Assembly: GCF_000403355.2 (NCBI RefSeq) | Contig: NZ_KE159646.1 | Coordinates: forward strand, 1,702,258-1,766,257 | DNA length: 64,000 nucleotides | Source: Adlercreutzia caecimuris B7 | GTDB taxonomy: Bacteria; Actinomycetota; Coriobacteriia; Coriobacteriales; Eggerthellaceae | Direction: 5' to 3' | Part shown: positions 1-64,000 of the stretch, piece after piece | Layout: the number at the start of each line of letters is the position of its first letter | Numbering within the stretch: the stretch's first letter is position 1 | Program-made: the position numbers and the translations under genes | The notes under the pieces: generated by a model | The model's database searches: none | Told to the model about the DNA's origin: nothing | The model's input: only the letters and a program-made list of their open reading frames with translations

Positions 1-1
1 G

Positions 2-574
2 CACCGCGAGATCTTCCTCAAGCTGCTCGCCTTCTGCACCACCCAGCGCACGCTCGCCGAAGCCGAGGAGGCGGCCCGAACCTGCCCCGAGTTCTCCTCG
101 GTGGCCCAAAGCCCCTACCGGCTCATCCGCACCCTTGTGCACGCCGGCGGCCTGTATTGGCTGGAGCTGGACGAGACGGGCCGGCCCCTGACGCCCCAGG
201 CCAGGGCGGGGCTCACTCCCGACGAGATCGAGGATGCCACCTTCGCCTACGCCGTGGTAACCACGCCGGTCGGCGAGCAGGTGGCCGAGGACCTCGCGCC
301 CGAGAAGCGGCTGCAACGCCTCTTCGATCTCGTGCCCCAGCGGCTTACCACCTACCTGGACCTTATGGACTTCTGCCGAGAGCAGCGCACCTTCAAGGAG
401 ATCGAGGCGCTGTTGCGCACCCGACCCGCCGCTGCCTTCGCGAGCACCACCTCAAGCCAACCCCTGCAGCCGAGCTTCTTCGTGGACGCACTGGAACGCT
501 CGGGCGGCCTTGCCTGGAACGATGGATGGAAGATCACAGAGAGGGGAATGAAGGTATTGCAGCAACTTCGCTAG
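2..574 (+). CDS. Winged-helix-like protein next to dmsA, 5' end outside window
   Basis: The reading frame is open to the left edge, so the start lies outside the window; a GTG at 101 is an internal candidate but coding-like sequence continues upstream of it. The visible 190 residues hold two similar halves: FCTTQRTLAEAEE near the left edge and FCREQRTFKEIEA about 115 residues later, each followed by a helix and a short GGLYW/GGLAW strand pair. This is what a duplicated winged-helix domain would look like. The C-terminus (FFVDALE, ITERGMKVLQQL) resembles the end of the protein at 27335-28165, which also sits beside a TorD gene. It lies 39 bp before dmsA on the same strand. The function is unknown; a regulator or maturation factor for the molybdoenzyme is an inference. 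Confidence 0.75.
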   Translation, partial: HREIFLKLLAFCTTQRTLAEAEEAARTCPEFSSVAQSPYRLIRTLVHAGGLYWLELDETGRPLTPQARAGLTPDEIEDATFAYAVVTTPVGEQVAEDLAPEKRLQRLFDLVPQRLTTYLDLMDFCREQRTFKEIEALLRTRPAAAFASTTSSQPLQPSFFVDALERSGGLAWNDGWKITERGMKVLQQLR

Positions 575-613
575 GAACGCCATTTTGACCGTAGAGAGGA
601 AAGAGAGGACCCC

Positions 614-3502
614 ATGACCAAGGGAACCATCAGCCGACGCGGCTTCATGAAGGCCGCAGCGGCCACGGGCGCGGCCCTGACGGCCGCCGGCTCGATCCCG
701 CTGCTCGAAACGACCGATCAGGCCTTCGCCGCCGGATCCGTGGAGCGCGTGATGCACAAGACCGCCTGCCATGGCTGCACCAACTGCTGCCCGGTGCGCG
801 TGTACACCGAGGACGGCCGCGTCGTGAAGATCGAGGGAGACCCGGACGGCCCCCTGAACAAGGGCGGCGTGTGCCTGAAGTGCCTGTCCCAGATCCAAAC
901 CGTCTACAGCCCCCGCCACGTGCTGCACCCCATGAAGCGCGTCGGCGAGCGCGGCGAGAACCGGTGGGAGGCGATCAGCTGGGAAGAGGCCGTGGATTTG
1001 GCCGGCGAGCAGATTGCCACGGCCGTGAAGAAGTACGGCCCCTACTCCTACTGGAGCGCCCGCGGAGGCGGCGGTGCCTACATCGAATGGGAGACCTCCG
1101 GCCTCGACTACACCTTCGGCGGCTGCAACTCCCTCGCCTCCGGCGCCTGCCAGTGCGCCATGCCGCGCGACTTCGTCTCCACCACCTCGGTGGGCTTCAA
1201 CTGCTGCGTTGACATGGACAACGTGGACCGCTGGGTGGGCATCACCGACAACGCCGAGCTGGACGGCACCCGCCGTGACGACACGGAGCGCGTCTTCGTG
1301 CTGTGGGGCAGCCAGCCGCACTCCTCCAAGGCGGCCCACGGCGGCCACGGGCTGACCGACGCCCGGTCGAACCTCGGCGTGAAGACCATCGTCGTGGACC
1401 CCTACATGACCGCCGAGGCCACTAAAGCCGATGTGTGGCTTCCCGTGCGCCCCGGCTCCGACTGCGCCCTCATGCTGTCGTGGATCCACCACATCATCGA
1501 GAACAACCTGTACGACGAGGCGTTCGTCAAGCACTGGACCAATCTGCCCTTCCTCATCAACCCCGAGACGCGCCTGGCCTATCGCGCCGAGGAGGTATGG
1601 CCCGACTACGTGAACCCGGCCGCCGACCCCGCCGGCGTCTACGACACCCCGGCCTACGTGTGCTTCGACGCGAAAACCAACTCCGTCCAGCCCTTCCCCT
1701 TCACCGCCCCCGAGAACTGCGCGGTCGACCCGGTTATCTTCGCCACCGCCACCGTGAACGGCAAGGGGGCCAAGACGGCGGGCCAGATTTACAAGGAAGA
1801 GGCCGAGCCCTGGACCTTGGAGGCCGCCGGCGAGACCTGCTGGCTCGACCCCGAGCGCATTCGCGAGGCCGTGGAGCTGTACGCCAAGGCCGACTTCGGC
1901 GGCTTGTCCAACGGCGTGTTCTCCGACCACCAGGAGAACTCCTCCACCGCCCCCTTGGGCGCGCTCGCCATCGACGCGCTGCTCGGCTACGTGGAGTCCC
2001 CCTGCTCCGCCTTCCAGAACCACGGCGCCGCCAGCCGCACCGCCGACCGCCCGACCCAGCGCCTGGGCGTGTTCTCCTCCACCTTCGAGCGCTACGGCCT
2101 GGGCTGGACCACCGGTCTCACCAAGGCCGAGAACGATCGGTTGCTGGACGCCATCGTGGCCGACTGGGACGCCAAGGGCCGCGACGGCAAGGAGATGCAG
2201 CGCTACTTCTTCCAGTCCCGCTGCGACACCATGGGCGCCAACGAGCACAAGGGCATCCACCAGTGGCAGACCTGCGCGCCGAAGGAGCTGCGTCAGGCCA
2301 TTACCACCGGCGAGCCCTACCGCCCGCGCGTGATGTACGAGATGTCGGGCAACAAGTACGCCGTTATGGGGCCCTCCCTCGAGTGGAAGAAGGCCTACGA
2401 CGAGCAGGACTTCGTCATCCAGCAGTACCCCAACATGACCTCGTTCACCGTGCAGACCGTCGACCTGTTCCTGCCCACCACCGAGTGGCTGGAATACGAC
2501 TCCTACGAGGCGCCGGGCACCCACTTCAACCGCCACTACGCCCGCTGCCAGGTGACGCACCTCGGCGAGACCGTGAACCCCTTCGTGTCGCCCTACCAGG
2601 TGGCCGAGGCCGCCGTGGAGAAGCTCGGCGCCGAGAACGTGTTCGACCCCGACGCCTACAAGGTGCCGTTCTTCGAGAGCCTGGAGGCGGCCCGGGCCGC
2701 CTGGGCCGAGCAGATGGGCAAGGGAAGCTGGCAGGAGATGCTCGACGACATCGACCACCGCTTCACCGAGGAGCCCATGGATGACTACATGGCCTACTAC
2801 CAGTACAAGGAGCCGGTGAGCGACGGGCTGCCCCGTGGGTTCGCCACGATGTCGCGCAAGGTGGATGTGTACTCCGAGGCCATGCTGCGCCTGGCCCGCA
2901 CCGGCTTCCCCTACATGTACCCCTTCGATCAGCCGGCCTGCGACGACTACGACCCCATCTGCACCTTCAAGGAGCCGACGGAAAGCCCCGTCGAGGGCCA
3001 GCCGGGCTACGATCCGGAGTATCCGCTCGTTATCACCACGGGACGTTTGCCCCACTTCCACCACGGCACCATGCGCCACGCGCCCTTCATCCGCGAGGTC
3101 ATGCCGGCCCCCGAGCTGAAGATCAATCCTGAGACGGCAGCGGAGTACGGCATCGAGCACCTGGACTGGGTGAAGATCACCTCGCGGCGCGGATCGTCCA
3201 ACGCGCGGGCCTACCTCACCCAGGGCATTGCCCCCGGTGTGCTCATCACCGAGCGCTTCTGGAACCCCGAGTGCTTCGATGAGACCCAGGAGTCCATCAC
3301 CCCCGGCATCGAGGAGTGCGGCTACAACATCATGTCCGCCGACGAGTTCCAAAACCCCTGCTTCGCTACGAACAGCTACCGTGCCTTCACGGTGAAGATC
3401 GAGAAGACCGAGCGCCCCGAGCGCATCTGGATCGAGAGCGAGCAGTTCCAACCGTTCATGCCCACGCTTTCGGGCGAACCTGTCACCGAGGAGGTGTTCT
3501 AA
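614..3502 (+). CDS. Molybdopterin oxidoreductase, DMSO reductase family catalytic subunit
   Basis: A 962-residue exported molybdoenzyme of the DmsA type. Residues 7-11 (SRRGF) and the following hydrophobic Ala-rich stretch form a Tat signal, so the enzyme acts outside the membrane after folding with its cofactor. Cysteines 52, 55, 59 and 87 give the C-x2-C-x3-C-x27-C site for the N-terminal 4Fe-4S cluster, and the rest matches the bis-MGD-binding fold, ending in the usual C-terminal dinucleotide-binding beta domain (IITTGRLPHFHHGT). RBS-like AGAGAGG lies just before the ATG. The Fe-S subunit, membrane anchor and TorD chaperone follow directly, which is the DmsABC-D layout. It probably reduces an S- or N-oxide or another small acceptor; the substrate cannot be read from sequence. 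Confidence 0.93.
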   Translation: MTKGTISRRGFMKAAAATGAALTAAGSIPLLETTDQAFAAGSVERVMHKTACHGCTNCCPVRVYTEDGRVVKIEGDPDGPLNKGGVCLKCLSQIQTVYSPRHVLHPMKRVGERGENRWEAISWEEAVDLAGEQIATAVKKYGPYSYWSARGGGGAYIEWETSGLDYTFGGCNSLASGACQCAMPRDFVSTTSVGFNCCVDMDNVDRWVGITDNAELDGTRRDDTERVFVLWGSQPHSSKAAHGGHGLTDARSNLGVKTIVVDPYMTAEATKADVWLPVRPGSDCALMLSWIHHIIENNLYDEAFVKHWTNLPFLINPETRLAYRAEEVWPDYVNPAADPAGVYDTPAYVCFDAKTNSVQPFPFTAPENCAVDPVIFATATVNGKGAKTAGQIYKEEAEPWTLEAAGETCWLDPERIREAVELYAKADFGGLSNGVFSDHQENSSTAPLGALAIDALLGYVESPCSAFQNHGAASRTADRPTQRLGVFSSTFERYGLGWTTGLTKAENDRLLDAIVADWDAKGRDGKEMQRYFFQSRCDTMGANEHKGIHQWQTCAPKELRQAITTGEPYRPRVMYEMSGNKYAVMGPSLEWKKAYDEQDFVIQQYPNMTSFTVQTVDLFLPTTEWLEYDSYEAPGTHFNRHYARCQVTHLGETVNPFVSPYQVAEAAVEKLGAENVFDPDAYKVPFFESLEAARAAWAEQMGKGSWQEMLDDIDHRFTEEPMDDYMAYYQYKEPVSDGLPRGFATMSRKVDVYSEAMLRLARTGFPYMYPFDQPACDDYDPICTFKEPTESPVEGQPGYDPEYPLVITTGRLPHFHHGTMRHAPFIREVMPAPELKINPETAAEYGIEHLDWVKITSRRGSSNARAYLTQGIAPGVLITERFWNPECFDETQESITPGIEECGYNIMSADEFQNPCFATNSYRAFTVKIEKTERPERIWIESEQFQPFMPTLSGEPVTEEVF

Positions 3503-4090
3503 ATGCGCAAGGGTCTGCTGATCAACCTGGATCGCTGCTCCGGCTGCGACAGCTGCATCGTGGCATGCAAGCTGGAAAACGACCTGCCCCTGGGCCATTT
3601 CTACAACAAGGTGATCGCCGTGGGCCCCACGGGCACCTTCCCCAACGTGGAGAAGTACTGGCTGCCCTCCCAGTGCCAGCAGTGCGAGAACCCGGCCTGC
3701 GTGCACGTATGCCCCACGGCCGCCAGCTACCGCGACCCCGAAACCGGCATGGTGCTCATCGACAAGGAGAAGTGCATCGGCTGCCAGTACTGCATCTACG
3801 CCTGCCCCTACGGCGTGCGCCAGTTCAACGAGGATGCCGGCGTGGTGCAGAAGTGCACGCTGTGCGCCCAGATCACCGCTGACGGCGACGGCGTGCCGGC
3901 CTGCGTTCACAACTGCAACTGCGGCGCGCGTTTCTTCGGCGACTACGACGATCCGGAATCCGATGTGAGCCGCGAACTGGCGAAGTATCCGGAGGAGGCC
4001 ATCCACACGCTGCCCGATCCCAATGACGCCAAGCCGCTCACGCGCTACATTCTGTCCCCCAAGTTCGCTTCCTGGAAGGAGCTGGTGTAA
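3503..4090 (+). CDS. DmsB-like 4Fe-4S electron transfer subunit
   Basis: A 195-residue ferredoxin-like subunit carrying electrons from the membrane anchor to the molybdoenzyme. Cysteine groups at 12/15/18/22, 58/61/66/70, 91/94/97/101 and 118/121 with 134-140 give four 4Fe-4S sites, the pattern of DmsB/NrfC/PsrB proteins. There is no signal peptide of its own, as expected for a subunit carried out with the Tat-tagged partner. The ATG directly follows the stop of the catalytic gene and the stop is 2 bp from the anchor gene, so the three are translationally coupled. The fourth cluster region has an extra NCNCG stretch, so which cysteines bind there is unsure. Confidence 0.93.
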   Translation: MRKGLLINLDRCSGCDSCIVACKLENDLPLGHFYNKVIAVGPTGTFPNVEKYWLPSQCQQCENPACVHVCPTAASYRDPETGMVLIDKEKCIGCQYCIYACPYGVRQFNEDAGVVQKCTLCAQITADGDGVPACVHNCNCGARFFGDYDDPESDVSRELAKYPEEAIHTLPDPNDAKPLTRYILSPKFASWKELV

Positions 4091-4092
4091 CC

Positions 4093-4977
4093 ATGGCGAT
4101 CCAATGGCCCCTCGTCCTGTTCTCATTGCTGGCCGGAGCCGGTGGCGCTATGCTCGCCTTCGCCGGACTTTCCCAACTGCTCGGCGGATCGCGCACGGTG
4201 CGCCGCCGCGCCGTCTGGTGCGCACTGGCCCTGTTCGTGATCGGCGGTTTGTGCTCAGTGGCCCACCTGGCCTCTCCGCTGAACGCCATCAGCGCTGTGA
4301 CGAACCTGCTGTCGTTCTCGGGCATCTCCATCGAGCTGATGCTTCTGGGCGCGAGCTTCATCGCAGGCGCCGCCTACCTGGTGCTCACCCGTGAGGAGGG
4401 CCGCGACGGCGCCGTGCGGGTCGTGGCGGTGCTGGCGGTGATCTTCGGTGTGGCCATCGGGTTCTTCTGCGGCCACGGCTATGTGATCGACGCCCAGCCC
4501 ACATGGAACAGCGAGACGCTGCCTGTCGCCTACCTGGGCACGTCCTTGGCCCTTGGAGCCTTCGCCTACGCCCTGGTAGCGGCCGCGACCAAGACGCCGG
4601 CCGGCAAAGCGGCCAACGGGGCGGCGACCAGTGCCGTGGAGCTGGGAGGCAAGCTGTGGCCGGCCGTGCTCGTCTGCGCCGTCATGGACGCCGTGGGCAT
4701 TCTCGCCTACGGGCTGTTCCTCGGCCTTGACGCGGTCGCGGCCCAAGGAGTCCTGTTCTGGGGCGGGGCCGTGGCGTGCGGCGTCGTCGGCGTGCTGGCC
4801 TGCGCCATTGCCGGCATGACCGCGCTGGCCGCGAAGGCACCCCTCCCCCTGGCCGTGGCCGGCGTGGCCTGCGCCGCCATCGGGGGCGTGGCCCTGCGTA
4901 TGCTCATGTGGGCCTGCGCCACCGGCTACATCGACCTGTTCTCCCACGGCATCCCCAGCGTGATGCTGCACCTGTAG
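4093..4977 (+). CDS. DmsC-like membrane anchor subunit
   Basis: A 294-residue integral membrane protein with about eight hydrophobic segments (for example LVLFSLLAGAGGAMLAFAGL at the N-terminus). Length, topology, the opening MAIQWPLVLF and its place after a DmsB gene match the DmsC anchor family, which takes electrons from menaquinol and passes them to the Fe-S subunit. The opening closely resembles that of the anchor at 17887-18801 (MEIQWPLILF), so the two are probably paralogues. A GC-rich inverted repeat follows the stop, and 113 bp separate it from the TorD gene, which may be transcribed partly from its own signal. Confidence 0.88.
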   Translation: MAIQWPLVLFSLLAGAGGAMLAFAGLSQLLGGSRTVRRRAVWCALALFVIGGLCSVAHLASPLNAISAVTNLLSFSGISIELMLLGASFIAGAAYLVLTREEGRDGAVRVVAVLAVIFGVAIGFFCGHGYVIDAQPTWNSETLPVAYLGTSLALGAFAYALVAAATKTPAGKAANGAATSAVELGGKLWPAVLVCAVMDAVGILAYGLFLGLDAVAAQGVLFWGGAVACGVVGVLACAIAGMTALAAKAPLPLAVAGVACAAIGGVALRMLMWACATGYIDLFSHGIPSVMLHL

Positions 4978-5090
4978 CGTTGTTCCCCGGCCGGGGGGAA
5001 GCCCTTCCCGGTACTTTCCCCCGGCCCCTGTGGGACGGTCCGCCAAGGGAATCGTCCCAACCCACCCACTCGTCACCTAAGGAGACCGCC

Positions 5091-5771
5091 ATGACCGACC
5101 TCGCCTGCGCCACCGACCTTCTCGAAGATCGCGCCTCCCTGTACCGTCTGCTCGCCTCGCTGTACTATCAGCCGCTGTCCGAGGAGCAGATTGACGCCCT
5201 GGCCGCCAGCGACCTCGCCGGGCTGGCCGGCGACAGCGAATCCCCCTTCGCGCCGGCCTATCGCGACTTGCACGGAGCGCTGCGCCTGCGGCACACGGGC
5301 ACCAAAGAGGAGCTGGCCGCCGACTTCACCGGTGCCTTCTACGGCATCCGCACCCGTGAGGGCCGCACGGCCCAGCCCTTCGAATCGCTGTTTCGCACCC
5401 AGGGGACAGGCCAGCTCATGGGCGAGGCTCGCAGCGAGGTATACCGGGAGCTGCGCGCGCACCAACTGCGCGTTCCCGAGGGCGTCGACCTGCCCGAGGA
5501 CCACCTGTCGTTCATCTTCGCCTACTTGGGCCGTCTTTGCGACGATGCCGCCGCGGCCCTGCGCGCGGGAAACGAAGGCCAGGCCGCAGAGCTTCTCGAG
5601 CGCCAACGATCCTTCTTCCGGGCCCATGTGGCCTCGTGGGTACGGGATTTTCTGGCCCAGGCGCGGCTGATGGTGGAAACCCGATTCTACCGGGGCGTCC
5701 TCGCGCTGACGGAAGCCTTCGTCAGCGAAGAGGAACGCTCCTTCGAAGAGGCGGCATCAGCGGCCGCATAG
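5091..5771 (+). CDS. TorD/DmsD family molybdoenzyme chaperone
   Basis: A 226-residue all-helical protein of the TorD family, cytoplasmic chaperones that bind the Tat signal of DMSO-reductase-family enzymes and hold them until the cofactor is inserted. The start is the ATG at 5091 with AAGGAG 7 bp upstream; the frame runs further upstream but that part is antisense-like noise over dmsC. Family hallmarks visible are the N-terminal YRLLASLYYQPL helix, the central DFTGAFYGI segment and the PEDHLSFIFAYLGRL helix that carries the conserved P-x-D-H-L region. It is the last gene of the dms operon and most likely serves the enzyme at 614-3502. Confidence 0.9.
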   Translation: MTDLACATDLLEDRASLYRLLASLYYQPLSEEQIDALAASDLAGLAGDSESPFAPAYRDLHGALRLRHTGTKEELAADFTGAFYGIRTREGRTAQPFESLFRTQGTGQLMGEARSEVYRELRAHQLRVPEGVDLPEDHLSFIFAYLGRLCDDAAAALRAGNEGQAAELLERQRSFFRAHVASWVRDFLAQARLMVETRFYRGVLALTEAFVSEEERSFEEAASAAA

Positions 5772-5836
5772 ATATGGGCGCGCCGATTCGGGGCGCCCAT
5801 CGCGTTCTGCTGGGAAGAACGTAGCGCATGGGCGCG

Positions 5837-5987
5837 TTTTTGGCTTGAAAATCACGACTTTGGAACCGACAGGCGGCAATCTCGGCATCGGCGAAATGCG
5901 CGACCTGGGGAAACGCCGTCCCGACTACTCTCAGCGAGTGCCGAAACGGCGTTTTCGGTTCCAAAACCGTTCAAAAGAAGCCAAAAA
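5837..5987. repeat. Nested inverted repeat between convergent genes (family C motif)
   Basis: Three nested stems: TTTTTGGCTT 5837-5846 with AAGCCAAAAA 5978-5987; TTGGAACCGA 5860-5869 with TCGGTTCCAA 5955-5964; AAACGCCGT 5911-5919 with ACGGCGTTT 5946-5954. It sits between the convergent ends of the TorD gene and the beta-helix lipoprotein gene. With T- and A-runs at the outer ends it could end transcription in both directions. The 14-mer TGGCTTGAAAATCA (5841-5854) recurs in the hairpin at 17702-17757. A separate short hairpin (ATGGGCGC/GCGCCCAT, 5774-5800) lies just after the TorD stop. Confidence 0.7.
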
Positions 5988-6021
5988 GCAGCCGGAGCGC
6001 CGCCCGTGGGGAGAAACGGCG

Positions 6022-8172
6022 CTAGGCGACTACCTCGGGCTGCGGGCTCTGCGCGGCGGCACCTTGTCGCGTCTGGCCGCCACGCACGGCATCCCCGCGC
6101 GGACCGCCGCGACGGCCGCCGTCGCCCATGCGACCAACCTCGTTGCTCGGCGTGGTGGAGGCGGTGAAGTCCACCGTCGTGCCGCCCTCGACCATGGCGT
6201 CCGTGGCATAGCCCGCGCTATCGGCGCCCGCCACCGCACCCCCGACAACCACTTTGCCCGTTGCGCCCTCGGTCAGGCCGGGAGCGGACACAACAGCGCA
6301 CTGGAAGGCCTTGGGGACGGTGTAGCTGACGAGCACGGTGCCGGCCTCGTCGGTCACGGCCAGATTCGTACCCGCGGATCCCTCGGCTGCCACCATCGCG
6401 AAGGGCTGCGCGCCCTCGGTGAAGGTCTCGGCCATGCCGGTTGCGCCGGCGAGAATCACCGCACCGCCCGTGATGGTGGCGCCGTACTCGTAGTCGAGGG
6501 CGCTATCACCGCCGCCGGTCGAGCCACTTGCGAGAACCACGCCGCCATTCACTTCCACATACCCGTTGGAATCGAGCCCGTCGCCGCCGGCGTCGACGGT
6601 CACCTTGCCGCCGTTGATCTGGATAAGGCATTCCTCGCTCGCATTGGCCGCCACCGGACCGCCCGCGCCCATGCCGCCACGGCCGCCCTGGGGCATTCCG
6701 TCCTCGGCGCCGGGCCCACCCTCGGGACGCTGGGGCGCCTGCCCCTCCTCCGCGCCCTCGGGCATTTCGGGGCGCTCGCCTTCGGGCATGGCGGGCGCAT
6801 CGCCCTCGGGCAGCTGCGAGGGGTCGAAGTCCTCGGGTATTTCGGGGCGCTCGCCGCTCTGCGGGTCGAAGCCCTCGGGGGGCTCGGGCGCCTGACCATC
6901 CGTGCGCTGCCCATCTTCCAGCTGCTGTCCTCCTTGGTCGGCCGCAACATCCCCGGATCCCGCAGCACCGCCGGCCGCCTCGGCGCTCTCGTCGGAGCGC
7001 TCGGCCACCGCGGCGTTGATGCCGTCGTCGGTAGCCACGATATTCAGCTCGCCGTCGTTGACAATCACCTTCTCGGCCTCAATGCCCTCGTCGCTGCCGG
7101 TCACGTTCAGCGTGCCGCCGTCCATAGTGAAGCGGGTCTCGGGGTTCATGCCCTTGCCGCCAGCCTCAACGGTGAAGGAGCCGCCGGTCATGGCCGCCTC
7201 CACCTCGGAGCGCAAGGCGTGATCGGCAGCCTTCACCGTCCCTTCGCCGCCGGTAATGCGCAGATAGGTGGCCGCCTGCACACCGTCATCCTGCACATCC
7301 ATGGCGAAGGTGCCGCCGTCGATGGACACGAAACCGCGCGTCGGATCCTCGTCGTTGTTCGACTTCACCCCGTCGCCCCCGGCCGTCACCGTGAGCGAGC
7401 CGTCGGCGATCTTCACGCAGTCCTTGCCGCGCAGGCCGTCCTCCTTGGCCGTCACGGTCAGCGTGCCGCCGGCAATGACCAGATCGTCCTTGGAGTTCAC
7501 ACCGTGGCGGTAGTTGCCCTCCACCGTGAGGGCACCGCTTCCGTTGATGGTCAGATCGTCCTTGGAGAACAGCGCCGCATTCGGCTCGTCCTCTCCGTCG
7601 GCCAGCGTATAGGTCGCGCCGTCGGCCAGTGTGCTCTGCGAGCCCTCGGCCAAGGTGACGAACACCTTGTCGGCCTGCTGCACCTCGAAGGCAGCGCCGT
7701 CGCCGTGGCGAATAGTCGCGCCGTCGAGCACCACCTGCACCTTGTCCTGGTCGGTCGCGTTCACCACAAGAGCGCCGTCGGTCAGCTCGCCCGACACCAC
7801 ATAGGTACCGGCGGCCGTAATAGTCACCGTGGAGCCGTCCGCCGAGGCGCCATCGCCCTCAATGGTCGCACCCGCGCCCGAAAGCACGATCTTCGTTGCC
7901 GAGGCGGCATCGTAGGAAGCGTCCTTGTCGCGATCGGAATAGTCGAAGTCCATCCCGGCGATATCGATGAGCGCATCCCAATCGACCGTCTCGGTATTGG
8001 CTGCCGCGCCGCCCTCGCCAGTCGGGCCGCCGTTTTCGGCGGCATTGTCGTCGTAGGTGCCGCCCGCGCAGCCGGACAGCGCCAGCGTAGCCGCCAGCGC
8101 CGAAGCCAGAGCCCCGCGCGCCCACCGTCGCCGCCGCTCAACCGTGCCGTTCATCATATTCGTCTTCATCAT
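6022..8172 (-). CDS. Secreted beta-helix carbohydrate-binding lipoprotein (Cthe_2159-like)
   Basis: About 716 residues. The start is set at the ATG ending at 8172 because GGGAGGA lies 6 bp before it; the longer frame has no such signal. A basic N-terminus, hydrophobic stretch and lipobox-like LSGC give a lipoprotein signal. The body is a long run of short repeated strands (IDGGTFAMDV, IAGGTLTVTA, VNDGELNIVA), the right-handed parallel beta-helix of the carbohydrate-binding Cthe_2159/DUF4353 family. A proline/glutamate-rich insert with repeated RPEMPEG-like units splits the helix near two thirds of the length. It lies downstream of DUF4956 and VTC-type polyphosphate polymerase genes, a recurring neighbourhood for this family. 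A role in binding surface polymer is inferred. Confidence 0.82.
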   Translation of the reverse strand: MMKTNMMNGTVERRRRWARGALASALAATLALSGCAGGTYDDNAAENGGPTGEGGAAANTETVDWDALIDIAGMDFDYSDRDKDASYDAASATKIVLSGAGATIEGDGASADGSTVTITAAGTYVVSGELTDGALVVNATDQDKVQVVLDGATIRHGDGAAFEVQQADKVFVTLAEGSQSTLADGATYTLADGEDEPNAALFSKDDLTINGSGALTVEGNYRHGVNSKDDLVIAGGTLTVTAKEDGLRGKDCVKIADGSLTVTAGGDGVKSNNDEDPTRGFVSIDGGTFAMDVQDDGVQAATYLRITGGEGTVKAADHALRSEVEAAMTGGSFTVEAGGKGMNPETRFTMDGGTLNVTGSDEGIEAEKVIVNDGELNIVATDDGINAAVAERSDESAEAAGGAAGSGDVAADQGGQQLEDGQRTDGQAPEPPEGFDPQSGERPEIPEDFDPSQLPEGDAPAMPEGERPEMPEGAEEGQAPQRPEGGPGAEDGMPQGGRGGMGAGGPVAANASEECLIQINGGKVTVDAGGDGLDSNGYVEVNGGVVLASGSTGGGDSALDYEYGATITGGAVILAGATGMAETFTEGAQPFAMVAAEGSAGTNLAVTDEAGTVLVSYTVPKAFQCAVVSAPGLTEGATGKVVVGGAVAGADSAGYATDAMVEGGTTVDFTASTTPSNEVGRMGDGGRRGGPRGDAVRGGQTRQGAAAQSPQPEVVA

Positions 8173-8227
8173 CCAAATCCTCCCAGTAACGTATTGCATT
8201 TCCATTTCATTCAGGAACCCACGAGGT

Positions 8228-8417
8228 GGTTTCCCGGTGGTCTGATCGCGGGCGTCTGAGCGCCCTCGGAGAATGCGGCCCTTAAGAAGCAGATTCCACT
8301 TCAGCATCAACGACTCCGGGATAGTACCGAAGCGCGTGCGTCATCTCCTCTGCTTCCTTGGCCGCATTCGCAGAGGGGCCCAAGCGAAGTCGGCCGCGAT
8401 CAGACTGCCGGGGAACC
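8228..8417 (+). repeat. Structured dispersed element, family A copy 1
   Basis: Fills most of the 320-bp gap between two minus-strand genes. Outer stem: 8228-8251 pairs with 8394-8417 over 24 bp, 21 Watson-Crick and three G-T. Inner stems: GAATGCGGCC 8271-8280 with GGCCGCATTC 8360-8369, and GAAGCAGA 8286-8293 with TCTGCTTC 8349-8356. The core includes GGGATAGTACCGA (8318-8330) and GTGCGTCAT (8336-8344), shared with copy 2 at 15761-15955. The complementary strand could encode a 20-residue peptide (8282-8344), but the start codon abuts the GAGGAG, so translation is doubtful. The remaining bases up to 8492 hold imperfect GGGAACCG repeats. Confidence 0.75.
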
Positions 8418-8492
8418 GCCCCAGCGGGTGCCGATCGCAGACATCGGGAACCGACCCAGCAGGAACCGCCCCCACGCGGCCCCCAGCAGCCG

Positions 8493-9188
8493 TTACAGCG
8501 TTTCCCGCGCCTGGGGCGTCATGCCCAGCGAGATCTTCAGGTTCCCGTTCAAGCAGCGCAACTCGTCGATCATGGCCTTCTCAAGCCCCGGCTCGCGCAT
8601 GCGCAGCTGGTAGGTCAGCTGGAAGAGGCTGCCCATGTTGGTGGTCGTCACCTCCACCAGCTCCGACTCGGCCGCATAACGCCCGAGCACCGTATCGAAC
8701 ACGCCGTCGTATTCCAAGTCCTCGGGGATGGTGATGCGCAGCGTCTTGCCCGGCTCGCGCGGCCGGCCGAAGGGAGTGAGCACGAACAGCAGATTCACCA
8801 CGGCCACCACTACGGTGAACACGCAGGCGAGCCCTAGAAAGCCCATGCCCGTGGCCAGGCCGACGGCCATGGCCAGAAACACGCTGCCGATGTCCTTCGC
8901 CGAGCCGGGAATGGAACGGAAGCGCACCAGGTTGAACACGCCCATAACGGCGATGCCCGCGCCGAGGTTCCCGTTCACCAGGGTGATGACCATCTGCACG
9001 ATCAGCGGCAGCAGAGCCAACGTGACCACGAAGTTCTTCGTGTAGCTGTGGCGGAACATGTACACGGCCGCGCAGATGGCGCCGAGCGCCACCGACGCGG
9101 CGCAGCACAGCAGAAAGTCGGATGCGGCCACCGATCCCACGAGCGAATCGGCGCTTCCGAAGATCGAGCTGAATGTTGTGGCGAGCAT
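8493..9188 (-). CDS. DUF4956 family membrane protein
   Basis: A 231-residue protein with four or so membrane segments in the first 130 residues and a soluble C-terminal alpha/beta domain, matching the DUF4956 family. The sequence NLVRFRSIPGSAKDIG after the second hydrophobic pair is the conserved signature region. The start is the ATG ending at 9188, preceded by AGAAAGGA; the longer frame upstream overlaps the polymerase gene and is not convincing. It is 25 bp downstream of the VTC-type polymerase, and DUF4956 and VTC genes are regular neighbours, so the two probably work as a membrane unit that makes or moves polyphosphate. The family's exact function is not established. Confidence 0.88.
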   Translation of the reverse strand: MLATTFSSIFGSADSLVGSVAASDFLLCCAASVALGAICAAVYMFRHSYTKNFVVTLALLPLIVQMVITLVNGNLGAGIAVMGVFNLVRFRSIPGSAKDIGSVFLAMAVGLATGMGFLGLACVFTVVVAVVNLLFVLTPFGRPREPGKTLRITIPEDLEYDGVFDTVLGRYAAESELVEVTTTNMGSLFQLTYQLRMREPGLEKAMIDELRCLNGNLKISLGMTPQARETL

Positions 9189-9213
9189 GGGGATCCTTTC
9201 TCTTGTCGGTACG

Positions 9214-10206
9214 CTAGCTGACGGCCACGGCCTGCTGCAGGGCGGTGCCCTCGCACCGTTGGTAGGCGTTGCCGTACTTGGTGAACGATGCGGGGTAGAT
9301 GCCCTGGGCGGAAAGCGCGGCCACGAGCCAGGGCGGGTAGGGCCCGGCGCTCTTGATCTCCAAGATGGACTCATCCGGCGCGACAATAGGTTGCCAAGAC
9401 GAGGTGTGCCCGTGGCAATCGAGATAGCTCAGGCGGTCGTCGAAGGTGAGGCGCAACGCGGGATCGAACGTAGGCGCCGCGGCAGGGGCTACGCCGTCCG
9501 CCGCCGCAGGAACGCGAGCCGCAGCCGTGTCGCGCGCCGCGAAACCGGCCGCCGAGGGCTCCCCCGCGAGCGCGCAGCGCACGCCCCACGCCTCGCGGTC
9601 GCAGGCAATGCCCATGGAAGGCGTAAGAGGCAGCCAACGGTCCATGGCGGCCTCCAACTCCCGGGCGATCTGACGGGAGGCGGGGGCAAGGGCCGCAGCG
9701 GCCTGCTCGGCATCGGCAAGCGGCCAGCGCACGCAAACCCGCTCGTAGGGAAGCCCGCTTACGAAGGCCACGGCCGCCGGCAAGGCAAGCGCGATGCGGC
9801 GCTTGTACACGATGCCCTTGAACTTCTTCTTGATACCGAAGAACACCGCAGTCGCCTCGCCGCCCGGCACAGCGGCCGCCCGGGCCTCCACCTCGGCATC
9901 GGACAGCGGCGGCCGGTCGGCGTTGCGCACGAGCGGCCCGGCGCCGAAGGCCGCCATGAGCGCCGTGCCGGCCGCCTCGCCATAGGCGCGCAGGCGCAGC
10001 TTTTCCTTGTACAGCGGCTTCTCTACCGAGCGGGCGATCATGGCACGTTCGGGCGTATCCAGGTACAGGCTCGTGATGCGCGTGCGCCCGTAGGCGTCCA
10101 CCGCCATGGCGCCCGTATCGCAGGCCGCCGCCTCCACGGCCGTCCGCTGACGCGGCGTCGTGCGGTATTTCTTCTCCACGCGCTTGAACACGCTGTCGTA
10201 GGCCAT
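9214..10206 (-). CDS. VTC-domain polyphosphate polymerase
   Basis: A 330-residue soluble protein with the VTC/triphosphate-tunnel fold: FKRVEKKYR at residues 7-15, YLDTPERAM, KEKLRLRAYG, FGIKKKFKGIVYKRR and ILEIKSAG line up with the basic and acidic strands that bind the phosphate chain and metal. The yeast homologue makes polyphosphate from ATP. The start at 10206 has GAAGGACGG upstream. It is the first gene of a three-gene minus-strand unit with DUF4956 and the beta-helix lipoprotein, and is divergent from a two-component system whose start is 144 bp away, which may control it. Confidence 0.87.
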   Translation of the reverse strand: MAYDSVFKRVEKKYRTTPRQRTAVEAAACDTGAMAVDAYGRTRITSLYLDTPERAMIARSVEKPLYKEKLRLRAYGEAAGTALMAAFGAGPLVRNADRPPLSDAEVEARAAAVPGGEATAVFFGIKKKFKGIVYKRRIALALPAAVAFVSGLPYERVCVRWPLADAEQAAAALAPASRQIARELEAAMDRWLPLTPSMGIACDREAWGVRCALAGEPSAAGFAARDTAAARVPAAADGVAPAAAPTFDPALRLTFDDRLSYLDCHGHTSSWQPIVAPDESILEIKSAGPYPPWLVAALSAQGIYPASFTKYGNAYQRCEGTALQQAVAVS

Positions 10207-10349
10207 AGCCGTCCTTCCTCGTTTTCGACGGCGGCCATCATAGGCATTCTTCCTGAAAAGTCACTGAAGCGCGGGGCTTCCTTTCAGCTTGCCTTAAGGC
10301 GGCGCGGTACAATGGCCCCAGTATTTCCGAGGGCGCAAAGGAGACGCGC

Positions 10350-11030
10350 GTGCATGTACTGGTAGTGGAGGACGACGTTCGCCTCGCCGAGGCACTCGCC
10401 CGCATTCTGGAGGACAACGGCTACATCGTCGATACCGTCCACGACGGCCAGGCGGGCATCGACTACGGGGGAAGCGGCGCCTACGACGTCATCATCCTGG
10501 ACGTCATGCTGCCCAAGGTCGACGGCTTCGCGGTGGCCCAGCGCCTGCGGCGCGCCCACGTGAGCACCCCCATCCTGCTGCTCACCGCCCGCGACGCCAC
10601 CACCGACAAGATCGCCGGGCTGGATGCGGGCGCCGACGACTACATGACCAAGCCCTTCTCGCCGGCTGAGCTCATGGCCCACCTGCGCGCCCTCACCCGG
10701 CGCCAGGGCGACGTGGTCTTCGAGACCCTCACGGCGGGAGACCTCACGTTGAACCTGGAGAGCCTCGATCTGACCTGCGGTGCCGAGACCATCCGCCTCT
10801 CGCAGAAGGAGTTCGCCATCGCCCGCATCCTTCTGGGGTCGCCGGGCGCGGTGGTGTCGAAGGAGGCGCTCATCGCCCGGGCGTGGGGCCCCGATTCCAA
10901 CGCAAGCGAGAACAACGTGGAGGCCTATATCTCGTTTCTACGGAAGAAGATCGGGCACGTGGGCTCCACGGCGCGCATCGAGACCATCCGCAGCGTGGGC
11001 TACCGCCTCGCCGAGAGCGCTGGTCGATGA
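10350..11030 (+). CDS. OmpR-family response regulator
   Basis: A 226-residue two-domain regulator. The receiver domain has the acidic pair at 8-9, the phosphoacceptor D51 in ILDVMLP and K101 in YMTKPF; the C-terminal part is an OmpR winged helix ending in TIRSVGYRLAE. The start is GTG at 10350 with AAAGGAG 8 bp upstream. A TACAAT hexamer at about 10310 could be its -10. Its stop overlaps the kinase start in ATGA. Divergence from the polyphosphate/DUF4956/beta-helix unit suggests those genes as targets; this is inferred from position only. Confidence 0.93.
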   Translation: MHVLVVEDDVRLAEALARILEDNGYIVDTVHDGQAGIDYGGSGAYDVIILDVMLPKVDGFAVAQRLRRAHVSTPILLLTARDATTDKIAGLDAGADDYMTKPFSPAELMAHLRALTRRQGDVVFETLTAGDLTLNLESLDLTCGAETIRLSQKEFAIARILLGSPGAVVSKEALIARAWGPDSNASENNVEAYISFLRKKIGHVGSTARIETIRSVGYRLAESAGR

Positions 11031-12511
11031 GCCAAGCCGCCGCTCCCCTGCTGCGCAAGCTGCGCCTGAAGTTCATCGCCCTGAACATGGCCCTGGCCTG
11101 CGTGGTGTTGGCCGCCTCCTTTGCCACCATCTGCTACATGGACTACCGCAGCGACGTGGACGAGGTGTACCGCACCCTCGCCATCACCGTCAACCGCGCC
11201 GGGGAGCGCCCGCAGCTCGTGCCCGATCACGGCCCACTGCTGCCCGCACCTGACGGAACCGGCGAGACCGCCGGCGCGGGAGACGGAACGGCGACCTACG
11301 GCCCCGATGCGGTGGCGCAGCACGAAGGCCCCGCGGCGCCGAGCGGAGATGGCGCCTCCGCGCAAGAGGCGCCCCTGGCCATCGGCAGCGCAGGCGGCGA
11401 CAGCGCACCCGAAACCGGCGACGAGCAGTTCGCGCCGCCCCAGATCGGCGGCCCGCACGGCATGGGCGACAATGCGCTGCCCGTCGCCACCTACTACTGC
11501 GAGAGCGGCACGATCGCCCAGATTGTCGACCAATCGAGCGCCGCCGTACCCGATTCGCTGCTCGCAAGCGCCCTCAATCTGGCCGCAGCGGATCCCCAAA
11601 GCCATGGCTACCTCGCCGATGCCGGGCTGTTCTTCGCCAAGCGGGAAGCGGGGCACGGGCTCATCGTGGCCTTCGCCGATGGCGGCGCGGCCTCGTCATG
11701 GCAGGGCCTCGCCTGGGGCCTGGCGGGTGTGGGCGTGGCGGCCCTCGGCGTGCTATTCCTGCTGAATCTGCAGCTGTCGACCTGGGCTTTGGGACCGGTG
11801 CAGCGCGCCTGGAGCCAGCAGCAGCAGTTCATCGCCGATGCGTCCCACGAGCTGAAGACGCCGCTTACGGTCATTCTCGCCAACAACGCCATCCTGCGCC
11901 AGCGCGGCGGGGAAACCGTGGCGAGCCAGGGCCAGTGGATCGAGAGCACTCAGATGGAAGCCGAGCGCATGCAGGCTCTCGTGACCGACATGCTCGATCT
12001 GGCGCGACCCGCGGCCATAGCGAGCGCCGAGCAGCCGGCGCCGGCACTCGATTTCAGCCGCCTGGTGGAAGGCGAGGCGCTTACCTTCGAGGCCGTGGCC
12101 TTCGAGCGAAACCTCGTCTGGGAGGCCGCCGTGGCCGAGGGCGTATCGGTGCGGGGGAACGCCTCGCGGCTGCAGCGGCTCGTCGCCGTGCTTTTGGACA
12201 ACGCCTGCAAGTACACCGATGAGGGCGGCACGGTGGAAGTGACCCTGCGCACCGAAGGCGCCGAGGCGGTGCTTTCCGTGCGCAACTCCGGCGAGCCCAT
12301 TGCCAGGGAAGATCTGCCGCATCTGTTCGACCGCTTCTACCGCGCCGACAAGGCCCGCACCCAGGCCGGCGTCCAGGCAGCTGTCCCCGAAGGCTACGGG
12401 CTCGGGCTCGCCATCGCGGCGGACATCGCCCAAGCCCACAAGGGCGCGCTTACCGTGAGCAGCACCGCCGAGGAGGGCACCGCCTTCACCCTGCGCCTGC
12501 CCCTCGCGTAA
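11027..12511 (+). CDS. Sensor histidine kinase
   Basis: A 494-residue membrane kinase. One transmembrane helix near residues 17-38, an extracytoplasmic domain of about 190 residues with a low-complexity Ala/Gly/Pro part, a second helix near 225-245, then DHp and ATPase domains. H274 in DASHELKTP is the phosphorylation site; LLDNACKYTDEGG is the N box and GYGLGLA the G2 box. The start at 11027 overlaps the regulator stop by 4 bp, so the pair is translationally coupled. The signal sensed is unknown. Confidence 0.93.
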   Translation: MSQAAAPLLRKLRLKFIALNMALACVVLAASFATICYMDYRSDVDEVYRTLAITVNRAGERPQLVPDHGPLLPAPDGTGETAGAGDGTATYGPDAVAQHEGPAAPSGDGASAQEAPLAIGSAGGDSAPETGDEQFAPPQIGGPHGMGDNALPVATYYCESGTIAQIVDQSSAAVPDSLLASALNLAAADPQSHGYLADAGLFFAKREAGHGLIVAFADGGAASSWQGLAWGLAGVGVAALGVLFLLNLQLSTWALGPVQRAWSQQQQFIADASHELKTPLTVILANNAILRQRGGETVASQGQWIESTQMEAERMQALVTDMLDLARPAAIASAEQPAPALDFSRLVEGEALTFEAVAFERNLVWEAAVAEGVSVRGNASRLQRLVAVLLDNACKYTDEGGTVEVTLRTEGAEAVLSVRNSGEPIAREDLPHLFDRFYRADKARTQAGVQAAVPEGYGLGLAIAADIAQAHKGALTVSSTAEEGTAFTLRLPLA

Positions 12512-12547
12512 GCGCCCCGCATCCCGTCGATCGCAACCCGATCTGAC

Positions 12548-12635
12548 AAAAACTTTGCATAATGTAGGATTTCCATCCCAAAAAACTTTGCATAATGTAG
12601 GATATTGGCATGAAAAAACTTTGCATCTCGTAGAT
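12548..12635 (+). repeat. Three 33-bp-spaced iterons upstream of AAA ATPase
   Basis: Three direct repeats at 12548-12570, 12581-12603 and 12614-12635. The first two are identical over 23 bp and share AACTTTGCATAATGTAGG; the third is changed in its second half. The repeat period is exactly 33 bp, about three helical turns, so bound proteins would face the same side of the DNA. The array ends 37 bp before the ATPase start codon. Each full copy contains TGCATAAT, close to an extended -10 hexamer, so the repeats could hold both promoter and operator. Confidence 0.85.
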
Positions 12636-12672
12636 CCCATCGACTGCTATCCAAACTGGCGAACGGAGCACC

Positions 12673-14031
12673 ATGTTCAAACGAAAGGCTTTTAGCGACA
12701 TCCTCAGCTGGAGCGCAGCATCGCCCCATACGGCACTCCTTGTGCGCGGCGCCCGTCAAATCGGGAAGAGCACCCTGATCCGTCACCTTGGGGAAACCGA
12801 GTACGATGTCTTCGTGGAAGTCAATCTCTACCGCGACAGCGCCGCAAAAGACGCCCTCGCCTCATCGCGCGATGCCCAAGAGCTCATCAGCCGTATCAGC
12901 TTGCTCTCCCCCACCCCCCTCGTTCCGGGAAAGACGCTTATCTTCATCGACGAAGTTCAGGAATCACCCGATCTCATCACTATGGCCAAGTTCCTCGTAG
13001 AGGACGGGCGCTTCCGCTACGCCTTCTCGGGATCGATGCTCGGCACCGAGCTCAAGAAAATCCGCTCCTACCCCGTTGGGTTCGTCACCGAGCTGGTCAT
13101 GCAGCCCATGGACTTCGAGGAGTTCGCATGGGCCGTCGGGGTAAGCGACGAAAGCCTCGACACCGTTCGACGGGCATGCGGCGCGCTTTCCCCTATCCCC
13201 GATTATCTGCACGAGGCGTTCCTGTCCTACCTGAGAACCTATGTCGTTGTCGGGGGAATGCCCGGAGCCGTCCAAACGTTTCTCGACGCACGGGGGGATT
13301 TGGCCGCGGTTCGCGACTTCCAATTCCAACTCGTCGCAAGCTACCAGCACGACATCACGAAGTACGCTGGCAGCCGGGCCCTCAACGTGGAGGCTATTTT
13401 CGACCAACTGCCTTTGCAGCTTGACAACCGCACCCGTCGATTCGTGCTGAACTCCATTGACGACGACGCGCGCTACGAGGCGTACCGCAAGGACTTCGTA
13501 TGGCTCACATCCGCAGGCGTTGCCTACAAATGCGACCAGGTGAGCGATCCGAAAAGCCCCCTCAAGGCCACAGAAAGGCCCGGGGTTTTCAAGCTTTACG
13601 AGTCTGACACGGGCATGCTCATAAGCCGCTACCCGCAAAGCCTCGCCCGTGCCGTTTTCTACGACGAGCGCAAGGTGAACCAAGGCGCCATTTTCGAGAA
13701 CGCCGTTGCCCAGCAGCTTTCCGCCATGGGGTTTTCCCTGTACTACTATATGAACCGCAAACGTGGCGAAGTGGATTTCCTCATCGAGGGGAAAGCCGGC
13801 GAGGTTGTTCCCATCGAAGTGAAATCTGGAACGAGCGCCCGCGCCCACGCCTCGCTTACCAAGCTGCTTGAAAACGAGGAGTACCGCATCCCACGCGGCA
13901 TCGTCCTATCCCGCTTGAACATTGAGGTCCGGGGGAAGGTCGTCTACCTTCCCTGGTACGCGCTGTTCTGCCTTGACGAGGTGCTCATCCCCGAAGCCGA
14001 ACTCCCCAAAGTGACCCTTCCGAAAATATAG
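12673..14031 (+). CDS. AAA (AAA_14/DUF4143) family ATPase
   Basis: A 452-residue protein. Walker A is RGARQIGKST (25-34) and Walker B LIFIDEVQE (from 89). The C-terminal DUF4143 part has a restriction-nuclease-like signature, D368 in EVDFL and E382-V-K384 in PIEVKSG. Such ATPases are widespread single genes in anaerobes; proposed links to DNA repair or mobile-element defence are not settled. GC content and codon use are lower than in its neighbours, which suits acquisition by transfer. It stands alone between the kinase gene and a convergent operon and is preceded by the iteron array. Confidence 0.88.
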   Translation: MFKRKAFSDILSWSAASPHTALLVRGARQIGKSTLIRHLGETEYDVFVEVNLYRDSAAKDALASSRDAQELISRISLLSPTPLVPGKTLIFIDEVQESPDLITMAKFLVEDGRFRYAFSGSMLGTELKKIRSYPVGFVTELVMQPMDFEEFAWAVGVSDESLDTVRRACGALSPIPDYLHEAFLSYLRTYVVVGGMPGAVQTFLDARGDLAAVRDFQFQLVASYQHDITKYAGSRALNVEAIFDQLPLQLDNRTRRFVLNSIDDDARYEAYRKDFVWLTSAGVAYKCDQVSDPKSPLKATERPGVFKLYESDTGMLISRYPQSLARAVFYDERKVNQGAIFENAVAQQLSAMGFSLYYYMNRKRGEVDFLIEGKAGEVVPIEVKSGTSARAHASLTKLLENEEYRIPRGIVLSRLNIEVRGKVVYLPWYALFCLDEVLIPEAELPKVTLPKI

Positions 14032-14137
14032 CCCACGCGAACCGAAACCGCTTCACGGCAACAGGGCCCACAGCAGCACCAAGCAGCCGACGCATGAGCC
14101 TCAGCTCGGTCGCCTTGATGACGAAGCTGCGAAAAAA

Positions 14138-14174
14138 GCCCCCGAGCCGTGAAGAGGATAGGGGGCTCGGGGGC
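14138..14174 (-). terminator. Intrinsic terminator of the napGH/ferredoxin operon
   Basis: A perfect 11-bp stem, GCCCCCGAGCC at 14138-14148 with GGCTCGGGGGC at 14164-14174, loop of 15 nt, followed on the minus strand by six T (AAAAAA at 14132-14137 on the plus strand). It lies 44 bp after the stop of the polyferredoxin gene. Confidence 0.88.
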
Positions 14175-14217
14175 AGGGCAGACCGGTCGCCGGGTGGTGC
14201 AGGGAGAAGGCGACCTG

Positions 14218-15606
14218 TTACCTCTCGAAAATGTCTCCGTTGAAGGTTTGCCGGAACGTGTCCAGAATCTGGTGCGGGTTGTCGGTAAGGGCCACGGCAC
14301 GGGGCGTCATGGTGTAGCGGTGGGTCTCGCCGCCGAGCAGCCAGCGCGTGGGCACCGTATCGATCACGGTTATGGCGTCGTTGCGGCACACGTCCTGGCA
14401 GCTGCGGCATTTCACGCAGTCGCTCGGCGCATGCTCCACGCCGATGGCGCCGTCGGCGTCGTCGAACTTGCGGATAGCGCCGGTCGGGCAGAATGTGGCG
14501 CACATGCGGCAGGAGTCGCAGCGGGTGGCGTCGATCACCACCGCGCCGGCCAGCCGGCACTCCACAGAGGAGGCCGTCGGCTCGCCCAAAGCCGCCAGCG
14601 CGTCGAGGAGCCGCTCGCGCCGATCGGGCACGAAGTGCGGCAGGGTGCCGTCGCGCATCACGTGAAGAGAATGGGCCGCCACCTTGCGGGTGTGCCCGGA
14701 GTTCCAGTAGAAGCGCATGCCGGGGCCCGCGGTGACATCGGCCGCCTCGGCCTCGGGCGACGAGAGCGACACGGACGCGGAAGGGGCGGAAGCGCCCGGG
14801 GCAGCTGCACAGGCGGCGTCGGGGGAAATGCTGGGCTCAGCGGCGCAGACGGTGCCGGCAGGAGGCGCTGCGACCTCGCCCGAATCCGCGGCGTCTGCCA
14901 ACCCAGCGGAGCCCTTTCCCGCTCGTATCGGCTCGCAGGCGCGCTCCTCGGCGAAGAAGACATCGCAGGCCGCGCGGGCCGCCTCGGCGGACACACCACC
15001 TGCGAGCACGCCCTCGGGCACTTCGTCGGTCACGACAATATCCATGGAGGAGCCCCACGCGCCCAGCAGGACGCGGGCCGTCTCGGCCACAAGCTCGGCC
15101 ACCTCGAGCCCATGGCGCTGGGCGCAGCGGTCGCACCGCCCGCACAGCACCGTCGCGCGGGAAACTCCCTCGGCAGCCAAGGCCGCCAGCAGCGACTCGT
15201 CCACCCGTCCGGCGCATACCACCGACGCGCAGGCGCCCGGTGCAAGCCGGTCGCCAAGAGCCGCCCGCGCCTGGCTGCAGGCGATAACCGCCTCGCCGTC
15301 GCGCACGGCGCTCAGGCACGCCGCCTTCAGCTCGGCGTCGCTCGGGTTGAGGGCCTCCAGCGCGCAGGTGGGGCACACCGTGGCGCAGGTGCCGCAGCCT
15401 ACGCATTGGGCCGCATCCAACACCAGCTCGCCATCCACCAGCGCGATGCAGCCCGACGTGCAAGCGGCCGCGCACTTCAAGCATTCCACGTTGCGGTTGC
15501 GCACTTTGGCGCACCGCTCGCGATGCACACGAATCGCCTCGCCGTCCACCGCCTCGAAAGCAGCCCCCACATGCCGATGGGCCGCTGCATCAATCTTCTC
15601 AACCAT
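14218..15606 (-). CDS. 4Fe-4S polyferredoxin, last gene of molybdoenzyme operon
   Basis: A 462-residue iron-sulfur protein without a signal peptide. Near the N-terminus there is a cysteine-rich part (CLKCAAACTSGC) and a ferredoxin motif CVGCGTCATVCPTCA; near the C-terminus are two more, CDSCRMCATFCPTGA and CVKCRSCQDVCRNDA. Between them are a CGRCDRC segment within an alpha/beta domain and an Ala/Ser/Glu-rich insert of about 70 residues. The start at 15606 follows AGAGGAG. It is the last gene of the minus-strand respiratory unit but is separated from napH by 361 bp holding a family A element, so its expression may differ. It probably feeds or drains electrons on the cytoplasmic side. Confidence 0.85.
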   Translation of the reverse strand: MVEKIDAAAHRHVGAAFEAVDGEAIRVHRERCAKVRNRNVECLKCAAACTSGCIALVDGELVLDAAQCVGCGTCATVCPTCALEALNPSDAELKAACLSAVRDGEAVIACSQARAALGDRLAPGACASVVCAGRVDESLLAALAAEGVSRATVLCGRCDRCAQRHGLEVAELVAETARVLLGAWGSSMDIVVTDEVPEGVLAGGVSAEAARAACDVFFAEERACEPIRAGKGSAGLADAADSGEVAAPPAGTVCAAEPSISPDAACAAAPGASAPSASVSLSSPEAEAADVTAGPGMRFYWNSGHTRKVAAHSLHVMRDGTLPHFVPDRRERLLDALAALGEPTASSVECRLAGAVVIDATRCDSCRMCATFCPTGAIRKFDDADGAIGVEHAPSDCVKCRSCQDVCRNDAITVIDTVPTRWLLGGETHRYTMTPRAVALTDNPHQILDTFRQTFNGDIFER

Positions 15607-15705
15607 GATCGCTCCTCTTCTGCCAATCGAAGGCCTCTCCCAAAACCCTCAACCAGCACCGATCAGCTTCGTTTTCAATATCTCGCCACCGTCGGGCTCC
15701 GGCGC

Positions 15706-15955
15706 CCGTGGCCGACGACCTCTGCGCGCCCTGCACTCTGCTCAAAATGATATCGCGCAGGCGGCCCGCGGAACCCGTGCTCGCCGACCTCTGAGCGCCC
15801 TGCGAAGAACGCGGCTCAAAAGAAGCAGATTCCACGCCAGCAGCAGCGATGCGGGGATAGTACCGACTAGCGTGCGTCATCCCCTCTGCTTCTCTCGCCG
15901 CGTTCGCAGCAGGAGCAGCGCGAAGCGGGCGGCGAGCACGGGTTCCGCGGGCCGC
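15706..15955 (+). repeat. Structured dispersed element, family A copy 2, with partial duplicate
   Basis: Outer stem: 15761-15785 pairs with 15931-15955, 25 bp with no mismatch. Inner stems: GAACGCGGC 15807-15815 with GCCGCGTTC 15897-15905, and AGAAGCAGA 15821-15829 with TCTGCTTCT 15885-15893. The core GGGATAGTACCGA (15854-15866) and GTGCGTCAT (15872-15880) match copy 1. The outer arms share no sequence with those of copy 1. A partial duplicate of the left shoulder (CGACCTCTG-GCGCCCTGC) lies at 15712-15734, bounded by CTGCGCG/CGCGCAG (15722-15760). This fills the 361-bp gap between the polyferredoxin and napH genes; no gene is supported here. Confidence 0.78.
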
Positions 15956-15967
15956 TGCCCCAAGTTC

Positions 15968-16957
15968 CTAGTCCAGCTTCGGCTCCAAATCCTCCAAGGA
16001 GGGCTCCAGCACTTCCACCGCGCCCTTCTTCTTCGACGGCGCGAACACCGGCATGGTGATGGCCTTGGTGGGACAGGCGTCCACACAGGCACGGCAACGG
16101 GTACAGTCGGCCGTGGTGAGCTCGCCGAATTCGGGATGGCGCAGATTGATGTCGAACTGGCATACCTCGGCGCACTTGCTGCACGAGGCGCCCTTGGCGG
16201 TTTCCAAGCACTTCTCATCGTTGATAACCGGCACGAAGGTGCGCGAGAAGCGACCCACCAGGTTCATGAGGGCCGACAGCGGGCAGAAGTGCGTGCACCA
16301 CTTCCGCAAAAACACGAGCTCCACGATGAGCATGGCCGGAATGAGGATGATGCCGATGGTGGCATCGCCCGCCGAGAAGGCCCGCCACAGCACGAGCACC
16401 GTGGCGAAGGTAAGGCCCACGGGGCACACGAGGCAGAACACCGGGAAGCCGAACACGGCCGTGGACAGAAGCGCGCCGCCGAGCACCGCGTGGCGCGAGT
16501 CCAGCTTGCCATGCTTGACCGGCTGGCACTTCCCGCAGGCACCGCAGGCGTGGCCCTTGGCGTCCTTGGCATCCTTGGCCGGCTTCAGGCTGTCCAGCTC
16601 CTGCTGGGAAATGGCCTTGATCTCGGCGTTCTTCTGCTCGGCTAGGGCCTTGCGCTTCTTGGGCGAGCGGAAGTAGTCGCGAATGCGGTAGATGAGGGTG
16701 GTGGGGCACAGCCACGCGCAGAAGGCGCGGCCCACGAGCAGCACGAGAGCTGCCATGGCGACAAGCGAGATGACCGCCCGGGGAATCATGGTCTTCGTGG
16801 CGATCATGGTGCCGAGCGCGCCCAAGGGGCACAGCGCCGCGATGGTGTCCCAGCCGAAGCCGGACAGGGTGCCGGTGCTCACGCCGGCGATAAGGCCGCC
16901 GGCCATGACGGCAAATACAGCGGCGGCAATGATGGTGCGCAGGTTCTTGGTCTTCAT
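15968..16957 (-). CDS. napH: NapH-like membrane quinol dehydrogenase Fe-S protein
   Basis: A 329-residue membrane protein with four to five hydrophobic segments and cysteine motifs of the NapH family: FCAWLCPTT and WCTHFCPLS in the membrane part, and two C-terminal ferredoxin motifs (CSKCAEVCQ, CTRCRACVDACPT). NapH with NapG oxidises quinol and passes electrons towards a periplasmic reductase. An extra cytoplasmic CGACGKC motif lies between membrane pairs. The gene is 9 bp downstream of napG. Here the pair serves a DMSO-reductase-family enzyme rather than a NapA with a visible NapB. Confidence 0.88.
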   Translation of the reverse strand: MKTKNLRTIIAAAVFAVMAGGLIAGVSTGTLSGFGWDTIAALCPLGALGTMIATKTMIPRAVISLVAMAALVLLVGRAFCAWLCPTTLIYRIRDYFRSPKKRKALAEQKNAEIKAISQQELDSLKPAKDAKDAKGHACGACGKCQPVKHGKLDSRHAVLGGALLSTAVFGFPVFCLVCPVGLTFATVLVLWRAFSAGDATIGIILIPAMLIVELVFLRKWCTHFCPLSALMNLVGRFSRTFVPVINDEKCLETAKGASCSKCAEVCQFDINLRHPEFGELTTADCTRCRACVDACPTKAITMPVFAPSKKKGAVEVLEPSLEDLEPKLD

Positions 16958-16966
16958 AGGTGCCCC

Positions 16967-17677
16967 CTATGCCTCGATGGGGCGCACCACAATGGCGCGC
17001 TCGTTGGACTTGATGGAGCCCGAGGACAGCGACAGGCACACGGCCTGGCAGGCACCGCAGCCGTTGCAGCGGTCCTCGATAACGTAGGGAATGGGGTTCG
17101 CGCCGCCCTCGTCCTTCAGCTCGATGGCGCCGTACTTGCAGGCATCGTAGCAGTCGCGGCAGCCGGTGAGGCGGTAGGCCAGGCAGGTGCGCGGGTCGAT
17201 CTCGGCCGTACCGATGACGATGTCCCCCGTCTCGCCGGTCTCGGGGTTGCCCACGGTGTAGGAGGCCGGAAGCTCCAGGGCCTCGGTGGGGCACACGGCC
17301 ACGCACTGGGGCACGCCGCCGTTCTCCTCGTAGCAGAAGTCGCAGTAGTTCCCCGTGTTGAAGTCGAGCATGGGGCTGCGCATGCCGAGCAGGCCGTCCT
17401 CGATCTTCGCGGGCACGATCACCTTGCGCGGGCAGGCCTCGTAGCAGCGCTCGCAGCGGATGCAGCCCGATACGAGATGCGCCTCGTCAGTGCCTCCGGG
17501 CGGTCGGTTCAGCGGGTTGTGCCCCGCATAACGCAGGCCGCCCAGCCCCAGCAGGGCCACCGTGGACCCCACGCCGATGAACAATCCGCGCCGCGAGATA
17601 CCGCCGCGCTCGGCGCGCTTGGACTCAACGGCACCGTCCCCGGGCACCGCCGCCGCTTCTTTCTTCTCCTCAGCCAT
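16967..17677 (-). CDS. napG: NapG-like Tat-exported ferredoxin
   Basis: A 236-residue protein with an unusually long charged N-region, then SRRGLF at about 28-33 and a hydrophobic stretch that form a Tat signal or anchor. Four 4Fe-4S sites follow: CIRCERCYEACP, CDFCYEE with CVAVCP, CLAYRLTGCRDCYDAC and CNGCGACQAVC. This is the NapG layout. It would sit on the outer face of the membrane beside NapH and hand electrons to the molybdoenzyme. The start at 17677 is preceded by AGAGGAG. An inverted repeat at 17702-17757 separates it from the anchor gene upstream. Confidence 0.88.
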   Translation of the reverse strand: MAEEKKEAAAVPGDGAVESKRAERGGISRRGLFIGVGSTVALLGLGGLRYAGHNPLNRPPGGTDEAHLVSGCIRCERCYEACPRKVIVPAKIEDGLLGMRSPMLDFNTGNYCDFCYEENGGVPQCVAVCPTEALELPASYTVGNPETGETGDIVIGTAEIDPRTCLAYRLTGCRDCYDACKYGAIELKDEGGANPIPYVIEDRCNGCGACQAVCLSLSSGSIKSNERAIVVRPIEA

Positions 17678-17701
17678 GGATTCTCCTCTTCACTCTCGCT
17701 C

Positions 17702-17757
17702 AAATGGCTTCAAAATCAAGGTTGTGGTCGGGCGCAACCTTGATTTTCAAGCCATTT
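17702..17757 (-). repeat. 22-bp inverted repeat (family C motif) before napG
   Basis: AAATGGCTTCAAAATCAAGG and its near-complement (17702-17723 with 17736-17757) form a 22-bp stem with one mismatch and a 12-nt loop. The right arm, read on the minus strand, contains TGGCTTGAAAATCA, also found at 5841-5854. It could attenuate transcription between the catalytic genes and napGH or protect the upstream mRNA end. Confidence 0.72.
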
Positions 17758-17849
17758 CGTAAGCGCTGCCGAGAAGCGAGGCGGGCCGGTGCGTTGCCTG
17801 CGGGGCTTGTCCGATATGAAAAAGCCCACCTCGCTCAAGTTCCTCAAAG

Positions 17850-17877
17850 GGCGGCCCGTCGACCAGAACGGGCCGCC
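17850..17877 (-). terminator. Stem-loop after NrfD-like anchor gene
   Basis: GGCGGCCCGT (17850-17859) pairs with ACGGGCCGCC (17868-17877) with an 8-nt loop, 10 bp after the anchor gene stop. The run after it on the minus strand (CTTTGAGG) is not a good T-tract, so it is more likely a partial terminator or processing site inside the operon. Confidence 0.55.
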
Positions 17878-17886
17878 TCCGTTACG

Positions 17887-18801
17887 CTAGTTCGCCCACT
17901 GGAACTGGATAAGGGCGTTCACGGCTACCTCGTAGAGCAGCACGCGCCACACGATGGTGCCGATGATGGCGCACACGATGGCGATCACGGCGGCCACGAG
18001 CACCTTGTCGGCGGCAATCTTGCCGGTCATGGCCAGGAAGGTGACCACGGCGGGCACAGCGCAGCCGATCACGATGGAGCCGAGCCAGAAGGCCAGCGCA
18101 TGCTGACCGGTCATGATGGCGCCGGTGACAGCTTCCTCAGCCCCGCGCATGGGCACGTCGGGCAGGGTCGGGTCGAAGTAGTACTCCATGGTGGTGTAGG
18201 ACTCGCCCATGCCGGAGATGGCCACGGCGTAGACCACGGTCACGATGGCCACGCACACCGTGCCGATGAAGCCGATGGTGCTCGACAGCTTCACGGCGTC
18301 CTCGGCCTTGGTGGCACCGGCGATGATCATGGCGGCCAGACCGCCGAGCATCACCGTGGCGGCCACGTAGTACACGGGCAGCAGCATGGTGTCCCACACC
18401 GGAATGGCGGCCATGAGGTAGGAGTCGCCCGTCGCGAACGGCAGAGCCACGGACACCACGATGGCCAGGATGGCGCACCACTTGGGGGCCACACCCTCCT
18501 CGGAGCGGCGCATCATGAGGAAGTACAGCACCACGGCGATACCGAAGATGATCACGAAGATCAGCTCGATGGTAATGCCCGAGGTGATGTGGCCGAAGCC
18601 GTTCAGCATGCGCAGGGGGTTCTCCAGGTGGAAGAACACCGCCAGGCCGCCCACGGCCAAAGCCACGATGGCGCTCACGCAGGAGGCCAGCTGCATGGCC
18701 TTGCCCTTGCCCGCCAGGGTCAGGATGCCCTGGACGAGGAAGATGCCGGAGGCCAGGCAGTTAAAGAAGGTGAAGAGAATAAGGGGCCACTGAATTTCCA
18801 T
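17887..18801 (-). CDS. DmsC/NrfD-like membrane anchor subunit
   Basis: A 304-residue polytopic protein with eight to nine hydrophobic segments and the opening MEIQWPLILF, like the DmsC-type anchor at 4093-4977. It would take electrons from menaquinol for the Fe-S subunit encoded just upstream. The 6-bp gap to that gene implies coupling. A long loop after the sixth segment (MEYYFDPTLPDVPMRG) probably faces outward near the partner subunits. The operon also encodes NapGH, so this enzyme seems to have two possible quinol entry routes. Confidence 0.87.
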   Translation of the reverse strand: MEIQWPLILFTFFNCLASGIFLVQGILTLAGKGKAMQLASCVSAIVALAVGGLAVFFHLENPLRMLNGFGHITSGITIELIFVIIFGIAVVLYFLMMRRSEEGVAPKWCAILAIVVSVALPFATGDSYLMAAIPVWDTMLLPVYYVAATVMLGGLAAMIIAGATKAEDAVKLSSTIGFIGTVCVAIVTVVYAVAISGMGESYTTMEYYFDPTLPDVPMRGAEEAVTGAIMTGQHALAFWLGSIVIGCAVPAVVTFLAMTGKIAADKVLVAAVIAIVCAIIGTIVWRVLLYEVAVNALIQFQWAN

Positions 18802-18807
18802 TGGTAG

Positions 18808-19467
18808 TTACTCCCTCCACTTGCGGCCCTCACGCAGCAAGTACATGATCTTGGGATCGTTGCCCTTGTTGGTGAGATGGTGAATGTCGTTTTCGGTAAA
18901 GGCTTCCACGTAGTCCTTGAGCTTGACGCGGGTCTTGGTCATCTCGTCGTACTGGCAGCCCGGGCTGTCGGGATGGGCCGGCGCCTCGAAGTTCGCCACA
19001 CCCTGGTCCAGATCGCCGAAGAAGCGGGCGCGGGCGCCGCACTGGGCCACGCACTGGGGTAGCTCGCCCTGGGAGATGCGCTGCTCGCACAGCGTGCACT
19101 TCTCCACGACGCGCTCCTCCTCGTTCAGGTAGCGCACGCCGTAGGGGCAGGCCATGGCGCAGAACTGGCAGCCGATGCACTTGTCCTTGTCGATCTGGAT
19201 GGTACCGTCGGCGGCCACGTGCGAGGCCTCGGTCGGGCACACCTTCACGCACTCGGGGTTCTCGCAGTGCTGGCACTGAACGGGAAGGAAGTACATCTCC
19301 ACGTCCGGGTAGGTGCCGGAGCCGCCCTCGATGGGGTGCGGACCGACGCGCAGGGTCTTGATCCAGAAATTGCCCACGTCGACGCCGTTGATGGCCTTGC
19401 AGGCAACGGTGCAGGCAAGGCAGCCGGTGCAGCGGTTCAGGTCCGTGATGATTGCGTAGTTGGACAT
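18808..19467 (-). CDS. DmsB-like 4Fe-4S electron transfer subunit
   Basis: A 219-residue ferredoxin subunit with four 4Fe-4S sites: CTGCLACTVACK near residue 15, CQHCENPECVKVCPT, CIGCQFCAMACPYG, and CTLCEQR with CVAQCGA. This is the classic DmsB/PsrB set. The start at 19467 has a strong GAAGGAGGT 6 bp upstream, and the gene follows the catalytic gene by 18 bp. It links the catalytic subunit to the anchor. Confidence 0.93.
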   Translation of the reverse strand: MSNYAIITDLNRCTGCLACTVACKAINGVDVGNFWIKTLRVGPHPIEGGSGTYPDVEMYFLPVQCQHCENPECVKVCPTEASHVAADGTIQIDKDKCIGCQFCAMACPYGVRYLNEEERVVEKCTLCEQRISQGELPQCVAQCGARARFFGDLDQGVANFEAPAHPDSPGCQYDEMTKTRVKLKDYVEAFTENDIHHLTNKGNDPKIMYLLREGRKWRE

Positions 19468-19485
19468 AGCTTCTACCTCCTTCCT

Positions 19486-22400
19486 TTATTCCTTGATAAG
19501 GCTGATCGTCTGCAGGCCCTTGGCATCGGACTTCGCGTAGGTGAGCTCCACCTTCGAGTCGTCCAGGCGCGGGTCGTTGGCCAGCCATTCCTTCAGACGC
19601 GGGTCGTTGGCGTTCGTGATGGCCTCGTTGCCCCACGGATCGCACGGCACCGGATTGCCGAACGGCGAGTTCTCCTCGGTGGCCTTGTAGACGACCATCG
19701 GGTTGCCGCGCAGCTGGGAGGCGCCGCAGATCCAGCACTGGGCGTACTTGTCCATGGTGCAGTTGATGCCGACGAGCTCGAAGCCATGGGCGGCGTGGTC
19801 CATCTCGGGGTACCACCAGGCATGGTTGGCGTTGGTGGTGCCTTCCTTGATGCCGTAGTACAGGTCGGCCACCTCGCGGATGGCGCCCCACGGCGTGCGG
19901 ACCCAGATCCAGTCGCCCTGCTCGATGCCGAGGCGCGCCGCGTCGTTCGGGTTCATCTCGAAGCGCGGGGACGGCCACAGCTCGCGGCACCAGGGCAGCT
20001 GACGGTGCTCGGAGTGGAAGTACACGGGCTGGCGAGCGCCGGAGGTGCAGATGAAGGTGGCCTCCGGGTTCTCCTTCACGGCCTTCTTGTAGGCCTCGAG
20101 GTTGTCGGTGTCGCCATTGTCGGTGGCCTGGCCGGTGCCCACGCCCTCGATGAGGTGGTAGGGCCTGTTCAGGTAGCTCTCGCTGTTGTAGGAGGCGCCG
20201 TCCACCAGGTTGGCGTCGTACCACTCGGGGTTGGAGACGCGGGAGTTCTTGGCCTCGAACCAGTGCGGGAACTTGTCGATGTCCGGAATGTCGCCAGCGT
20301 AGGCGGCACGCTCGGGCGAGCACACCTCGGCGAAGTACGGGGTCTTGTCGCCCACCTTCACCGTCGTGCCCGGCGTCTCCAGCACGTAGGACTCGGTCAC
20401 CGTGTCGCCGATATAGGACTCGCAGATGGTCGACCAGATCTCAACCTTGCCGGTGGGAGTGCCGAAGGCGCACTTCTCGTCCACGGCAGCGTACAGGTTG
20501 TAGCCGGCCTGCTGGCGACGGTAGCCCATCTCCCAGCGACGGTAGGTGCCCCAGCGCTCGGGATGCCACTTGCGGCAGTCGAACCAGCCCTCTTCCTGGA
20601 ACTTCGCAGCGTACTGCGGGAAGTCGGGGCCATCGGGGTACTCCTCGGTCTTCCACCAGTCGGTGGCGTCCTTGAGCACGCGGTACTCCTGCTCCTCGTA
20701 GCCCACGCTTCCGCCAGCCTGGATGAAGTCGTGGTAGTCGAGGTTCAGCCACTCGTCGTACTCGGGGTCGCGGTCGTTGAACGGCACGCCCATGGACTTG
20801 TGCAGGCACACCACGAAGGTCGGGTCGAAGACCACATCTCCGATGGGCTCCACGCAGCGCTGGCCCGCGCCGAAGATGCCGCCGGCACCCTGGGACACAC
20901 GGCCGGTGTTGGTCTCCAGCCAGTGGGTGCAGGGGAAAACGTAGTCGGCGGTGCCGTTGTTCGGGCAGGACCACAGGTTGATGTCCACCCAGAAGTCGAG
21001 CTGGGTGAGGGCGTCCCACGCCTCGAGCAGGTTGGACTGGTTCATGAAGTCGCCGGACATGCAGATGCCGCCGTAGAGCTTGTAGGGAGAATCGATCTCG
21101 CGGATGGCGTCCCAGATGGAGGAAGCGTCGGTCCAGGAGTTCCAGAAGCGCAGCAGCGGGAAGCGCTCGGCGGAGATCTGGTCCGCGTTGTTCTCGAACG
21201 GCGTCTTCAGACCCGGGAAGGCGCGGGAGCCCTTGTAATCGCCGCCCTTGCGCATGGCGATGATACGGGCCTCCTCATCGGTGGGGATGTGGTTGCCGTA
21301 GCGCTCCATGAGCGGGGAGTTCTCCGCCTGCAGGTACTTCACGAAGTTCTGGATCAGCGGGATCTGGTCCTCGATGGTCAGATCGCGCGGGGTGTTGCCG
21401 AGCTCCATGGTGCCGATGCCCTCGCGGATACCCCAGTCGACGGGCTCATGATCGGTCACGATCATGTTGGCGCGGCCGCAGCAGCCGTCCACCTGGGCCT
21501 TGGAGGAGCCGCGGTTGCCGGCGGGCTCGTCGGAGTTGCCAGTCAGGCAGGCGATGAGCTGCAGGGCGCGGGTGTTCTGCACGGCGTGGCCGGTCTGGTC
21601 GGGAGCCAGCTGGTAGTGGATGCCGCCGTTGCCGTGAAGCGGGTTCAGGCGCGTGGTGTAGGTGCGCACCGCCTCCTCGATCTTGTCGGCGGGCACCTCG
21701 GTGATCTGGGACACGTTCTCGAGGGTGTACTCCTCCAGGTTGTGCTCCCACTCCTGCCACACGGACTTGGCCTCGATCATGGTGCCGTTCTTCAACTTCA
21801 CCTGCACGCCGTCGGGCCACAGCTCCGGGTCCTTCGGCAGGCCCTTGGGATTGGACTTCTTGCCCTTCTCGTTGCCCTTGCCGGTCCAGTAGGCGTCGTA
21901 GGCCGGGTCGGCCGGGTCGGCGAACTTGGAGGGGTCGGGCAGCCACGCATCGGCGATAATGGGCTTGTAGGGGTGCTCGATCCAGGTACCGGTGGTCGGG
22001 ATCTTGTGCTTCTCGCCCTCCCACTGGCATTCCTCGGCGTCCCAATAGGTCGGCTTCTCGTTAGCGGCATCCCAGCAGATGAAGCGGCGGTAGGAGTACT
22101 GCTCCGGCGCCGGCTCCCAGAACTGGGAGACCCACTCGCGATCAAGGTCAGCCTCGGTGAGAAGACGGCTCGTCATGTGAATGCCGCCGTTCATCTCCAG
22201 AAAGTAGCCCTTGTAGGTCTTGCCGTCGGCCTCGGGGTTGTACAAAAACGGACCGTTGGACCAGCGCTTCACGAAGTTCTTGTCGTAGGCGTCGTTGTCC
22301 ACGATCCACTTCAGCCAGCCCAGCGACAGCGCCAGGTCGGTGCCGACGCGGATGGGCAGCCAGATGTCGGCCTCCTTGCCCAGCGGGCTCATGCGCGGGT

Positions 22401-23130
22401 CCACCAGGATGTGCTTGTAAGCGCGCTGCGAGCAGTCGACGACGGTACGATTGGTGGAGTCGTAGTTGGAGTACTCCGACGCGGTGCCCCACTGCACGTA
22501 CACGATCGGGCCCTGCTCCACTTCCATCCAGGGCGAGCCCTTCTCATCGGTGAGCACGCCGCCGAAGTGGCGGGGGCCCTTGCAGATCTCGTAGGCGGAA
22601 TGGAAGTTGTGGGTGCCGAAGACCGACTTCAGCGTGCCATAGGGCGGCTGCGCCCATACGCGCGAGGTACCGCCCATGGAGAAGATCGACTTCCCGCCGT
22701 ACTTCTCGATGAGCTCGTTGTACTTGGCGCCCACCTCGTCCATGGCCTCCGCGAAGTTCACACGGACCCAACCGGGATCGTCCTCGCCCTTGGGGTTGGT
22801 GCGCTTCATGGTGTAGCGCAGACGATCGGGATGGTACAGAGCCAGCATGGACGACTGCGACTTGGCGCAGCAATGACCGCGGCTGTGCGCGTTGGACTCG
22901 TCACCCTCAACCTTGATGACCTTGTTGTCCTGCACGGTGACCCACACACCGCATTCCACTTTACCGCATGCGCGGCAGCAGGAACGGATGCGCTTGACCT
23001 CACCAGCTGATTCGTCGACGCCCTCGGCCAAAGCCGCAGACGGAGCGGCGGCAAAGCTCAAGGTGCTCGCAGCGCCCGTGACGGCGGCTGCCTTCAGGAA
23101 GCTGCGACGAGTCAGTGAAAGTTTAGCCAT
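19486..23130 (-). CDS. Large Tat-exported molybdopterin oxidoreductase
   Basis: A 1214-residue molybdoenzyme, long for the DMSO reductase family. The start at 23130 has GAGGAGGG upstream and gives a Tat signal (TRRSFLKAAA at 7-16); the longer frame adds 60 residues without a signal-like start. The N-terminal cluster site is CCRACGKVEC followed about 30 residues later by CC, slightly different spacing from the enzyme at 614. The C-terminus keeps the molybdopterin-binding beta domain (FICTSGARQPVYFHSEHRQL). Fe-S and anchor subunits plus NapGH and a polyferredoxin follow. Large enzymes of this group in gut Eggerthellaceae include catechol dehydroxylases; that is one possibility, but substrate class cannot be decided here. 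Confidence 0.9.
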   Translation of the reverse strand: MAKLSLTRRSFLKAAAVTGAASTLSFAAAPSAALAEGVDESAGEVKRIRSCCRACGKVECGVWVTVQDNKVIKVEGDESNAHSRGHCCAKSQSSMLALYHPDRLRYTMKRTNPKGEDDPGWVRVNFAEAMDEVGAKYNELIEKYGGKSIFSMGGTSRVWAQPPYGTLKSVFGTHNFHSAYEICKGPRHFGGVLTDEKGSPWMEVEQGPIVYVQWGTASEYSNYDSTNRTVVDCSQRAYKHILVDPRMSPLGKEADIWLPIRVGTDLALSLGWLKWIVDNDAYDKNFVKRWSNGPFLYNPEADGKTYKGYFLEMNGGIHMTSRLLTEADLDREWVSQFWEPAPEQYSYRRFICWDAANEKPTYWDAEECQWEGEKHKIPTTGTWIEHPYKPIIADAWLPDPSKFADPADPAYDAYWTGKGNEKGKKSNPKGLPKDPELWPDGVQVKLKNGTMIEAKSVWQEWEHNLEEYTLENVSQITEVPADKIEEAVRTYTTRLNPLHGNGGIHYQLAPDQTGHAVQNTRALQLIACLTGNSDEPAGNRGSSKAQVDGCCGRANMIVTDHEPVDWGIREGIGTMELGNTPRDLTIEDQIPLIQNFVKYLQAENSPLMERYGNHIPTDEEARIIAMRKGGDYKGSRAFPGLKTPFENNADQISAERFPLLRFWNSWTDASSIWDAIREIDSPYKLYGGICMSGDFMNQSNLLEAWDALTQLDFWVDINLWSCPNNGTADYVFPCTHWLETNTGRVSQGAGGIFGAGQRCVEPIGDVVFDPTFVVCLHKSMGVPFNDRDPEYDEWLNLDYHDFIQAGGSVGYEEQEYRVLKDATDWWKTEEYPDGPDFPQYAAKFQEEGWFDCRKWHPERWGTYRRWEMGYRRQQAGYNLYAAVDEKCAFGTPTGKVEIWSTICESYIGDTVTESYVLETPGTTVKVGDKTPYFAEVCSPERAAYAGDIPDIDKFPHWFEAKNSRVSNPEWYDANLVDGASYNSESYLNRPYHLIEGVGTGQATDNGDTDNLEAYKKAVKENPEATFICTSGARQPVYFHSEHRQLPWCRELWPSPRFEMNPNDAARLGIEQGDWIWVRTPWGAIREVADLYYGIKEGTTNANHAWWYPEMDHAAHGFELVGINCTMDKYAQCWICGASQLRGNPMVVYKATEENSPFGNPVPCDPWGNEAITNANDPRLKEWLANDPRLDDSKVELTYAKSDAKGLQTISLIKE

Positions 23131-23163
23131 GGGTCCCTCCTCTCTCTTAGAGTAGATAGCTTT

Positions 23164-23269
23164 CAACAAAACACCGGGAGCTGCCGGCGGAGCCTCGGGC
23201 GGCGCGCCCCCCAGGATGGATGGGAGGGATGGCCGCCGCGGCTGTCGGCAAGCTGCCGATGTTTTGTTG
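23164..23269 (-). promoter_or_regulatory. Long imperfect leader hairpin before large molybdoenzyme
   Basis: CAACAAAAC (23164-23172) pairs with GTTTTGTTG (23261-23269), and the pairing continues inward imperfectly through AGCTGCCGG/GCAAGCT-like segments for close to 30 positions. One interior mismatch is a G-U pair only in minus-strand RNA, the strand of the gene. The outer end lies 34 bp before the start codon. A possible promoter sits beyond it (TTGCGA near 23305-23310, TATCAT at 23285-23290 on the minus strand). Confidence 0.55.
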
Positions 23270-23340
23270 CCCAACGGTGGGAAATGATACGGAGCCGTTA
23301 CGTTTCGCAATCATAAGAGCAGGCCGATTCGGGCCCGCGC

Positions 23341-23373
23341 AATCATCCGCAAGCTCATCTTTTCGGGATGATT
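23341..23373. promoter_or_regulatory. ATCATCC/GGATGAT inverted repeat in divergent promoter region
   Basis: AATCATCC (23341-23348) and GGATGATT (23366-23373) form an 8-bp inverted repeat with 17 bp between, in the 334-bp gap between the divergent molybdoenzyme and coiled-coil genes. The same half-site recurs at 28262-28303 before the TorD/winged-helix unit. It could be a regulator binding site. Confidence 0.5.
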
Positions 23374-23464
23374 TCCCTGTTCGCGCCCCTCCTATACTGG
23401 TCGGCGAAGAGGATAGACGGCAGCTTGGCCCCGTGCTGGCTGCCAACAGGAAAGGAGACCCCCG

Positions 23465-24418
23465 ATGGCAAAACCCCATCCTTCCATGGCGTTGCTGCTC
23501 GATCTGGACGAGCGCCTCGTGGACAACGATCTGCGCCTGGAAATCGACCGCTGCTACTCTTATCTAGGAACGCCGGTGGTGCGCACGCACCCGGCGGGCG
23601 AGGGAGCGCCGGAAAACGCCATCCGCATGATGGTGCGCGTGGGAGCGCGCGAGTACCTGGATTCCACGGCCGAAGGCGCCGATGCGCTGTGGAACGACTC
23701 CATCGAGCACTGGCTTTTGAACCAGGTGCACGCCGTTGAGAACCAGATGAAGATCTTCAACCGCCGCCAACGCGAGGAAGGCCGCGACGAGCTTTTCTTC
23801 ACGTGGCTGGAGGTGGAGCTTGCGGGCGGTCGCCTGACGGTGCGCCTGCGCCTGGATTCCTCCTGCGGCATCGATCCGGCCGACAGCGTGTGGGTGACCC
23901 GCGTGCGCACGGCCCTGAACGAGGGCGCCCTCGGCGAGGGCGTGGTAGCTGTGCAGCTGCCCTCCGATGCGTCCTACGAGGCGCAGTACGTCGCTGGCAT
24001 GGCGGCGCTCGCGGCCCGCAAGGTGGCCGAGGAGGAGGCGGCGCGCGCCGCCGAGGAGGCCGCAGCAGCCGAGGCAGCCGAAGCCGAGGCCGCAGCCGAG
24101 GCGGCGTTCATGGCCTCGCCGGCCCTGGTGGCCGAAGCCGAGGAGGCGGCCAAGGAAGCCGAGGAGGCCGCCGACATCGTGGTGCAGGCCCGCATCGCCC
24201 GCGATCTGGAGGCCGCCGAGCGCGGCGAGCTGGAGAAGACCCCCGAGCAGATCGTGGCCGAGCGCATCGCCGAGGAGGCGCATCTGGGCGAGGACATTCA
24301 GAAGAAGTACGCGCTGCCCGAGGCTGACTTCCCCATTGCCTTCGACCAGTGGACCGTCATATACGCCGACGGCACCACCCGCGACTTCGACGCCATCCGC
24401 GGCGTCCTGGCCGAATAG
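23465..24418 (+). CDS. Uncharacterised protein with Ala/Glu-rich coiled coil
   Basis: 317 residues, not recognised. The first 170 residues look like a compact alpha/beta domain (LLLDLDERLVDNDLRLEIDR, FFTWLEVELAGGRLTVRLRL). Residues about 185-265 are almost only Ala, Glu and Arg/Lys, a long helix or coiled coil, and a short C-terminal domain ends in DFDAIRGVLAE. There is no signal peptide. AAAGGAG lies 7 bp before the ATG. The next gene, a UvrD-like ATPase, starts 9 bp later, so the two form an operon and may act together, perhaps on DNA. Confidence 0.75.
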   Translation: MAKPHPSMALLLDLDERLVDNDLRLEIDRCYSYLGTPVVRTHPAGEGAPENAIRMMVRVGAREYLDSTAEGADALWNDSIEHWLLNQVHAVENQMKIFNRRQREEGRDELFFTWLEVELAGGRLTVRLRLDSSCGIDPADSVWVTRVRTALNEGALGEGVVAVQLPSDASYEAQYVAGMAALAARKVAEEEAARAAEEAAAAEAAEAEAAAEAAFMASPALVAEAEEAAKEAEEAADIVVQARIARDLEAAERGELEKTPEQIVAERIAEEAHLGEDIQKKYALPEADFPIAFDQWTVIYADGTTRDFDAIRGVLAE

Positions 24419-24427
24419 GAGGCTGCC

Positions 24428-26383
24428 ATGACCGATGTGATCGCCGAGATCGCGGCCTTTGACGGCCGTATCGCCAAAATTACCGGACCCGTGCGCTCCG
24501 GCAAGACCGAGGCCTTGGTGCGCCGCGCCGCCGCCCTGCTGAGCGCCGGAGTCGCGCCCGAGGCCATTCTGCTGGCCACCTCCACGGCCGAGGCCGCCCG
24601 GGTGGCGCGCCATCGGCTGGCTGAAGCCCTCGCCGCTGCCGGCATGCCCGATGCGGCGGCACTGGCGGCCTGCGCGAACGTGACCTGCGCCCGCGCGGTA
24701 TGTCTGGCCGTGCTGGATACGCCCGAGGCGCGCGCGGCCACCGGGCGCACGCCGCGCGTGCTGACGTCTTTCGAGTGCAACTTCTTCCTGGAGGACATGA
24801 AGACCCTCGGCACCCCGGCCCGGCGTTTGCGCTCGCTGCTGCGCCACTTCCAGGAGCAGTGGTGCGCGGGCGCACCCGAAGAGGAATGGGTGGTGCCCGG
24901 CGAGGAGCAGGAGACGCTCGATCTGGCTCGGCGCCTGCTCACCCGCACGAACGCCATGCTGGAAGCCGAGGTGGCCTACCTCTGCGGGCGCTACCTGCAA
25001 AGCGATGCCGGAGCCGAGGCGCGCCAGCGTTTTGCCCACGTGCTCGTCGACGACTTCCAGAATCTGTCGGCCGCCCAACAGACCTGCCTGTGCCTGCTGG
25101 CCCGCGACCAGGTGATCGTGGCGGGCAACCCCGACGAGACGGTGGCCGTGGCCACCGAATTCCCCGCGCCTGAGGGCTTTGCCACCTTCGATGCCCTGCG
25201 TCGCGGCGTGACCGTGTTCAACCTGGATGCCGCCTTCGGCAACCCCGACATCACGGGCTTCTGCGATGCCGTGGTGCGCGCGGGCAACGAGGGCGCCCTT
25301 GCCGCCGGCGAGCGCCGAGGCGAGGTCCGCGACATTGCCACGGTGAAGTGGAGCACCCCCGACGAGGAGTTCAACGGCCTGACGCGCTACCTGTTCGCCC
25401 TGAACGCCGAGAACCCCGAGGCCATCCAGGCCGAGACGTGCATCGTGGCCCCCAACAAGCAGTGGGCCCACGCCTTCTCGCAGATGCTCGCCAAGCGCGG
25501 TTTTGCCGTGTCGTCTTTGGGCTTCGAGCGCCTGGCCGGCGACCCCCGCGATATGAGCCGCGCCAAGGCCCTTGCGGCCTACACGGCGCTGAACCTTATC
25601 GCCGACCCGGAGGATCTGTTCGCCTGGCGCGCCTGGCTCGGCTTCGGAAACTACCTCACGCTGTCCGATGGCTGGAAGTTCCTGCTGGAGTGGTGCGACG
25701 AGCACGACGCGACCATCTTCGATGCCCTGGACGCCGCCAGCACGGCCCGCGCCGCCGGCGAGGCCGAGCCCTACCCCCGCGCCGAGCGCCTGGCCGAGCG
25801 CTACGATGCCGGCCGCGCACTCATCGAGGCCAACCGCGCCCGCCGCGGCCATGCCCTGCTCGCGGCCGTGGGCGCCGAGGGCCTGCGCGATTTCACGGCC
25901 CTGGCCGACCGCATCGTGGGCGACGAGGATGCGGCGGCCCTGTACGCCGCGGCCCGCGCCACCCAGTTCGCTCCGGTGCACGAGGACAACCCCCGGGCAG
26001 TGCGCGTGAGCTCCTACGAGCAGATGTGCGGCTGCTCCTACCGCGCCGTGTACGCCGTGGGCTGCGTGGACGGATTCGTTCCGGCCCGCGACGCCTTCGA
26101 GGTGGTCTCCACTGACGCCGACCGCGCCCGCGTGCGCGAGACCGGCCGGCGCGCCTTCGCCGCCGCAGCCGGCAAGGCGAGCGACGCGCTGATGTTCTCC
26201 ACCTTCAGCAAGGCGCCGTTGGAATTGGCCGAGCGCACGAAGATGCAGGTCTCCCGCGTACGCATGGAATCCGGCGAGCGCGTGGCCACCTTGCGCCCCA
26301 CCTGTTTCCTAGAGGAAGCCGGTGGGGCGGCCCCCATCACCTTGGGAGGCCAGGCCCTCTTGGCCGATGCGGGCATCGACTAA
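24428..26383 (+). CDS. UvrD/AddA-like SF1 ATPase
   Basis: A 651-residue P-loop protein. Walker A is GPVRSGKTE (20-28), HVLVDDFQNLSAAQQ is the Walker B/DExQ region, AGNPDETVAV resembles helicase motif III, and VRVSSYEQMCGCSYRAVYAVG resembles motif V of UvrD-type helicases. The C-terminal half is shorter than in a full helicase and the last motif (VI) is poorly visible, so it may translocate on DNA weakly or act as a regulatory ATPase. It is the second gene of a two-gene operon ended by a strong terminator. Confidence 0.75.
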   Translation: MTDVIAEIAAFDGRIAKITGPVRSGKTEALVRRAAALLSAGVAPEAILLATSTAEAARVARHRLAEALAAAGMPDAAALAACANVTCARAVCLAVLDTPEARAATGRTPRVLTSFECNFFLEDMKTLGTPARRLRSLLRHFQEQWCAGAPEEEWVVPGEEQETLDLARRLLTRTNAMLEAEVAYLCGRYLQSDAGAEARQRFAHVLVDDFQNLSAAQQTCLCLLARDQVIVAGNPDETVAVATEFPAPEGFATFDALRRGVTVFNLDAAFGNPDITGFCDAVVRAGNEGALAAGERRGEVRDIATVKWSTPDEEFNGLTRYLFALNAENPEAIQAETCIVAPNKQWAHAFSQMLAKRGFAVSSLGFERLAGDPRDMSRAKALAAYTALNLIADPEDLFAWRAWLGFGNYLTLSDGWKFLLEWCDEHDATIFDALDAASTARAAGEAEPYPRAERLAERYDAGRALIEANRARRGHALLAAVGAEGLRDFTALADRIVGDEDAAALYAAARATQFAPVHEDNPRAVRVSSYEQMCGCSYRAVYAVGCVDGFVPARDAFEVVSTDADRARVRETGRRAFAAAAGKASDALMFSTFSKAPLELAERTKMQVSRVRMESGERVATLRPTCFLEEAGGAAPITLGGQALLADAGID

Positions 26384-26406
26384 CCCCCCCCCTTGCCTGA
26401 ATCGCA

Positions 26407-26437
26407 AGAAAAGCCCCTCATCGGGGCTTTTCTTTTT
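26407..26437 (+). terminator. Strong intrinsic terminator
   Basis: AGAAAAGCCCC (26407-26417) pairs with GGGGCTTTTCT (26423-26433), loop TCATC, followed by TTTTT. It ends the two-gene plus-strand operon, 24 bp after the ATPase stop. The stretch from here to 26635 holds nothing else I can support. Confidence 0.93.
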
Positions 26438-26635
26438 GCCAAAGTAATTCCGATTGCTTCCGACTGCTTCCGGCCATGATCCACCACCCTTGCGCTTGCC
26501 ACCTCCAGATATGCGTCGACCCCGCATAAGGGGGAGGCGGGGTCGACTCGAAAGGAGGGGAAAGAGAGGGGTTGGTAAGGGATGGGGCTGCAGCGAGGCG
26601 CGCGATCGCGATGCCTCCCGAGCCGCCCGGGGCCG

Positions 26636-27331
26636 TTAGGCCTCCACGGAGTCCAGAAGCTCGCGCAGGACGGCCTCGTCTTCCTGAATGGTGCCAAAGG
26701 TGAGCTGGCCCAAGCCCTGATAGAACAGGGTGCGGGCGTGCATGCGCATATCGGTCACCACCATGGGAACCCAGTTGATGAGGTGGTTCTCCAGGAAGTC
26801 GTAGGAGGTGCGCAGATAGGCCACGGCCTCGTCCTCGGCGTCTTCGGCCAAGGCCTCGGCGGCGCGCAGGGCCATGCGCTGCATGAACTCGAGTTCCAGG
26901 GCAATGTGATCCTCGGCCTCGTTCCAGTCGCCGCGCTTCAGCTCGTTCTCGCGCAGGGTGGCCAGCACCTCGGCCCGGGCCTCCTGCATGAGCAGACGCC
27001 GCTCGGAGGTGTACACGCTCTCGTAGGGGTAGGCCGCCGAGTAGCCGTTCACGCCGTGTCCGATGAAGGTGCTCACGTAGTCCACGGCCAGCTCGGTCAC
27101 CGAGTCGTCCCAGGCGCGCTTCAGATAGTCGTACAGCTGATGATAGCCCTCGTCCACGGCGGCATTGCCCGTGGCCTGGGGAAAGCGCATGCCCTGCAGC
27201 TCGCGCAGAGTCGCCAGGTCCACTTCCTCGCGGAACAGGCGGGCGAGCATCCCGTAGGAGCGGGCGCGGGTGTTCATCAACTCAACGAGATCCACGTCCT
27301 CGGTCGTCTTCACGTCTTCCATCACAGCCAT
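26636..27331 (-). CDS. TorD/DmsD family chaperone
   Basis: A 231-residue helical protein with TorD family features: YGMLARLFREEVDLATL near the N-terminus, DYVSTFIGHG in the middle and NEAEDHIALELEFMQRM, the counterpart of the family's P-x-D-H-L helix with Ala in place of Pro. It starts 3 bp after the stop of the winged-helix-like gene, so the two are coupled, with GGAGG just upstream. No catalytic gene follows; the nearest molybdoenzyme without its own TorD is that at 19486-23130, 3.5 kb away, so it probably serves that one. Confidence 0.88.
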   Translation of the reverse strand: MAVMEDVKTTEDVDLVELMNTRARSYGMLARLFREEVDLATLRELQGMRFPQATGNAAVDEGYHQLYDYLKRAWDDSVTELAVDYVSTFIGHGVNGYSAAYPYESVYTSERRLLMQEARAEVLATLRENELKRGDWNEAEDHIALELEFMQRMALRAAEALAEDAEDEAVAYLRTSYDFLENHLINWVPMVVTDMRMHARTLFYQGLGQLTFGTIQEDEAVLRELLDSVEA

Positions 27332-27334
27332 GAT

Positions 27335-28165
27335 CTACGCCTCCTTGCGCGCCTTCAGCTCAGCGAGCATCGCGCGTCCCAGATCGGTCAGGTTCCAAGC
27401 GCCCGCGCCCCACAAAATGCAGTCGGTCGCCTCCAGAATGTCTACGAAATGCTGGCCGAAGCGCCGCGGCGACTTCGTGATGTCCATGGTGTCGGTCAGC
27501 TCCTCGATGGCCGCAAGCTTGCGGGGCTCCTCGGCCAGCGCGTCCATCACCCGCTCATACACCTCGGCGTAGCGGGACTCGTCCGACTCCAGCACAATGG
27601 CGCGGAACTGAGCACCGCCCATATACTCCGCGCGCAGCTTGAGCGCCTCTGCGGTGGCATGCCAGATGGGATCCACCGTCTCCTTGATCTCCAGGTAGCT
27701 CACGCCCTCTTCGGCGCTCTCCTGTTCTTCGGCGGTCTCGGGCATCTCCAGGGTAAGGGCGCCGGCCCGCTCCAGCATGCGGCACAGCGTCATAGGGGCG
27801 TATACCGACCAGTTGTCGCGCTGCCATTCCTCCACGCGCTCGGAGATGACGCTGGAGGCGCAGCCGCCCTCGGCGAGGCCGATGATGTTCAGCAGCACCG
27901 GTCGGCGATTGGGATTGCGCACGATGAGCGCCTGCAGGGCCGCCCGGGCACTTCCCTGGCGCTCAGGCGAGTACACCGGATCGTGGTGCACCGTCTCGGG
28001 CATGTTGCGCATCGTGGGGTAGTCGATGGTGTCGTAGGGGTTCTCGTCGTCCATCCACTCTTGGTCGATGATCGAATCGTCCACCGCCAAGGGGTCGAAC
28101 TCGTCGTCGAAGGCGAGCAAGTCGAGAGTGTCCTCCCCTGTCGTCTTCGCTGCAGAATATGCCAT
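27335..28165 (-). CDS. Winged-helix-like protein coupled to TorD
   Basis: 276 residues, not assigned to a named family. An acidic N-terminus of about 50 residues is followed by two helical segments that each look like a small winged helix (ALIVRNPNRRPVLLNIIGLAEGG; VYERVMDALAEEPRKLAAIEEL), and it ends in FGQHFVDILEATDCILW and DLGRAMLAEL. That ending matches the protein at 2-574 (FFVDALERSGGLAW, ERGMKVLQQL). Both lie beside molybdoenzyme maturation genes. I infer a shared role in expression or maturation of these enzymes; DNA binding is untested. Confidence 0.75.
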   Translation of the reverse strand: MAYSAAKTTGEDTLDLLAFDDEFDPLAVDDSIIDQEWMDDENPYDTIDYPTMRNMPETVHHDPVYSPERQGSARAALQALIVRNPNRRPVLLNIIGLAEGGCASSVISERVEEWQRDNWSVYAPMTLCRMLERAGALTLEMPETAEEQESAEEGVSYLEIKETVDPIWHATAEALKLRAEYMGGAQFRAIVLESDESRYAEVYERVMDALAEEPRKLAAIEELTDTMDITKSPRRFGQHFVDILEATDCILWGAGAWNLTDLGRAMLAELKARKEA

Positions 28166-28261
28166 GGGGCACCTTCCTTTCTTCTATCCTCTTCGCCATC
28201 TATTGTAGGAAGATGGCCGGGGGCATCTTCATACGGCCAGGTCGTATCTGGAGGTCACGGC

Positions 28262-28303
28262 ATCATCCTCTCGTGATGATTTGCGAAGCAAGCGAGGATG
28301 ATT
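28262..28303. promoter_or_regulatory. ATCATCC / GATGATT operator-like cluster
   Basis: ATCATCC at 28262-28268, TGATGATT at 28275-28282 and GGATGATT at 28296-28303. The first two form ATCATC-N7-GATGAT. The cluster lies between the divergent winged-helix-like and secreted-protein genes and shares half-sites with 23341-23373. Confidence 0.5.
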
Positions 28304-28328
28304 CCGCACGACAAGGCCCCTTTTCGCC

Positions 28329-28356
28329 TTGACGTTTCGCGCGGGCACGCCATAAT
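28329..28356 (+). promoter_or_regulatory. Sigma-70 promoter of secreted protein gene
   Basis: TTGACG at 28329-28334 and CATAAT at 28351-28356 with 16 bp between, 49 bp before the start codon. Confidence 0.7.
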
Positions 28357-28404
28357 GGGGGTGCGTTGCGAAACTGCGGGGCTACCGAGTTTTAGGGAGC
28401 ACTT

Positions 28405-28920
28405 ATGACCAACGCAGCATTCGGCAAGAAAACTCTTGCCATCGCGGTTATGGCCAGCCTCTGTGCGGCCCTGATCGCCGTCCCGGCCTATGGTTTCTAC
28501 CATGTGCACGACGACGGCGTGTCGGACGGATCGCAGGGCCTGGGTGCCTACGAGGTCTTCATGGTGGTCGACGAGACCGCCGTGGGGGGCGACGTGCACT
28601 CCGACCTGATGTTCGTTCCGGCGGGCAGCACGGCCGATGTTGTCCTTAACGAGGGCATCATCTCCAGCGAGAACCAGGCCGGTCTGGACGCCATCCACAA
28701 CTACGACGTCCAGTCTGTCGCCGAGTATCTCGCGGCCAACGGTTACAACTACACGGTTGCCGTGTATCCGACCGGAGAGGTTCAGGCCTACAAGGATGCG
28801 GAGGGCGCCTACGCCGCCACGTCGCAGAACGTGAGCGAGGCCTACACCGCCGCATCGAAGGGCGACGGCAGCACCGTCGTCGATCGCTACGACAACGTGG
28901 TGATCACGGTGACCCAGTAG
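28405..28920 (+). CDS. Small secreted protein of unknown function
   Basis: 171 residues. An N-terminal signal peptide (hydrophobic IAVMASLCAALIAVPAYG, likely cleavage after AYG) leaves a mature protein of about 140 residues rich in Asp, Val and Thr, with alternating patterns typical of beta strands and no cysteine in the mature part. No domain recognised. It has its own promoter and terminator, so it is a single-gene unit. Position between molybdoenzyme maturation genes and the membrane LuxR regulator hints at a link with respiration, but nothing in the sequence proves it. Confidence 0.8.
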   Translation: MTNAAFGKKTLAIAVMASLCAALIAVPAYGFYHVHDDGVSDGSQGLGAYEVFMVVDETAVGGDVHSDLMFVPAGSTADVVLNEGIISSENQAGLDAIHNYDVQSVAEYLAANGYNYTVAVYPTGEVQAYKDAEGAYAATSQNVSEAYTAASKGDGSTVVDRYDNVVITVTQ

Positions 28921-28932
28921 GTCGCCACCTTC

Positions 28933-28972
28933 GGGAGGGCCGTCGTCGACCAGCGGCGGCCCTCCCCCTTTT
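28933..28972 (+). terminator. Intrinsic terminator
   Basis: GGGAGGGCCG (28933-28942) pairs with CGGCCCTCCC (28957-28966), then CCTTTT. It lies 12 bp after the secreted protein stop. Confidence 0.85.
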
Positions 28973-28999
28973 CGCGGGCCGACATGGCACACGAGACGC

Positions 29000-29043
29000 T
29001 TGACGCTGGCCAGCGTGCGATTCTATAATCCGCTGACTCAGCG
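29000..29043 (+). promoter_or_regulatory. Consensus promoter with palindrome at the start site
   Basis: TTGACG at 29000-29005 and TATAAT at 29024-29029 with an 18-bp spacer. Directly downstream, CGCTGACTCAGCG (29031-29043) is a perfect palindrome around its central base, where transcription would begin. A bound regulator, possibly the LuxR protein itself, would block the promoter. Confidence 0.75.
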
Positions 29044-29091
29044 TTAAGAAGACGAGAAGAAACAGCAGGGGAATCGACGCCAAGGGGGATC

Positions 29092-31140
29092 ATGGGCTTT
29101 CACGTACCGCGCGTCACCATCAGCATCGACTTCGGCAAAGAGGCCTCGTTCGGCGAGCTGAGCCTCATCTCGCTCGGCTACGGGCTGCACCAGGCCTGGA
29201 TTTACAGCTCCATGTTCGATAAGGGCGGCATCTTCGGCACGGCCCCCTTGGAAGTAAGCCCTCTGAACGAGGAGCTGTCGCTGGCCTACTTCATGTCCAT
29301 CCTCGTATACGGCGTGTTGCTGCTTGTCGCGAGCGCGCTGGACACGAAGCTCATCCGCTTCTTCCACGCCACGGCGACCCTCGCCAGCGCGGCGGCGCTT
29401 GGCGCCGCGGGTACTCTGCTTCTGCTCTTGCCCGCATCGGCCGGATGGGACACCGAGATGACCCAGATCGTCTCCGGCGTGCTCACCGGTGCGGGCTCCT
29501 CGGTACTGCTCATCGCCTGGGGCATCGCCTTCGCACGGCGCGACTCGGCTTCCATCGTCATCAACGGGGCTCTGTCCATCGCCATCGGCTTCGGCATCTA
29601 CGGCGTGGTGCTGCACCAACTCCCCTTCCCCATCGGCGCTATCGCGAGCGCGCTCATTCCCGTGGCGGAAATGGCGCTTTTGCTCGTGCTGCGCTCCCAC
29701 GTGAGCCTCGATTTCGACAACCGCCGGCTCGTCTTCAGCCCCCTGCCCATTAACCAAGCGCGCTTCGTGTTCCGCTTCGGGCTGCCGGTGTTCTTCCTCG
29801 GCGTGGCCCTAGGCGTGCTACGCCAAACTTCCATCGAGACGGTGCTGCCCGGTGACGGCTTCGAGGATCAGGCCATCCTCTTCGTCACCGCCTGCTGCGC
29901 CATGGTGCTCATCATGGTGACGTTTCTGGCTCTTGGCGGCAACGAGCGCTGGCACACCTTCTTCCGCCCGCTCATTCCCTTCATCGCCGTGACGGCCGTG
30001 TTCATCCCCGTATCCGCCGGCTCCGATTCGGTGCTCACCACTTCGGTGGTGCTCATCGGGTACATGACCTTTGAGGCGCTCATGTGGATCTTCTTCGCCG
30101 AGCTCTCGCAGCGCTTCCGCCTCTCGCCCATCTTCGTGTTCGGCCTCGGACGCGGCGTGATGGCCCTGGCGACCCTCGGCGGGTCGCTTCTGCCCGTAGC
30201 GAGCGCCGCCCTGCCCGGTATTCCGGCCGTAGGCGAGACGGGCCTTGTGATCCTGGTGATCGTGGCCATGATGGTGGCCTATGCGCTGCTGCCCGAGGAG
30301 CGCGAGATGATGACCATCGTGTCCACGGCCCCCTGCGTGAAGCTGGCCGCCCGCACGCCGGGCACACCGCTTGTGGTGGCGAACTTTGCCGACCGCGACG
30401 GGGAGGGCGCGGCTGCGGGGGCTGACGCGGCGGCAGAGCCGGCGGAGAAGGCCGGCGCCACTTGCCAGGCGTCGCGGGATCTGGCCGCAGAAGACGAGGG
30501 GAACGGGCTTGGAACCGCTCCCAATGCGACGGCAGACCTCGGCGGCGCGGCGGTACTTGCGGGCGCAGCCGGTGCGAGCATGGACCCGGCATCCGCCGCT
30601 GCGCCCGGCCCGACGGCCGCGACATCGCCCGCCGCAAGCGCGACCGGCACGGACGCCTCCGCTGCCCCGGTATCTCCTACGACCTCGAGCGCGGGCGCAA
30701 CTCCCGCAGCAAGCGCGGGCGCCAACGTTGCAAGCCCCTCGGTTCCTGCTTCTCCCGACCCCTCGGCCACCGCTGCGGCGCCGCTGGGCGCTGCGACCGT
30801 TGCCGCTCCCGCGGCGCCGTCGGCCTCCGCGGCCAGCGCCGTCCCCGTGTCCGAGGCGCGGCGCACCATGCTCGGCGGGGCGCCCGAGGCCGACGACGAA
30901 GGCGCCCGCATGGGCCGCTTCCGCCTGCGCTGCGAGGCCGTGGCCAACACCTACCTGCTGTCGCGCCGTGAAAGCGAGGTGCTCTACTACCTGGCCCGCG
31001 GCTACAAGTCGGCCTCCATCCAGCAGCAGCTCTACATCTCCGAGGGCACGGCGAAGACCCACATCCGCCACATCTACCGCAAGCTGAACGTGCACAACCA
31101 GCAGGAGCTCATCCTCCTCATCGACGAGGTGGAGCTGTAG
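29092..31140 (+). CDS. Membrane-embedded LuxR-family transcription regulator
   Basis: 682 residues in three parts. Residues 1-415 hold about twelve hydrophobic segments arranged like a transporter-fold sensor. Residues about 430-600 are a low-complexity Ala/Pro/Ser/Thr linker. Residues 617-682 are a LuxR/GerE helix-turn-helix (LSRRESEVLYYLARG, ISEGTAKTHIRHIYRKLNVH). Such fusions are numerous in Eggerthellaceae and are often next to exported reductases, so they are thought to sense a substrate at the membrane and act directly on DNA. No partner kinase is needed. The gene has its own promoter. The unusually long linker may let the DNA-binding domain reach the chromosome. Confidence 0.9.
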   Translation: MGFHVPRVTISIDFGKEASFGELSLISLGYGLHQAWIYSSMFDKGGIFGTAPLEVSPLNEELSLAYFMSILVYGVLLLVASALDTKLIRFFHATATLASAAALGAAGTLLLLLPASAGWDTEMTQIVSGVLTGAGSSVLLIAWGIAFARRDSASIVINGALSIAIGFGIYGVVLHQLPFPIGAIASALIPVAEMALLLVLRSHVSLDFDNRRLVFSPLPINQARFVFRFGLPVFFLGVALGVLRQTSIETVLPGDGFEDQAILFVTACCAMVLIMVTFLALGGNERWHTFFRPLIPFIAVTAVFIPVSAGSDSVLTTSVVLIGYMTFEALMWIFFAELSQRFRLSPIFVFGLGRGVMALATLGGSLLPVASAALPGIPAVGETGLVILVIVAMMVAYALLPEEREMMTIVSTAPCVKLAARTPGTPLVVANFADRDGEGAAAGADAAAEPAEKAGATCQASRDLAAEDEGNGLGTAPNATADLGGAAVLAGAAGASMDPASAAAPGPTAATSPAASATGTDASAAPVSPTTSSAGATPAASAGANVASPSVPASPDPSATAAAPLGAATVAAPAAPSASAASAVPVSEARRTMLGGAPEADDEGARMGRFRLRCEAVANTYLLSRRESEVLYYLARGYKSASIQQQLYISEGTAKTHIRHIYRKLNVHNQQELILLIDEVEL

Positions 31141-31199
31141 GAGGCAAGCCCCTGACGCCTCGGATGCGCCCCGAGCGCCCCGGGCGTTTTCCCGACGTC

Positions 31200-31284
31200 G
31201 AGAGCGTCTGGGGCACCTGGGGTGTCTGGGGCATCCAGGGCGTTTGGGCCACCTGTGGCACCCGGGGTGACCCTTCTGCGACGA
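31200..31284. repeat. Degenerate 9-bp tandem repeats
   Basis: Between 31212 and 31274 seven units follow the pattern GGGGCACCT, GGGGTGTCT, GGGGCATCC, AGGGCGTTT, GGGCCACCT, GTGGCACCC, GGGGTGACC. This lies in the 343-bp gap after the LuxR gene. Short GC-rich inverted repeats (CGACGTCG, GGCCGGGC-like) flank it. No gene is supported in the gap; the left part may contain the LuxR gene terminator. Confidence 0.5.
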
Positions 31285-31391
31285 ATCGCCTGCGGGGTTC
31301 CCTGACGCCATCGGCTCAGTCCCCCGACGTCGGGGAAACGCCCGGCCCAGCCCCCTCGGTCCCGCCAATGGGGCCGGGCCTATCGACGAAT

Positions 31392-31409
31392 CCAAATCTA
31401 TGCATATCG
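31392..31409 (+). repeat. CTATGCATATCG motif left of the IS element
   Basis: CCAAATCTATGCATATCG occurs here once and twice more, in inverted orientation, at 32761-32813 on the other side of the insertion sequence. Confidence 0.7.
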
Positions 31410-31459
31410 GAACTCTTTGCTCAGACCTGCAAGAAAAGCCCCGATATGTGCAGGTTGGG

Positions 31460-32739
31460 GGTGCGGACGTTTTTCCGTACCGCCTAGGCGGCGTACCCAA
31501 GCGAGGCGCGGTACTCGTCGGGGCTCAGCCACCCCAGCGAGCGCTTGATGCGCCCCGAGCAATAGTAGCGCAGGTAGGCGTCCAGACGCCCGGAGAACTC
31601 CGCCAGGGAGACGCCCTCCCAGTCCCTGTAGTGGAAGAACTCGTTCTTGAGCCGGCCGAAGAACCCCTCGCACGCCGCGTTGTCCGGGCTGCACCCCTTG
31701 GCCGACATGGAGCGGACCAGGCCGGCCCCCTCGCACAGGGCGATCCAGCCGGGCCAGCGGTAGTGGCCGCCGCGGTCGCTGTGCACCACGGTGCGCGCCC
31801 CCGGGCGCCTGCCGGCGAGCGCGTCCTCGAGCGACCCGTTGGCCAGGTCGGCCGTGGGCGACGCCCCTATCCTCCAGCCGGCGGGGCGCCCGTCGAAGCA
31901 GTCCACCACGGCGCTCAGGTAGGCCTTGCCGGCCGGGATGCGGAACTCGGTTATGTCGGTGACCCACAGCTCGTCCGGGGCGGCCGCCGAGAAGTCCCTG
32001 GCGACCAGGTTGGGCGGGGCGGCGGACACCTCGCCCTCGTAGGAGCTCCACCCCCTGCGCCGGCGCCTGTTGTAGGCCGCGGACAGGCCCTCCTCCCGCA
32101 TCAGCCGGCGCACCACCTTCTCCGACACGCGCACGTCCTCGCGGCGCAGGCGGGCCCATATGGTGCGGTAGCCCCACGCGCGGGAGCCCTCGTCGAACAG
32201 CTCGCGCACGCGCGCCCGCAGCCCGGCGTACTTGTCGGGCCGCCCCAGGCGCGCCCGGTGGTACTCATAGGAGCTCCTCGAGATCCTCAAGAAAGCGGTG
32301 ATCTCTCGGAGGGGCAGGCCTGTCGCCGCGCGCAATCTCTCGCCCAGCTCGCACTTTCTCCTGTTCGATATCGAACCCGGATGCGAGCCTGCCCCTTTTA
32401 GGTCGTCCAACACCGCCCTGAGCAGCATGTTCTCGTTCATGGCGGCCTCGTAGGCCGCCCTCTCCGCCTCGTTCAACGGGTCCTCCTCCGCATCGGGAGG
32501 GGCCATCCTAGCAGCTCCCCGTGGAGGTCTTGCGGCGGAGCCGGACGCCCGCCATCGCGCGTGGGGCAGCAGGCCCCGCCCCCAGCGCTGGACCGCGCCC
32601 CTGGACGCGCCGCAGAACTCGGCGGCCTCCACCTGGGTCATCCCCTCCTCCAGCGCGAGCAGCGCCAGCTCGATCGTGTCCCTGTCGTACATGCGGACTC
32701 CTTCCCGGACCGACGCCGGTCCAAGTTTTTGTCCGCACC
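31460..32739 (-). mobile_element. IS3-family insertion sequence
   Basis: A complete transposase gene bounded by GGTGCGGAC at 31460-31468 and its complement at 32731-32739. These are the recognisable inner parts of the terminal inverted repeats; the outer limits are uncertain (TGTGCA at 31447 and TGCGCA at 32749 are candidate ends) and no clear target duplication is seen. The element is inserted in a gene-poor stretch rich in short palindromes. Confidence 0.8.
31484..32692 (-). CDS. IS3-family transposase, single-frame OrfAB
   Basis: 402 residues. The start is the ATG ending at 32692, with GGAAGGAG 6 bp upstream. Residues 1-60 are a helix-turn-helix (MTQVEAAEFCGASRGAVQRW), a linker follows, then an IS150-type helical domain (YRTIWARLRR, VVRRLMREEGL) and the retroviral-integrase catalytic core with its DDE residues: D in WVTDITEF, D in VVHSDRGGHY and E in ACEGFFGRLKNE. 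OrfA and OrfB are in one frame, so no programmed frameshift is needed, unlike most IS3 members. All catalytic residues are present, so it may be active. Confidence 0.92.
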   Translation of the reverse strand: MYDRDTIELALLALEEGMTQVEAAEFCGASRGAVQRWGRGLLPHARWRASGSAARPPRGAARMAPPDAEEDPLNEAERAAYEAAMNENMLLRAVLDDLKGAGSHPGSISNRRKCELGERLRAATGLPLREITAFLRISRSSYEYHRARLGRPDKYAGLRARVRELFDEGSRAWGYRTIWARLRREDVRVSEKVVRRLMREEGLSAAYNRRRRRGWSSYEGEVSAAPPNLVARDFSAAAPDELWVTDITEFRIPAGKAYLSAVVDCFDGRPAGWRIGASPTADLANGSLEDALAGRRPGARTVVHSDRGGHYRWPGWIALCEGAGLVRSMSAKGCSPDNAACEGFFGRLKNEFFHYRDWEGVSLAEFSGRLDAYLRYYCSGRIKRSLGWLSPDEYRASLGYAA

Positions 32740-32760
32740 TCCGTTCGATGCGCAGAATCC

Positions 32761-32813
32761 CTCGATATGCATAGATTTGGCCATTATGAGGGGCCAAATC
32801 TATGCATATCGAG
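32761..32813. repeat. Perfect 22-bp inverted repeat right of the IS element
   Basis: Arms 32761-32782 and 32792-32813 are perfect complements with a 9-nt loop (ATTATGAGG). Each arm contains CCAAATCTATGCATATCG, also found once at 31392-31409. The whole stretch from the transposase start to 33197 is gene-free; 32820-33066 has weak open frames without a convincing start or family and may be debris of a gene lost around the insertion. Confidence 0.8.
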
Positions 32814-33095
32814 CAAAAACGAGCAGATAGTTTGGTGGGCATGGCTGACGGGATGGCGCGAGCGGCGTTCGGGGCCGAACAACCTGAGCATCCGCATGCT
32901 CCCCAGAGACCTCCCGCCGGAGCAGGGTTGTCACATGGTCGTCGTGCACGCCGCCGCCCTCCTCAGCTCCGAGGAGGACACGCCATTTTGCTTCTGCAAG
33001 GTAACAGGAGGGCCGCTTTCGCCCCCGAGGCCCAAAACGGCACGTAGCGCATATGGCACGGCCTGAGGCGCACTCAGACAGCCCGCGCCCTCCCC

Positions 33096-33127
33096 GAGGC
33101 GGGCGACCTATCCAGATCGCCCGCCTC
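33096..33127. terminator. Stem-loop upstream of LysR gene
   Basis: GAGGCGGGCGA (33096-33106) pairs perfectly with TCGCCCGCCTC (33117-33127), loop CCTATCCAGA. The following run is CCCCTT, so it is only a weak terminator. No intact plus-strand gene precedes it, so it may have belonged to one that is gone. Confidence 0.55.
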
Positions 33128-33197
33128 CCCCTTCGCCGAATCTCGCCCTTGGCTCTCCCGTCCGTGGTATGATGCCCCGTCGAAGAGGGGAGGCTCC

Positions 33198-34076
33198 GTG
33201 AACATCAACCAATTGGAGTGGTTCTGCCTGGCCTACGAGGCGCGCTCGTTCGCCAAGGCGGCCGAGCGCGCTTTCGTGTCGCGTCAGGCTCTGGGCAAGG
33301 CCCTGGCCCACTTGGAGGGCGAGGTGGGCGCCCAACTGTTCGAGCGCAGCGAGGCCGGCGTGACCCCCACAGCCGCCGCCGATGCCGCCTATCCCATCGC
33401 CCAGCGCATCGTCGCCGACGAGCGAACCCTGCGCCGGGCCTGCGCGGAGGCGGCCCAGGCCGAGCACCCCGCCATTCGCATCGCCATCGCCAACGGCGTG
33501 CTCCGCTCGCTCTCTGCGGGCCTGCTCGGCCGCTTGGAGGAGGCCTTCCCCGCACTGGACTTCTTCATCGAGAAGCACTACTTCCTGGAATGCTTCGATC
33601 GCCTCGAAACGGGCGAGGTGGACTTCGCGCTGTGCCCGGCCCCGCGCGAGGGCTCCTACCAGCGCTGGCCCGTGGCCGAAGAGAGCGTTTTCGTAGTTGC
33701 CGACAATACCCTCGTCTCCTTCGACCCCGACACCTGCACGTTAGAAGACCTTGAAAGCCTCGCGTTCTTCCTGCCCGGCGACCGCGGGCCGAACGACCTG
33801 GGGCTCGGCCGCGCCATGGCCGAGCGGGGTCTCACGCGCCACACGAACACCCAGTACACCGACTACGATTTCATTACCGAGAAGGTCATCGCAGGCCAGG
33901 GCGCAGCTCTGGCGCCGGAAAGCGCCCTGGCCCCCTTCGTCGAAGCCGGGCTGACCACCTTCCCCGTGCCAGAGCCCACGGTACGCTGGCGCGTGGAGCT
34001 GCTCGCCCGACAGCGAGAACTCACCGAGGTCGAGCGCCAGGTCATCGCCTTCCTCACCGCGTCTGCGAACCAGTAG
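33198..34076 (+). CDS. LysR-family transcription regulator
   Basis: 292 residues. N-terminal winged helix (MNINQLEWFCLAYEARSFAK, SRQALGKALAHLE) and a two-lobed effector-binding domain. The start is GTG at 33198 with AGGGGAGG upstream. It lies 257 bp before, and on the same strand as, an exported flavin reductase gene, which is the obvious candidate target. LysR proteins usually control a divergent gene, so the tandem arrangement is less typical. The effector is unknown. Confidence 0.9.
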   Translation: MNINQLEWFCLAYEARSFAKAAERAFVSRQALGKALAHLEGEVGAQLFERSEAGVTPTAAADAAYPIAQRIVADERTLRRACAEAAQAEHPAIRIAIANGVLRSLSAGLLGRLEEAFPALDFFIEKHYFLECFDRLETGEVDFALCPAPREGSYQRWPVAEESVFVVADNTLVSFDPDTCTLEDLESLAFFLPGDRGPNDLGLGRAMAERGLTRHTNTQYTDYDFITEKVIAGQGAALAPESALAPFVEAGLTTFPVPEPTVRWRVELLARQRELTEVERQVIAFLTASANQ

Positions 34077-34296
34077 TAGCCCGCAACGCACGACTCTTGC
34101 GGCCGCGAGAACCCCTCTCCTCACGAGCGGCACCACCGCGCGGACGCTCCCTCGCGATCACCACAGCTGGACGCCCTTCCCACAGATCAGAGCCTCGCGG
34201 CCACCTCTCTCAGGATGAAACCTTTAGTTGCATCCCGCAAGATCTTCGCTTCTTCCCGTCCCCGCCTCCCCATGGTTGAATGGCCCCGTTGTCCCC

Positions 34297-34312
34297 GGTG
34301 CCCGCGGGCACC
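34297..34312 (+). promoter_or_regulatory. 16-bp palindrome just before the flavin reductase RBS
   Basis: GGTGCCCGCGGGCACC is a perfect palindrome, followed by AAGGAGGAGGAG and the ATG at 34334. It could be an operator or an mRNA structure controlling access to the ribosome binding site. Confidence 0.5.
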
Positions 34313-34333
34313 ATCCAAGGAGGAGGAGAAACC

Positions 34334-36562
34334 ATGACCCAGCATTCCGTATCTCGTCGTTCGTTCCTGCGCGGAACGGGCCTGGCAGCGCTCGGCGCCG
34401 GACTGGCCGGGGCGGGCCTTGCCGGCTGCGCGCCCCAATCGCCGGCCGCCGCACCTGACGGGGAGCTCGCCAGCACGGCCGGTACCAGCAGCGAGAGCGA
34501 CGTGATCTACCAAGCCCTTGTGAACCCCCAGGACTACGACTACCGCGCAAGCACCACCGATTTCGCCACGCTGTTCTCTCCCTGGAAGCTCGGCAACCTC
34601 GAGATCAAGAACCGCGTGGTGAAGAGCGCCGCCGGCAGCGCTACCTACCTGGCCGGCTACACCGACGAGCTGCGCCAGTACTACGTGAACTTCGCCCAGG
34701 GCGGCGCAGGGATGATCTGGGTGGAGGGCGAGGCCTTCGCCATGCCCGCCGACGGCGGCCCGGTGCCCGAAGAAGCCGTTGCCTTCTTCACCGATCTGAC
34801 CGACGAGCTGAAATCCCACGGTGCCCACGTCGGCTTCCAGTGGGCGCCGTTCGGCGTGGCCCCCTCGGAACTGACCGTGGAGGCCATCAAGGGCATCGAG
34901 GCCGCCGGTGCCGCCCTGGCCGCCCAGCTGCAATCCATGGGCTTCGAGGCCATGGAAATCAATGCCGCCGGCTTCAATCAGGGCGAGCAGTTCCTCTCCC
35001 GCTTCCACAACGATCGCGACGACGAGTACGGCGCCGGCAGCATCGAGAACCGCGCCCGCTTCGTGGTGGAGTGCATCCAGCAGATCAAGGCCGCCTGCGG
35101 GAACGACTTCGTCGTGCAGGTGCTCATCGACCTGGCCGAAGAGAGCGACAACCTCACCAACAACCCCACGCTCATGGATCTGGATTGCGACCTGACCAAG
35201 CCCTTTAGCAAAACCACCACGGTAGACGAGGGCATCGCGCTCGCCCAGCAGTTCGAGGCTGCCGGCGCCGATTCCATGCACCTGCGCCTCGGGCCTCTGA
35301 GCAACCATCCTTGCCAGTTCGGCAGCGATCTGTACTTCATCGTCAACGGCGTCGAAGGCGCCACGGGCTTCGGCACCCAGTTCGACTTCAGCCGCCATTT
35401 CGGCGGCGAGCTCATCGGCAACCATAGCGGCGCCGGCATGACGCTGAACATGGTGGCCCGCTACAAGGAGGCGCTCTCCATCCCCTGCGGCGCCGTCACC
35501 TACATGGACCCGGCCCACGCCCCCGACTTCTTCGAGGAGGCCCTGGCCTCGGGCATGGTGGATTTCTACATGATGACGCGCCCCCTGACGGTGGACCCCG
35601 AGTATGTAAACAAGCTCGCCGAGGGCCGCGCCGACGAGATCATGCCCTGCACGCGCTGCTTCCACTGCCACATCGGCAGCAACGAGATGAACGCCGCCAT
35701 GGGCTGCTGCCGCGTGAACGCCCTCACCCAGCGCGTCATGCGCGAGGGCGGTCCTGCCACCTACGAGCTTGAGCCGGCGGCCACGCCCAAGAAGGTGCTC
35801 GTCGTGGGCGGTGGCCCTGCCGGCATGGAGGCCGCCCGCATTGCAGCGCTGCGCGGGCACTCCGTGACCCTCTGCGAGAAGAAGGGGTCGCTCGGCGGCC
35901 TTCTGTCCTTCGCCTCCCAGATCAAGGGCCCTCACGAGAACCTGGACGACTACCGCGCTTACTTGGAGCGCCAGTGCGAGCTGGCCGGGGTGGACGTGCG
36001 CTGCAATACCGAGGTGACTGCCGACATGGTGGCGAGCGAAGCGCCCGACGCGCTCGTGCTGGCCACCGGAGGCCTGCGCGGGGCGCTGGAAGTGTCCGGC
36101 GGCAACGTGGTGCCCCTGGAGAACTACATGAACGTGGAAGGCGACAACGTGATCGTCTGGGGCTCCAACGCCCAGGCCTTCGATATGGCGCTGTGGATGA
36201 CGGTGCACAAGAAGAATGTGACCATCGTCACCCCGAGCGGCGTGGACGAGCTGGATATGCAGCAGTCCCACCACGCCCAGCGCTTCATGACCACAAGCCT
36301 GTACGCCTTGGGCGTGCGTCCCTACACCCACGCTTCCATCACCTCGGTGGCCGACGGCTTCGCCACCGTGCACGCAGGCGACATGGACTGCGACGTGCGC
36401 ATCCCCTGCGATGCCATCGTGGATGCGGCCGACATGCTGCCCAACGACGAGCTGCTCTCCCAGGTGTCGGTCGCCGAGACCTACGCCGTGGGCGACTGCG
36501 CGAGCCCCTTCAACATCGCCATGGCCGTCCGCGCCGGCAACGACGCCGGGCGCGCCCTCTAA
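34334..36562 (+). CDS. Tat-exported flavin/Fe-S oxidoreductase (OYE plus FAD domain)
   Basis: 742 residues; the ATG at 34334 follows a strong AAGGAGG. The N-terminus has SRRSFLRG, a hydrophobic stretch and LAGC, a Tat signal with a possible lipobox, so it acts outside the cytoplasm. Residues about 65-420 form an old-yellow-enzyme TIM barrel (FSPWKLGNLEIKNRVVKSA). Cysteines 439, 442, 445 and 458/459 form a 4Fe-4S site like that of 2,4-dienoyl-CoA reductase but with C-x2-C-x2-C spacing. VLVVGGGPAG starts the FAD domain. Relatives reduce enoate-type substrates with NADH; exported versions may use quinol-derived electrons. The substrate is unknown. Confidence 0.9.
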   Translation: MTQHSVSRRSFLRGTGLAALGAGLAGAGLAGCAPQSPAAAPDGELASTAGTSSESDVIYQALVNPQDYDYRASTTDFATLFSPWKLGNLEIKNRVVKSAAGSATYLAGYTDELRQYYVNFAQGGAGMIWVEGEAFAMPADGGPVPEEAVAFFTDLTDELKSHGAHVGFQWAPFGVAPSELTVEAIKGIEAAGAALAAQLQSMGFEAMEINAAGFNQGEQFLSRFHNDRDDEYGAGSIENRARFVVECIQQIKAACGNDFVVQVLIDLAEESDNLTNNPTLMDLDCDLTKPFSKTTTVDEGIALAQQFEAAGADSMHLRLGPLSNHPCQFGSDLYFIVNGVEGATGFGTQFDFSRHFGGELIGNHSGAGMTLNMVARYKEALSIPCGAVTYMDPAHAPDFFEEALASGMVDFYMMTRPLTVDPEYVNKLAEGRADEIMPCTRCFHCHIGSNEMNAAMGCCRVNALTQRVMREGGPATYELEPAATPKKVLVVGGGPAGMEAARIAALRGHSVTLCEKKGSLGGLLSFASQIKGPHENLDDYRAYLERQCELAGVDVRCNTEVTADMVASEAPDALVLATGGLRGALEVSGGNVVPLENYMNVEGDNVIVWGSNAQAFDMALWMTVHKKNVTIVTPSGVDELDMQQSHHAQRFMTTSLYALGVRPYTHASITSVADGFATVHAGDMDCDVRIPCDAIVDAADMLPNDELLSQVSVAETYAVGDCASPFNIAMAVRAGNDAGRAL

Positions 36563-36781
36563 CCGGAGCCATTCCCTCCCTCCCCCTTCGCCCGGGCGAC
36601 CTTTCCCCCTCCCCTCAGGTCACCCGGGCCCTATCTCGCCCCCCCCCTGCGGGCCGACTCCAACCGGATGGCCCGCTTTTCGTGCAGGGTGTCTCGAAAA
36701 TCCCCAGTGAATTCCCTCGAAAATCCCAAACGATACCTTTGATCAGCGGAAACAACCGACCGATCGCGCTCGCTCAAACCG

Positions 36782-37657
36782 TCAAACCGGAAACTCCAAC
36801 GCAATGGAGAGCACATCGCCCTGAAGGGCGGCGGTCGCCTCGATGCCCTGGGCGGCGGCGAGGCTCTTCACTACGGCGAGGCCGAGCCCCGCGCCGCTTT
36901 GGACCCGAGCGGCATCGGCCCGATAGAAGCGCTCGAAGAGGCGGCTCACGTCCAAGGCCCCGGGGTCGGCCACCGCGTTGGAGAACACGAGCGTGCGGCC
37001 CTCCTGGGTGATGGAGGGCGCTGCCGCCCCATAGCGCAGGGCATTGCTCACCAGGTTCTCCGCCATGCGCCCGAGGGCCGCCTCGTCGGCCTCCACCGTG
37101 AACGACTCGTCGGCGAAGCGCACCCGCGGCTCCCAGCCGCGTCCCTCGAAGGCGGGGAACTGCCCAGCCAGCACCGTGGCGAGCACGGGCATCACCGCCA
37201 CGGGGCGCATATCCAAGTCAGCATCGGGATCGCTCGCCTGAGTGTAGGCGAAAAGCGAGTTCAGCAGCCCTTCCATATCCTGCAGGCGCGTGCGCGCGGC
37301 TCCCAGATAGTGGGCGCGGCGATCCTCGTCGGTCTCGTCGGCAGCCAGCGAGACGTAGCCGGCCGCGCCCATGAGCGGCGTGCGGATGTCGTGGGAGAGG
37401 CTCGCCAGGTCGCGCTGGAACTGACGGCGCTCTGCGGCGGCATCCTGGCGCTCGGCCTCAGCCGCATCCAGCGCGTCGTTCACCGCCCGGGCAAGCTCCG
37501 TAAACCCCGCGCCGGGCATCTCGGTGGCCATGCGCCCGTTCGATCGCCCGTCGCGCGTGCGCAGCCACACCGCCATGCGCCTCAGCTCGCGCCCGTACAG
37601 CAGCAGCACGATAAACGCGCACAGGGCCAAACCCCCGAAGCATACCGCCAGCGTCAT
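36782..37657 (-). CDS. Histidine kinase with a single membrane segment
   Basis: 291 residues, small for a sensor kinase. One hydrophobic helix at about 3-21 and no extracytoplasmic domain, then DHp with H89 in LSHDIRTPL, N box VSNALRYG and G box SGAGLGLAVVKS. It is downstream of ABC permease and ATPase genes on the same strand with a 14-bp gap, and the response regulator is divergent from them. Kinases that lack a sensor domain and sit with an ABC transporter often sense through the transporter, as in antimicrobial-peptide detoxification modules; that is an inference here. Confidence 0.88.
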   Translation of the reverse strand: MTLAVCFGGLALCAFIVLLLYGRELRRMAVWLRTRDGRSNGRMATEMPGAGFTELARAVNDALDAAEAERQDAAAERRQFQRDLASLSHDIRTPLMGAAGYVSLAADETDEDRRAHYLGAARTRLQDMEGLLNSLFAYTQASDPDADLDMRPVAVMPVLATVLAGQFPAFEGRGWEPRVRFADESFTVEADEAALGRMAENLVSNALRYGAAAPSITQEGRTLVFSNAVADPGALDVSRLFERFYRADAARVQSGAGLGLAVVKSLAAAQGIEATAALQGDVLSIALEFPV

Positions 37658-37671
37658 GAGCCTTCCCCCCC

Positions 37672-38748
37672 CTACAGGTCACGCTTGCGCAGCACGCCTA
37701 AGGCCAGGACGCCGCACAGCCCGGCTGCAACCACGCCCGCGATGAGTACCTGCACCGCCACCGGCGCCATGGTCAGGGGCGCGGCGGCCGGAGTGCCGAG
37801 CAGCACGCCCGCAAAGGCCCCCAGATCCTGCACGCAGGATGACAGCAACCACGGCTCCAAGGCGCCGAGCCACGGAGCGACAACGGCAAGCGACAACAGC
37901 ACCTGGCCCACCGCGGCGCCCAAGAAGCCCGAGCACACCACGATGGCCCAGGCCACACCGGCGCCGGCGCTGCGGCTGATCCACACGATAACCGCCGCCG
38001 AGCAGCCATAGGCGAAAATGACGAGCCACGTCAGGCCGAAGAACGCCAGCAGATCAGTCAGGCTGTTCGCGGCCTCGTAGGTAAAGCCCGCCACCGCGAA
38101 GGACGCCACGCTGGTCAGCGAGACCACAGCCAGGAAGAATGCCGCCAGCACCCCTACGAGCACGATCTTCTCCCCGTAGTAGCGCATGCGCCCGCGACGG
38201 TCCATCACGAGGTTGCGGGCGAACCGCGTTGTGAAGTCCTGGGCGCAGAACAGCGCCGCTACCAGGGCGACGATCAGGGTCAGCATGCCGCCCGACACCA
38301 CCGAGTCGCCCAACATGTCCGCAGGCGTGGTGAAGGTGCGCATCTCCCGGGACACGTCCTCGAAATCGGCCTCACTCAGGGCCTGGGGGTCCTCGGCGAC
38401 CGAGGCCCACAGCTCCGCCGAAGCCGAGCCAGACGCAGCACCCTTCTCCGCTTCCGCAGCATTTTCGGCGACGTCCTCGACCGCTTCCGCCGCAGCTGCC
38501 ACCGATACCGCGGCCGCGGCCGGGCCCTCGGTCTCATCGCCCGAAGCCGCGCCACGGGCTCCTTCGTCTTCGCAGGCCGTCACCGTCATATCCACGGCCG
38601 ATGCAGTCATGGAAAGAAACTCCGGCGACGATACCACATGCATCATGGCGACCACGAGAACGGACACCGCCACCACGATGGCCGTTACCACCCACAGCAT
38701 CTTCCCATGCACCAAACGGTACATATCGCTCTTCATCAGGTTAAACAT
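37672..38748 (-). CDS. ABC-2 type transporter permease
   Basis: 358 residues. One N-terminal helix, an extracytoplasmic insert of about 110 residues that is rich in Ala/Glu, then five hydrophobic segments. This is the layout of ABC-2 permeases for peptides or lantibiotic immunity (LanE/G-like, NatB-like). The start overlaps the end of the ATPase gene by 8 bp, so they are coupled. Only one permease gene is present, so it probably forms a homodimer. Confidence 0.87.
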   Translation of the reverse strand: MFNLMKSDMYRLVHGKMLWVVTAIVVAVSVLVVAMMHVVSSPEFLSMTASAVDMTVTACEDEGARGAASGDETEGPAAAAVSVAAAAEAVEDVAENAAEAEKGAASGSASAELWASVAEDPQALSEADFEDVSREMRTFTTPADMLGDSVVSGGMLTLIVALVAALFCAQDFTTRFARNLVMDRRGRMRYYGEKIVLVGVLAAFFLAVVSLTSVASFAVAGFTYEAANSLTDLLAFFGLTWLVIFAYGCSAAVIVWISRSAGAGVAWAIVVCSGFLGAAVGQVLLSLAVVAPWLGALEPWLLSSCVQDLGAFAGVLLGTPAAAPLTMAPVAVQVLIAGVVAAGLCGVLALGVLRKRDL

Positions 38749-39709
38749 GGGTCGCGCCCCCTTCCATCAGCTCAACGAAGTAGTCCTCGATGTCGCGCTG
38801 CTCCTGGGAAAACTCCAACACCACCTGACCGGCTTCCTGAAGCTGACGCGCCACGGCCTCCGCATCGTAGGCACCCGTGGCCACAAGCGTGCCATCCGGC
38901 TCGGCGCGAAACGCCACGGTCGGGAAGGCCTCCTGCAACAGCGCGAGCGCCCGGGCCGTGTCCGCCGTGCGCACGCGCAGACTGCGACCGCATTCCGCTG
39001 CCATCTCCTCGGCGCTCATCTGGCGCACGAGCCGCCCATCGGCGATCACGCCGTAGCGCGTGGCCATGCGGTCCAGCTGATCGAGCACGTGCGAGCTCAC
39101 CACCACCGTGATGCCCAGCGTCTGGTTCAGGCGCACGATGAGGTTGCGCATGGCCCGGGTCGCCTCGGGGTCCAGTCCGTTGAACGGTTCGTCCAACAAC
39201 AGCACGTCGGGGTTGCCCAGCAGCGCCAGGGCGAGCCCCAGCCGCTGCTTCATGCCGAGGGAGAAGCCGCGCACCTTGCGCTTCCCCACACCCTGCAGGC
39301 CCACGAGACGCAGCACTTCTTCGCAGCGAGCCGGCGCGTCCACGATGCCCCAGGCAAGCGCCTTGGCCATGAGGTTGCGGTACGCCGACAGGTTCGGCAA
39401 AAGCCCCGGCTCCTCGATGAGCACGCCGATGCGCCGGATCGCCGCGCTGCCCGCGACCGGGCCGCCAACGCCAGTGTCACTCGGAGCACTCCCCGCTCCC
39501 GAGCCTTCGAGCGCGCCGCCGAACAGGACGACCTCCCCGCCGCTCGGCGCCGCAACGCCGCAGATCATCTTCATGACCGTCGATTTTCCTGCGCCGTTCT
39601 TCCCCACGAAACCGTAGATGTCGCCCGCGGCCACGGTCATGTCGAAGTCGCTCACCACCCGGCGGCCGCCGTAGGCCTTCGACAGCCCGCGCGTCTCTAT
39701 CGCGTTCAT
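38741..39709 (-). CDS. ABC transporter ATP-binding protein
   Basis: 322 residues. Walker A GKNGAGKST (36-44), signature FSLGMKQRLGLA, Walker B VLLLDEPFNGLDP and switch His in VVSSHVLDQL. A short Ser/Gly-rich insert lies between Walker A and the Q-loop. A C-terminal extension of about 90 residues follows the nucleotide-binding domain, as in drug and antimicrobial-peptide exporters. It is first in the ATPase-permease-kinase operon, divergent from its response regulator. Confidence 0.92.
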   Translation of the reverse strand: MNAIETRGLSKAYGGRRVVSDFDMTVAAGDIYGFVGKNGAGKSTVMKMICGVAAPSGGEVVLFGGALEGSGAGSAPSDTGVGGPVAGSAAIRRIGVLIEEPGLLPNLSAYRNLMAKALAWGIVDAPARCEEVLRLVGLQGVGKRKVRGFSLGMKQRLGLALALLGNPDVLLLDEPFNGLDPEATRAMRNLIVRLNQTLGITVVVSSHVLDQLDRMATRYGVIADGRLVRQMSAEEMAAECGRSLRVRTADTARALALLQEAFPTVAFRAEPDGTLVATGAYDAEAVARQLQEAGQVVLEFSQEQRDIEDYFVELMEGGATHV

Positions 39710-39803
39710 GATGCGACCCTTTCCCTCGCACGCTCCATGGCGTCTCTCCTTTCGTCTCCAAGGTATACCGCATTTCCAACGTATCTCAGTGTGCAGCGCG
39801 GAA

Positions 39804-39844
39804 TTTAAGAAACCTCTGCCGAAGATTTAAGAAAGTTTGAAGAA
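39804..39844. promoter_or_regulatory. Tandem TTTAAGAAA sites between ABC operon and response regulator
   Basis: TTTAAGAAA at 39804-39812 and 39826-39834, 22 bp apart (two helical turns), with a degenerate TTTGAAGAA at 39836-39844. They lie in the 173-bp divergent region, 39 bp before the regulator start codon. Direct repeats with this spacing are typical of OmpR-family binding sites. Confidence 0.65.
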
Positions 39845-39882
39845 GAGTCGCGCAGATCGCTTCGCCGTATTATGCTGGCGCC

Positions 39883-40731
39883 ATGAGCGAATCGCTGCGC
39901 ATACTGGTCATCGAGGACGATCCCTCCATCAATGAGGTGGTCTGCGCCCATCTTACGCGCCAGGGGCATTGCTGCGTCGGGGCGTTCTCCGGCACCGAGG
40001 GGATGCTGCACCTGGAACACGGCGGCGGCAGCGTGCCGTTCGACCTGGTCATTACCGATCTCATGCTGCCGGGCATGACCGGCGAGGACGTCGTGGGGCG
40101 TATCCGCGCGGCAAGTGCCACGCTGCCTATCATCGTCATCTCGGCCCGTATCACCCCCGCCGATAAGGTCATGCTGCTTACCCTCGGCGCCGACGACTAC
40201 CTGACCAAGCCCTTCGACTTGGACGAGCTCACAGCCCGCGTGAACGTGCAGATGCGCCATCGCAGGCGCGCAGCGGGCGAGGACGCCGCGGCGCCGGGGC
40301 CGGCGGGCAGCGAAGGCTTCGCGGCGCTAGGGCCGGCAGACAGCGAAGGCGTCGCAGCGAGGGCGGGCGATGGGAGCCCGGCAACCTTAGGCGCGACAGC
40401 TCCCGACATCCCCGTCCCGGCGAACAGCCGCCTCTCGCTGCGCTTCCGCGATTGGGAACTCGATCCCGATGGCCACACCTTCGCCGTGGCTGGCGAGCCC
40501 GTCGCGCTCACACGCACCGAGTTCAACATCTTGGAGCTGCTCATGGCGCGCCCCCAGAAGGTGTTCACCAAACAGGAGCTGTTCGAGCTGGCCTGGGGCG
40601 AGCCCTATTCCGTGGAGGACTCCACCGTGAACGTGCACATCTCGAACCTGCGCCGCAAGCTGAAGCCCACCGGCACCGACGGCTACCTGCAAACCGTCTG
40701 GGGCCTCGGCTACAAGCTCTCCCTCGATTAG
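39883..40731 (+). CDS. OmpR-family response regulator with long linker
   Basis: 282 residues. Receiver domain with D59 in ITDLMLP and K109 in YLTKPF, a winged-helix domain from about 185 (FRDWELDPDGHTFAVAGEP) and the ending TVWGLGYKLSLD. The linker between them is about 55 residues of Ala/Gly/Pro with repeated GPADSEG units, much longer than usual. It is divergent from the ABC/kinase operon and likely controls it and itself through the tandem sites at 39804-39844. Confidence 0.92.
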   Translation: MSESLRILVIEDDPSINEVVCAHLTRQGHCCVGAFSGTEGMLHLEHGGGSVPFDLVITDLMLPGMTGEDVVGRIRAASATLPIIVISARITPADKVMLLTLGADDYLTKPFDLDELTARVNVQMRHRRRAAGEDAAAPGPAGSEGFAALGPADSEGVAARAGDGSPATLGATAPDIPVPANSRLSLRFRDWELDPDGHTFAVAGEPVALTRTEFNILELLMARPQKVFTKQELFELAWGEPYSVEDSTVNVHISNLRRKLKPTGTDGYLQTVWGLGYKLSLD

Positions 40732-40915
40732 CCGCGTACGCGCCCCGCGGCCAACCGCTCCCGCGGCCCGCAAGGCCTTCCATCACGCACAGACCGCTGT
40801 GGGGATGTGTGGTGAGGTCGGGCGATTTCCCCAAGCCTCCCTTCCTATTAACGCGGGGATATGGGACAATAGACCGACTTGACTTCTACAGCTTCCCCAT
40901 GGGAAGGAGCACAGG

Positions 40916-42988
40916 GTGTTTGACTTTTTCCGCAAGAAGAACAACGGCGGCCGCGACGAGGGCAAAGGGGGGCCGGACGGCACGTCGCGCTCCAGCGCCG
41001 GCGAAGGCAGCACGCCCGATCCGAGCGATAAGACCACCCGCGACGTGCTGGCCGAGTTTACGGCCGCGCCGCTGCCCGACGCCGTGGACGGGCTGTTGTT
41101 CCGCGTGTCCATGGCCGATGCCGCTAGCCCCGCCTCGGGCTTCGAGGCCTACGCCGCCCGACTCCTGTCCGACGCCGACGCACCGAGCCTGCGCGCCATC
41201 GCCGTGGAGCACCCGGTGGAGCTGCGCCGCCTGAACACCACCAACCTCTTCTGGTCGGTCTTCGACGACAGCACCATCAGCGCCGGCGCACGCGGCACCA
41301 TCCTGCGCATCGAATCGGTGCTCGACCGCCTGGCCATGATCTCCATGATCATGGAGGACGACAATGGCGCGGTGCCGGCGAACGCCTTCACCGAGGGCCA
41401 GTGCAGCGAGGCCGACTGGCGCGTGCTGCGCTCCATCGCCAACGACGCCGGCCACTACCTCGGCGCCGCCGACCACGACAACAAGTTGGACACCCAGTAC
41501 GGCACCACGGGCATCCGCGGCGGCAACTGGGATCTGTCCACGCGCTTCGCCGCGGCCTGCGAGGAGATGGTGCTTCCCTTCCGCCTCGAGTACCGCTTCG
41601 TCTGCGACTCCGGCACCGGCACCATTGTGGCCGACGTGTCCATGCCCGCGCCCGACGTATTCCTCAAGTCGCGCTTCGACGAGGCCGCCGGCCAGTGGGT
41701 CGACGTGTCCGCCCAGCGCGCCAATGCCGCCGCAGCCTACGGGCTGCGCCTGGCCGCACTCATCGCCTCGGCCGCTTTCGGCTCCTCGGTGGGCATCACC
41801 CGCGTCATCGTGAACGGGAAGGAGGGCTCCATCGCCGGCGCCACCATCATGTCACTGGAGTTCGCCCGCATCCCCTTCACCATGGGCACCATGGCCGCCA
41901 TCCGCGACGGTCGCTTCAGCGCGCCTGAGACCGAATGCGATCCGGCGGCCCTCTTCGATATGCTGCATCTGCAGAACAGCGCCTTCAACCTGGCCGACGA
42001 CGGCAGCCTGCAGCCGGTGGAGCCGCTGGAGGTGGAGCTGGCCGTGGTGCGCACCCCCGTGGCCGAGGATGACCGCGAGCTCTCTCCGGAGCTGCGCGAC
42101 CTGCTGCACGCCGACACGGTGCGCGAGCTGGATGTGATGAGCGAGCAAGATGCCGACCTAGCCGCCCGCTACCGCGCCATCATGGACGAGAAGGACGATT
42201 CCTTGCTTTTGGCCGTCGCCCAACTGGAGGACATCGTGGCCGAGACGAGCAAGGCCACCGAGGAAGAGGAAGCCGCCCGTGCCCTGCGCGAGTCCGGCGT
42301 GACAGTGAAGCCGCTGTACTGCGAGAACGTCTTCGCCCGCTACCTCACGAGCGTCGTGGAGAGCGACCCCGCCGTACGCTACCAGCGCATGTCCGACATC
42401 GGCCAGGCGGCCCGATCGTCGCTGTCGCGCATCTACCGCGACATGGGCGATCTGGACGCCGCCGAGGCCCAGGCCCGCGTGTGCATCGAACTGGCGCCCA
42501 CGAGCGCGCCGGCCTACAACGACCTCATCACCTGCTTTGCGGAAGGCGACCACTACGACCGCATCATCGAAGTGGCCAAAGACGCCCTGCGCGTGGCCGT
42601 AACCGGCAACGATATCTCCTACGTCTTCTATCGTCTGGCCTTCGCCTACTGGCAGACCGGGCGTTTGCGCGAGGCTCTGGCCTGCTACCTGCGGGTGCCC
42701 GAAGGAAGCCCCATGGGCGAGGCCGCTCAGCGCGAGCGCAACGACCTGCTGAGCGAGATGGGCAACAACGTGCCCGGCAACGACTGGGATCCCACGGCCT
42801 GCCTGCGCACCGCCGGCGTGCCGCTCGCACCCCTGGACGATGTCATGGAAGTGGTCGGCCGCGCCCTCGTGCTGCTGTGCGACCAGAACATGCCGCTCGC
42901 CGCCGCCCCGCTCGCGAGCCTCGTGGCCTCAACCCAGCGCAACGACATCCTCCACGCCGTCGCCGCCAGCCTCCGCCAGGGCGTGTAG
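40916..42988 (+). CDS. Tetratricopeptide-repeat protein
   Basis: 690 residues, start GTG at 40916 preceded by GGAAGGAG. The N-terminal 60 residues are low complexity and charged (FDFFRKKNNGG). The middle is a mixed alpha/beta region not recognised. The C-terminal third has TPR-like helix pairs (LSRIYRDMGDLDAAEAQARVCIELAP, VFYRLAFAYWQTGRLREALACYLRV). No signal peptide and no membrane segments. It is a single gene; the function is unknown, perhaps a scaffold. Confidence 0.78.
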   Translation: MFDFFRKKNNGGRDEGKGGPDGTSRSSAGEGSTPDPSDKTTRDVLAEFTAAPLPDAVDGLLFRVSMADAASPASGFEAYAARLLSDADAPSLRAIAVEHPVELRRLNTTNLFWSVFDDSTISAGARGTILRIESVLDRLAMISMIMEDDNGAVPANAFTEGQCSEADWRVLRSIANDAGHYLGAADHDNKLDTQYGTTGIRGGNWDLSTRFAAACEEMVLPFRLEYRFVCDSGTGTIVADVSMPAPDVFLKSRFDEAAGQWVDVSAQRANAAAAYGLRLAALIASAAFGSSVGITRVIVNGKEGSIAGATIMSLEFARIPFTMGTMAAIRDGRFSAPETECDPAALFDMLHLQNSAFNLADDGSLQPVEPLEVELAVVRTPVAEDDRELSPELRDLLHADTVRELDVMSEQDADLAARYRAIMDEKDDSLLLAVAQLEDIVAETSKATEEEEAARALRESGVTVKPLYCENVFARYLTSVVESDPAVRYQRMSDIGQAARSSLSRIYRDMGDLDAAEAQARVCIELAPTSAPAYNDLITCFAEGDHYDRIIEVAKDALRVAVTGNDISYVFYRLAFAYWQTGRLREALACYLRVPEGSPMGEAAQRERNDLLSEMGNNVPGNDWDPTACLRTAGVPLAPLDDVMEVVGRALVLLCDQNMPLAAAPLASLVASTQRNDILHAVAASLRQGV

Positions 42989-43061
42989 AAGATCGGCTGA
43001 AGGCCCCCTACGAAATAACCGCGGAGGCGAGGTGCGCAACACTCCGACTCCATGCAAACGA

Positions 43062-43082
43062 AGGGCCCGCAATGCGGGCCCT
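43062..43082. terminator. Stem-loop after TPR gene
   Basis: AGGGCCCGC (43062-43070) pairs with GCGGGCCCT (43074-43082), loop AAT. It lies between convergent genes and could act in either direction; T-runs on both sides are poor. Confidence 0.65.
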
Positions 43083-43144
43083 CCCTATATATCATCCCTT
43101 TTGTCTCCGGAATGCGCCCCAGGAAGTCAGCGAGGACCCCGGAG

Positions 43145-43260
43145 GCGACGGCCGGGCGGCGTGCCTCCACGCGCAGTTCCGCAGCGACTGGAAGTGCCCC
43201 GTGGGCACTTCCACCAAGCGAGGACTGTCTGAGCATGGAGGCATGTCGCCCGGCCGTCGC
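43145..43260 (+). repeat. Structured dispersed element, family B copy 1
   Basis: Outer stem: 43145-43169 with 43236-43260, 25 bp including two G-T pairs. The core starts with GCGCAGTTCCGCAGCGA (43171-43187), has an 11-bp hairpin TGGAAGTGCCC/GGGCACTTCCA (43189-43199 with 43203-43213) and ends with AGCGAGGACTGTCTGAGCA (43217-43235). It lies between the convergent TPR and glutamine synthetase genes. Copies 2 and 3 are at 50475-50593 and 50361-50426. Confidence 0.8.
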
Positions 43261-43277
43261 CGGACAGGCGGGCATTC

Positions 43278-45371
43278 TTATGCATAGAACAGAATCTCGT
43301 TGTAGGTGGGCACGGGCCACGCCTCGCGTTCGACGATGATCTCCATCTCGTCCACGGCGTGGCGCAGGGCATCCATCACCGGCACGATCTCGTGGGCGTT
43401 CATGTTCGCGCGCTCCTGCTGATCGGCTATATCAACTGAGGCGCGGTGCAGGCCGTGCAGCTTTTCCAGCTGGATGTTGATCTCGGCCGCCCCGGCCACG
43501 AGCCGGCGCAGCTTCTCCTCCATAAACGAAGTGTCGCCGTCGGGCAGCACCTCCTTGATGGCGGTGATGCCGTGGGCGAGCTTGGCCGCGTACCGGTTGA
43601 TGGCCGGCAGGTAGTCGCGGCGCACGAGGCGCTTCATGGTGCGGCACTCGATGTTCATGATCTTGTTGTACTTCTCCAGCTTCACCTCGTAGCGGCTGCG
43701 CAGCTCGGTCTCGGTGAGCACGCCGAACTCGGCGAACAGGTCGATGGACTTCTGGTCCACCATACACGGCAGCGCGTCGGCGGTGGTGCGGTGGTTCGCC
43801 AGCCCGCGGCGGGCGGCCTCCTCCTCCCACTCATGGGCGTAGCCGTCGCCGTTGAAGATGATGCGCGCGTGATCGGTCAGGGTGCGCTTGATGTAGTCGA
43901 TGGCCGCCGCCTCGAAGGCCTCGCCCTCCTTGCCTTCCATCTGGTCGGCGAAGCCCTTGAGCGATTTCGCCATGGCCGTGTTCAGCACCATGTTCGCGTC
44001 CGACAGGTTCTGGGCGCTGCCGGGCATGCGGAACTCGAACTTGTTGCCCGTGAAGGCGAAGGGGCTCGTGCGGTTACGGTCGGTGTTGTCCTTGATGAAG
44101 TTCGGCAGCACGTCCACGCCGAGGTCCATGGACACGCGCTCGGCCGAAGTGTAGTCGTGGTCGTCCACGAGCGCGTCCACGATGGCCCCCAGCTCGTCGC
44201 CGAGGAACATGGACACGATGGCCGGGGGCGCCTCGTTGGCCCCCAGGCGATGGTCGTTGCCGGCGCTGGCCGCCGACATGCGCAGAAGCTCCTGGTACTC
44301 GTCCACGGCCTCGATCACGCAGGTGAGGAACACCAGAAAGCGCAGGTTCTCCATGGGGTTCTCGCCCGGGTCGAGCAGGTTCTTGCCGCCAACGGCGATG
44401 GACCAGTTGTTGTGCTTGCCGCTTCCGTTGATGAACTCGAAGGGCTTTTCGTGCTGCAGGCACACCAGACCGTAGTGGCTGGCCAGAAGGCGCATCTTCT
44501 CCATGGTGAGCAGGTTCTCGTCTACCCCGCGGTTCGTCTCGGCGAAGATGGGTGCCAGCTCGTGCTGGGCCGGGGCCACCTCGTTGTGCTTGGTGCGGGC
44601 TGACACGCCGAGCTTCCACAGCTCGTCGTCGAGCTCCTTCATGAAGTTGTTCACCGTGGGGCGGATGGCGCCGAAGTAGTGCTCCTCCAGCTCCTGGCCC
44701 TTGCACGGCGAGTAGCCGAACAGCGTGCGGCCGCAGATCATGAGGTCCATGCGCTGTTCGTAGTCCTTCTCGGAGATGAGGAAGTACTCCTGCTCAGCGC
44801 CGAGGGTGGTGGTCACGCGCTCGGAGGAGTCGTCGCCGAACAGCGCCAGCACACGGCGGGCCTGCACGTCGATGGCCTTCATGGAGCGCAGAAGCGGCGT
44901 CTTCTTGTCGAGCGCCTCGCCGGTGTAGCTGCAGAAGGCGGTGGGGATGCAGAGCACCTCGTCCTTGATGAAGGCGTAGGAGGTGGGGTCCCACGCAGTG
45001 TAGCCGCGAGCCTCGAAGGTGGCGCGCAGGCCGCCGGAAGGGAAGCTGGAGGCATCCGGCTCGCCCTGAATGAGCTCCTTACCCGAGAAGGTCATGATGG
45101 TCAGGCCGTCGTCGGTCGGGTCGATGAAGCTGTCGTGCTTCTCGGAGGTGATGCCCGTCAGCGGCTGGAACCAGTGGGTGTAGTGGGTGGCGCCCTTCTC
45201 GATGGCCCACTCCTTCATGGCGTGCGCCACCACGTTGGCCACGTCCTCGTCCAGCGGCGCGCCTTCCTTGATGGTGCGCATCAGCTGCTTGTAGGTGGCC
45301 TTGGGAAGGCGCTCGCGCATGGTGTGCTCGTTGAACACCATGGATCCGTAGATATCGGTGACTTTCGACAT
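43278..45371 (-). CDS. glnN: Type III glutamine synthetase
   Basis: 697 residues, the size of GSIII rather than the 450 of GSI. It makes glutamine from glutamate, ammonia and ATP. Visible active-site signatures are [24 protein letters not shown] and [10 protein letters not shown]. The start is the ATG ending at 45371 ([13 protein letters not shown]), with GAAGGAG upstream; the longer frame adds 18 unlikely residues. It is a single gene, without an adjacent nitrogen regulator. Confidence 0.95.
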
Positions 45372-45549
45372 AGGGATCCTATCTCCTTCGCTCCGAAATG
45401 GTGGGGCAAGAATACCACGACGCACCCCCGCCCCCGCCTCTCATCGGGCATTGACCAAATTAACGGCGCATTGTTTCGGGAGGTTTTCGGAGGGAGGCAA
45501 TGGTGGCGTTGTGCTGTGCGCTTTCTACCTGAAGCGAGATGGAGCCCCG

Positions 45550-46401
45550 CTATATACCATAAGCTCGGAAAAGCCTTTCCGCCGCCGAAGGATCGGCCAT
45601 AGCGGCAAAGGCGTCCTCGGCGCGATCCTCCTCCGCGAGCCGAGCAGCGAGGGCCGCCATACGGGCAGCAAGCTCCGCACGTCCTTCCTCGCGGCCCTGG
45701 GCCATACCCTCAGCCATGCCCTGCGCCCTGCCTTCGGCCAGACCCTGCTCTTGAGCATCAAGGCGAACGTCCTCCATCAGGTCTCTTACGGTCATCACGG
45801 AGCCCACCCACTCTCTGTCTTCATTGGCTGCGGAAACCTCGGCATCCATAGCAGTAACGAGCCTGTCGCCTGGGGCCACGGCACCCTTTCGAAGGTATTC
45901 TAGCAGATTGCGCATCCCCTCGGTGGGAGCGCAGCCGGCTGCCCGGGCATTCAGGATCTTCCAAACGGCGCCTGTAGCGGCACTAACCGACGGATCCTCG
46001 CGGCACAGATTCTCGAAGGTGTAAACGGGAAGCCCCGCGCCGAACCAATCGAAGTCGCAGGCAAAGATGATGTAGCTGTCGCGCAAATCTCTCCATGCGG
46101 CGCCACGGTCCATAAGCCCCGAGTCGATGCCGGCCTGATAGTAGCGCAACCGGCGCCCTGGAGCAGTGTGGGGGTTCGCCTGCATCTCCACATCGACGAC
46201 GCCCGCGCCCGTCTCGGCGTACACATCCAGCCGCACCCCACGGGCATCGGCGGCCGGTTGGAACACCTGCTCCCGGTTGAGATAGGCAATGCCGCCCACA
46301 TCAATGCCTAAGACGCGCTCCAGGAAGCCGCGACATACCTCCTCATTGCAGAGCACGCGCCCGAACATGAAGTTGTCGGATATAGGAAGTCGACCGGCCA
46401 T
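45550..46401 (-). CDS. Rpn-family PD-(D/E)XK nuclease / transposase-like protein
   Basis: 283 residues of the Rpn/PDDEXK_2 family, known in E. coli as recombination-promoting nucleases. MAGRLPISDNFMFGRVL is the typical N-terminus; D59 in VRLDVY and E72-M-Q74 form the nuclease core. The C-terminal 70 residues contain repeated AEGRAQG/MAEGMAQG units, a charged helix often found in this family and prone to length change by recombination. It is a single gene with an AT-rich upstream region that stands out from the surrounding GC content, so recent acquisition is likely. Confidence 0.87.
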   Translation of the reverse strand: MAGRLPISDNFMFGRVLCNEEVCRGFLERVLGIDVGGIAYLNREQVFQPAADARGVRLDVYAETGAGVVDVEMQANPHTAPGRRLRYYQAGIDSGLMDRGAAWRDLRDSYIIFACDFDWFGAGLPVYTFENLCREDPSVSAATGAVWKILNARAAGCAPTEGMRNLLEYLRKGAVAPGDRLVTAMDAEVSAANEDREWVGSVMTVRDLMEDVRLDAQEQGLAEGRAQGMAEGMAQGREEGRAELAARMAALAARLAEEDRAEDAFAAMADPSAAERLFRAYGI

Positions 46402-46715
46402 GGCAGCCCCTTTCTCTCGGCGGCTGTCCCCGCGAGCGGGTTAGGGGCTCCCCAGCCTATATTTCCTCTGATGAATATCCTACGAACGTTTGTTTCATTA
46501 TAATCTCTCAAACCGACCGATGCAAGCAGTAATAGAACATCAGTTTTATTTTTGTGAAAGGCATAGGACGAATATTCGGAGGAAGGCAACGGCGGGTGAA
46601 GAGATTATCCGCTGGGCAAACCGGGCGTCGTCCGGAGAAAACCGATGTTTTCTGGAGACAACAAGGGCGGCCCGAAGGTCGCCCCTGATTTGCGCTGAAA
46701 ATTGTCGCCACTCCC
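46402..46715. other. AT-rich intergenic region between rpn and MFS genes
   Basis: No gene seen. The part next to rpn (46455-46560) is distinctly AT-rich and should hold the rpn promoter; a TATAAT at 46498-46503 reads on the plus strand. GGGCGGCC/GGTCGCCC (46665-46684, one mismatch) can serve as the terminator of the MFS gene on the minus strand, and AGAAAAC/GTTTTCT (46636-46653) forms a second small hairpin. Confidence 0.5.
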
Positions 46716-48074
46716 CTAGTCGACGTGCTTGCCGTAGCGTTCCTCGGTGATCTCGTCGAGGGTGCGGCCCTGGGTGTTGGGGCACCACACCACACCCACC
46801 ACGAGCGACACCAGAAGGAAGCCGCACATGATGATGCCGGCCGTCACGAAGCCCGCGGGCGTCTCCACGCCAAGCCCCGCCACCGCTACGAGCGACCAGA
46901 TGCCCAAAACACCGCGCACCAGGAAGAACATGATGCCCTGCACGCCGCCGCGGTACAGCGTCGGGAAGAGCTCGGTGGACCACAGCGCGTAGAAGCACTG
47001 GGCCGAGAAGCCGGCTGAAATGCCCCACAGCGCCACGAACACCCACAGAAGCCAGCCCCAGCTATCGGCCGCGCCGGCCTCAAGCTGCATGCCGAAGAAC
47101 ACCATGACCACCCAGGCCGCCAGGGCCATGAGCGCCGTGGCCGCGAACAGGATGCGGTGCGGGATGCGGTCGCCGAACTTCGAGAAGATGGCGAGCGAGC
47201 CCACCGCCGTGAGCACCCACATGACCGCCTGCAGAAGCGAGATGGTGGTGTCGTCCAAGTGCCCCGCCGCCGCGTACATGTAGGGCATGAACTGCCCCAT
47301 GGTGCCGGCCACGATGTTCCAGGTCAGGTACACCGCCACCAGAAACACGATGGACTTCACGTTCACGGAGTTCGTGAGCGCCCGGCGCATCATAGCCACA
47401 AACGTGTCGCGCGGCGCGCCGGCCTGCTGCTTCTCGGTCCAGTCCTTCGACTCCTCCAGCTTGCGCTGCAAATTCCACGCCACGAGCGCCACCACGAACA
47501 AGATAAGGAACAGAAGGCGCATGGCGAACAGGCCGTCGAAGGGCCCGTAGGTGCCCGCGGGCAGCAGCGCGCCGTCCGGCCCGAACGTGGGAAATGCGAA
47601 CGAGAACAACAGCGCGATGACGAAGATGACCGCCGGGCCACAGGACCAGGCGAACTGGCTGATGCCGATGTTGGCAGCACGGCTCGTGGAGGACGACATC
47701 TCGGAGATGTAGCTCCACGACGACGGCACGCCGGCACCCACCGACAGGCCCGAGACAACGATGCCGAGGCAGAGCATAGGCAGGTTCACCGCGCACATGA
47801 TGATGAACACGCCGGCGGCGTATACGAGCAGGTTGTAGGTGTAGATGAACTTGCGCCCGAAGCGATCGGCCAGAAAGCCGCCGATGAGCGCGCCCACGGC
47901 CGCGCCGAAGGCGTTCGCGCCCACGGCGCCCAAGATGGATACCCACACATTGTCGAAGTTGAAGGCGATGGCCCAGGCGGCCAAGGCCACCGACGAGGCC
48001 ACGATGCAGCCCGAGTCGAGGAAGTTGGTCAGCGAAACGGCAATGGTGCCTTTTTTCTCTTGGGACAGTGCCAT
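46716..48074 (-). CDS. MFS sugar transporter, probable L-rhamnose importer
   Basis: 452 residues with twelve membrane segments. GGFLADRFGRKFIYTYN between helices 2 and 3 is the MFS signature, and the ending PNTQGRTLDEI is that of the sugar porter branch. It is the last gene of the rha operon, 17 bp after rhaD, so rhamnose or a rhamnoside is the likely substrate. It is not of the RhaT type used by E. coli, and this functional call rests on position. Confidence 0.87.
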   Translation of the reverse strand: MALSQEKKGTIAVSLTNFLDSGCIVASSVALAAWAIAFNFDNVWVSILGAVGANAFGAAVGALIGGFLADRFGRKFIYTYNLLVYAAGVFIIMCAVNLPMLCLGIVVSGLSVGAGVPSSWSYISEMSSSTSRAANIGISQFAWSCGPAVIFVIALLFSFAFPTFGPDGALLPAGTYGPFDGLFAMRLLFLILFVVALVAWNLQRKLEESKDWTEKQQAGAPRDTFVAMMRRALTNSVNVKSIVFLVAVYLTWNIVAGTMGQFMPYMYAAAGHLDDTTISLLQAVMWVLTAVGSLAIFSKFGDRIPHRILFAATALMALAAWVVMVFFGMQLEAGAADSWGWLLWVFVALWGISAGFSAQCFYALWSTELFPTLYRGGVQGIMFFLVRGVLGIWSLVAVAGLGVETPAGFVTAGIIMCGFLLVSLVVGVVWCPNTQGRTLDEITEERYGKHVD

Positions 48075-48091
48075 AGTCGGTTGGAACCTTT

Positions 48092-49024
48092 CTAGTCGAT
48101 GGCCTCGCCGGCCACGGGGGATTCCAGCATGGCCTCGTTCAGCGGAATGGCGAACTCGCGGGCGATAGCCTTAAGGCCGTCGTCGGTGATGGTGTTCAGA
48201 AAATCGTCGGAGCCCCCGTTCATACAACGGGCGCGCACGTAGATGTCGGCGGCCTTCTCCACGGTGTGCATGAGACCGAAGGTGGTGTCGAAGTCGGGCC
48301 CGGAGGCGAACAGACCGTGCTGGGCCCAGATGACGGCGTCGAAGGTCTCCATCATGGCCGCGGTCTCCCGCGCGATGTCAGCGCCGCCCGGCACCATCCA
48401 CGGCACCACGCCCACGCCGCCGGGGAACACCACGACGCACTCGGTCATGGCCTTCCACAGCGCCCGGGTGAAAGCGCGCGATTCCAGGGGCAGCACGAAG
48501 GTCATGGCGATGACGTTGTTCGGATGCGCGTGGTAGAGCACCCGCGAGGCGCCGCCCGTCGCCCGCATGCGCACGGCGTGGCACATGAAGTGGCTCGGGA
48601 ATTCCGAGGTGGGACGGCCGCCGTCGGTCAGCCCCCACACGATACGCCAGGCGTCGCCCTCGGGGTTGATCTCCACGATGCCGATGTTGTGGGCCGGATC
48701 AGCGGCCACGTTGCGCATGTAGCGCCCCGAGCCCGTGGTGAGGAAAAACGCCCCGCCCAGATCGGCCGCTTGCACGCCCATGGGTACCCACGGACTCGGC
48801 TCCGGGTTGAAGAAGGGCCGCGCGGCGCTTGCGTCGGCCTCGGTCATGCGGTAAGTGAGGTTACCGCCGTTGCGCTCGTGCCAACCCTGGCCCCAGCCGT
48901 CGCTGCACAGGCGCACGAAGCCGCGCACGAAGCCGAGCTGTTCCACCGCCACGCCCGACACCGCCCCGCGGGCCGCGCTGGCCCCCTTCGCCAACAAATC
49001 CTGTGCCTGATCGATAAATGCCAT
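48092..49024 (-). CDS. rhaD: L-rhamnulose-1-phosphate aldolase
   Basis: 310 residues of the class II (zinc) aldolase family. It splits L-rhamnulose 1-phosphate into DHAP and L-lactaldehyde. HERNGGNLTYRM holds the phosphate-binding loop, YHAHPNNVIAMTF gives two zinc histidines and WAQHGLFASG the third. The start at 49024 has AGAGGAG upstream and leaves 11 bp from the rhaA stop. The length is a little above the E. coli enzyme (274). Confidence 0.94.
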   Translation of the reverse strand: MAFIDQAQDLLAKGASAARGAVSGVAVEQLGFVRGFVRLCSDGWGQGWHERNGGNLTYRMTEADASAARPFFNPEPSPWVPMGVQAADLGGAFFLTTGSGRYMRNVAADPAHNIGIVEINPEGDAWRIVWGLTDGGRPTSEFPSHFMCHAVRMRATGGASRVLYHAHPNNVIAMTFVLPLESRAFTRALWKAMTECVVVFPGGVGVVPWMVPGGADIARETAAMMETFDAVIWAQHGLFASGPDFDTTFGLMHTVEKAADIYVRARCMNGGSDDFLNTITDDGLKAIAREFAIPLNEAMLESPVAGEAID

Positions 49025-49035
49025 GGTTGCTCCTC

Positions 49036-50289
49036 TTACTGTCGGGTTGGCAGAATCTTCGCCTCGTAGGCGGCAACGAGAGGATACACCTCGCCGTCGG
49101 TGGGACAGCCCTCGCGGCGGCAGTACTCGTCCCACACGGCGCCGAAGGGCATGGACTTCGCCTGCTCGGACAGCGCCATCTTCTCGGTGAAGCGGTAGGT
49201 GTCCTGCATCTCCTTCAGCTGAGCCGCCGGCTGCAAAAGCGCGTAGAGCAGCGACTTCTCCATGGCGCGAGTGCCGATGGCCCAGGCGCCCACGCGGTTG
49301 ATGGAGGCGTCGAAGAAGTCCAGTCCGATGATGACCTTCTCCCAGGCACCGGGGCAGTGGGCCACTTCCATGGCCATCTCCTTCACCGGGTCGTCGAACA
49401 GCACCACATGGTCGGAGTCCCAGCGAATAGGGCGCGTCACGTGCAGCGGCACCTTGTCAAAGAACAGCAGCAGGGCAGAAAGCTTGTCGGCCACGTTCTC
49501 GGTCGGGTGGAAGTGCCCCAGGTCAAGCAGGTCGTACACGCCGGGGTGTGTGGCGGCGTAGGCCAGGTAGAACTCGTTGGAGCCCACGGTCATCGATTCC
49601 AGCCCGATGCCGAACACCTTCGACTCGCAGGAGTCGATCACGCGGTCGTACTTCTCGGCGTAGATGGCGTCCAGCGAATCGCGCAGGCGCTCGCGCAGCC
49701 CGTAGCGGTCGGCCGGCACGTCCTTCAGGCCGTCGGGAATCCAGATGTTGCAGAGCGTCTCGTCATCGAGCGCCTCGGCGATCTGCTGGGAGATCTTGCG
49801 GCAGGCCTTACAGTGGCGAATCCAGAAGTCGCGCGTGGCCGCGTCGGGCGAGGACAGCGACAGCTCGTTGTTCATCATGGGATGCCCGAAGATGGTGGGG
49901 TTGAAATCGATGCCGAAGCCGCGTGCCTTCGCCCAGGCCACCCACGGCTCGAAGTGCTTGTACTCCAACGCGTCGCGGTCGACCCAGGGGTTCTCGTCGG
50001 TGAACACGGCGTAGGAGGCGTGCAGGTTGATGCGCTTGGCTCCGGGCACGAGCGCCATGGCCGCCTCGAAGTCGGTCGTGAGCTCTTCGAAGGTGCGGGC
50101 GCGGCCGGGATAGTTGCCTGTGGCCTGGATGCCGCCGGACAGGCCGCCTTCCTGGTCGAAGCCGAGCACGTCGTCGCCCTGCCAGCAGTGCACCGAGATG
50201 GGCTTTCCCGCCAGCTTGGCCATCACGGCCTCGGTGTCGATACCGAGGGCCGCGTACTCCTCTTTCGCTAGTTCGTACATGGTAGTCAT
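49036..50289 (-). CDS. rhaA: L-rhamnose isomerase
   Basis: 417 residues, the usual length for RhaA (E. coli 419). It converts L-rhamnose to L-rhamnulose with a divalent metal. CWQGDDVLGFD near residue 35, IDFNPTIFGHP, GLESMTVGSNEFY and LDLGHFHPTENV carry the known substrate and metal ligands (Glu, Asp, His). It lies between rhaB and rhaD; the 314-bp gap to rhaB holds two family B elements in inverted orientation. Confidence 0.96.
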   Translation of the reverse strand: MTTMYELAKEEYAALGIDTEAVMAKLAGKPISVHCWQGDDVLGFDQEGGLSGGIQATGNYPGRARTFEELTTDFEAAMALVPGAKRINLHASYAVFTDENPWVDRDALEYKHFEPWVAWAKARGFGIDFNPTIFGHPMMNNELSLSSPDAATRDFWIRHCKACRKISQQIAEALDDETLCNIWIPDGLKDVPADRYGLRERLRDSLDAIYAEKYDRVIDSCESKVFGIGLESMTVGSNEFYLAYAATHPGVYDLLDLGHFHPTENVADKLSALLLFFDKVPLHVTRPIRWDSDHVVLFDDPVKEMAMEVAHCPGAWEKVIIGLDFFDASINRVGAWAIGTRAMEKSLLYALLQPAAQLKEMQDTYRFTEKMALSEQAKSMPFGAVWDEYCRREGCPTDGEVYPLVAAYEAKILPTRQ

Positions 50290-50360
50290 TTAGACGTCCT
50301 TTCGTTTCGTCCTGTTACGGCAGTAACTCATCGAGGTCGGAACCGCCCGGTATTCCAATT

Positions 50361-50426
50361 CGCTCAGACAGTCCTCGCTTTGTGGAGCAGGACATTAAGT
50401 CCTGTTCCAGTCGCTGCGGAACTCGC
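50361..50426 (-). repeat. Structured dispersed element, family B copy 3 (core only, inverted)
   Basis: Read on the minus strand it has GAGTTCCGCAGCGACTGG, a hairpin of GGAACAGGAC with GTCCTGCTCC and then AGCGAGGACTGTCTGAGCG. The hairpin sequence differs from copies 1 and 2 but still pairs with a single mismatch. No outer stem is visible. It faces copy 2 across about 50 bp, forming an inverted pair inside the rha operon. Confidence 0.75.
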
Positions 50427-50474
50427 TCGGTCAGAGCACCGACCGCTTCCTCTACGCTCAACCGCAGTCGAGCA

Positions 50475-50593
50475 GGTCGCGGATGTGGGGCGAGGGTCCG
50501 CGCGCAGTTCCGCAGCGAACGGAAATGCCCTGTGGGCATTTCCGCCGAGCGAGGACTGTCTGAGCACGGCGCCCTTGCCCCGCAGCTGCGACC
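50475..50593 (+). repeat. Structured dispersed element, family B copy 2
   Basis: Core 50501-50566: GCGCAGTTCCGCAGCGA, an 11-bp hairpin CGGAAATGCCC/GGGCATTTCCG (50520-50530 with 50534-50544) and AGCGAGGACTGTCTGAGCA. Outer pairing GTGGGGCGAGGG (50485-50496) with CCCTTGCCCCGC (50572-50583), two of 12 pairs being G-T, and GGTCGC with GCGACC (50475-50480 with 50588-50593). It lies 11 bp after the rhaB stop. Confidence 0.78.
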
Positions 50594-50603
50594 GGACAAC
50601 CCA

Positions 50604-52118
50604 TCACGGTTCCACCTTCGTTACCTCGAAACTCTCCGCGATGGCAGCCCGCACGGCTTTGAGGTGCGGGAACGCGCCGTCGGCGAGCATCTGCACCGCC
50701 AGGTTGCCCAGAGCTGTTCCCTCCACGGGGCCGGCGTACACGGGCAGCCCGCACACCTGGGCGGTGCGGCGGTTCAGGTGGTCGTCGCGGCAGCCGCCGC
50801 CCACGATGTTGATGGAGGCGTAGCCATGGCCCGCGAGCGCCGTGAGCCCCTCGATGGCGTCGCGGTAGCAGCGCGCGAGGCTCTCGTACACGCAGAGCAT
50901 GAGCTCACCCAAGGTCTCGGGCGCCGGCTGGCCCGCCTCCTCGCAGGCCGCGCAGATCTCCTCGATCATGGAGTCGGGAGCCAGGAAGCGGTCGTCATTC
51001 ACGTTCACGATGGAGGCGATCACACCGGCAGCCTCGGCCTCGTCGGCGGCCTTGATGAGGTCGGCGAACCCCACCTCGTGCCCCAGGCCCTCCACACGCA
51101 TGTACTGATGCAGGCGCCCCTTGCGGATGGCCTTCTCGTCCACCACGTAGGCGATGCCGTTCAGCTCGCGGCGGATGGACTGGATCATCCACAGGCCCAT
51201 GATGTTCTTCAGGAAGCGGTAGCGGAAATGGTAGCCGCCCTCGTTGGTGAAGTTCGCGCGGAAGGCGCCCTCGGAGCAGATGGGGCTGCGGTTCTCCACC
51301 CCCAGCAGGCTCCAGGTGCCCGACGAGAGGAACACCGCCGGCGGCTCGCAGGCGGGCACGGCCAGATACGCGCTACCGGTGTCGTGGGTGGCCGGCAGCA
51401 CCACGCGCGGCTCGTAGCCGATGACCTCGGCTACCTCGGGCAGTACCGAACCCAGGCTGGCGCCGGCATGGGTCACGTTGGGGAACAGTCGCCGCGGAAT
51501 GGCGAAGGCGGCCATGACTGTCTCGTCCCACGCGCCGGTTTCCGCGTTCAGCAGGCCCGTGGTGGAAGCGTTGGTATATTCCACCGCCTTCTGGCCCGTG
51601 AGCAGGAAGTTCAGGTAGTCGGGAATCATAAGGAAGGTGTCGGCCGCCTCCAGCTGCTCGGGATGTTCGCGCTGCAGGGCCAGCAGCTGATAGATGGTGT
51701 TGAAGGGCTGCCGCTGCAGGCCCACACGGCGGTATAGTTCCTCCGGGGCCATGATGGCATCGGCCACCTCGTACATGCCGTTCGTGCGCGCGTCGCGATA
51801 GGCCACGGCATCCCCCACCAGGTTGTCGTCGGCGTCCAGCAGCACGAAATCGACGCCCCAGGTGTCGATGCCCACGGTCTTGGGCGCAAAGCCGGCCTCC
51901 TTGCAGCAGGCAAGCCCCCGAAGAAGCTCGGTGTGCAGCAGATCCACGTCCCAGCAGTCGTGGCCGTGGCGGCGCACCTGGCGATTGTCGAACCGGTGCA
52001 CCTCCTGAAGGCGGATGAGCCCGTCTTCCACGTAGCCCACCACCACGCGGCCCGACGAGGCCCCGATGTCCACCGCCGCGTAGCAGTCGGTTCGCGCTTC
52101 TTGCGCTTGCTGCGCCAT
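50604..52118 (-). CDS. rhaB: Rhamnulokinase
   Basis: 504 residues of the FGGY sugar kinase family. It phosphorylates L-rhamnulose with ATP. AVDIGASSGRVVVG at residue 15 is the phosphate 1 motif, GIDTWGVDFVLLD is the RhaB substrate region, and ATHDTGSAYLAVPA and NIVGGGCRDDHLNRRTA are the adenosine-binding parts. It is the first gene of the minus-strand operon rhaB-rhaA-rhaD-MFS. There is no rhaM mutarotase and no AraC-type RhaR/RhaS in the window. Confidence 0.95.
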   Translation of the reverse strand: MAQQAQEARTDCYAAVDIGASSGRVVVGYVEDGLIRLQEVHRFDNRQVRRHGHDCWDVDLLHTELLRGLACCKEAGFAPKTVGIDTWGVDFVLLDADDNLVGDAVAYRDARTNGMYEVADAIMAPEELYRRVGLQRQPFNTIYQLLALQREHPEQLEAADTFLMIPDYLNFLLTGQKAVEYTNASTTGLLNAETGAWDETVMAAFAIPRRLFPNVTHAGASLGSVLPEVAEVIGYEPRVVLPATHDTGSAYLAVPACEPPAVFLSSGTWSLLGVENRSPICSEGAFRANFTNEGGYHFRYRFLKNIMGLWMIQSIRRELNGIAYVVDEKAIRKGRLHQYMRVEGLGHEVGFADLIKAADEAEAAGVIASIVNVNDDRFLAPDSMIEEICAACEEAGQPAPETLGELMLCVYESLARCYRDAIEGLTALAGHGYASINIVGGGCRDDHLNRRTAQVCGLPVYAGPVEGTALGNLAVQMLADGAFPHLKAVRAAIAESFEVTKVEP

Positions 52119-52131
52119 AGCCGTCCTATCT

Positions 52132-52165
52132 CTGAGCTTATTTCTCAGCTTTCACCTGGAGAAAT
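52132..52165. promoter_or_regulatory. Inverted repeats upstream of rhaB
   Basis: CTGAG (52132-52136) with CTCAG (52144-52148), and TTTCTC (52141-52146) with GAGAAA (52160-52165), 14-47 bp before the rhaB start. The region up to 52200 is relatively AT-rich. These are candidate operator elements for the rha operon; the regulator is not in the window. Confidence 0.4.
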
Positions 52166-52300
52166 ACCCGTTCGGAAATAATGCGCGGCACAGTGTACCA
52201 GTTGGCGAGCCCCCGCAAGCCCACGCATCCAAAGAGGTGCGCGCCTGTAGCAAATCAACAACAATGACTCCATAGGTCGGGGAACGAGTCCTCCTGGCTT

Positions 52301-52336
52301 CGGACACGAAAAAGCCCGCTCCGGGGAGCGGGCTTT
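52301..52336 (-). terminator. Terminator, identical to that after rpsI
   Basis: AAAGCCCGCTCC (52311-52322) pairs with GGAGCGGGCTTT (52325-52336); A-runs before it give T-runs on the minus strand. The 36 bp from 52301 to 52336 are identical to 57235-57270. It lies 138 bp after the end of the sulfite-oxidase-like unit. The intervening bases have an open frame (52255-52473) without a recognisable family. Confidence 0.82.
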
Positions 52337-52474
52337 CCGTGACGGCTCGTCGTCAAGGGCAATCGCGGACTACAGCGAGCGCGGCCGTAGGTCCATCGGC
52401 AGCCGAAAGCGTCGGCCAGCGCCAGCCGCATCGCCTCGCAGCCACCCTGCACCGTCCACGCCGCCCGAGCCACT

Positions 52475-52852
52475 CTACCCCCGCAAGCCCTCCTCAGGCT
52501 CGAAGGCCGTGAAGGTCGCGGTATCGGGCTCGGGGCTCACCTCGCCGCGATCGTTCACCGAGCGCACGAGCAGACAGTAGGAGCCGGCCACCTCGGGCGT
52601 GTACTCGAAGGTCCAGTGCACCCAGCGGTCGCCCGTGGAGCCCGACACGTCATAGTCGGTCCACGTCTCGCCCCCGTCGAGCGAGAACTGCACGGCCACA
52701 ATGGGCACGCCGTAATCCTCGGCGTAGCCCGTGAAGCGCACCGGGCGCCCCACTTCCACGGCCATCGGCGCGATCATCGGAGGCTCCAAGCCGACGCGAC
52801 GACAATCATAGCGCTCCCCGCAAGGCGGACGCCCGTCGCAACAGCCATGGCC
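52475..52852 (-). pseudogene. C-terminal Moco-dimerisation fragment cut off by an amber codon
   Basis: This frame continues directly from the gene at 52853-53653 after a single TAG. The 21 codons between the TAG and the TTG at 52789 read as protein-like sequence with GCCDGRPPCGERYDCRR, followed by an immunoglobulin-like domain (VRFTGYAEDYGVPIVAVQFS, GGETWTDYD, WTFEYTPEVAGSY) of the kind that closes sulfite-oxidase-family enzymes. The paralogue at 53663 has the same two domains in one chain. It may be made as a separate chain from the TTG at 52789, by readthrough of the amber codon, or not at all. Confidence 0.7.
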
Positions 52853-53653
52853 CTACTCCTGAGCCCCGGCCAGCACGCCGGCATTCGGACTGTTCGGATG
52901 CTCGTCGGTCTCGCCGGGAGCTGCCGGCGCTTCGTCTTCCACCGACACCACGATCTCTACCACATCGCGGGCGAAGTAGTTGGCCGGGGTGCGGGTCATC
53001 CACAGCTGGTTGTTGCCCCCGACCGACGCGCTCAGGTCCTCCTCGTTGATCTCGTAGCTGAGCACTCCATGACGCCCGACCACGTAGCCGAGCGGCAGCA
53101 TGGTCTCGGCGCCGTCGGCAGAAACGAACGTCACCGCGTTGGCACCCGGCTGCACACCGGCGCGCGCCAGCATCGCCTCCACCGGCACGCCCTTCACATC
53201 GGCCGTCACGATGGCGCGGCCGCCCGCCGGGTTGCCGCCGCAGGTGCAGGTCATCTTCTGCTGCACCGCCGTATCGTCGGCCAGTTCCCCCACCGAGGCC
53301 GTGTAGGCATCGTCCACCGCGCCCGACACGGTAATCTGCCAGCCGAGCGGGTTTTCCGACGCTACGGGAATGCCGGCGCCGCAAATCGCGCGCACCGCCT
53401 TCTGGAACAGCGTGCGGATGGTGGCATTCGGCGTCACCGTATCCTGGTCGTAGCTGAACGTGCCCTCGGCCCGAGCCTTCACCATCGTCGTCGCGACGGC
53501 GTTCTCACCGGTCACTTCGCGAGCGTCGTCCGCACCCGCCGCGCCATCGGCCGGCTGGGCTGCCAGCGCCGGCGCCGCTGACATCGACGCGATCATGGTC
53601 ACGCTCGCAAGCACGCCGGCCGCCGCGCGCCCCTTCGCTTTCAAGTCTTTCAT
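52853..53653 (-). CDS. Secreted sulfite-oxidase-like molybdopterin domain, truncated by TAG
   Basis: 266 residues: a signal peptide (about 1-32, ending ALAA) and a sulfite-oxidase-type molybdopterin-binding domain. KMTC136T corresponds to KMDC319T in the neighbouring cytochrome fusion and C136 is the likely molybdenum ligand. FSYDQDTVTP also matches the neighbour's VSYDQTTITP, so the two are paralogues by duplication. There is no cytochrome part here. The stop at 52853-52855 is in frame with the dimerisation domain beyond it, so the protein seems cut short. It follows the fusion gene by 9 bp. Confidence 0.8.
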   Translation of the reverse strand: MKDLKAKGRAAAGVLASVTMIASMSAAPALAAQPADGAAGADDAREVTGENAVATTMVKARAEGTFSYDQDTVTPNATIRTLFQKAVRAICGAGIPVASENPLGWQITVSGAVDDAYTASVGELADDTAVQQKMTCTCGGNPAGGRAIVTADVKGVPVEAMLARAGVQPGANAVTFVSADGAETMLPLGYVVGRHGVLSYEINEEDLSASVGGNNQLWMTRTPANYFARDVVEIVVSVEDEAPAAPGETDEHPNSPNAGVLAGAQE

Positions 53654-53662
53654 CGTTTCCCC

Positions 53663-55318
53663 CTATTCCACCGTGAACATGAACTGGGTGTCGTACTGGC
53701 ACACATGATCGGTGCCGTCCGGCGCGATGCTCGTCGTGCGGATGTTCAGCAGGTACGAACCGGGCTCGGGCGGCGTGAAGTCGAGTCGCCAGTAGGTCCA
53801 ATACTTGGAGTCGTTGTTCGGCGTGTCCAACGTCTGCCAGGTAGCGCCGTGATCGAAGGAGAACTCGATCTTCTTGATAGGCTCGTTGAAGGCATCGGCG
53901 AAGCCCTCCAGATGCACCGGAGACGCCTCGTCGCCCGTGAGCACCACGCCTGTAGGGTAGTTCAGCACGGCGCTGTTGGGCTTGGAGTACACCTCGCCGG
54001 TGCAGTCGTCGGCAAACTCGCCCAGATACACCTGGGACATGAGCGCGTCCTCGGGCTGGGTCATGAACGTCAGGTTGCTGATGCGCTTCACGAAGTTGCC
54101 ACCGGAGGTGTTGTACACCCACACCATGCAGGGATAGCCCTGGGTGTTCGGCAGCACTTCGCCATCCATCTTCGTCACCAGAATGGCGTCGTTATCCACC
54201 ACCCAGTCGATGGGCATCTGCGCGTAGTCGTAGCCGTCCGAGCCGATGGGGCTCACGATGTTGGCACCGGCCTTCGGCTTGGCGAACTCGATCACCTTCG
54301 ACAGCGGAATGCCCTCCACCTCGCTCTGCATGATGGTGGCCTGGCCCACGCCGTTAATGGTGCAGTCCATCTTCATGACCTGCTTCACGGTGCCGAATTG
54401 CTCCACCATCTCGGGCAGGGTCATGGTAACGGGGTTCTCGCAGTCGCCGTCGATGGACACCGTCCAGTTCTCGTAAATGGACGGATCCACGTTCGCGTCA
54501 TCGACGAGCCACTCGGCCGGCTCGTCCTTCACCGTCTTGAAGAAGCGGTTCTCGGCCGGCGTGATGGTGGTCTGGTCGTAGCTCACGCTCGCCTGGGCCT
54601 CTTCAGCCGTCACGTCGGTGAAGCCCTGGTACAGATTGTACTTCGCGTCGTCCCAGCGCTTCAGGGTGCTCGTCTTCACGTCGTTGTAGTGGCACGAGAA
54701 GCAGTTGCCGCCCTGGCTCTCGAACATCGCGCTGCCCATGTGGGTGCTGTGCACGGCCTCGCCCAGGTAGTTGGTGCCCTGGTAGGTTTCCGAATGGCAC
54801 GCGATGCAGTTGGCGAAGGTCTGCTCGGTGGGATAGCCGAAGAAGATGAGCCGGTGGTAGGTGGGCAGGCTCATGATGGCGTTTTCCATGGTGTGGCACG
54901 AGGTACACCCGCGGTTCTCGGCGTTCAGATACGTGGCGTTGAAGCCGCGCGCGTCAGCCGGCACCGGCTGCACGGTGAATCCGTTGCGATCGGTGTAGCG
55001 CTCAGGCTGGTTCGCCTCGGCGTTCGCGGCATTCTTCTCGCTGTTCTGGTAGAAATCGGGCAGCGCCGTCACGCCGTCCACGAACCGGCCCTCGGTGGGA
55101 TACCCGCTTGCCGAGGCCAGCTGATCGCTGTAGCCGTCGGAAGGCTCCACCGCGGGGGCTTCCGCAGCCCCCTCGTCACCGCCGTCGGTCGGGGCCGTCG
55201 ATGCGGCGGGAGCGCACCCCCACGCTGCACAGCCGAGCGCCAGCGCGCAGGCCAGCGTCAACGCGCCCAGGCGAGCCTTGCGCGAGAAGCCCCTCTGCTT
55301 CCTTGCTTGCTTTCTCAT
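53663..55318 (-). CDS. Triheme cytochrome c fused to sulfite-oxidase-like domain
   Basis: 551 residues, start with a perfect AAAGGAGGAG upstream. The signal has lipobox candidates at C30 (LALGC) and C35 (AAWGC), so it is likely a surface lipoprotein. Three heme motifs: CTSCH 138-142, CIACH 171-175, CFSCH 206-210. From about 240 a sulfite-oxidase-type molybdopterin domain follows with candidate Mo ligand C319, and a C-terminal immunoglobulin-like Moco dimerisation domain (FSFDHGATWQTLD). One chain thus carries both the active site and its electron relay. It probably oxidises or reduces a small sulfur or oxo compound at the cell surface; the direction is unknown. Confidence 0.9.
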   Translation of the reverse strand: MRKQARKQRGFSRKARLGALTLACALALGCAAWGCAPAASTAPTDGGDEGAAEAPAVEPSDGYSDQLASASGYPTEGRFVDGVTALPDFYQNSEKNAANAEANQPERYTDRNGFTVQPVPADARGFNATYLNAENRGCTSCHTMENAIMSLPTYHRLIFFGYPTEQTFANCIACHSETYQGTNYLGEAVHSTHMGSAMFESQGGNCFSCHYNDVKTSTLKRWDDAKYNLYQGFTDVTAEEAQASVSYDQTTITPAENRFFKTVKDEPAEWLVDDANVDPSIYENWTVSIDGDCENPVTMTLPEMVEQFGTVKQVMKMDCTINGVGQATIMQSEVEGIPLSKVIEFAKPKAGANIVSPIGSDGYDYAQMPIDWVVDNDAILVTKMDGEVLPNTQGYPCMVWVYNTSGGNFVKRISNLTFMTQPEDALMSQVYLGEFADDCTGEVYSKPNSAVLNYPTGVVLTGDEASPVHLEGFADAFNEPIKKIEFSFDHGATWQTLDTPNNDSKYWTYWRLDFTPPEPGSYLLNIRTTSIAPDGTDHVCQYDTQFMFTVE

Positions 55319-55435
55319 GTCTCCTCCTTTGAAGTTGGCAATAGCGAACCCTGACGCCTTCGCGCCTCCTTTCCGGGCTATCGTCGATGGATGGGGTGGA
55401 AAGCGCTGCGGCCTGCCGAGGGGCGGCCGCAGCGC

Positions 55436-57100
55436 CTAATCCCGCGTGGGACTGCGCCGCACTAACCCGTCGGCGTCGGCAATGGACGCGCGACGGAAGT
55501 CGTAATGCTCGGTGTACATTTTGTCGAGCAGCGCCTTCTCGTAGAAGCCGATGTCGCGGTTGTAGAGCGCCGGCGCCTCGTCGGTAGCGCGAAACTCCGG
55601 TCGCAGGGCGCCGGACTCGTCGTAGTAGCGCAGATAGGCATCGGCGCAGTGCTCGCGCAGATAGGCGATGCATGCCTCATGCAGGTTGTCGGCAGCGAAG
55701 AAGAAGTGGCGCACACCGTCATCGCCCTGCTGGAGGAACCCCAGATCGATCAGGCGGCCGAAATCGCTGCGCGCGCTCGGGTAGGATATGGCATAGCGCT
55801 TCATGTGTATATCGTAGGTGAACTCGGCGTTGCTGTGCAGCATGGCCTCCAGCAGCACCTCTTTCTGCCGCGCGTTCATCGAGCCGTCGGCATCGATAAT
55901 CGCCCGCAGCCGATCGCGGCGCCGGCTCATGCCTTCAAGCTTCGTCATCACCCAGCGCTGCTCCTCGACAAGCAGGCTTCCCACCCGCTCGAACACGAGC
56001 GTCCAATCGTAGGTGCCATCGCACTCCACCGCCCAATCAGCGGGATCAGCGGGAAGGCTCCTGCCATCCAGGGCGGCGTAGCGGGCGCGGTCGACCGCAG
56101 CCGATCCACCTTCGGCGCCGTACAGCAGCCGCATGATGGGCACATGGGCGGAGAAGTGGTAGCCCGCACGATGGAGAACGAACAAGTACAGCAAGAACGC
56201 GAAGGTCGCATTGGCCACCGGAAACAGGCGGGCTCCACGCACGAACAACAACGTCGTCAGCGCGACAATCAACTGGTGATCGCCGCTTTGGCCCGCTAGG
56301 GGGCCTTCCTGCCCATCGATGAAGGAGCACAGAAGCAGCAGCCCTTCGGCATCTTTGGGAGCACGGGCGCTCTCGGAGACTTCGGGTGCCCCGGGCGCCT
56401 CGGGCGCGACACCTTCGGACATAGTCGCCGTGCAACCTTCAGCAGCGGATGTCCGCGCGGCGGCCGGCGCATCCGATTCAGGCGCGCCCTCCTCTGCGCG
56501 AGGGCCGCCTCCTTCCGGATGGGAGCCGCTCCCGCCAACCTCGCGCAACTCGATGCCTGCCACCAGGCGCCGGTAGAAGCCCTCGATGCAAGCCGGGGTA
56601 AAGGGCTTGTCGCGGTATTCCTCAATGGCGAGTAGCATCTTTCCCGCATTGGCCGCCAGCAGCTCCAAGCCGTTCTCAGGCTCGCAGGCGTGCACGCACA
56701 CCCGGCGCAGACGATCCAGGTCGGCCTCGGGATACTCCAGCGCAATGGCGTACACCACCTCGTTGGCCGCCACGTTCAGCTCCACATGGCCGCCTTCCGG
56801 ATCGTAGAAGATGCGGCCGTAGTGCGAGGCCAGCGCCTCGTTCACCTGGAATTCCTCCAGTGTAGCCTCAAGACGCCAGGTAGGATCATACCAACAGCGG
56901 GCAGAAGCGCCGGCAAGGGGCGGCAGATCGTGACCGAGGCTGCGGCGCAGGCTGTTCACGGAAAACCAGTACAGCGCCGCGTCTTCCGGGGTAATACCCA
57001 AGGCGCCGGCCAGCGTCTCGCATGTCTGGGCGCGTTCGGAGGCAATACGCAAGGCGCGATCAAACAGCGGCGCCGAGCGATATGCCGGTTTGGATTCCAC
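55436..57100 (-). CDS. Fic-like protein with degenerate active site
   Basis: 554 residues, start GTG at 57100 with AGGGGAGG upstream. Residues about 280-325 read LFPVANATFAFLLY then LFVLHRAGYHF. This lines up with the Fic motif region HPFxDGNGR followed by LLxxLLLxRAGYP, but the catalytic His and the GNGR loop are lost. The C-terminal third has a winged-helix-like part (YPSARSDFGRLIDLGFLQQ). A low-complexity insert occupies about 195-245. It is likely not an AMPylase, but may keep a binding or regulatory role. It precedes the cytochrome fusion gene by 117 bp on the same strand. Confidence 0.62.
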   Translation of the reverse strand: MESKPAYRSAPLFDRALRIASERAQTCETLAGALGITPEDAALYWFSVNSLRRSLGHDLPPLAGASARCWYDPTWRLEATLEEFQVNEALASHYGRIFYDPEGGHVELNVAANEVVYAIALEYPEADLDRLRRVCVHACEPENGLELLAANAGKMLLAIEEYRDKPFTPACIEGFYRRLVAGIELREVGGSGSHPEGGGPRAEEGAPESDAPAAARTSAAEGCTATMSEGVAPEAPGAPEVSESARAPKDAEGLLLLCSFIDGQEGPLAGQSGDHQLIVALTTLLFVRGARLFPVANATFAFLLYLFVLHRAGYHFSAHVPIMRLLYGAEGGSAAVDRARYAALDGRSLPADPADWAVECDGTYDWTLVFERVGSLLVEEQRWVMTKLEGMSRRRDRLRAIIDADGSMNARQKEVLLEAMLHSNAEFTYDIHMKRYAISYPSARSDFGRLIDLGFLQQGDDGVRHFFFAADNLHEACIAYLREHCADAYLRYYDESGALRPEFRATDEAPALYNRDIGFYEKALLDKMYTEHYDFRRASIADADGLVRRSPTRD

Positions 57101-57234
57101 GAACCTCCCCTTTCGCGTCCCCTTTGTCCTCCAGATATGGCTATGTTCTCAGAAACCCCGGCGCTCCTTCAAGCAATTAATCGTGCACTAGAAAGTATTT
57201 ACTACCCTTTGAGATAGCTGCAGACGCAAGGATG

Positions 57235-57270
57235 CGGACACGAAAAAGCCCGCTCCGGGGAGCGGGCTTT
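57235..57270 (-). terminator. Terminator of rplM-rpsI, identical to 52301-52336
   Basis: Stem AAAGCCCGCTCC (57245-57256) with GGAGCGGGCTTT (57259-57270), T-run on the minus strand, 47 bp after the rpsI stop. The 36-bp identity with 52301-52336 extends beyond the stem (CGGACACGA). Confidence 0.92.
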
Positions 57271-57316
57271 CTGCAGGTTGTATCTCGCAGCATCGGCAGC
57301 CGATGCGCGGCCAAAC

Positions 57317-57709
57317 TTAGCGCTTGGAGAACTGCGGGCGCTTGCGGGCCTTCTTCAGACCGTACTTCTTGCGCTCCACCATACGGGCGTCGCGGGTCAG
57401 GAAGCCAGCCTTCTTCAGCTCGGCACGGTAGTCGCCGGCCTCCAGCAGAGCGCGGGAGATGCCGTGACGCAGAGCGCCGGCCTGGCCGGACACGCCGCCG
57501 CCGTCGATGCGGGCCTTCACATCGAAGTGACCAGCGGTGTCGGTCACCTTGAAGGGGGTCATCGCGAAGTTGAACAGCGCCTCACGACCGAAGTACTCCT
57601 CGCCGTCGCGGCCATTGATGGTCACCTTGCCGGTGCCGGGAACGAGACGGACGCGCGCCACCGCGTTCTTGCGGCGGCCAGTGCCGTAGTACAAAGCCTC
57701 ATCTGCCAT
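57317..57709 (-). CDS. rpsI: 30S ribosomal protein S9 (uS9)
   Basis: 130 residues, the bacterial standard. [19 protein letters not shown] at the N-terminus and the basic tail [12 protein letters not shown], whose last residues reach the P-site tRNA, are unmistakable. It follows rplM by 2 bp, the conserved rplM-rpsI order. Confidence 0.98.
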
Positions 57710-57711
57710 GA

Positions 57712-58146
57712 TTAACCCTCCAACTCAATCTTGCGGGGCTTCTGAGCCATATGGGGATGCTCAGCGCCAACGTACACCTTCAGCTTCTTGCCCATCGCAC
57801 GGCCCAGCGTGTTCTTCGGCAGCATGCCCTTGACGGCATGCTCGATGACGCGCTCGGGGTGCTTGGTCATGGCCTCGGTGAACGTCTCCTGCTTGAGCCC
57901 ACCCGGGAACCCGCTGTGACGATAGTAGGTCTTGGTGGCAGCCTTGGTGCCGGTGACCTTGATCTTGTCAGCATTGATGATGATGACAAAGTCGCCGGTG
58001 TCCACATGGGGGGTGTACTGCGGCTTGTGCTTGCCCTTCAGAATCTGAGCGGCGCAGGCAGCCACACGACCGAGGACCTGGTCCTCAGCGTCGATGATGA
58101 CCCATTCGCGCTCAACCTCACCGGGCTTTGCATAATACGTCTTCAC
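57712..58146 (-). CDS. rplM: 50S ribosomal protein L13 (uL13)
   Basis: 144 residues (E. coli 142). The start is set at the GTG ending at 58146, giving (M)[14 protein letters not shown], because GGAGG lies 6 bp upstream of it; an ATG 12 bp further up would place that GGAGG inside the gene. Conserved [19 protein letters not shown] and [13 protein letters not shown] are present. Confidence 0.97.
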
Positions 58147-58642
58147 TGTTTCCTCCATTAACTTGCAGGTTCTGTCCGACGGGTGAAGCCTCCGCTTCTC
58201 CGTGCGTTGCGACCTTGCGGCCGCGCTGCCTGGAAGCGCGGAACCGTCTTCCAGAGTGTTTGTTTTCAAAAGTGCACGATCCTTGGAAGTCGGTTTCCTA
58301 CGCCGACACGCGGTGCCGCGGGCCTGGACAACCCTTGGCGGTTGCGTTTCCTTGAACCCATGCGTTTACGGGGCTTTTGAAAGCGAACTTTTGCATTTTC
58401 ACGCGCGATCGCGCTTATGTCAACGGAGACGGTCGACGAATACCCACAATCGTCAAAACTTTCCCGCTGAGAGGCGCGAGGAGGGCCAACGTAAGCGTTG
58501 ATGGAGTCGAGATCGGCCGCATCAGACGCAGGTGCCCGATCCCTCTTAGCGCAGGCTGCGACGATGGCGAAGGCCGCCCTTACCTTCACGGACATGCCTC
58601 TCGCAGCTTCGTCGGCTTTATGGCTGGTTCGGCCAGCGCACC
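58147..58642 (-). promoter_or_regulatory. rplM promoter and about 240-nt leader
   Basis: A consensus promoter reads on the minus strand: TTGACA (58419-58424) and GAAAAT (58396-58401) with 17 bp between. Transcription should begin near 58389, giving a leader of about 240 nt with several GC-rich inverted segments (for example GCGCTTCC/GGAAGCGC around 58233). A leader of this length may allow autoregulation by a ribosomal protein; I cannot match it to a known motif. The rest of the gap up to 58642 shows nothing else. Confidence 0.65.
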
Positions 58643-58996
58643 TTATGCGCTCAATGCCCCCACAACGAGCTCCAGATACACCGGGGATAAGGTTCCCAGC
58701 GGTTCATCGCGCAAAAGATTCTCGAAAGCAACCTCAAGCTTTTGGTCAATCCGCAGGTAAGACGGCTTAAGCAGCCCGCACTCGCGCCAGTCGATGATCG
58801 GAACGCACCTGCCCGATCCATCTGCGCTCAAATCCTTCGATGTAACCTTTGCGGCAATCGCAATGCACATTTCGCTTTCAACATCAATCACGAACACCGG
58901 ACGAACCTTGCCGATGCCGGGATGATCGAGAAACTCCACGTAGGCGAGCCAGATTTCTCCAGGCTTCGGATCACACGAGGGCATCGTAAACCCCAT
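58643..58996 (-). CDS. PemK/MazF-family toxin
   Basis: 117 residues from the ATG at 58996, or 113 from the ATG at 58984, which has the better spaced GGGG. PKPGEIWLAYVEFLDHPGIGKVRPVFVI is the start of the MazF/PemK beta-barrel, an mRNA interferase. The gene overlaps the antitoxin gene end by 14-26 bp. The second conserved block (DQKLEVAFENLL) is weaker than in classical MazF, so it could belong to a related branch. Confidence 0.85.
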   Translation of the reverse strand: MGFTMPSCDPKPGEIWLAYVEFLDHPGIGKVRPVFVIDVESEMCIAIAAKVTSKDLSADGSGRCVPIIDWRECGLLKPSYLRIDQKLEVAFENLLRDEPLGTLSPVYLELVVGALSA

Positions 58997-59246
58997 CGTC
59001 CTCTTCGTTATCCCAATCAGCGGGCAAAACGGTCCGGCGAGTTTCCGGATCCACCCGAATTACATCCTGAGCAGCCCAATCGATATGCGGAATGCGATCA
59101 CCGTAACCACTCTCGATGGGGGCAACCAGTACCCAGGGCTTCGAGTTCTTGAACACGGTCACAGGCTGCCCGGTCTCGCGCACCGTCGCGGCAATCTTCG
59201 AGAAGTTCGCCCGCGTCTCAGCTACCGTTGCGGTCATCTCGGTCAT
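58971..59246 (-). CDS. Phd/YefM-family antitoxin
   Basis: 91 residues. The N-terminal half (ATVAETRANFSKIAATVRETGQPVTVFKNSKPWVLVAP) is the Phd/YefM DNA-binding domain, and the acidic C-terminal part binds the toxin. The start has AAGGAGGAG upstream. A Phd-type antitoxin with a MazF/PemK-type toxin is a mixed but known pairing. It should repress its own operon through the palindrome at 59291-59316. Confidence 0.88.
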   Translation of the reverse strand: MTEMTATVAETRANFSKIAATVRETGQPVTVFKNSKPWVLVAPIESGYGDRIPHIDWAAQDVIRVDPETRRTVLPADWDNEEDDGVYDALV

Positions 59247-59290
59247 AGACTCCTCCTTGTCGCGTCAATCATAGGCCCATTATAGCTATC

Positions 59291-59316
59291 TTTATGTACA
59301 TTTTCATGTACATAAA
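59291..59316. promoter_or_regulatory. Palindromic operator of the PemK/Phd module
   Basis: TTTATGTACAT (59291-59301) and ATGTACATAAA (59306-59316) form a perfect 11-bp inverted repeat with a 4-nt centre, 45 bp before the antitoxin start and inside the AT-rich promoter. Confidence 0.8.
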
Positions 59317-59349
59317 ATAACATTTTGATCAATGTGGGCACCAGGAGGT

Positions 59350-59658
59350 TCACATTCCCCAGAGGAGGAGGTTGAACGCCGCGAGGACTGCAACGCCGAG
59401 GGCCGCGACACGACGCCCGGTCTTCACCTCGCAGAAAAAGAGTGCGGCCAGATAACCGTAGAAGACTATATTTACCGTCACATCTGCCACCCCGTGAGGC
59501 ACGCCCCAGAAATGCATCCCGACCATGCAGAGCACAATGATCGCCGTCCCGGCAAGTGCGATGACGATCCAGGGGTTTCTCGCACTCCAGAACGCATTGG
59601 TGTTCTCGTGCTCGATCCACCACAGAAGACCTCTCCGCTCCGATTTTCCCTCGCTCAC
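59350..59658 (-). CDS. Small membrane protein
   Basis: 102 residues with the start set at the GTG ending at 59658, because GGAAGGAGG lies 6 bp upstream; the longer frame (GTG at 59685) would place that signal inside the gene. Three hydrophobic segments (WIVIALAGTAIIVLCMVGMHF, VTVNIVFYGYLAALFF, VAALGVAVLAAFNLLLW). No family recognised. In size and layout it resembles the protein at 63616-63882. Confidence 0.7.
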   Translation of the reverse strand: MSEGKSERRGLLWWIEHENTNAFWSARNPWIVIALAGTAIIVLCMVGMHFWGVPHGVADVTVNIVFYGYLAALFFCEVKTGRRVAALGVAVLAAFNLLLWGM

Positions 59659-59887
59659 AGCCAGCCTCCTTCCCATATCGGGCACCCTCGGAATGGGTGA
59701 CCCGCCGTCGATTATACCCCCTGGTGGCTTCCCCTCTCGCCGGCAGCCCGTTCGTGCGGCCGCCGTTGCCGTGGGAAATGTTACCTCCGACTAACGTTTG
59801 GGCAGGAGGCGCTTCCGCAGCCGCACAGGTTGGCGCACAATGGTGGGCGCTGTGTGAAACCTTGAGGTGTAAGGAAGCCTGCATACT

Positions 59888-60754
59888 ATGGAAGCAATGT
59901 CGCCGTTCGCGTTCATCACGTTGGTCACGCTCATCTCCGGTGCCGGGGGCACGGGGCTCGGCGGCCTCATCGGCGCCCTGTTCAAGAGCGAGTCCAACCG
60001 TACCATCAGCCTGCTTCTGGCCTTCGCCGGCGGCGTGATGACCGCCATGGTGTGCTTCGACCTGCTGGCCGAGGCCGAGGAGGCCGCCAACCAGGTGGTC
60101 GAGCACGGCGTGCTGCTGGTGATTCTGGCCGTGGCCCTGGGCGTGGCCGTGGTGTATCTGCTGAACCACCTGATCGACCGCAAGACGCGGGCCGAGGTGT
60201 CCCATACCGCCGACGCGGCCCACCCCGACACCCACGACGATATCGACGAGTTGGTACACGCCGACCACCTGAACATGCACAAGCGTCACAACGATTCGCG
60301 GCTGTCGCTGTTCGTGGCCGGCGTGGTCATGGCCTGCGCCATCGCGCTGCACAACATCCCCGAGGGCATGACCATCGGCGCAAGCTTCGCCGTGTCGAGC
60401 GACCTTATGTGGGGCACCGGCATGATCATGGCCGTGCTCATCGGCCTGCACAACATCCCTGAGGGCATGGCCGTGGCCGTGCCGCTCATCTCCGGCGGCA
60501 CGAGCCGCGTGAAGGCCACCCTGCTCACGGCGGCCTGCGGCCTGCCCACGGTGCTCGGGGCGTGGCTCGGTTTCTGGCTGGGCGACATCGGGCCTTTGGG
60601 CCTCACCCTGTCCCTCGGCTTCGCCTCGGGCGCCATGCTGTATGTGGTGTTCGGCGAGATCATGCCCGAGAGCTACCTCATCTACCGCAGCAAGCTGCCC
60701 GCCTTCGCCGTCATGGTCGGCCTGGCCTTGGGCATGCTGATGATCTTCTTCTAG
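59888..60754 (+). CDS. ZIP-family metal transporter
   Basis: 288 residues with eight membrane segments. The metal-binding HNIPEG motif is present twice, at about 155 and 191, and an Asp/His-rich cytoplasmic loop (ADAAHPDTHDDIDELVHADH) lies before them. These features match ZIP proteins that import zinc or other divalent metals. The ATG at 59888 has AAGGA upstream. The gene's end overlaps the end of the convergent vapC gene by 4 bp. Confidence 0.92.
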   Translation: MEAMSPFAFITLVTLISGAGGTGLGGLIGALFKSESNRTISLLLAFAGGVMTAMVCFDLLAEAEEAANQVVEHGVLLVILAVALGVAVVYLLNHLIDRKTRAEVSHTADAAHPDTHDDIDELVHADHLNMHKRHNDSRLSLFVAGVVMACAIALHNIPEGMTIGASFAVSSDLMWGTGMIMAVLIGLHNIPEGMAVAVPLISGGTSRVKATLLTAACGLPTVLGAWLGFWLGDIGPLGLTLSLGFASGAMLYVVFGEIMPESYLIYRSKLPAFAVMVGLALGMLMIFF

Positions 60755-61122
60755 GACAGGTTTTCCAGCAAGCGGTTGAGCTTCTTGTCGAAGGTGAGAA
60801 CTTGAGCCCCCTCAACCACCGAGCGGGCGACGAGGATGCAGTCAGCGAAATCGAGGCTGTGATCCCGGTAGAGCCCAAGAGCGTAGCGCATGGCGGCCTC
60901 GTGCTCGCAGGCGATGTCGTCGAGAAGGAAGCCCATAGTGTTCGCCACATCGGCCCGGTCGAAGCCATAGACTGAGCCGCCGAGCACGTACACGCATTCC
61001 GCTACGAACTCAGGCGCCGTGCACGCACCCTGCTCCACGCAAAGGCGCACCGCCTCGAACTGGTCCTCGATATCGGCGAGCAGGTAACGCAGAAGGCAGT
61101 TCGTATCAAGGAAGGTCGACAT
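60751..61122 (-). CDS. PIN-domain toxin (VapC-like)
   Basis: 123 residues with the PIN nuclease fold. D6 in FLDTNCLLRY, a Glu in EFVAECVYVL and DFADCILVA are the metal-binding acidic residues. VapC proteins cleave tRNA or rRNA. It overlaps the antitoxin gene by 17 bp. Confidence 0.9.
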   Translation of the reverse strand: MSTFLDTNCLLRYLLADIEDQFEAVRLCVEQGACTAPEFVAECVYVLGGSVYGFDRADVANTMGFLLDDIACEHEAAMRYALGLYRDHSLDFADCILVARSVVEGAQVLTFDKKLNRLLENLS

Positions 61123-61363
61123 ACTTGGCCTCCAACGCCTCCCGATAGGCAGCTTTCTCGGCCTCGCGCGACGCCACCGGCCGCCTTCCGGCCAGCGCTC
61201 CTGCCGCTCTCAACTGCCGTGGCGCCGGCTTGGGAATGGGCACGATCATAGCGCAGGGCCGGTTTCGCACCGTCACCACGAACTCCGCCCCCGTTTCGTC
61301 CACGCACCGTACAACGGAGGAGAGGTTCGCCTTCGCCTCTGCCAGGGCAATACTCGCTGCCAC
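61106..61363 (-). CDS. Phd/YefM-type antitoxin of the PIN toxin
   Basis: 85 residues, start GTG at 61363 with GGGGG upstream. IALAEAKANLSSVVRCVDETGAEFVVTVRNRPCAMIVP is a Phd-type DNA-binding domain; the C-terminal part (AYREALEAKY) should wrap the toxin. It is the second TA pair with a Phd-like antitoxin in 3 kb. The palindrome at 61418-61441 is the likely operator. Confidence 0.85.
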   Translation of the reverse strand: MAASIALAEAKANLSSVVRCVDETGAEFVVTVRNRPCAMIVPIPKPAPRQLRAAGALAGRRPVASREAEKAAYREALEAKYVDLP

Positions 61364-61417
61364 GGAACCCCCTTCCAGAGTTGATTCTATGCGACTGATT
61401 CTACCACCTTTTTGACT

Positions 61418-61441
61418 AAGTGACTAGTCATATAGTCACTT
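61418..61441. promoter_or_regulatory. Palindromic operator of the PIN toxin module
   Basis: AAGTGACTA (61418-61426) and TAGTCACTT (61433-61441), a perfect 9-bp inverted repeat with a 6-nt centre, 55 bp before the antitoxin start. On the minus strand TAGTCA and TAGAAT with 17 bp between could be the promoter it overlaps. Confidence 0.78.
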
Positions 61442-61583
61442 CTATTCTCGAGCGAATCACTCACCCTCGCCGGATGCCGGCTGCATCGCGTTGACGCGGG
61501 ACGGCCTCTGCTCTATAAAGAACCGGGGCGCCACGTGCACCCCGCCCCGCAAAGACCGCCCGTCCCCGAAAGGATGATCCCCG

Positions 61584-62030
61584 ATGCGAGCTGTTGTGCA
61601 GTGTGTGAGCGAAGCCAGCGTGAGCGTGGAAGGGAACGTCGTCGGTCGCATCGGCCGCGGGTATCTGATCCTTCTGGGCGTGGGACATAGCGACGACGAG
61701 GCCCAGGCACAGCGGCTCTGGGAGAAAATCCGCAAGATGCGCGTGTTCGAGGACGAGAGCGGCAAGACCAACCTGAGCTTGGCCGATGTGGAAGGCGAGG
61801 TGCTCGTAGTCAGCCAGTTCACGCTCTTCGCCAACTGCCGGAAGGGCAACCGCCCCTCCTTCACCGACGCCGCCGCGCCGGACGAGGCCGAGCGGCTCTA
61901 CGAGCACTTCGTCTCCCTCGCCCGGCGCGATGTGCCCCGCGTGGACACCGGCGTCTTCGGCGCCATGATGGACGTGAGCCTGGTGAACCGAGGCCCCTTC
62001 ACCCTCTGCCTGGACACCGACAACCTGTAG
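61584..62030 (+). CDS. dtd: D-aminoacyl-tRNA deacylase
   Basis: 148 residues, the usual size. Removes D-amino acids and glycine mischarged on t[20 protein letters not shown] holds the active-site SQF-T motif and VNRGPFT is the counterpart of the cross-subunit GPVT motif with Val changed to Phe. RBS AAAGGA upstream of the ATG. A single gene flanked by unrelated genes. Confidence 0.95.
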
Positions 62031-62080
62031 GGGCCGCCGCCGCTCATGCCCATGGTCTTCTTCTAGAAGAGAGCCGATCC

Positions 62081-62968
62081 TTAGAACTTCGGTATCTCGA
62101 AAAGGGCTCCGGCTACGCCTTCGGCGAAGGAGACGGTGCCGTCGGGGTTCTGGACGAAGAGCTCGTCGCCGGGAAACTGCCCCCATCCACGATAGACGGC
62201 CAGGTAGGCGCGGCCGCCCACATCGCGCAGGTCGGCAACGTCCGCCAGGAGGTACATGATACCATCGGCGTCATAGCTCACCAAGCCGTATTCCTTCCGG
62301 CCGACCGACCAGTCATCATCGCCCGCAACCACCGGCGCGACAAACAAATCAGCAAGCGCAGGGCCGCCGGCGCTGAAGCCGTCTTCGCTGCGGTTGGTGG
62401 ACGAGTGGTCTATCTCGATGGAACCGTCCGCCTGCGGCGTACCGCTAGCCAGCCACGCCTCGTCAGCCTGGGCCAGCGCCTCGTCAGTGATGGGCTCGCC
62501 GTCGGCGCGGCTCACGGCCAGCACGGCATAGGTACGGTCCACCTTCACCTCGGGCGACGTCGCAGTAAAATTGCGGCCCATCGCCACCCCGCACAGCGTG
62601 AAGTCGAAATCGCCCACTCGCTGGGTCTCGTCTACGGCCACGCCGTTTCCTTCGGCAAAGGCCTCGGCGAAAGCGACGGCCGCCTCCTCGTCCCCGGCGC
62701 CCGCGACAATGGCGGCAAGATCGTCCAGCGACGCCGTCGCATAGGCTGTGCCCGCCAGAGCCAGGCACGCCACGGCCACCATCGCGGCTCTCGCAAACGC
62801 AGCTCGCGAGCGCCCGAGGCCGCCCCAACCCGCATGCTGCTTGCGCTTAGGGGGTGCGGCCGCCGGCACTCGGGAAGCTACCGCGCACACCCGTGCCTCG
62901 AAATCGTTGGAAACAGGCAGGTCGTCCATGGCCGCCCGATAGTCGTTCCAGTTCACGCGCTCTTTCAT
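62081..62968 (-). CDS. Probable anti-sigma factor, single membrane segment
   Basis: 295 residues. A cytoplasmic N-terminus of about 58 residues (VNWNDYRAAMDDLPVSNDFEARV), one hydrophobic helix (FARAAMVAVACLALAGTAYA) and an extracytoplasmic domain of about 215 residues without a recognised family. The start overlaps the sigma factor stop by 4 bp (ATGA). Position and topology fit a membrane anti-sigma factor that releases the sigma factor on an outside signal; the function is inferred. Confidence 0.8.
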   Translation of the reverse strand: MKERVNWNDYRAAMDDLPVSNDFEARVCAVASRVPAAAPPKRKQHAGWGGLGRSRAAFARAAMVAVACLALAGTAYATASLDDLAAIVAGAGDEEAAVAFAEAFAEGNGVAVDETQRVGDFDFTLCGVAMGRNFTATSPEVKVDRTYAVLAVSRADGEPITDEALAQADEAWLASGTPQADGSIEIDHSSTNRSEDGFSAGGPALADLFVAPVVAGDDDWSVGRKEYGLVSYDADGIMYLLADVADLRDVGGRAYLAVYRGWGQFPGDELFVQNPDGTVSFAEGVAGALFEIPKF

Positions 62969-63450
62969 AGGGATTCCTCCTTGAGTATCGCCCGCAATCG
63001 CGCCCGGCCCCGCGCCAAACGCGTGCCCACGGTGGCCGCAGGCACGCCCAACAGGGTGGCTATCTCTCGCAGGCTGTAGCCCTCGTAATAGTGAAGGTGC
63101 AGCACGGTGGCGTATTTATCGGGAAGGGACCGCACGCAAGCGAGCATTTCCAGACCGCCCTGAGCCGAAGCCGCCACATCGGGCACCGGAGCCGCCTCGT
63201 CGAGCGGAACGTTGCGCCTAGCCGCCCGGCGGCGCACATCAGCCGCCCGGTTGATGGTGGCGCGAACGAGCCATGCTTTCGCGTGCTCCGCATCGGAGAA
63301 CTCGGGGCGCTTGCTTACCAGCGCGCAGAACACGTCCTGCACCACGTCCTCGGCATCGGCCGCGGAAGAAAGCCGCGAAGCCGCCAGCCGCACCAGCATG
63401 CGTCCATACTCGCGCACGAGCTCTTCGATGCGTCCATCGAACCCGGCCAT
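62965..63450 (-). CDS. ECF-type RNA polymerase sigma factor
   Basis: 161 residues with the start at the ATG ending at 63450, which has AAGGAGGTG 6 bp upstream; an in-frame ATG 33 bp earlier is less likely. Region 2 (AEDVVQDVFCALV, KAWLVRATINRAADVRRR) and region 4 (LPDKYATVLHLHYYEGYSLREIATLLGVPAATVGTRLARGR) are clear. The anti-sigma gene is coupled to it. The target promoters are not evident in the window. Confidence 0.93.
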   Translation of the reverse strand: MAGFDGRIEELVREYGRMLVRLAASRLSSAADAEDVVQDVFCALVSKRPEFSDAEHAKAWLVRATINRAADVRRRAARRNVPLDEAAPVPDVAASAQGGLEMLACVRSLPDKYATVLHLHYYEGYSLREIATLLGVPAATVGTRLARGRARLRAILKEESL

Positions 63451-63558
63451 CGCCGCACCTCCTTCCAATCGCATCGTCGGCACCAGTCCTGCCGCCCTTC
63501 ACCTATAACACGATTCAGGAGGAAAGAATTTTTCACAGGAATGAGATTTTTGCGCAAT

Positions 63559-63607
63559 GCGGCCGACCGGGCAACTCAAGTCTGCTCGGTCGGCCGCGCG
63601 TTCTAAT
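63559..63607. terminator. Stem-loop after small membrane protein gene
   Basis: GCGGCCGACC (63559-63568) pairs with GGTCGGCCGC (63598-63607), 8 bp after the stop of the gene at 63616 on the minus strand. There is no T-run directly after it, so termination is not certain. Confidence 0.55.
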
Positions 63608-63615
63608 TTCGAGCA

Positions 63616-63882
63616 CTATTGAAAGAGAACGAAGAATATCCAGTAGTCAATCGCTATACCGCACATGTCGAGCGCCGCATAGACATACCGCTTAGCCCGA
63701 ATCTCACGCACTACCAGATAACAGCCCCAGGCCATCGTGATGACACCCCAGCCAATGCGCCACACGTCCCCAGGAAAGCCGAAGAGCGAGAGCGCAGCAA
63801 GCAACGCCATCACAACCACCGAAACAGCAGCTGCGATCTTTTCAGCGCGAGACCACCGATCCAACCCGTTCGTTTTTTTCAT
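63616..63882 (-). CDS. Small membrane protein
   Basis: 88 residues with the start at the ATG ending at 63882 (AGAAAGG 9 bp upstream); a longer start at 63978 is open but less convincing. Three hydrophobic segments (IAAAVSVVVMALLAALSLFGF, IGWGVITMAWGCYLVV, YAALDMCGIAIDYWIFFVLF). No family recognised. It resembles the protein at 59350-59658 in length and topology. Confidence 0.68.
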   Translation of the reverse strand: MKKTNGLDRWSRAEKIAAAVSVVVMALLAALSLFGFPGDVWRIGWGVITMAWGCYLVVREIRAKRYVYAALDMCGIAIDYWIFFVLFQ

Positions 63883-64000
63883 CCATGCGGACCTTTCTCC
63901 CTGTTTACCCATCGAGCCACAGGCGCGAGATACCAAGGCTCGTCGGCGACGCATCGATCCTTGAGAGTTAGAATCCAACTACGCCGACAATCAAAAGCAC

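Follow-up and report, generated by a model that had tools for sequence, protein, structure and literature searches.

The window analyzed here, a stretch of 64,000 nucleotides from Adlercreutzia caecimuris B7 (contig NZ_KE159646.1, positions 1,702,258 to 1,766,257), contains two hairpins that have a core in common and are closed by long outer arms, paired within each copy and seemingly unrelated between copies. This locus raises the question of what kind of element can combine a conserved core with such arms, whether the arms belong to the element or to the DNA around it, and what keeps them paired. We conclude that these hairpins, designated family A, are copies of a non-coding palindromic DNA repeat of approximately 200 bp, which is located at gene ends and occurs throughout the genus Adlercreutzia.

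Anatomy and folding of the window copies

Both copies were found where the original prediction had placed them, and each forms one long hairpin on the plus strand, at positions 15760-15956 (copy 2) and 8225-8420 (copy 1). Folding energies bore out these long hairpins, with -138.8 kcal/mol for the region 15750-15965 around copy 2 (z -9.7 versus shuffled controls) and -119.3 kcal/mol for the region 8218-8427 around copy 1 (z -7.6 versus shuffled controls). The left outer arm of copy 2 (15760..15785, plus strand, 26 nt) is preceded by an A at 15759, includes TGCTCGCCG, and forms 25 Watson-Crick pairs with the right outer arm (15931..15956, plus strand), which ends some 11 nt short of a stop codon, that of the minus-strand gene at 15968-16957. 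The core between the arms (15786..15930, plus strand, 145 nt) scored 160.1 bits with covariance model R1, and contains the apical sequence GGGATAGTACCGA followed by the conserved GTGCGTCAT (approximately 15855..15867, plus strand), which are near-invariant in the alignment. Copy 1 likewise consists of a left outer arm (8225..8250), a core (8251..8394, 145.6 bits with the covariance model), and a right outer arm that pairs with the left one (8395..8420), all on the plus strand. The arm sequence next to the core includes TGATCGCGG in copy 1, in the place of TGCTCGCCG in copy 2. The common core motifs were present in both copies, and the sequences confirm that a T-A pair of the middle stem has changed to C-G, as predicted, with the pairing kept. 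Neither window copy has, directly after the stem, the T-run that an intrinsic terminator would have.

Distribution of the repeat

A covariance model built from 23 copies identified seven family A copies in this genome (2.96 Mb) and 6-7 copies in each of two relatives of the same genus; a pattern search found five copies here and 22 more across six relatives. The covariance search suggested with the original prediction thus yielded further copies, and the stems do not drift without compensation. Matches were found in all nine Adlercreutzia genomes searched, and divergent copies were identified in two further genera of the bacterial family (genus g25, with 10 in G074 and one in G032, and the genus of G087, with two), while the covariance model found family A in none of the other 45 genera sampled. 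In a strict pattern scan of approximately 85,000 species genomes, matches occurred only in records labelled Adlercreutzia or Enterorhabdus; besides the window's genome, the carriers include the named Adlercreutzia species A. equolifaciens, A. muris, and A. mucosicola. No family A was found in the viral contigs, plasmids, and phages searched, and no lone half-elements bounding a larger autonomous element stood out among the inspected left-half matches. The window gave no Rfam match at curated thresholds, the weaker matches being generic microRNA hairpins, and no description of these repeats in Adlercreutzia or Eggerthella was found in the open-licence papers searched.

Covariation in the core and composition of the outer arms

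In the alignment of 23 distinct core sequences, 98.6% of the core pairs were kept, compared with 87.4% in shuffles, and 16 of the 32 pairs showed two-sided changes. Sliding the pair partners by 1-3 columns abolished this covariation signal. The internal loops of the core are conserved in sequence (e.g., the 3x3 loop GNA/GNA that adjoins the middle stem), as is the apical GGGAYRGTACCGA, and the internal loops and mismatches are present in all copies. The one-sided departures in the core were equally divided between G.T (3) and A.C (3).

The pairing of the arms was surveyed beyond the edge of the model in 52 copies at 22 sites. The paired length had a median of 26 bp and ranged from 21 to 31 bp in 47 of the 52 copies, with a Watson-Crick share of 96%, and the whole hairpin including the arms measured 188-206 bp (median 199, 26 loci). 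An A precedes the left arm at 15 of these loci (p = 0.0002), and G is the first arm base at 20 of them. The outer stems had been described as having nothing in common. This description did not survive comparison across 19 independent sites, where the positional information of the arms reached 8.47 bits (relative entropy) against 2.92 +/- 0.47 in shuffles, with 5.3 in the inner 8 bp (0.97 in shuffles), 2.4 in the middle 8 bp, and no sequence signal in the outermost 8 bp. A weak common sequence is therefore kept in the inner 16 bp of the arm, and both window copies fit it: a leave-one-out profile from the other sites matches the copy at 15761 with p = 0.0005 and the copy at 8228 with p = 0.002. 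Additionally, the arms of the G074 paralogs visibly have GGGAGGGGCTGTTTC in common, and a GGGAGGGG-like sequence lies at a similar place in several Adlercreutzia arms. Because the inner sequence is common to sites and the total hairpin length is nearly fixed, the arms belong to the element, and the simplest reading is that they are old element sequence after drift.

Compensatory change and strand preference

Among alignable orthologous arm pairs, 46 two-sided changes stayed Watson-Crick, whereas 13.1 would be expected if the two sides changed independently. The 25 one-sided changes in these arms comprised 15 between G.T and Watson-Crick pairs, five between A.C and Watson-Crick pairs, and five others. 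Across all arms, G.T outnumbered A.C by 25 to 8 (p = 0.005); the figure per site (10 versus 3, p = 0.09) is the safer one, since orthologs are not independent. These results support the proposal that selection acts on the fold, both by the excess of compensated changes over expectation in the core and in orthologous arms and by the preponderance of G.T over A.C (25 versus 8) among one-sided departures on one strand, and pairing-preserving mutation may contribute beside such selection.

The plus-strand G.T preference points to folding of that single strand. It persisted where both flanking genes lie on the minus strand (about 10:1, seven of them from one site), so that co-transcription with a neighboring gene does not explain it. 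A second hairpin family of these genomes, family B, showed the same direction (roughly 20 versus 8 by our own count, with its conserved wobble set aside). We regard the preference as moderate evidence, because the two classes are equal in the core.

Individual loci also showed other kinds of arm change. At L054 (G007, C112:1257149), the left arm matches that of the G008 ortholog and the right arm has been replaced over approximately 17 nt, which breaks the pairing. The right flank of L082 (G000, C1 ~1104255-1104450) contains about three tandem repeats of this copy's right half with its right arm, and the repeated arms vary.

Genomic sites and turnover

According to a simple codon-position gene finder, the flanking genes were convergent in 13 cases, co-directional in 13, and divergent in two, and the distance to the stop codon was usually 9-40 nt. 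The orientation of the element relative to the neighboring gene varied, and coordinates judged by eye gave no obvious pattern of replication-orientation bias. Vertical inheritance was found at several sites. G004, G003, and G001 also carry window copy 2, and there its arms differ by compensated changes. Window copy 1 was found in G001, G002, G003, and G005 but not in G004, G007, and G008.

The site L048 offers the best case of an apparent recent insertion. Four relatives (G008, G004, G005, and G003) have a short spacer without the element there, which reads GTGGGCCTAGG in G008, and neither arm was seen in this empty site. In G007, two copies of GCCTA, a 5-bp direct repeat, enclose the element along with some 40 additional bases to the left of it and GGACA to the right; no direct repeat was found at L029. 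L048 was the only clean insertion with an empty site supported by outgroups, several other empty sites being deletions or impossible to polarize. A coreless palindrome at one G005 site was considered as an empty target and rejected; it retains GATCGCAGACCTC from the border between arm and core and has CCTC microhomology at the junction, and is more likely a deletion.

Other spacers differ in what they hold. At L051, the flanks in G002 are 96-99% identical to those in G000, yet the family A copy is inverted and has different arms. The spacer that we take to be gyrB-gyrA, from our reading of the flanking sequence, contains family A in G005 and family B2 in G002 between identical borders (GTAAGAGTA ... 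GGACAAG), and neither of these hairpins in G000 and G004. At L078, family A is present in G000 and G006, family B1 in G001, G003, G007, and G008, and G005 is empty. At L035, G002 and G004 have the core in the opposite orientation to G000, with the arms still similar. These differences in occupancy, replacement, and inversion indicate turnover of the element at preferred spacers.

Other hairpin families and candidate enzymes

Family B is a second and commoner palindromic repeat, with about 50 places in the genome, including window positions 43144-43261 and 50362-50565. Its core is GTTCCGCAGCGA...GCGAGGACTGTCTGAGC, its arms are variable yet paired, as is its apical hairpin, and several copies form head-to-head pairs approximately 190 nt apart, resembling BIMEs. 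The family B copy L132 (G000, C1:463747) has a perfect arm and has lost a G.T wobble that is nearly universal in its family, whereas L245, its ortholog from G004, is imperfect; to judge from these two sequences, L132 looks like a candidate template-switch correction event. At least two more hairpin families, with cores of about CTCCGAACACC...GGTCGCC and GGCTCCGACAGGTGCCTG, are located at L115 (G006), L114/L116 (G007, G008), and L241/L246 (G004, G003), where the spacers of other species contain family A or B. In addition, the window contains strong inverted repeats at 31180-31345, 23164-23269, 32761-32813, and 17702-17757, which appear by eye to be unrelated to families A and B.

No Y1 transposase (PF01797) was found in G000, G004, G005, and G007, and no reverse transcriptase in G008 or G074, both of which are carriers. 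Neither a Y1 transposase/RAYT nor a reverse transcriptase was therefore found in all carriers as a common mobilizer. G074 has a RAYT-like Y1 transposase gene surrounded by a perfect 32-bp inverted repeat, ATGAGACAAAGGGACACTCCTAATGTCTCATT (L156, 948-1047 and ~1934-1965), with a further copy of the repeat at the same locus. This gene was rejected as a partner of family A, to which the flanking 32-bp repeat is unrelated.

Explanations of the repeat

The anatomy, the covariation, the fixed length, the location at gene ends, and the presence, absence, and replacement between relatives are the observations that an explanation has to join. With moderate confidence, we favor a discrete palindromic repeat of about 200 bp, in which the fold of one strand is the functional form and the stem sequence drifts with compensation. 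Such an element would have three parts: the outer stem of 26 bp, a stem whose internal loops are conserved, and the apex, which is conserved in sequence. The outer stem would be recognized, or merely required, as a helix of fixed length, and its sequence could then drift with compensation until two copies appear unrelated. The element would sit just downstream of stop codons and be inherited vertically over long periods, with occasional loss, new insertion, reversal, or replacement by another hairpin family in the same spacer. Its mobility would act on the folded single strand, through an enzyme that is provided in trans or has since disappeared, and it might affect the 3' ends of host transcripts. 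Single-strand transposition by some enzyme may be involved. A more specific proposal, which we regard as quite unlikely, is a transposable single-strand hairpin recognized by shape, sequence-specific only in the apex and middle stem, whose outer helix would be constant in length and unconstrained in sequence. It would be moved from one gene end to another by an enzyme unrelated to the known Y1 or reverse transcriptase mobilizers, and the genus would host at least four hairpin families of this kind that compete for the same spacers.

The pairing might instead be kept mainly by mutation, through a template switch of the replicating polymerase within the hairpin, by which the sequence of one arm is overwritten with the exact complement of its partner. 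This mechanism is established (PMC8794818, PMC7202029), and the few intermediates, the 96% Watson-Crick arms, the 46 double against 25 one-sided changes in orthologs, and the family B copy L132, perfect and without its family's G.T where the G004 ortholog is imperfect, all agree with it. Rampant correction would, however, erase the core loops and mismatches that are conserved in all copies, strand-symmetric correction does not predict an excess of G.T on one strand, and the fixed length and conserved core are left unexplained. As the main cause it is unlikely in our judgment; template-switch correction probably helps to keep the arms paired, and it is not the whole story, because the core mismatches persist. 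We also doubt that family A is a resident, immobile cis-acting RNA element under selection, such as a terminator, an RNase III site, or a protector of mRNA 3' ends. The neighborhood of stop codons, the avoidance of divergent promoters, the strong conservation of structure, and the vertical inheritance of several sites would fit such a role, but the orientation to the neighboring gene is not fixed, the G.T preference stays on the plus strand even between minus-strand genes (with the ratio and single-site weighting given above), the stems of the window copies are not followed by a T-run, and insertion, replacement between hairpin families, and inversion of the core have taken place at the same spacers.

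The original prediction had offered two origins for the arms that would draw on the target DNA: the element might have entered palindromes already present, or snap-back copying might have produced the second arm. Both are extremely unlikely. It is true that the outermost 8 bp pair without a sequence common to sites, and that one G005 site holds a coreless palindrome; that palindrome, however, reads as a deleted element, and we reject target-derived arms because the arm length is fixed, the inner sequence is common to sites, and the comparison of empty and occupied sites at L048 revealed an empty site without either arm. It is also very unlikely that family A is a REP proper, that is, a GTAG-tagged palindrome moved by RAYT (TnpA_REP). 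Some copies, such as L048, L032, L034, and L028, have GTAG or GCAG at the left foot, and the strand-specific fold and downstream location are REP-like, but the tag is not general, the consensus being just A|G, a family A copy is five times the size of a REP, G000, G004, G005, and G007 have no Y1 domain, and the only RAYT-like gene seen, that of G074, is bordered by the unrelated 32-bp repeat.

Comparison with known systems

Among described repeats, the kinds nearest to family A are YPAL/RU-2, ERIC, and NEMIS, together with REP/BIME. REP and BIME sequences occupy intergenic spacers downstream of genes, where the neighboring genes are convergent or co-directional (PMC3733652), and the REP/RAYT system uses a strand-specific folded form (PMC8266576). 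Family A resembles them in its location and its strand-specific fold, and some copies have GTAG at one foot, but it measures 188-206 bp compared with 20-40 bp for REP, and the carriers tested have no RAYT. Like ERIC, NEMIS/Correia, and other MITE-like repeats, it is a non-coding sequence in the range of 100-200 bp at gene borders that would form a long stem when transcribed. In most repeats of the ERIC/NEMIS type, the terminal inverted repeats are conserved in sequence and have TA ends (PMC2229807), whereas family A lacks terminal inverted repeats of conserved sequence.

The YPAL/RU-2 repeat of Yersinia is a non-coding palindrome of approximately 170 bp that is not A+T-rich and contains internal inverted repeats; its insertions are accompanied by direct repeats that vary and are frequently found where the DNA has dyad symmetry (PMC2229807). 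By description, family A is similar to it as an intergenic palindrome of similar size that is not A+T-rich and is missing from orthologous sites, and differs from it in the hypervariable outer stem of fixed length and the compensated drift.

Monttinen and Loytynoja (2022) described the compensatory evolution of RNA stems by template switching (PMC8794818), which the long perfect stems, double substitutions, and few intermediates of family A recall; this is an evolutionary mechanism and not a named element. Whether selection on the fold or pairing-preserving mutation shapes hairpins is a debated point in their evolution, and the near-perfect 26-bp stems of family A, available as orthologs and paralogs, provide data to separate the two. 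They also show that long paired arms, though seemingly unrelated, can be internal to a repeat and do not imply duplication of the target. In our reading, family A is a new, non-autonomous family within the broad kind of bacterial palindromic repeats, to be compared with REP, YPAL, and ERIC, and the trait that distinguishes it is the sequence-free outer stem.
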